17,671 bases of DNA. Source: Propionibacteriaceae bacterium (lineage in GTDB: Bacteria; Actinomycetota; Actinomycetes; Propionibacteriales; Propionibacteriaceae). The position numbers and the translations under genes are program-made. The notes beneath the pieces were generated by a model. That model saw nothing but the letters and a program-made list of their open reading frames with translations, had not been told where the DNA came from and ran no database searches. Within the stretch, counting starts at the first letter, position 1; every line of letters begins with the position of its first letter. The stretch is from assembly GCA_031287505.1 (NCBI GenBank), contig JAITSW010000258.1, positions 1-17,671 on the forward strand. Direction: 5' to 3'. Shown here in pieces: positions 1-17,671 of the stretch.

Positions 1-896
1 CCGGACTCCACTAGCGGCGGCAGGGCGCTGTTTGCCTTGAAGAGGTCTTCAAAGAACAGCAAAGCAGTGTTGACGTGGCTGCGGATTGCGATGGTGCGAA
101 AGGTTGCCGAAGCGATGAACGCCAAAGTACCCTCGGAGCCGATAAGAATGTGGGTAAAGATGTCGATGGGCTTTTCGAAATCAACATAGGAGTTGAGCCC
201 GTATCCCATGGTGTTCTTCATGGTGTATTGCTGGGCGATCTTTGCCACCGAAGCCGGGTTTGAAATCACCCGGGCGCGAAGCTTGGCCAAGCCTTCGTAA
301 ATAGCCGGTTCCAAGGTGCGGAGTTTTTCGTCGGCATCTAGAGCGCCAGTGTCAATGACCGTTCCAGATGGCAGCACCGCCACCAGGGATTCCAAAGTCT
401 TGTAAGTGTTTTCCACCGTGCCGCAGGCCATGCCGGACGAGTTATTCGCCACGACACCGCCGATGGTACACGCCCTGGCACTGGCAGGGTCAGGGCCGAG
501 CTTGCGTCCATAAGGAGCAAGATGCGCATTGACCCTGTCTACAGTGACACCAGGTTGGACGCGCACCCGCGCGCCATTATCCAAGACTTCTACGCCTTGG
601 AAATGGCGGCGGGTGTCGACCTGAAGTTTGTCGGTCCCGGCCTGCCCCGAAAGGCTTGTCCCCCCCGAACGGAAGGTAAGGCCCAGACCCGACTGGTTGG
701 CAGCACGCAAAAGCCTTGCTACCTCGTCTGCACTCTTCGGAACAGCCACAGCCGTTGGATAGAGCAATAGGTGCGAGGCGTCATACCCGCGAGCCCGGCG
801 CTCGAATTCACCAGTCTTGATAGCGGAATCATCGAGCCCGGCTACCTGGCTCAGAGTCCTTACAACTGATTCCGGTGTAGCGGTAAGCGCAGACAT
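1..896 (-). CDS. dld: FAD-linked D-lactate dehydrogenase, N-terminal part (3' end off window)
   Basis: This is the N-terminal 298 residues of an FAD-binding oxidoreductase; the gene runs off the left edge. It starts at the ATG at 896-894 with an AAGGGG ribosome site 8 nt upstream. FAD-domain (FAD_binding_4) motifs are clear: RSGGTSLSGQ at residues 76-85, GPDPAS at 134-139, IGGVVANNSSG at 145-155 and GSEGTLAF near 257. The spacing and wording match the large (about 940 aa) actinobacterial proteins that join this FAD domain to a C-terminal Fe-S (CCG) domain and oxidise D-lactate or similar 2-hydroxy acids, passing electrons to the respiratory chain. The Fe-S half would lie outside the window, so that part is inferred. 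It starts 19 bp after the lactate permease stop, so the two are almost certainly co-transcribed. D-lactate is likely, but another 2-hydroxy acid cannot be excluded. Confidence 0.88.
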   Translation of the reverse strand, partial: MSALTATPESVVRTLSQVAGLDDSAIKTGEFERRARGYDASHLLLYPTAVAVPKSADEVARLLRAANQSGLGLTFRSGGTSLSGQAGTDKLQVDTRRHFQGVEVLDNGARVRVQPGVTVDRVNAHLAPYGRKLGPDPASARACTIGGVVANNSSGMACGTVENTYKTLESLVAVLPSGTVIDTGALDADEKLRTLEPAIYEGLAKLRARVISNPASVAKIAQQYTMKNTMGYGLNSYVDFEKPIDIFTHILIGSEGTLAFIASATFRTIAIRSHVNTALLFFEDLFKANSALPPLVES

Positions 897-915
897 GTTG
901 TTATCCCCTTATACC

Positions 916-2706
916 TTACGCCGGGAGTGCCGGAAGCGGGATGATGCCCGGGACGACAAGAGCTTGGACGGTAACCAAAATGGCGAAGATTATCAACAAG
1001 ACCAAGGACCATCCAACGATCTTGCGGAAGAGAATGCCTTCTTGGTTCACCATGCCGGCAGCGGCGCACGCGACCGAAAGGCTTTGCGGGGAAACCATCT
1101 TGCCCATGCAGCCACCGGTCGAGTTGGACGTGGCCATGATGACCTCGTAGGGAACCGTGGACTCAAGGCCAAGGCCAGAAGCCCCCCATACTGCCTTGGC
1201 AGCTGCAACCTGCATGCCGCCGAAGAGGGCGTTCGACGAGGTGTCCGAACCTGTGATGGCAACGCCCAGCCAGCCTAAGACCGGCGAGACGAAGGCGAAG
1301 GCGAGACCCACGCCGGCAAGTGCCTTGCCGATGGAGACGGTCATACCAGAGCCGTTCATCAAATAGGCGACGGCCAACACCGAGGCGATGGTGACGATGG
1401 TGAAGCGCAGGTTGACCAAGGTAGCCCCGAAGACGCCGGCAGCCTGGCCGACATTCATCCTGTAGATGAGCGCGGTGATGATGCCGCCGATGAACAGGAT
1501 GGTACCTGTTGAGATTACGGAGTAAAGGCCAACCTGGCCGATGTTACAGCTGGTAACCGCGTTGGCGTCAAAGCCCGCCTGGGTGACAATGCCGCAGAAA
1601 TCGGCGGCCTGCGGGATGACCTTGCCGTCGGCGTCCTTCGGGAACAGACCCGCCTGGAGGCCAGGCCATGGGAAGTTCACGGTAAGGGTGGTGCTGAGCC
1701 ACGTCTTGAGAGCCGGAATCTGGGAGAGGCTGAAGAGCACGACAACCACTGTGTAGGGAGCGATGGCACCCCAGACGCGGGCGAAGCCCGTCGTCTGCAT
1801 GGCGGCGGTTTGCTCTTCGCCAGAATCGTCGGTAACGGCGAGCACCGGGTTATTCGGCTTTGCGATCTGCAGGACGCCCAGGATGGCGAGGATGCAGGCG
1901 ACGGAAGCGATAACATCGGTGATCTGGTAAGAGTTCAGCCAGTTCGAAGCCATGAACTGGAAGATGGCGAAAACGACGCCGGCAGACAAGGCGATGTGCC
2001 AGGTGTCTTTGAGGCCGCGGAAACCGTCAACCAGGAAGACCAGGAAGAGCGGAACGATACAGGCCATGAACGGCGACTGGCGGCCGGCCATGGCGCCGAA
2101 AGTCTCGGCAAGGGCGGTTGCCGTGTAGTTGCCATCGCCAAAGGTGGAAGCGGCGGCAGTGCCCAGCGCGGTTATCGGAGCACCCATAGCGCCGAAGGCG
2201 ACAGGGGCAGTGTTGGCAACCATGCAGACCATGGCGGACTTCAGCGGCTTCATGCCTGCTGCGACCAACATGGCCGCGGTGATGGCCACCGGAGTGCCAA
2301 AACCCGCGAGGGCTTCGAGCAATGCGCCGAAGCAGAAGGCGATGAGGATTGAGAGGACGCGAAGGTCGTCGGAGATGCCCCGGAGGAGGTCACGCAGGAC
2401 CTTGTCCCAACCCAGCTTCACTGTGAGTTGATACATCCACACGGCTGCAATCAAAATCCACATAATCTGCAGCGCGCCGAAGAAGATGCCTTCGGCTGTG
2501 GCTGAGAGCGCTGTGATGGCTGGCATCTGCCAGCCGACGATTGCGATGATCGCTGTCAGAACGACAGTGGTCAAGGACGCGATCCAGGCGGGCACCTTGA
2601 AGACACCCAGCATCACGAATAGGACGAGCAGCGGAATCGCTGCCACCAAAGCGGACAACAGTAGGTCGCCGCCGATTGGCGTAATCGGTTGAACAAAAGG
2701 ATTCAT
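916..2706 (-). CDS. lldP: Lactate permease (LctP/LldP family)
   Basis: This is a 596-residue polytopic membrane protein of the L-lactate permease family (LldP/GlcA), which takes up L- and D-lactate and glycolate with protons. Family signatures include AGFGTPVAITAAMLVAAGMKP, the segment around APITALGTAA, ITGSDTSSNALFGGMQ and STGGCMGKMVSPQSL near the C terminus. Around 12-14 hydrophobic segments are visible. I place the start at the ATG at 2706-2704 (MNPFVQPITP), which has GGGGAG 6 nt upstream. A further in-frame start 37 codons upstream gives a non-family extension that crosses the likely promoter. The length is slightly above E. coli LldP (551 aa). It is the first gene of a permease-dehydrogenase operon and is divergent from a GntR/FCD regulator, the classical arrangement for lactate-inducible genes. 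Confidence 0.95.
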   Translation of the reverse strand: MNPFVQPITPIGGDLLLSALVAAIPLLVLFVMLGVFKVPAWIASLTTVVLTAIIAIVGWQMPAITALSATAEGIFFGALQIMWILIAAVWMYQLTVKLGWDKVLRDLLRGISDDLRVLSILIAFCFGALLEALAGFGTPVAITAAMLVAAGMKPLKSAMVCMVANTAPVAFGAMGAPITALGTAAASTFGDGNYTATALAETFGAMAGRQSPFMACIVPLFLVFLVDGFRGLKDTWHIALSAGVVFAIFQFMASNWLNSYQITDVIASVACILAILGVLQIAKPNNPVLAVTDDSGEEQTAAMQTTGFARVWGAIAPYTVVVVLFSLSQIPALKTWLSTTLTVNFPWPGLQAGLFPKDADGKVIPQAADFCGIVTQAGFDANAVTSCNIGQVGLYSVISTGTILFIGGIITALIYRMNVGQAAGVFGATLVNLRFTIVTIASVLAVAYLMNGSGMTVSIGKALAGVGLAFAFVSPVLGWLGVAITGSDTSSNALFGGMQVAAAKAVWGASGLGLESTVPYEVIMATSNSTGGCMGKMVSPQSLSVACAAAGMVNQEGILFRKIVGWSLVLLIIFAILVTVQALVVPGIIPLPALPA

Positions 2707-2998
2707 GTAATCTCCCCGTTGAGAATAGATAGGTCGATTGTTCAACAAGTAGACAAGTAGTGCAAGCACCTCCAAAAAACTGGTCGGCATTAGTTCTACA
2801 TATGCACATTCGTGCAAAATTATGATTTTCGCTGTTTTTTTGCGGCATTTAGGGCAGCTTCGCCGATCATTTTGCCCATTTTCGCGCTACTTTCGGCGAA
2901 GCCGCTGTTTGTCATACGATCAAGGACAAGTACACTTCTGAAGAAATTCGGTGATTTCGATGCCACTGATTGGCTCAATTCCTAAGAGAGGGACGGCG
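2707..2998. promoter_or_regulatory. Divergent lactate control region with palindromes
   Basis: This 292-bp gap between lldP (minus) and the GntR regulator (plus) is AT-richer than its surroundings. It contains a perfect palindrome TTGTT-C-AACAA at 2738-2748 and a tandem duplication of ACAAGTAG at 2745-2760. It also has an inverted repeat TGCAC-N4-GTGCA at 2803-2816. Any of these could be operators for the neighbouring regulator, since GntR/FCD proteins bind short palindromes as dimers. On the minus strand a weak promoter TTGCAC (2765-2760), 17-nt spacer, AACAAT (2742-2737) would place the first palindrome across the -10 box. On the plus strand TACGAT (2915-2920) could be a -10 box for the regulator. 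A possible 31-codon minus-strand ORF also lies here (2820-2915). The promoter calls are guesses; the repeats are directly visible. Confidence 0.5.
2820..2915 (-). CDS. Possible 31-aa small protein upstream of lldP
   Basis: An uninterrupted minus-strand ORF runs from the ATG at 2915 to the TAA at 2822-2820. It reads MTNSGFAESSAKMGKMIGEA and then LNAAKKQRKS: an alanine/lysine-rich, potentially amphipathic helix with a basic tail. There is no Shine-Dalgarno sequence. The start context GATCGTATGACA is identical over 12 bases to the start of the Phd-like antitoxin at 9167. I recognise no family. It lies between the two divergent genes and reads toward lldP, ending 113 bp before it. It could be a leader peptide, a small regulator or chance. 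Confidence 0.22.
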   Translation of the reverse strand: MTNSGFAESSAKMGKMIGEAALNAAKKQRKS

Positions 2999-3724
2999 AT
3001 GGCGAAACAGATTGTCGTTACCTCGGTGATCGATGCGGTGACGGCAGATTTGCGCAGCCGCGTCCTAGAACGCAAGATCATTCCGGGCTCGCCTATCACC
3101 GAGCAAATTGTCGCCGAGCAATACGGAGTGGCTAGAGCTACCGCCAAAGCCGCCATCGAGCGTCTGGTCGCCGGAAAAGTCCTGACCCGCACGTCACACA
3201 AGACTGCCAAAGTTGTCACTCTTGGGCCAGATGATGTGCGCGATATCTACAACACCCGCATTTATCTGGAATCTGAGATTCTGCGCCGCCTGGCCAGAGA
3301 ACGTTCAGTTCCGGAGGCTTGCCGCATCGCAAACCAGCAAATTGCCGAACTCTGGTCTAGGGGCGACTACAACATCGTCGAGCCGGATATGCGCTATCAC
3401 ACGACTTTGGTCAAACGCCTCAACAGCCCCCGGACGTCCACCATGTATGGATCGCTGGCTTTTGAAGTGAAGCTGTGCATGTCGCAGCTACAGGGCACCC
3501 AACAGCTTTCACCTCAGATAATCGTTGCCGAACATGCCGCGATCATGGAGAGCATCAAAGTCGGCGACGGCGAGGGGGCGGCCAAATTGCTTGACGAACA
3601 CCTGTCGCGCGCCCGGGAACTCTTGGCGAGTTCGCTTGGCGGCGAACCTGGCCCGGCCGCGTTCGTTCCCCCGACGGTTTTTACCGAAAAGTGGATCGGG
3701 CTTTCCGTGCCGGCCCCGTCCTGA
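2999..3724 (+). CDS. GntR-family (FCD) transcriptional regulator, probable lactate regulator
   Basis: This 241-residue regulator has an N-terminal GntR winged helix (about residues 8-75; core around ITEQIVAEQYGVARATAKAAIERL) and a C-terminal FCD ligand-binding domain. D130 and H134 in DMRYHTTLVKRL, the EH of EHAAIMESI and the H of DEHLSRARELL fit the metal/ligand pocket of FCD regulators such as LldR, GlcC and FadR. I chose the ATG at 2999 because GAGAGGGA lies 5 nt upstream; an in-frame ATG at 2951 has no ribosome site and adds 16 residues outside the domain. Divergence from the lactate permease operon suggests it controls that operon in response to lactate or another carboxylate, by analogy with LldR. 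The ligand is not provable from sequence. A small TM-free tail of about 30 residues extends past the FCD domain. Confidence 0.87.
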   Translation: MAKQIVVTSVIDAVTADLRSRVLERKIIPGSPITEQIVAEQYGVARATAKAAIERLVAGKVLTRTSHKTAKVVTLGPDDVRDIYNTRIYLESEILRRLARERSVPEACRIANQQIAELWSRGDYNIVEPDMRYHTTLVKRLNSPRTSTMYGSLAFEVKLCMSQLQGTQQLSPQIIVAEHAAIMESIKVGDGEGAAKLLDEHLSRARELLASSLGGEPGPAAFVPPTVFTEKWIGLSVPAPS

Positions 3725-3846
3725 TCAAAATTCGCGATATCTAACGCTTGGCCCGAAATCGAGGCAAAAACGTGAAATACTCCATCTTGTCTTTAAGTTG
3801 AGGTGGTTGAAGGATCACCAGTATTCTTCCAACACGAGGAGCACAA

Positions 3847-4791
3847 ATGGCCAACCCCTTCTTTTACGTTGCTCGCAGCGTCTTGCTCTGGGCTGCGGGT
3901 AGCAGCGCCTGCAAGAACCTGGTCTCGAAACTGCCCGTCACCAAACCGGTGGTCAAACGTTTCATCTCGGGTGAGACCGTAGACGACGCGCTGTCGGTGG
4001 TCGCCGAATTGAAGGCCAAGGGTATCCGCACCACCGTCGACTTCCTCGGAGAAGACACCACCGACGTTTCACAGGCCTACGCCACCCGCGATGCCTACAT
4101 CGAGCTGCTGGAGCAGGCTGCCAAAGCAGGCCTGAGCGATTCGATCGAGGTGTCGATCAAACTCACCGCCTTGGGATTGGGCCTGCCCAAGGGCGACGAA
4201 ATCGCCTACAGTATCGCCGAAGCGATCGTGGCCGCCGCCGCCGCCGCGGGCACCACCGCCACCGTCGACATGGAAGACCACACCGCTACCGATCAGACGC
4301 TCGCCGTGGTTGACAGACTTCGCGAGAAGTACCCCCAGACGGGCACCGTCTTGCAGGCCATGCTTTTCCGCACCATTGACGATGCCGAGAAATACAGCGG
4401 CAAGCTTTCGCGCATCCGGCTTTGCAAGGGCGCCTACAAAGAACCCGCAGCCGTCGCGCACCAGGCAAAAGAAGAGGTTGACGCCGCGTATATCAAGGCT
4501 TTGCAGGTTTTGATCAACGGTGACGGACGTCCGATGGTCGCCAGCCACGATCCGAAGATCATCGAGATCGCCAAAGAGCTGACCGAAGCCGCCGGCCTGG
4601 ACAAAGGCGCCTTCGAATTCCAGATGCTCTACGGTATCCGCACCGACGAACAGGCCAAGCTCGCCGGCGAAGGCTACAACGTGACGGTCTACGTGCCCTA
4701 CGGCACCGACTGGTGGGGTTACTTCGTCCGCCGTCTAGCTGAGCGCCCCGCCAACCTGACCTTCTTCCTGCGCGCGCTTATCGGCAAGTGA
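3847..4791 (+). CDS. Proline dehydrogenase (monofunctional, FAD-dependent)
   Basis: This 314-residue TIM-barrel proline dehydrogenase oxidises L-proline to delta-1-pyrroline-5-carboxylate at the membrane face. Diagnostic motifs are VSIKLTALG (102-110), DMEDH (141-145), RLCKGAYKEP (191-200), ASHDP (232-236) and FEFQMLYGIR (256-265). The substrate-binding YFVRRLAER (292-300) is also present. The length matches single-domain actinobacterial or Bacillus PRODH rather than bifunctional PutA. A GAGGAG ribosome site ends about 6 nt before the ATG. No pyrroline-5-carboxylate dehydrogenase lies beside it, so that step must be encoded elsewhere. The upstream gap of 122 bp from the GntR gene probably holds its own promoter, although none stands out. 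Linkage to lactate use is only by position. Confidence 0.95.
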   Translation: MANPFFYVARSVLLWAAGSSACKNLVSKLPVTKPVVKRFISGETVDDALSVVAELKAKGIRTTVDFLGEDTTDVSQAYATRDAYIELLEQAAKAGLSDSIEVSIKLTALGLGLPKGDEIAYSIAEAIVAAAAAAGTTATVDMEDHTATDQTLAVVDRLREKYPQTGTVLQAMLFRTIDDAEKYSGKLSRIRLCKGAYKEPAAVAHQAKEEVDAAYIKALQVLINGDGRPMVASHDPKIIEIAKELTEAAGLDKGAFEFQMLYGIRTDEQAKLAGEGYNVTVYVPYGTDWWGYFVRRLAERPANLTFFLRALIGK

Positions 4792-4831
4792 TCAAAAAGG
4801 TTCGCGGCGACGCGGGTCGAAGGGGGTGTGC

Positions 4832-5992
4832 ATGACGCAAAGAGCCCGCACGACGAAGGTCGTTCGCGCTGGGATCAACTCCGAGACGCAGTTTGGGGAC
4901 GTGATTTCCCCGGTGCATATTTCCACGACATTCGCGTTCAAGGAATTTGGGGTCGTCCCGGCTAACGATTATTCGCGGGCCAATAACCCGACGCGTTCGC
5001 TGTTCGCGCAGGCGGTTGCCGACCTCGAAGGCGGCTCTGGAGCCGTCGCCACGGCGTCTGGCATGGGTGCCCTCACCGCTTGCTTGATTTCTTTGGTTCC
5101 GGCCAATGCCGTCGTCGTGGCTCCCAACGACTGCTATGGCGGGACGTGGCGGCTGCTAGATGCCCTAGCGACCAGGGGAAGCTTCGCCGTTAGATATGTT
5201 GACTACTCCCACGCCGCTGCCGCACAAGCGGCTATTGACGAATCGGTGGCCCTGGTTTTAGTGGAATCACCGTCCAACCCGCTGCTCAAAGTCACCGATA
5301 TTGCCGCCGTGGCCGCACTCGCACATGATGCGGGCGCGCTCGTGGTGGTCGACAATACTTTTGCCTCACCGATAGTCCAACGTCCTTTGGAGTTAGGCGC
5401 CGATGTGGTGATCCACTCGGCGACGAAGTATCTAGCCGGGCACTCCGATGTGGTTCTCGGCGTCATAGTCACCAATTCCCCCAGCCTGCAAGAGGATATT
5501 GCCTGGTGGGCAAACTGCGTCGGCGTCACCGCCGGGCCGATTGACGCCTATCTGGGATTGCGGGGTTTGCGGACGCTGCATCTGCGCATGGAAGCCGCCC
5601 AAGCCAATGCCGCCGCAATAGCCGGCTTTTTGGACGGCCATAACGCAGTCGGCAAAGTGTTCTACCCCGGCCTGCCCACCCACGCAAGCCATGGGCTTGC
5701 AAAAAAACAACTCCACGGCTTCGGCGCTATTGTGTCTTTCGAGTTGAAATCTCTCGACGCTGCCAAGGCGTTCTGCAATGGCCTGGAGAGCATCTGCTTG
5801 GCCGAGTCTCTTGGCGGGGTGGAAACATTGCTCTCGCATGCGGCCACTATGACTCATGCGATGATGCCTAACGAGTTTAGAGAAGCCGCAGGTATCACCG
5901 ACGGCTTACTACGCTTGAGCGTGGGAGTTGAAGACGTCAACGATTTGACCGCCGACATCGCCGCCGGGCTGGAGCGCGCCCTGCGCGCCTAA
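4832..5992 (+). CDS. metB: Cystathionine gamma-synthase (PLP-dependent)
   Basis: This 386-residue Cys/Met-metabolism PLP enzyme has the same length as E. coli MetB as I remember it. It resembles MetB closely in YSRANNPTRSLF, VAPNDCYGGTWRLLDALATRG, VESPSNPLLKV, WWANCVGVTAGPIDAYLGLRGLRTL and AESLGGVETLLSHAATMTHA. The PLP-binding lysine is K199 in SATKYLAGHSDV. It would condense an O-acylhomoserine with cysteine to give cystathionine in the cytosol. The family is promiscuous, so a cystathionine gamma-lyase role cannot be excluded. I chose the ATG at 4832 because AGGGGG lies 5 nt upstream; a GTG at 4826 overlaps that site. It follows proline dehydrogenase by 40 bp and precedes an EamA transporter by 7 bp. 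Confidence 0.92.
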   Translation: MTQRARTTKVVRAGINSETQFGDVISPVHISTTFAFKEFGVVPANDYSRANNPTRSLFAQAVADLEGGSGAVATASGMGALTACLISLVPANAVVVAPNDCYGGTWRLLDALATRGSFAVRYVDYSHAAAAQAAIDESVALVLVESPSNPLLKVTDIAAVAALAHDAGALVVVDNTFASPIVQRPLELGADVVIHSATKYLAGHSDVVLGVIVTNSPSLQEDIAWWANCVGVTAGPIDAYLGLRGLRTLHLRMEAAQANAAAIAGFLDGHNAVGKVFYPGLPTHASHGLAKKQLHGFGAIVSFELKSLDAAKAFCNGLESICLAESLGGVETLLSHAATMTHAMMPNEFREAAGITDGLLRLSVGVEDVNDLTADIAAGLERALRA

Positions 5993-5999
5993 ACCGTCC

Positions 6000-6887
6000 A
6001 TGCGCTACGTACTCTTCGTTATCGGTGCCGGGATCCTCTACGGCACAACGGGAACCTCCCAGGCATTCGCCCCGGAGAGCGCCTCGTCACTTTCTATCGG
6101 CTCAGCACGTCTGGGAGTGGGCGGGCTGCTACTGGGCATAGTCGGACTGGCCTACTGGCTGCGCAAACCCATCGCGGCCCGCACAGCCCGCGGCGGCTGG
6201 CCTACTTTGGCGGCAATCGCAATCGGCGCAGCCAGCGTGATGGGCTACCAAGCTACTTTTTTCGCCGGGACGCGTGCCAACGGCGTAGCAGTCGGCACGG
6301 TGTTGGCCATCGGATCAAGCCCGATGTTTGCCGGTTTCTTCGAGTGGCTGATTCTGCGGGTCAAGCCAGACCTACGCTGGCTCTTGCTCACCCTGTTGGG
6401 CGTTTTCGGCGTCTATTTGCTTTCAGCCACTGGAAACGCCCTAGCCGCCCCGGATATTTGGGGCGTCGTCGCCTCTTTGACGGCCGGAGCCTCTTATGCC
6501 GCCTACACCGTCGCCATGCGGGTGCTCCTGAACCGGGGCTGGGGGTCGCTAGAAGCCGTCTCCAGCATTTTGGCCCTGGGAGCCGTCATGGCTTTGGCAA
6601 ATCTGGCCACCACCGACATCTCGTGGATAAGCGAGCCAGGGGGGGTGCCAGTAGTCGCGTGGTTGGCGATAGCCACCGTCATGGGCGCCTACACTCTTAA
6701 TGCCGCCGGCCTGGCAGGTATTTCGGCGGCGAAGACGGCCACCCTGACACTGGCCGAACCCGCCACCGCCACCGCCCTGGGGGTGCTGGTTTTGCGCGAA
6801 CAACTCTCCGTGCCCGGAGCGCTGGGAATTGCCATAGTGGTGGTCTCAGTCGTCCTGCTGGGCATGCCCTCGCGGGCGAAAACCTAA
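6000..6887 (+). CDS. EamA/DMT-superfamily transporter
   Basis: This 295-residue membrane protein has about ten hydrophobic segments arranged as two EamA repeats (roughly residues 3-135 and 150-290). The second repeat begins WGVVASLTAGASYAAYTVAMR, and the protein ends in the family's AATALGVLVLREQLS-like block (residues TATALGVLVLREQLSVPG). Members of this drug/metabolite transporter family export amino acids or metabolites; the substrate cannot be read from sequence. The start is 7 bp after the metB stop and lacks a Shine-Dalgarno sequence, so translation probably depends on coupling to metB. That placement makes a sulfur-amino-acid or related exporter a reasonable guess, but only a guess. 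Confidence 0.88.
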   Translation: MRYVLFVIGAGILYGTTGTSQAFAPESASSLSIGSARLGVGGLLLGIVGLAYWLRKPIAARTARGGWPTLAAIAIGAASVMGYQATFFAGTRANGVAVGTVLAIGSSPMFAGFFEWLILRVKPDLRWLLLTLLGVFGVYLLSATGNALAAPDIWGVVASLTAGASYAAYTVAMRVLLNRGWGSLEAVSSILALGAVMALANLATTDISWISEPGGVPVVAWLAIATVMGAYTLNAAGLAGISAAKTATLTLAEPATATALGVLVLREQLSVPGALGIAIVVVSVVLLGMPSRAKT

Positions 6888-7140
6888 TCCGCCTTCGGCG
6901 TCGCCCCCTTGGAGAGGGGATTGCTCGTCGAAACCGAAGATCGCGACAAGCCGCATTATCCACACAGCAGGCCTGAACATGTCAAAACCGAAAATGCCTA
7001 TCGCTGTGAGCGAACGAGAGTAGAGTCCATGTTTAGGCAGGCATCCGGGCGTGGCAGAGTTCGAGGCATGTCTGCGAAGTGGGAGCTACCAGCTTTCGAG
7101 GTCGATAATGGTCTCTGAGATATACAAAAAGGGGGAAACT
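6888..7140 (+). promoter_or_regulatory. Leader/promoter region of the alcohol dehydrogenase with nested stem-loops
   Basis: This is a 253-bp gap with no convincing gene. An 11-bp stem can form between GCCTGAACATG (6971-6981) and CATGTTTAGGC (7028-7038), with one G-U pair. Its loop contains a second perfect hairpin, TCGCT-GTG-AGCGA (7001-7013). No U-tract follows, so it does not look like a simple terminator. GATAAT at 7104-7109 is a possible -10 box; if transcription starts there, the structure would lie in upstream DNA, not in the transcript. AGGGGG 6 nt before 7141 sets the gene start. A short CGCC-TTC-GGCG hairpin just after the EamA stop may end that transcript. Confidence 0.4.
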
Positions 7141-8199
7141 ATGAAGGGATATGTACTAGAAGATATCAATCAGGCTAGTTGGCGAGATGATTTGCCGAAG
7201 CCCGTTGCCCAAGATGACGAAGTGGTGATGCAACCGGTTATTGTCGCACCCTGCACCTCGGACGTCCACATTTTAGAAACCTTGGCTTTCCCCACGATGA
7301 AGGGCAAGCCGCTCGGCCATGAGGTTGCCGGTATCGTCCACGAAGTTGGGTCACGGGTCAAAGACTTCAAGCCAGGGGATCGGGTGGCGATTTCGGCGGC
7401 CGCTATCGACTGGGAGCGCCCGGAAGCTCAAGATGGCTACGGGAAATACAACATGATTAGCCCTTATGCCAGCACCGACCCGAGATTGATGGGCTGCTTC
7501 GCCGAGTACTATCTCGTGCCGCAGGCTGATCTCAACCTGGCGCACATTCCCGATGAAGTCACCTGGGAACAAGCCGTCGCGCTCACTGACATGGCGACAA
7601 CCGCATTCGAGGGCGTCGAGTGGCTGGAGATAAAATACGGTGAGACGGTAGTGGTTTACGGCATTGGCGCCGTCGGGTTGATGGCGGTTTGCGCCGCAGT
7701 CTTGAAGGGAGCCGGGCGAATCATCGTCATAGGTTCTCGTGAAGTCAGCTTCGAAGTAGCCAAGGCATATGGGGCAACCGATTTCGTGAACTATCGCGAT
7801 GGCGATGTGATCGAACAGGTGCTCACCCTAAATGGCGGCCCAGTGCATGCGGTTGTGGTTTGCGGCGGCAAGGGCGTGAGTGCCATTTCCGATGCTGTCC
7901 AAATGGTGTGTTTGGGCGGCCGGGTCACCAATGTCGCCGGCCATATGGCAGACGAGACCTTCACCATGCCTAACATCGCTTGGGGTTTCGGCATGTCTGA
8001 CAAGTCCATCCGCTCGGTCATGTGCCGTGGGGGTCGTGCAAATCTGGAGCGCCTGTTGGCTTTAGTGAAGTACGGGCGCTTTGACCCGTCCAAGATCGTC
8101 ACCCACGTCTATCACGGGATGGAGCACATTCCGCGCGCTCTAGAGCAAATGGGCGGACGAGACCGCACTGCCATCAAGCCCGCAGTTTTCTTAGAGTGA
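7141..8199 (+). CDS. adh: NADP-dependent secondary alcohol dehydrogenase (TbADH type)
   Basis: This 352-residue zinc medium-chain dehydrogenase has the same length as the Thermoanaerobacter brockii and Clostridium beijerinckii secondary alcohol dehydrogenases, which interconvert secondary alcohols such as 2-propanol and ketones. The single catalytic zinc site is conserved: C38 in APCTSD, H60-E61 in GHE and D150 in TDM. The structural zinc cysteines are absent, as in that group. The Rossmann motif is GIGAVGL (174-180). The residues that give NADP preference in the T. brockii enzyme (G198, S199, R200, Y218) are all present in GSR and VNYRD. The start at 7141 has AGGGGG 6 nt upstream; an in-frame upstream extension to 7051 is not family-like. 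It stands alone, transcribed toward a convergent toxin-antitoxin pair. Confidence 0.92.
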   Translation: MKGYVLEDINQASWRDDLPKPVAQDDEVVMQPVIVAPCTSDVHILETLAFPTMKGKPLGHEVAGIVHEVGSRVKDFKPGDRVAISAAAIDWERPEAQDGYGKYNMISPYASTDPRLMGCFAEYYLVPQADLNLAHIPDEVTWEQAVALTDMATTAFEGVEWLEIKYGETVVVYGIGAVGLMAVCAAVLKGAGRIIVIGSREVSFEVAKAYGATDFVNYRDGDVIEQVLTLNGGPVHAVVVCGGKGVSAISDAVQMVCLGGRVTNVAGHMADETFTMPNIAWGFGMSDKSIRSVMCRGGRANLERLLALVKYGRFDPSKIVTHVYHGMEHIPRALEQMGGRDRTAIKPAVFLE

Positions 8200-8266
8200 C
8201 CCAAAGGGCTCTTTACAGGTGACTTGAACGCGGGTGCACATTCCCCTGTCACGCCTATCCGCCCGG

Positions 8267-8308
8267 GTTTGCCGAAACACCCTTCTGCTTGCCAGCACCG
8301 GAGGGCGG
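8267..8308 (+). repeat. Imperfect direct repeat, copy 1, within a cloverleaf-like inverted repeat
   Basis: This copy begins GTTTGCCGAAACACCC and shares about 34 of 42 positions with copy 2, whose start lies 74 bp downstream. It is bracketed by ATCCGCCC (8257-8264) and GGGCGGAT (8303-8310). Inside are GGGTTT-GCCG-AAACaCCC (8265-8282) and TGCT-TGCC-AGCA, giving a potential three-way junction. Confidence 0.6.
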
Positions 8309-8340
8309 ATTGCCGCTACTTTACAGTGACGGTGACTCCC

Positions 8341-8382
8341 GTTTGCCGAGGCACCCGTCTGCTTGCCGACCCCGGAGGGCAG
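8341..8382 (+). repeat. Imperfect direct repeat, copy 2
   Basis: This copy begins GTTTGCCGAGGCACCC and ends with CCGGAGGGCAGG. It matches copy 1 in blocks GTTTGCCGA, CACCC, TCTGCTTGCC and CCGGAGGGC. It lacks the long flanking complementary arms of copy 1. Confidence 0.6.
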
Positions 8383-8509
8383 GGCTATCGCCAACGCGAT
8401 GGAGATGCCGGTGGGAGAACTGCTGAACCATCTTCATGATCAAGGCACTGACGCCACAGTCCACTCGACGACTATCGTTCTTGAACGAAAGGCAAACGAG
8501 GAAAAGTAG
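8381..8509 (+). pseudogene. Possible C-terminal remnant of an XRE-family regulator
   Basis: An open plus-strand frame ending at TAG 8507-8509 reads RAIANAMEMPVGELLNHLHD, then a 22-residue polar tail ending KANEEK. The block IANAMEMPVGELL resembles the last helix of Cro/CI-type helix-turn-helix domains (IAxALxxPVxELL). No HTH core exists upstream in any frame, because the second direct repeat and a stop at 8333-8335 intervene. I read it as the debris of a lost gene. It could instead be a 36-aa ORF starting at the ATG at 8399, but no ribosome site supports that. Confidence 0.3.
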
Positions 8510-8514
8510 AGCAC

Positions 8515-8925
8515 TCATTGCCGGATTATCTGTACCTTGACATCAGGCAAAGCATCAAAACCTGCCCTTGAATCTGCGGCCAGCAGGAGCCTTCCAGATT
8601 CAGCGGCGTGGGCGGCAATGATCAGATCGTGGGCACCTCGGCGCAACCCTTGGTGAGAGGCAAACGATAACAGTCGGGCGTGATGTGTCGCCGTTGCCGC
8701 AGTGTAGTCCAACACCTGTGCATATTTGAGCAGGGTTGCCAGGAATCTGGTGCGCCCGTCGATTTGCTGCTTGGTTTTTGCCTGCTCTATTCCCACCCGA
8801 AACTCGGCGATGGTGATGGCTGCGATGGCCACACTGTCATCCGCGTCGGCGATCGCGGCTAAATCTAAGCGGCCACGTTCATATGCGATGAGGATTGACG
8901 TGTCGAGAATCAGTTGCCGAACCAC
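8515..8925 (-). CDS. vapC: VapC-type PIN-domain toxin
   Basis: This 136-residue PIN-domain protein is probably the ribonuclease toxin of a type II toxin-antitoxin pair. The acidic residues expected to hold the catalytic metal are D8 (LILDTS), E41 (AEFRVG), D100 (GAHDLIIAAHA) and D118 (AADSRAGFD). I chose the GTG at 8925-8923, because GGGAG lies exactly 5 nt upstream and PIN proteins usually start a few residues before the first aspartate. A GTG at 8937 would add four residues (MGES) but has no ribosome site. The start overlaps the antitoxin stop by 16 bp in another frame, so translation is likely coupled. All active-site residues are intact, so the toxin looks functional. Its RNA target cannot be predicted. 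Confidence 0.88.
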   Translation of the reverse strand: MVRQLILDTSILIAYERGRLDLAAIADADDSVAIAAITIAEFRVGIEQAKTKQQIDGRTRFLATLLKYAQVLDYTAATATHHARLLSFASHQGLRRGAHDLIIAAHAAESGRLLLAADSRAGFDALPDVKVQIIRQ

Positions 8926-9167
8926 GGATTCTCCCACTCGGCAGCGTTCAGAACGGTTACCAAAGACTCGGTTTCATCAGCCCAGGCAGTATCGCGGGGC
9001 AACTTGTCCAATGCCTGCACCAAATCGCCAAAGCGATTTTGGCGGATGGGTATGACTTCGGCGATGGGCCGGTTGTCTCGGGTGATTGTAAAACTCTCAT
9101 TTCTTTCTACGGCATCAAGCATTGCGCGAAATCCCCGAGAAGCTTCAGTCGCTGTCAAAAATGTCAT
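8910..9167 (-). CDS. Phd/YefM-family antitoxin
   Basis: This 85-residue antitoxin has a Phd/YefM N-terminal DNA-binding and dimerisation domain, TATEASRGFRAMLDAVERNE then FTITRDNRPIAEVIPI (about residues 5-42). An acidic C-terminal tail (residues 60-85) would wrap the PIN toxin. It is first in the operon, overlapping vapC. The ATG at 9167 has no Shine-Dalgarno sequence. A plausible -10 box TATTTT ends only 8 nt before the ATG, so the mRNA may be leaderless or nearly so. A perfect 6-bp-arm palindrome lies just upstream, as expected for an autoregulated toxin-antitoxin operon. Confidence 0.88.
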   Translation of the reverse strand: MTFLTATEASRGFRAMLDAVERNESFTITRDNRPIAEVIPIRQNRFGDLVQALDKLPRDTAWADETESLVTVLNAAEWENPWFGN

Positions 9168-9179
9168 ACGATCGAAAAT

Positions 9180-9195
9180 ATCAGACTAATCTGAT
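9180..9195. promoter_or_regulatory. Palindromic operator upstream of the toxin-antitoxin operon
   Basis: ATCAGA-CTAA-TCTGAT is a perfect inverted repeat, 12 bp before the antitoxin ATG. It sits between a weak -35 (GTCAAT) and a -10 (TATTTT) read on the minus strand. That position suits repression by the Phd/YefM antitoxin-toxin complex. The palindrome is visible; the role is inferred. Confidence 0.6.
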
Positions 9196-9249
9196 TTATT
9201 GACCGGCGAAAGGGGCTATACCTCGAGCTGGGAGCTAGGACGCCAAGGC

Positions 9250-9420
9250 CTACTCGTCAACCGTTACGTTGTTGAAAGGCATGTAGTCTGCCACCGCCGG
9301 GAAGACATATTGGAAGAGGACGACCAGGACTGCGGCCAACAGGAGCAGCGCCAGGATGAACTTCACCGGCTTGGGGCCGGGGAGCAACCACCAGATGAAG
9401 CCATAGATCGAGAGTTTCAT
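9250..9420 (-). CDS. Small sortase-linked membrane protein (56 aa)
   Basis: This 56-residue protein begins MKLSIYGFIWWLLPGPKPVK, continues with a single transmembrane helix of about 20 leucine/alanine/valine-rich residues, and ends FPAVADYMPFNNVTVDE. It matches my recollection of the tiny membrane proteins found directly after class E sortase genes in actinobacteria, with an LPGP motif before the helix and a C-terminal VTV(D/E) tail outside. Its ATG (9420-9418) overlaps the sortase TGA (9419-9417) in an ATGA junction, so translation is coupled. The function is unknown; a sortase accessory or anchor is a reasonable inference from the constant neighbourhood. Confidence 0.82.
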   Translation of the reverse strand: MKLSIYGFIWWLLPGPKPVKFILALLLLAAVLVVLFQYVFPAVADYMPFNNVTVDE

Positions 9421-10259
9421 TCCTGCACCTCGAACACCTCTGGAGGTAGCTTTCCCTCAGCCCGCTGATATGTTCCAACTAGCTTTCCATGCTGGACGTA
9501 GCGTTCCCGGGAACTGAACTCAGGGTGGCAAGACGTCATGGTCAACAGCGCCTCGGTGGGCTCGGCTTCCCAATCGTTGGGCACCGGCCAAACCACCCGG
9601 CCAGACGCGGGTTCGTCTTTAACGATCTCGTGGTCGTAGATCTCATAGACGAAGTAGGTCTCTTTGGTCTCGATGATGATCTTGTCGCCATCTTTGAGCT
9701 CGGCAATCTTGTTGAACGGTTTGCCGTAGGTAGTGCGGTGGCCGGCCACCGCAAAATTCCCAATCTCGCCTGGATCAACAGTCAACGGGTAATGTCCCAC
9801 CCCTTTGCGGAGAGTCGCCCGGTCTGTGCCTTCGTAGATCGGCTTGGCGTAATTCTGCCCAAAGCGCGGGATTCTGATAATGGCGAAGGCTTCTCCGAAT
9901 TTCTTCGCTTTTGGAGTCACCCAATCGGAGCGCGGGTCGTTGATCCCCTCCTCCATCTTTTTTATGGTTTCCGCCGAGGCCGCATCAGCCTCGACATCTG
10001 TGTACCACAATTGCCACACTACAAAGAGCAGCAGGAAAACTCCCAGCGTCACAAACACTTCGCCGAGAAAGCCAATGATCTCTCCGAAAATGCTGACCTT
10101 GCGCTTACGTTTCCCCTTTATGGGGGCAGGGGCGGGGGCAGAAGTTGGGGCGGCTGAGCGAGCACCCGAAAATGCCTGGGCACTTTGATCGACAAAGACT
10201 CCGTCCAACTCGGCTAAATCGTCTGGATCCCCGATAGCCCGACGAGACTTGCCAGCCAT
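9417..10259 (-). CDS. srtE: Class E sortase
   Basis: This 280-residue membrane transpeptidase attaches LPXTG/LAXTG-like surface proteins to the cell wall. It has a cytoplasmic Ala/Pro-rich N terminus with a basic KGKRKRK stretch (48-54), one transmembrane helix (about 57-86) and an extracellular sortase domain. The catalytic residues are visible: H174 in AGHRTTYG, C244 in TMTSCHPEFS and R253 in SSRERYV. The TSCHP context and long domain fit class E, the housekeeping sortase of high-GC actinobacteria. An AGGGGGTGAT ribosome site precedes the ATG at 10259. No LPXTG substrate is encoded nearby. It is divergent from the two-component system and shares with it a 234-bp control region. Confidence 0.93.
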   Translation of the reverse strand: MAGKSRRAIGDPDDLAELDGVFVDQSAQAFSGARSAAPTSAPAPAPIKGKRKRKVSIFGEIIGFLGEVFVTLGVFLLLFVVWQLWYTDVEADAASAETIKKMEEGINDPRSDWVTPKAKKFGEAFAIIRIPRFGQNYAKPIYEGTDRATLRKGVGHYPLTVDPGEIGNFAVAGHRTTYGKPFNKIAELKDGDKIIIETKETYFVYEIYDHEIVKDEPASGRVVWPVPNDWEAEPTEALLTMTSCHPEFSSRERYVQHGKLVGTYQRAEGKLPPEVFEVQE

Positions 10260-10410
10260 GCATCACCCCCTACGCGTTACATTTCCCAACCAATTTGAAC
10301 AATTCTCAAGAAACCCAAGTCTACCCATTTTCACAACCTCGGAGCTCTAGACGCCGCACTAGCCGCAGCAAAGAACGATACTGAAATCTACCGAACAACC
10401 TGCCGAAAAA

Positions 10411-10460
10411 TTGTCAATTTTGCTAGGGCTATTGACAGGCCTAACACAGCCTGTCAATAG
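10411..10460. promoter_or_regulatory. Perfect 12-bp inverted repeat with symmetric promoter hexamers
   Basis: CTATTGACAGGC (10429-10440) and GCCTGTCAATAG (10449-10460) form perfect 12-bp arms around an 8-nt spacer. Each arm carries a consensus -35 TTGACA, on opposite strands. In both directions a CAATAG hexamer follows at 17 bp, so the element could act as two face-to-face overlapping promoters. A third TGTCAAT lies at 10412-10418, 40 bp upstream of the second direct copy. The response regulator gene starts 34 bp downstream and the sortase gene 170 bp away on the other side. Autoregulatory binding by the OmpR-type regulator, which uses repeated half-sites, is a natural hypothesis. Confidence 0.6.
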
Positions 10461-10493
10461 TTTGCAAAGGAACAGAAGTGGAAGAATACTCAT

Positions 10494-11228
10494 ATGGTGA
10501 CTAATCTCCGCAGCGAAACGCTGACTAGGCCAGACAACACCCCTATCCGAATTCTCACGGTAGATGATGAGCCGAGTATTACCGAATTACTTTCGATGGC
10601 ATTGCACTACGAGGGTTGGGAGGTTGAAAGAGCCGCTTCCGGCATTGAGGCAGTGCGCAAAGCCAGGGAATTTCAGCCGGACGCCATAGTACTCGACATG
10701 ATGCTTCCAGATTTCGACGGCCTGGAGGTGATGCGCCGCATACATGCCGATGATCCGAATGTCCCCGTGATCTTCCTCACCGCCAAAGACACCGTCGAAG
10801 ACCGCATCTCCGGTTTGACTGCCGGCGGCGATGACTACGTCACCAAACCGTTCAGCTTGGAAGAGCTGATCGCCCGTCTGCGAGGCCTGCTGCGCCGCTC
10901 GGGAGCAACGACCGTCACCTCGGATTCCGTGCTGGTGGTGGGAGATTTGGTGCTGGATGAAGATGCCCACGAAGTCACCCGCAGCGGTGATGAAATCCAG
11001 GTGACCGCCACCGAATTCGAATTGCTGCGCTACCTAATGCGCAACCCCAAGCGGGTGCTTTCTAAGGCCCAAATTCTCGACGGGGTGTGGAACTACGACT
11101 TGGGCGGGCAGGCTACTGTGGTAGAACTCTACATTTCGTATCTGCGCAAGAAGATCGACTCTGGACGCGAGCCGATGATCCATACGGTGCGAGGGGCGGG
11201 GTATGTTCTGAAACCGGCAAGTTCGTAA
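10494..11228 (+). CDS. OmpR/PhoP-family response regulator
   Basis: This 244-residue response regulator has an N-terminal receiver domain (about 18-135) with acidic pocket D24-D25, phospho-acceptor D68 in IVLDMMLP, T96 and K118 (VTKPF). The C-terminal winged helix (about 145-242) includes TATEFELLRYLMRNPKRVLS, ILDGVWNYDLGG, VVELYISYLRKKID and HTVRGAGYVL. The wording is close to mycobacterial PhoP/TrcR-type regulators, but the regulon cannot be inferred. The ATG at 10494 has GGAAGA 8 nt upstream. A perfect inverted repeat holding a TTGACA box lies just ahead, suggesting autoregulation. The partner kinase begins 23 bp downstream. Confidence 0.93.
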   Translation: MVTNLRSETLTRPDNTPIRILTVDDEPSITELLSMALHYEGWEVERAASGIEAVRKAREFQPDAIVLDMMLPDFDGLEVMRRIHADDPNVPVIFLTAKDTVEDRISGLTAGGDDYVTKPFSLEELIARLRGLLRRSGATTVTSDSVLVVGDLVLDEDAHEVTRSGDEIQVTATEFELLRYLMRNPKRVLSKAQILDGVWNYDLGGQATVVELYISYLRKKIDSGREPMIHTVRGAGYVLKPASS

Positions 11229-11251
11229 GGAAAAGACCAACCAATAAGCCC

Positions 11252-12688
11252 ATGGTTCGAAAGCTCAAACTCCAGCCGCTCACCAAGCATTCCCTAGTTC
11301 GCCGCCTAGTGGGGCAGACGACTTTGATCGTTGCCGTGGTCACTGTTGTGCTCTCTGCCCTTTCGCTGGTCGCCAGCTTTCAAATCTTGCTTCGCGAACT
11401 TGACGACCGGTTGCTCGTTTCAGCCCAGCGGGTGAATATCGCCCAAAGTTTCCCCACTGACGCCGACCCTTGTGACCGATACGCAAGTGATCTCATTCGC
11501 CTGGAAGTCATCAACAACCGCGACATTTTCGTATACACCTGCCCTTCCCTGCCCAACGAGAATTCCCTTCGACAGCTAGCGGCGATCACCCCTGCCGCTG
11601 GCCCGCAGACCATAGTGCTGTCCGATATGGGCGTCTACCGGGCACTGGCCATCCAATTGCGCTATTCCGATCGAATTGTGGTGGCGCTGCCCTACGCCGA
11701 AGTGTCAAAACCGATGACCGGCCAGGTGGGCGCCATGGGCATCCTCACCTTGATCGCTATCGGAGCCGCCTATTTGGGGACGCGTCTAATGGTGACGAAG
11801 TCGCTCGCCTCGCTCGACAGGCTCACTCAAACAGCTACCTACGTCTCAAATCTCCCGCTAGATTCTGGAGATGGCATAGTCGGGGTACGTTTCAACGATC
11901 CGGACGCATCCCCCGAGAGTGAGGTGGGATGCGTCGGGCAGGCCTTCAACCACATGCTCGACAATGTCGAAGGAGCCCTAGCTGCCCGGCACGCGAGCGA
12001 AACCAAGGTGCGCCAATTTGTGGCAGACGCCTCACACGAGCTGCGAAATCCACTGGCGTCCATCCGCGGCTATGCGGAGCTGACCAGGAGAAATGGCGAA
12101 GACCTACCACCCGATACCGCCTATGCCCTCACTCGGATCGAATCTGAGGGCGAACGGATGACGGCGTTGGTAAACGATCTGCTGTTGCTGGCCCGTTTAG
12201 ATGCCAGCCCCGAGCTTGACCACAAGCCGACGGACATCACCGACATCGTTCTCAATGCCGTCAGCGATGCCCAAGCAGCCGGACCCGATCATGAATGGAA
12301 GCTGGACATCCCGGAAACCCTGATTATCATCCCAGGTGATTCAGACCAGTTACACCAGGTGCTGGCCAATCTGCTTGCCAACGCCCGCATTCACACTCCG
12401 GCCCGCACCAAGGTGACAACCTCGCTGCGAGTCGAAGGCGGTTGGGCGGTCTTATCAGTGGGCGACAACGGCCCGGGCGTGCCCGAAGATGCCCAGGAGA
12501 CAATCTTTGAACGCTTCTCCCGGGTCGATTCTTCCCGAATGCGCCAAGCCGGCGGCCAAAGCACCGGGCTCGGACTGGCGATTGTCTCCGCAACGGTGGC
12601 CGCGCACGGTGGAACAGTCGAATTGAACTCGGTGCCCGGCAACACGGTATTCACCGTCCGGCTGCCAATGGCAAACCCAAAGAAGTAG
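11252..12688 (+). CDS. Sensor histidine kinase
   Basis: This 478-residue membrane kinase is the partner of the upstream regulator. Segments in order: transmembrane helix about 22-48, extracytoplasmic sensor about 49-155, second helix about 157-180, HAMP linker about 181-250, and HisKA with phospho-acceptor H262 in DASHELRNPLASIRGYAEL. The ATPase domain follows, with N-box N377 (NLLANARIHTP), G1 DNGPG (405-409) and G2 STGLGLAI (437-444). The sensor loop has two cysteines (C74, C97) that could pair. I use the ATG at 11252, which matches the usual basic N terminus, although its ribosome site is weak; a start at 11087 would overlap the regulator by over 140 bp. The signal sensed is unknown. Confidence 0.92.
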   Translation: MVRKLKLQPLTKHSLVRRLVGQTTLIVAVVTVVLSALSLVASFQILLRELDDRLLVSAQRVNIAQSFPTDADPCDRYASDLIRLEVINNRDIFVYTCPSLPNENSLRQLAAITPAAGPQTIVLSDMGVYRALAIQLRYSDRIVVALPYAEVSKPMTGQVGAMGILTLIAIGAAYLGTRLMVTKSLASLDRLTQTATYVSNLPLDSGDGIVGVRFNDPDASPESEVGCVGQAFNHMLDNVEGALAARHASETKVRQFVADASHELRNPLASIRGYAELTRRNGEDLPPDTAYALTRIESEGERMTALVNDLLLLARLDASPELDHKPTDITDIVLNAVSDAQAAGPDHEWKLDIPETLIIIPGDSDQLHQVLANLLANARIHTPARTKVTTSLRVEGGWAVLSVGDNGPGVPEDAQETIFERFSRVDSSRMRQAGGQSTGLGLAIVSATVAAHGGTVELNSVPGNTVFTVRLPMANPKK

Positions 12689-12702
12689 TGCTCGGCTACT
12701 TC
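12682..12702. terminator. Shared convergent hairpin containing both stop codons
   Basis: GAAGTAG (12682-12688) and CTACTTC (12696-12702) form a perfect 7-bp stem around a 7-nt loop. The kinase TAG is the end of the left arm, and the complement of the lipoprotein TAG begins the right arm. An A-run precedes it and a CCTTTT run follows, so it could terminate in both directions. The stem is short, and strength is uncertain. Confidence 0.55.
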
Positions 12703-13613
12703 ACCTTTTCGGCTACCCAAGGGGCGGCAACGGTGAGCGGATCCGCACCGGAAGCCACCTGCGTTTCGAGGACGGCAAACTCGGCTGCGGTGAGGGCCTT
12801 CATGGCCTCGTTTACCTTGATGATTGCCTCAGGCTGATCTTCAGCCAATGTCTTGGTAAACAGCACGGCCACCGGGTCTGCCATCGCGATACCCCGGGTA
12901 TCGGCGAGTTGCTTTAGCCCGCTTAGCTCGGCCACCTCGAGAGCCCGAAAAGCCGCTACAAAAGCATCTTGTCCAGCAGCCCGCTCGTGACGGGCAAAGG
13001 CATTGTCTTCCACTTGGAAATCCAACGCGGCCGAGTAGACAGCTTGTATGGCTGGGACGCCGTCCGAACGGGTGATCGCAAACTTCGGCACCAACGCCAG
13101 CGGCGATTCCCCGCCTATAGCCCGGGCCGCCGCCTCCCAGTCGGCGATATCTGTTTTGCCGGTAGCCCAGACCAACTTGCCATCGAGCCCATTGGGTTGC
13201 AATAGCGAGATGTCCGGGGCAAGTTTGGCTGCTAGGGTGGCAACGACTTCTTCAGGAGCCGGGGGCTCCTCTCCCGCCAAGTTCTGCTCTAACAGCGTCG
13301 CCGCAAAACCCGGATAGACCGAAATAGTCCCCACGCTCATTTGGGCGATCAGTTCCCCGCCGGTGGCGGGGACGTCTACCAACTCGGCGCCAACGCCAGC
13401 GAGTTTGACCGCCTCCGCGCATACTGCCGCCAGCGTCTTTTCAGCCGCCGACGGGCCAACCCCCACGGCTAGAGTGGCAACCGCCGGCTCTTCAGATAGA
13501 ACCGGCGTTTCAGAGGGCGTCGAGACCCCAGTTGGCACCGGCGCCACTTGGGCGCACCCCGCTAGCACCAACAACGGCAACAGCAAAACCGCCAATACCC
13601 GAATCTGTTTCAC
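12696..13613 (-). CDS. OpuAC/ProX-type ABC substrate-binding lipoprotein
   Basis: This 305-residue lipoprotein has a signal peptide MKQIRVLAVLLLPLLVLAGC whose lipobox LAGC puts the lipidated cysteine at residue 20. A Pro/Thr/Ser-rich linker and a mature binding domain follow. The block SVYPGFAATLLEQNL, then EEVVATLAAKL and the later FRALEVAELSGLKQLADTRG, align with glycine-betaine/choline/carnitine-binding proteins of the ProX/OsmX type, although divergently. No ATPase or permease gene is beside it, so it is an orphan component in this window. I chose the GTG at 13613 because GGAGGAG lies just upstream; a longer frame to 13664 adds a tryptophan-rich stretch before the signal peptide. It converges on the sensor kinase. 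The ligand is uncertain. Confidence 0.72.
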   Translation of the reverse strand: MKQIRVLAVLLLPLLVLAGCAQVAPVPTGVSTPSETPVLSEEPAVATLAVGVGPSAAEKTLAAVCAEAVKLAGVGAELVDVPATGGELIAQMSVGTISVYPGFAATLLEQNLAGEEPPAPEEVVATLAAKLAPDISLLQPNGLDGKLVWATGKTDIADWEAAARAIGGESPLALVPKFAITRSDGVPAIQAVYSAALDFQVEDNAFARHERAAGQDAFVAAFRALEVAELSGLKQLADTRGIAMADPVAVLFTKTLAEDQPEAIIKVNEAMKALTAAEFAVLETQVASGADPLTVAAPWVAEKVK

Positions 13614-13692
13614 GACTCTCCTCCAGTAAGACCGATACCCCCACCATAGCCACCAATCGTTCAATGCTGCGTAAGGCTAGCGTGGAAACGAA

Positions 13693-13722
13693 GGCGATAA
13701 GCCGCTGCCAGGCGTTATCGCC
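13693..13722. terminator. Strong stem-loop between the catabolic operon and the lipoprotein gene
   Basis: GGCGATAA (13693-13700) pairs perfectly with TTATCGCC (13715-13722), and GCC/GGC extends the stem inside across a one-base bulge. Read on the minus strand it is followed by TTCGTTTCC. It lies 168 bp after the sugar isomerase stop and 80 bp before the lipoprotein start. It could end the catabolic operon transcript or sit in the lipoprotein leader. Confidence 0.45.
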
Positions 13723-13788
13723 ACCCATAAGACCCATCTCACTGCGATATATGCCGCACGGGCTGTCGGATCGAGAACCGCGGGCCTT

Positions 13789-13880
13789 TGCCGCTTAGCC
13801 CGGGTGGCTGGACTGCGGCAGGAGGCTCGCAGCTCCGCCGCCCACCTGCGCTTAACCCGGCGTGACCGGACTGCGGGGGT
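13789..13880. repeat. Hairpin-rich imperfect repeat pair downstream of the isomerase
   Basis: Two related segments start near 13794 (CTTAGCCCGGGTGGCTGGAC) and 13852 (CTTAACCCGGCGTGACCGGA), each continuing into TGCGG. The first is enclosed by TGCCGC (13789-13794) and GCGGCA (13815-13820), with an inner AGCC-CGGGT-GGCT hairpin. The second has CCGG-CGTGA-CCGG. The rest of the gap 13614-13889 shows no gene. Confidence 0.45.
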
Positions 13881-13889
13881 ATTGCCGGT

Positions 13890-14723
13890 TTACCAGCCTG
13901 CTCCCTGCCCTGCGACATCGCGCAACATCGCCAAATCGGCTGCCGCCAGATCCCAGCCATCGCCAAAATTGCTCATCGGAGGCAGGTAGAAATAGTTCTC
14001 GGCCATGATCCAACCGGAGTACCCCAACTCCTTCAGGACTCCCATCGTCTCGTGGAATTTGCCGACTCCCTTACCCAACGGGCAACAGCCAATCAGATTC
14101 TCGGGAGCATCTTTCACATGGACGCAGTCTATTCGCTCAATACCAATCTGGCGTAACTCGTCGGGAGGGTTTGCGGTTCCGTGGCGAATGGGATTCAGGG
14201 AGTCATAGCAGAGTTTTAGCCCCCCTCCCACCTGATCCAGGACACCGAGCACTTTGTCTGTCGGACAGAAGGGCTCCCATGCGACCCTCACACCCTTGTC
14301 AAAAGCCAACTCGACAAAGTAGGCGAGCATTTTAACGGTATTCGCCATCTCATAGTCGTTGCGGAAATTAGCAACCTCGAACGAAGCCACCAAGAATGTC
14401 GGGATTGCCAGCGCCTCGCATACGGCAAGGTCTTTCTTGAAGTTGTCGATAGCAAGCTCACCTTCAGGACTCGCCATCGGGAAGCGAAGACCGCCGCCGT
14501 ATTTGATGCCGGCCGATTGGATGGCGTGAATACCCACCCCGCTGACGTCCATGGCCGCCAGATACAACTCCTGAATTCTAGGATCGTTGAGCGGGTAGTT
14601 TTGAGCCGAACCTCCCAAATCAAGGATCTGTATACCCTCAAAGCCCAGCTTGCCCGCCATTGTGATGGCTGCCGGCCCCTCGCCGGGCAGATACCAGCCG
14701 CAGACCCCAAAACGATTTGCCAT
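13890..14723 (-). CDS. Sugar isomerase/epimerase, AP endonuclease family 2 TIM barrel
   Basis: This 277-residue TIM-barrel protein belongs to the xylose-isomerase-like/AP endonuclease 2 family, which includes epimerases, isomerases and some dehydratases. The metal-binding set E-D-H-E is visible: E150 (VAWEPF), D174 (LCYDSLN), H202 (DCVHVKD) and E242 (IMAENYFY). The N terminus RFGVCGWYLPG and the GFEGIQILDLGG block are typical. An AAGGGA ribosome site lies just before the ATG at 14723. It is the last gene of a four-gene minus-strand operon, 56 bp after the reductase-like gene. The substrate is unknown; the operon suggests a keto or deoxy sugar acid. A role as a plain DNA repair enzyme is unlikely in this context. 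Confidence 0.8.
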   Translation of the reverse strand: MANRFGVCGWYLPGEGPAAITMAGKLGFEGIQILDLGGSAQNYPLNDPRIQELYLAAMDVSGVGIHAIQSAGIKYGGGLRFPMASPEGELAIDNFKKDLAVCEALAIPTFLVASFEVANFRNDYEMANTVKMLAYFVELAFDKGVRVAWEPFCPTDKVLGVLDQVGGGLKLCYDSLNPIRHGTANPPDELRQIGIERIDCVHVKDAPENLIGCCPLGKGVGKFHETMGVLKELGYSGWIMAENYFYLPPMSNFGDGWDLAAADLAMLRDVAGQGAGW

Positions 14724-14779
14724 GTTTTCCCTTCCCGAAATGCCGCAACGAGCCTCGCAAAAGGGGCGCGGCGGCGGCG

Positions 14780-15739
14780 CTAGCTTCTTTCCAGAGCAGC
14801 CAACAGCTCCGCTTGCGATACCGTGTTTGGCTCGATGATTCCCCGCACAACCTTGCGCGCGTATTCCTGGGCCAAGATATTCGCCGGCGTGGGGACGGCG
14901 AACAACCGTCCCATAAGCACAATTTCACCATTGAGAAAGTCGGTTTCCACACTTGAGGCACCTCGGTCGACGCTTTGCTTCGTTGACCCTCCGACGCGCG
15001 GAACACTTGGATCCACCGGCTCAGGCATCGGGATCACCGCGTCGGCATCTGGAAGAGACTGTCCCGCAGTGGCAAAGAGCACCTTCGCTTCGTTGGAAAG
15101 CAACGAGGCAAACTCAGCACCTTCGCCGGGCAAGCAGACGATCTCGATGACATTTGCCAGATTGACTATGAGCTTGAGGCGCTTAAAAGCCATGATGTTG
15201 GCAAATACCCCAGACTTCACGCCCGCCTTAATCAGGGTTCGCGCCACGGCTTCCACCGAGGCGTCATTGGCGCCGGTGTAGCTTCCGATCTGAATTGTCC
15301 CAGCTACCGGCGCTGAATGAGCCAGCACCACCCCCGGCTCGAGATAGGTGCCCAAGAGGGTGACGTTTGCACCCAAGACATCGGAAAAGAACCTGCTGGC
15401 CTGACGTTCGTTGTCAACACCATTTTGCATGCAGACTATCTTGATTCCAGCCGGGGCATACGCGACAAGATCGGCCAGAGCACCAGCCGTGTGCTGCGCT
15501 TTAACCGCTAAGACGACGATATCCCCTTCACTCAACTCGACCTCCCCCACAGATGCCACGGCGGGAATAGCCAGCGTTCTGCGCCCGGAAGGATCGACGA
15601 AGGCCAATCCATTAGCTTGAATGGCCTTGAGATGCGCGCCGCGGGCCACAAACACCACCTTTTCCCCAGCCTCATACAGTTTTGCGCCAACGACGCCGCC
15701 GATGGCGCCGGCTCCGATGACGACCCACTTACCTGTCAT
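14780..15739 (-). CDS. Ketopantoate-reductase-family (PanE/ApbA-like) dehydrogenase
   Basis: This 319-residue NAD(P)-dependent dehydrogenase has the PanE/ApbA fold. A Rossmann motif GAGAIGG spans 9-15, QNGVDN is at 105-110, and the catalytic-type K-x-x-x-N is K189...N193 in FKRLKLIVNLAN. The C-terminal helical domain has STKQSVDRG and ETDFLNGEIVLMG, as in ketopantoate reductases. Because it sits inside a catabolic operon rather than with panB/panC, it more likely interconverts a 2-keto acid and a 2-hydroxy acid of that pathway. Its ATG (15739-15737) overlaps the enolase-family stop in an ATGA junction, with an AGGAGTAGGA ribosome site. Biosynthetic pantothenate function remains the alternative. 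Confidence 0.85.
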   Translation of the reverse strand: MTGKWVVIGAGAIGGVVGAKLYEAGEKVVFVARGAHLKAIQANGLAFVDPSGRRTLAIPAVASVGEVELSEGDIVVLAVKAQHTAGALADLVAYAPAGIKIVCMQNGVDNERQASRFFSDVLGANVTLLGTYLEPGVVLAHSAPVAGTIQIGSYTGANDASVEAVARTLIKAGVKSGVFANIMAFKRLKLIVNLANVIEIVCLPGEGAEFASLLSNEAKVLFATAGQSLPDADAVIPMPEPVDPSVPRVGGSTKQSVDRGASSVETDFLNGEIVLMGRLFAVPTPANILAQEYARKVVRGIIEPNTVSQAELLAALERS

Positions 15740-16938
15740 TTCCTACTCCTTGTTGTTGTTAATTTGCCTACGCTTTTTGGACATGAGGTGAGCGTATATG
15801 CCGCCAGCGCGTCCTCGTCCCAAATAATTCCGTGCCCGGGACGCTCGGGCGGGCTCACCTTGCCCGCAATTGGGCGCAAAGGGCTGGCAATGACCCGTTC
15901 AAAGATCGGGAAGTCCTCTAACCAGGTGGTGGCGGGGACCGCCGATGCCAAGTGGGCGTGCAGATCACCCAGCGAATGCCAGCCGATGGCTATCTCCGGC
16001 TGCCGGCCTATTGCCCGGGCCATTTCCAACATCACATCTATGCCTCCGCCTAAGGCGGCGTCGGGCTGATAGAAGGCGATTCCCGTCTCGGCGAGATACC
16101 GCTGCAGCTGAGCCAAACCCTGAAAATGTTCCCCAGTGGCGATGGGAATCGGGGAAGTCTGCGCTAATTGCCGATATTCGAAGACCTTTTCGGCAAGCAT
16201 GGGCTCTTCAAACCAAAGCAACCCCAAGTGAGAAGCTTTGCAGGCAAACTCAAGGGCTTGGGCATATGAGTAGCGCTCGGATCCATCAACCATCACCGGG
16301 ATATGCTCCGGGAGCGCTTCCCGCACTGCCGTTACCCGCGCCACATCCACGTCAATCGGGTGTGCCCCGATAGCGATCTTCACCCCGGCAAAACCATCTT
16401 CGACGTAGCCCAGGCTGAGTTCGATTAGCTCCGTTGTGCTAAAGCCTTGCCCGGAACGTCCTGAACCGTAAAGCGGAACTGCCCGCGAAACGCCGCCCAA
16501 CAGTTGATAGAGCGGCTCGCCGGCCAGTTTTGCCCGCAGGTCCCAAATTGCGATATCCACCGCCGAAAGAGCCGCGGTAAAAGCTGTGGCCCCCAATCTG
16601 CGAGTTAGCGCGATAATGGTGCGTTTGCCCTCTTCCCAATCGCTTAGCGGACGGCCGATGAGTGCGGGGGCGATAACGTCGTCCACCATCGTCTTCACCA
16701 CCGTTGCCCCGATATCGAGCGTGTAGGTAAAACCGGTTCCCACTACCCCATTTGAGTCATAAATCTCCACAAAGGGCATATTGACGCTTTGATACCCAAA
16801 GCCGTGCATAAACGAGGGCAGCGGCACCGCCAATATCCGCGCCACCACGCTGGCCACCATGGCATCTGGAACCCGGCCTACCCCGGGAAAAGCGGAGGCC
16901 GGAAACAGGCCTTGGAATTTACTTGATGGCGAGTGCAT
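15736..16938 (-). CDS. Enolase-superfamily (mandelate racemase/muconate lactonizing-like) enzyme
   Basis: This protein has a capping domain followed by a modified TIM barrel of the mandelate racemase subgroup, which abstracts the alpha-proton of carboxylates; most members are acid-sugar dehydratases or racemases. Numbering from 16938, metal ligands are D218 (VMVDGS), E244 (WFEEP) and E270 (ATGEH). The Asp-His dyad is D293 (QPDAALGGG) and H321 (GWHS). The usual KxK on strand two is VKIAIG, with K187 retained and the second lysine replaced by A189. The start is uncertain: the ATG at 16938 overlaps the upstream gene by 20 bp, but family alignment favours the ATG at 16860 (MVASVVARILAVPL, 374 aa). 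Neither has a good ribosome site. It is coupled to the next gene by ATGA. Confidence 0.88.
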   Translation of the reverse strand: MHSPSSKFQGLFPASAFPGVGRVPDAMVASVVARILAVPLPSFMHGFGYQSVNMPFVEIYDSNGVVGTGFTYTLDIGATVVKTMVDDVIAPALIGRPLSDWEEGKRTIIALTRRLGATAFTAALSAVDIAIWDLRAKLAGEPLYQLLGGVSRAVPLYGSGRSGQGFSTTELIELSLGYVEDGFAGVKIAIGAHPIDVDVARVTAVREALPEHIPVMVDGSERYSYAQALEFACKASHLGLLWFEEPMLAEKVFEYRQLAQTSPIPIATGEHFQGLAQLQRYLAETGIAFYQPDAALGGGIDVMLEMARAIGRQPEIAIGWHSLGDLHAHLASAVPATTWLEDFPIFERVIASPLRPIAGKVSPPERPGHGIIWDEDALAAYTLTSCPKSVGKLTTTRSRK

Positions 16939-17671
16939 TAGCGGGTGAACCCACCCCTCCGGTGAGATTGAGCGGCTTAGCGCTGAAGAAGAATTCGTAG
17001 CGCCCGTCTAAGGCGCAATCTGCGGCGAGGGCTTCCAAGTCGAACATTTCACCAAGGGCAAAGCCGAGCAGTGGAATCAAAGGACGGTGCAGCCCGCCGT
17101 TGTGGTCTGGCCCCTTTTCCGGCTTCGGCGAAACCGGCAGCGTCACATCATTGGCAGCGGTGTAGGGATAAGCCTCAACGCCGAGATTATCTGCCGCTAT
17201 GAGGGCGAAGTGGCGATCCCAAAGCCACGCGACGATTGCCTGCGTCGAAGCCAGCCCCGGGACACGCATATCCGCCTTGAACACCCGCCGGTCTTCTTCA
17301 CTCATCCCGGTGCGGCAATACTCTGCAAACCCGGTGCGCACCAGCAGGATATCGCCGTCAAGAAAGGCCGTGCCCTGGGTTTTGGCGGTGGCTTCAAGAT
17401 CTTCCACAGTGATCTGATATGCCGTCCTTGGGTCAATGGGGCGACCTTGGCAGGCCAGGTATCCGGCGACGTCTAGCAGGATACCCCGGCCGACGAAGGG
17501 GCGTTCTGCCCAGTGCTGGATGCCCAACCTGGTGTTTTTTTCACCAAATTCACCAGCTTGCGCCCCGCCGTAGAACCCAAGCCCCGGATAGCCAATATGC
17601 CGTAAACCGTCTATTTGAGTCGTCGATTGCAGATAGAACGAATCAAGCCAATCGTCGTGGTGTAGCGGGCT
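16919..17671 (-). CDS. Cyclase-family (PF04199) metal-dependent hydrolase, 5' end off window
   Basis: The open frame runs through the right edge, so the first residues are missing; 250 codons are visible. Conserved blocks are STTQIDGLRHIGY (near the visible N terminus, with metal-ligand Asp and His), GRGILLDVAGYLA, GDILLVRTGFAEY, AADNLGVEAYP, LHRPLIPLLGFALGEMFDLEAL and GGVGSPANALAIK at the end. These match the cyclase/kynurenine-formamidase-like family, especially the subgroup with a TQ(W/I)DGL motif rather than GTHxD. Members hydrolyse amides or lactones such as N-formylkynurenine or isatin. No tryptophan-pathway genes are nearby, so ring opening of a lactone or amide feeding the downstream enolase-type enzyme is a guess. 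A TTG at 17527 is not the true start. Confidence 0.87.
   Translation of the reverse strand, partial: SPLHHDDWLDSFYLQSTTQIDGLRHIGYPGLGFYGGAQAGEFGEKNTRLGIQHWAERPFVGRGILLDVAGYLACQGRPIDPRTAYQITVEDLEATAKTQGTAFLDGDILLVRTGFAEYCRTGMSEEDRRVFKADMRVPGLASTQAIVAWLWDRHFALIAADNLGVEAYPYTAANDVTLPVSPKPEKGPDHNGGLHRPLIPLLGFALGEMFDLEALAADCALDGRYEFFFSAKPLNLTGGVGSPANALAIK

Follow-up and report, generated by a model that had tools for sequence, protein, structure and literature searches.

What single pathway, if any, joins a cyclase-family hydrolase, an enolase-superfamily enzyme, a PanE-type dehydrogenase and a xylose-isomerase-like protein, whose genes follow one another in this order on the minus strand at the right contig end (13890-17671)? 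The window, by which we mean the whole stretch of 17,671 nucleotides analyzed here, is one entire contig (G000:C206), ending at 17671, from a genome of 267 contigs and 1.64 Mb with a completeness of 71.4%. Our data point to a tentative route in which a lactone would be opened, the resulting acid dehydrated and the keto acid interconverted with a hydroxy acid, with the isomerase as an added step.

Packing of the four genes

The first-pass annotation placed the four families side by side on one strand, and this was borne out: all four reading frames are open and each protein scores above its Pfam cut-off (Table 1). The description of the genes as overlapping or closely spaced held at the enolase/PanE junction, where the stop and start codons share an ATGA. 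An overlap of the cyclase and enolase genes is unlikely, since the Met at 16860 is where the database cluster of the enolase (P0021) and its nearest relatives start; with this as the likely start, a gap of 58 bases follows the cyclase stop. A further 56 bases separate the PanE and isomerase genes, and GGAAGGG lies ahead of the isomerase ATG. The next gene on the minus strand (12696-13664), 225 bases beyond the isomerase gene, reads by eye as a lipoprotein and matched no Pfam or NCBIfam family.

Table 1. Features of the four-gene cluster and its junctions
Feature	Position	Strand	Remarks
Cyclase-family (PF04199) hydrolase, Gln-motif branch, 250 residues	16919..17671	-	5' end cut by contig edge
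Enolase-superfamily protein (mandelate-racemase-like), 374 residues from likely start	15736..16860	-	ORF opens at 16938
PanE/ApbA-type dehydrogenase, 319 residues	14780..15739	-	ApbA and ApbA_C above cut-off
Xylose-isomerase-like TIM-barrel protein (AP_endonuc_2), 277 residues, 3-epimerase-type fold	13890..14723	-	Pfam AP_endonuc_2 70.8 bits, above cut-off
ATGA, overlap of enolase stop and PanE start	15736-15739	-	junction sequence
AAGGAG, likely ribosome-binding site of PanE gene	15746-15751	-	sequence, by eye

Base composition is similar across the cluster (GC 0.558-0.586, GC3 0.641-0.655); the isomerase gene, at 0.558 and 0.655, lies near the other three (0.579-0.586 and 0.641-0.644), and thus gives no compositional sign of a recent arrival. 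A scan of 12600-17671 found no sigma-70-like sites against 2.0 expected, and six terminator-like sites against 5.3 expected. It is thus from packing and orientation that we argue that the four minus-strand genes are likely to form one operon. It had also been proposed to follow the cluster past 17671; a search of the source genome with the last 192 bases of the contig turned up no adjoining contig, returning only the query itself and seven short matches with E of 0.078 or worse. None of the four proteins scored above any NCBIfam cut-off, and therefore no substrate is fixed by family assignment.

Active sites and likely reactions

The hydrolase matches Pfam Cyclase PF04199 above cut-off (53.6 bits). 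The match to a 48%-identical relative starts at residue 86 of 331 of that protein, so that about 85 residues are missing from the window protein. Among solved structures, 5IBZ alone is a convincing relative (E 1.6e-29); four further entries, up to E 10, have E of at least 1. PMC5341072 describes 5IBZ as the structure of MGS0169, a metal-stimulated esterase with weak isatin hydrolase activity, in which Gln stands in place of the family motif's first two His, and attributes the same modified motif to trans-dienelactone hydrolase. The window protein falls into this esterase/lactonase branch by the same motif, Q-x3-Q-x-D-x3-H (Q15, Q19, D21, H25), followed by H195 and E208. All of these residues are present in ten out of ten aligned cyclase proteins, save Q19, found in nine. 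Kynurenine formamidase was rejected as an identity, as the motif H-x-G-T-H-x-D-x-P-x-H, given for this enzyme and isatin hydrolase in PMC5341072 and PMC4243253, has its first two His replaced by Gln here. Of the lactone or amide opening first suggested, the Gln-motif branch would make ester or lactone opening the likelier chemistry and amide opening the less likely. Contig C253 of the source genome encodes another cyclase with the Gln motif, flanked by two genes reading like sugar-binding proteins.

In the enolase superfamily three acidic residues bind the metal, and in the two-base mandelate-racemase enzymes a His-Asp dyad and the second lysine of a KxK motif serve as acid/base catalysts. Both Pfam domains (MR_MLE_C, 146.7 bits; MR_MLE_N, 53.8 bits; each above cut-off), the metal ligands and the dyad assign the window protein to the mandelate-racemase-like part of this superfamily. 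We aligned 29 relatives, taken from the first 33 in the list with P0037, P0042, P0043 and P0052 left out. The ligands D192, E218 and E244, the dyad D267 and H295, and also K161, R88 and R135 do not vary among them. At the second KxK position, 12 of these proteins have Ala, Ser or Gly, 17 have Arg and none has Lys; the window protein has Ala163, and the second lysine of the two-base mandelate racemases is therefore missing. The same position is Lys in 2pp0 and Ala in 2pp3, two entries for L-talarate/galactarate dehydratase, the latter of which we take to be a deliberate variant; the window enzyme thus carries naturally the residue of a made variant. Such a residue pattern favours catalysis by a single base, the His, as in a dehydration. 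Racemisation, the other option originally named, appears unlikely as the second lysine is missing, and the racemase assignment was rejected. We can only guess that R88 and R135 hold a second carboxylate. Among solved structures the best matches are 3,6-anhydro-L-galactonate cycloisomerase and L-talarate/galactarate dehydratase, alongside proteins deposited as racemases, and the top NCBIfam scores belong to acid-sugar dehydratases, all below cut-off.

The dehydrogenase belongs to the PanE/ApbA fold family (ApbA, 101.5 bits; ApbA_C, 25.7 bits). The glycines of the nucleotide fold and R33, N106, K186, K189, S252 and E265 are present in all 16 aligned proteins (P0154 left out), and R33 would suggest a preference for NADP. 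The solved structures that match it best (E 4.1e-20 or weaker) bear the deposited name 2-dehydropantoate 2-reductase. Biosynthetic PanE itself was rejected, the TIGR00745 score of 126.2 bits lying below the cut-off of 141.35. In all probability the enzyme is an oxidoreductase of 2-keto/2-hydroxy acids.

The isomerase was modelled with confidence (pLDDT 93.3, pTM 0.90), and its predicted structure resembles those of UlaE, the 3-epimerases of D-tagatose and D-psicose, and Art22. The modelled fold is of the ketose 3-epimerase type, which does not by itself give the function. A metal set of this type, E150, D174, H202 and E242, is present in 20/20 relatives, and the D-x-x-N at 174-177 is common to UlaE and 3tva in the alignment. 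The UlaE-type L-ribulose-5-phosphate 3-epimerase family (TIGR00542) scores only 29.1 bits against a cut-off of 272.15. C-glycoside deglycosylase, a further candidate, is absent among the listed fold matches, an absence that is no test of it. A search of about 5.8 billion proteins gave a family of 20 sequences including the window protein, the best 63% identical and the sole named organism an Anaerovoracaceae MAG; as this search relies on shared five-residue words, remoter relatives may exist. The longer matches in 198 genomes of the source organism's family and 391 of its order, two overlapping sets, are 27-29% identical. The patchy spread of the isomerase family suggests transfer, of which the base composition shows no sign.

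Gene linkage in other genomes

Linkage was compared by a proxy, in which an equal size of the longest contig stands in for a shared contig, among 120 of 538 enolase relatives and 119 of the 120 listed of 2402 PanE relatives. Besides the window, equal sizes occur twice between enolase and PanE relatives, at 6,478 (P0027/P0142) and 65,913 (P0029/P0147, both named Gryllotalpicola). Distant relatives of the two also lie close together in Rhodococcus opacus PD630, and PanE relatives are found without an adjoining enolase relative as well. None of the 19 other isomerase relatives shares a contig size with the listed enolase or PanE relatives. By these shared sizes, enolase and PanE look like a recurring pair, to which the isomerase looks like an addition.

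Searches with the enolase covered 147 genomes at family level and 394 at class level, those with an enolase profile 396 from the phylum, those with the enolase of a relative 299 from another family, and those with the cyclase 157 from the source organism's family; these sets overlap, and the loci mostly carry about 1.5 kb of flank, so that more distant co-location could escape. The full four-gene set was found in no genome searched outside the window, among the matches listed. Whole-length enolase matches listed for the family and class reach 36-37% identity, with one stretch of 101 residues at 42%; identity is at most 34% in 14 phylum loci and 38.6% in plasmids. The closest of the listed enolase matches (L093; 43-45% identity, in two pieces) resembles P0044 by eye and so falls within the Arg branch. 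This nearest readable enolase neighbourhood holds a GntR-like regulator (by eye), a DUF1932 dehydrogenase, the enolase in two frames, an NMT1-type binding protein, ABC transporter genes, two DUF6282 genes, and PIG-L and RraA-like genes; the other three window proteins matched nothing in it at E 0.01. In a tblastn comparison of the four proteins with 144 loci, at least two proteins matched in eight loci, six of which are the window's own contig. The remaining two are L035 (enolase 28%, PanE 37%) and L038 (cyclase 40%, enolase 25%), and no locus outside the window's contig among the 144 matched three or more.

The neighbourhood search that the first-pass annotation called for thus recovered a recurring enolase/PanE pair by the contig-size proxy, but the four families adjoin nowhere else among the matches listed, and the idea of one conserved four-enzyme pathway is not supported: the isomerase is never linked in the lists, and at most two of the four proteins meet in any of the 144 loci outside the window's contig. 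Cyclase neighbourhoods are also divided. One relative, in Rhodococcus USK13, adjoins genes for catechol 1,2-dioxygenase, muconate cycloisomerase and maleylacetate reductase; another adjoins GMC oxidoreductase and gluconolactonase-family genes; and a further one adjoins an NMT1-kind ABC transporter, by our own reading of unannotated ORFs. These range from aromatic to sugar-type clusters and do not agree on a substrate class, which counts against the route proposed below. The literature searched, which lacked most subscription journals and is thus weak evidence of absence, held nothing on this four-gene set, in line with the initial view that no named pathway has exactly these members.

A candidate route, its alternatives and known systems

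Family membership and the residues of the active sites indicate the reaction types, which can be arranged in a route. Metal-activated water would attack a lactone at the Gln/Asp/His site of the hydrolase. The carboxylate of the acid so formed would bind to the metal of the enolase, where H295, paired with D267, would be the sole acid/base and K161 would occupy the position of the first lysine in KxK, so that the enzyme would work as a dehydratase rather than a racemase; the hydroxy acid would likely be dehydrated to a 2-keto acid, with the invariant R88 and R135 perhaps holding a second carboxylate. The PanE-type protein would then likely interconvert the 2-keto and 2-hydroxy acids with NADP(H), and the TIM-barrel protein, in an added or optional step, would likely isomerise the keto intermediate. 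We infer the lactone, the substrate, the order of the steps and the direction of the PanE reaction. The order first suggested keeps its families, packing and lactone opening, and loses racemisation and four-enzyme conservation. The fourth step fits poorly, because a 2-keto-3-deoxy product of the enolase would have no C3 hydroxyl for a 3-epimerase. We regard this sequence, in which a lactone is opened, its acid dehydrated by a single base and the 2-keto and 2-hydroxy acids interconverted, the isomerase being added, as possible, at somewhat less than even confidence. It is doubtful that the cluster encodes an undescribed route, in which an enolase subfamily with one base and without the second KxK lysine, whose two invariant arginines would bind a second carboxylate, a dedicated PanE 2-hydroxyacid dehydrogenase and a Gln-site lactonase would act on a dicarboxylic-acid lactone outside any named pathway, with a rare epimerase recruited to widen the range.

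The 20 isomerase sequences found include 15 contigs of at least 3 kb (the window's among them), of which only the window is shared with the other lists, and 56 bases precede the gene. The isomerase might be a chance neighbour or a recent arrival, outside the pathway of the other three; its strand, its own ribosome site and a GC and GC3 near those of the other genes speak against this, and we give the idea a low probability. In another scheme, modelled on LtnD and OtnI, a 2-hydroxy acid would be oxidised by the PanE-type protein and the resulting 2-oxo acid isomerised by the TIM-barrel protein to a 3-oxo acid, while the hydrolase and enolase would supply related acids. The order of a dehydrogenase and then an isomerase of the 2-oxo acid is that of the L-threonate pathway as given in PMC12540250, the PanE and isomerase genes adjoin, and contig C138 of the source genome has one OtnK-family kinase gene (PF07005) followed by a dehydrogenase gene. 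However, LtnD has NAD_binding_2/11 domains and not PanE ones according to the same paper, the kinase gene sits on another contig, which could lie at any distance from the window, with no such gene among the window ORFs read, and the isomerase and PanE share no contig size among the listed relatives; this scheme is improbable.

The hydrolase points in yet another direction. Its Gln motif, common with trans-dienelactone hydrolase according to PMC5341072, and the aromatic genes beside its USK13 relative would suit an operon degrading a ring-fission lactone; a C-C lyase, for instance an aldolase of the RraA type, would then lie past the edge. The enolase relative in L093 lies near PIG-L, RraA-like and DUF6282 genes, and the source genome has one RraA-like gene, on a different contig. 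Against this, the enolase has no second lysine, and muconate cycloisomerase (TIGR02534) was rejected as its identity, the score of 75.2 bits falling short of the cut-off of 334.95; the USK13 enolase is only 25% identical; and a ring-cleavage gene is absent among the window ORFs read. We regard an aromatic substrate as unlikely.

The cluster looks like an ordinary catabolic operon, all parts of which come from known families in a combination unmet in the searches made. If the lactone-to-keto-acid route is right, it would add a pathway and no new principle, and would give an anchor for the Gln-motif PF04199 hydrolases, for the enolase subfamily lacking the second KxK lysine, and for 'ketopantoate reductases' that are probably catabolic hydroxyacid dehydrogenases.

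Each member can be set beside a known system. The L-threonate pathway (LtnD, OtnI, OtnK, OtnC) likewise runs from a dehydrogenase to an isomerase of a 2-oxo acid; it differs in its dehydrogenase family and in its kinase and decarboxylase, genes for which are absent among the window ORFs read. From UlaE, the D-tagatose and D-psicose 3-epimerases and Art22, to which it is about 14-21% identical in structural alignments, the isomerase stands apart as a separate rare sequence family. The PanE-type protein shares both Pfam domains and the family-typical residues with 2-dehydropantoate 2-reductase (PanE/ApbA) and the PanE-type 2-hydroxyacid dehydrogenases; in contrast to the former, it falls below the TIGR00745 cut-off and sits in a catabolic-looking cluster. 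The enolase differs from L-talarate/galactarate dehydratase and 3,6-anhydro-L-galactonate cycloisomerase in its Ala at the second KxK position and in its NF047820 score (L-talarate/galactarate dehydratase; 178.6 bits against a cut-off of 500), and resembles them in fold, metal ligands, His-Asp dyad and first KxK lysine. Finally, the hydrolase, although its gene is cut, has the Q-x3-Q-x-D-x3-H motif and the later His and Glu in common with MGS0169 (5IBZ) and trans-dienelactone hydrolase, the latter likeness being that of the motif as stated in PMC5341072.

A lipoprotein-like gene beside the isomerase

The gene downstream of the isomerase gene encodes a lipoprotein-like product that may be a solute-binding protein; comparison with Pfam and NCBIfam matched it to no family.

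Coordinates of the lipoprotein-like gene and of the loci outside the window
Feature	Location	Strand
Lipoprotein-like gene	window, 12696-13664	(-)
L140, cyclase locus	contig C253, 388-5733	
L141, enolase locus	contig C240, 7429-13514	
L144, kinase locus	contig C138, 3-2297	
L093, enolase cluster	different genome, 7288-16003	

Other loci in the same genome

Another Gln-motif cyclase (PF04199 hydrolase) of this genome, at L140, is preceded by a beta-lactamase-like gene and flanked on both sides by genes resembling sugar-binding lipoproteins (n = 2). A second enolase-superfamily gene, at L141, shares 30-34% identity with the window enolase and, as read by eye, adjoins genes resembling a tripartite tricarboxylate transporter and a lyase of the adenylosuccinate/carboxymuconate kind. 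At L144, an OtnK-family (PF07005) kinase gene is followed by one resembling a 3-hydroxyisobutyrate-dehydrogenase-type enzyme; tetronic acids may be used by this genome.

An enolase cluster in another genome

At L093, genes for a regulator, a DUF1932 dehydrogenase, an enolase, an ABC transporter, and DUF6282, PIG-L and RraA-like proteins are clustered, and by appearance this looks like a separate route, aromatic or tricarboxylate.
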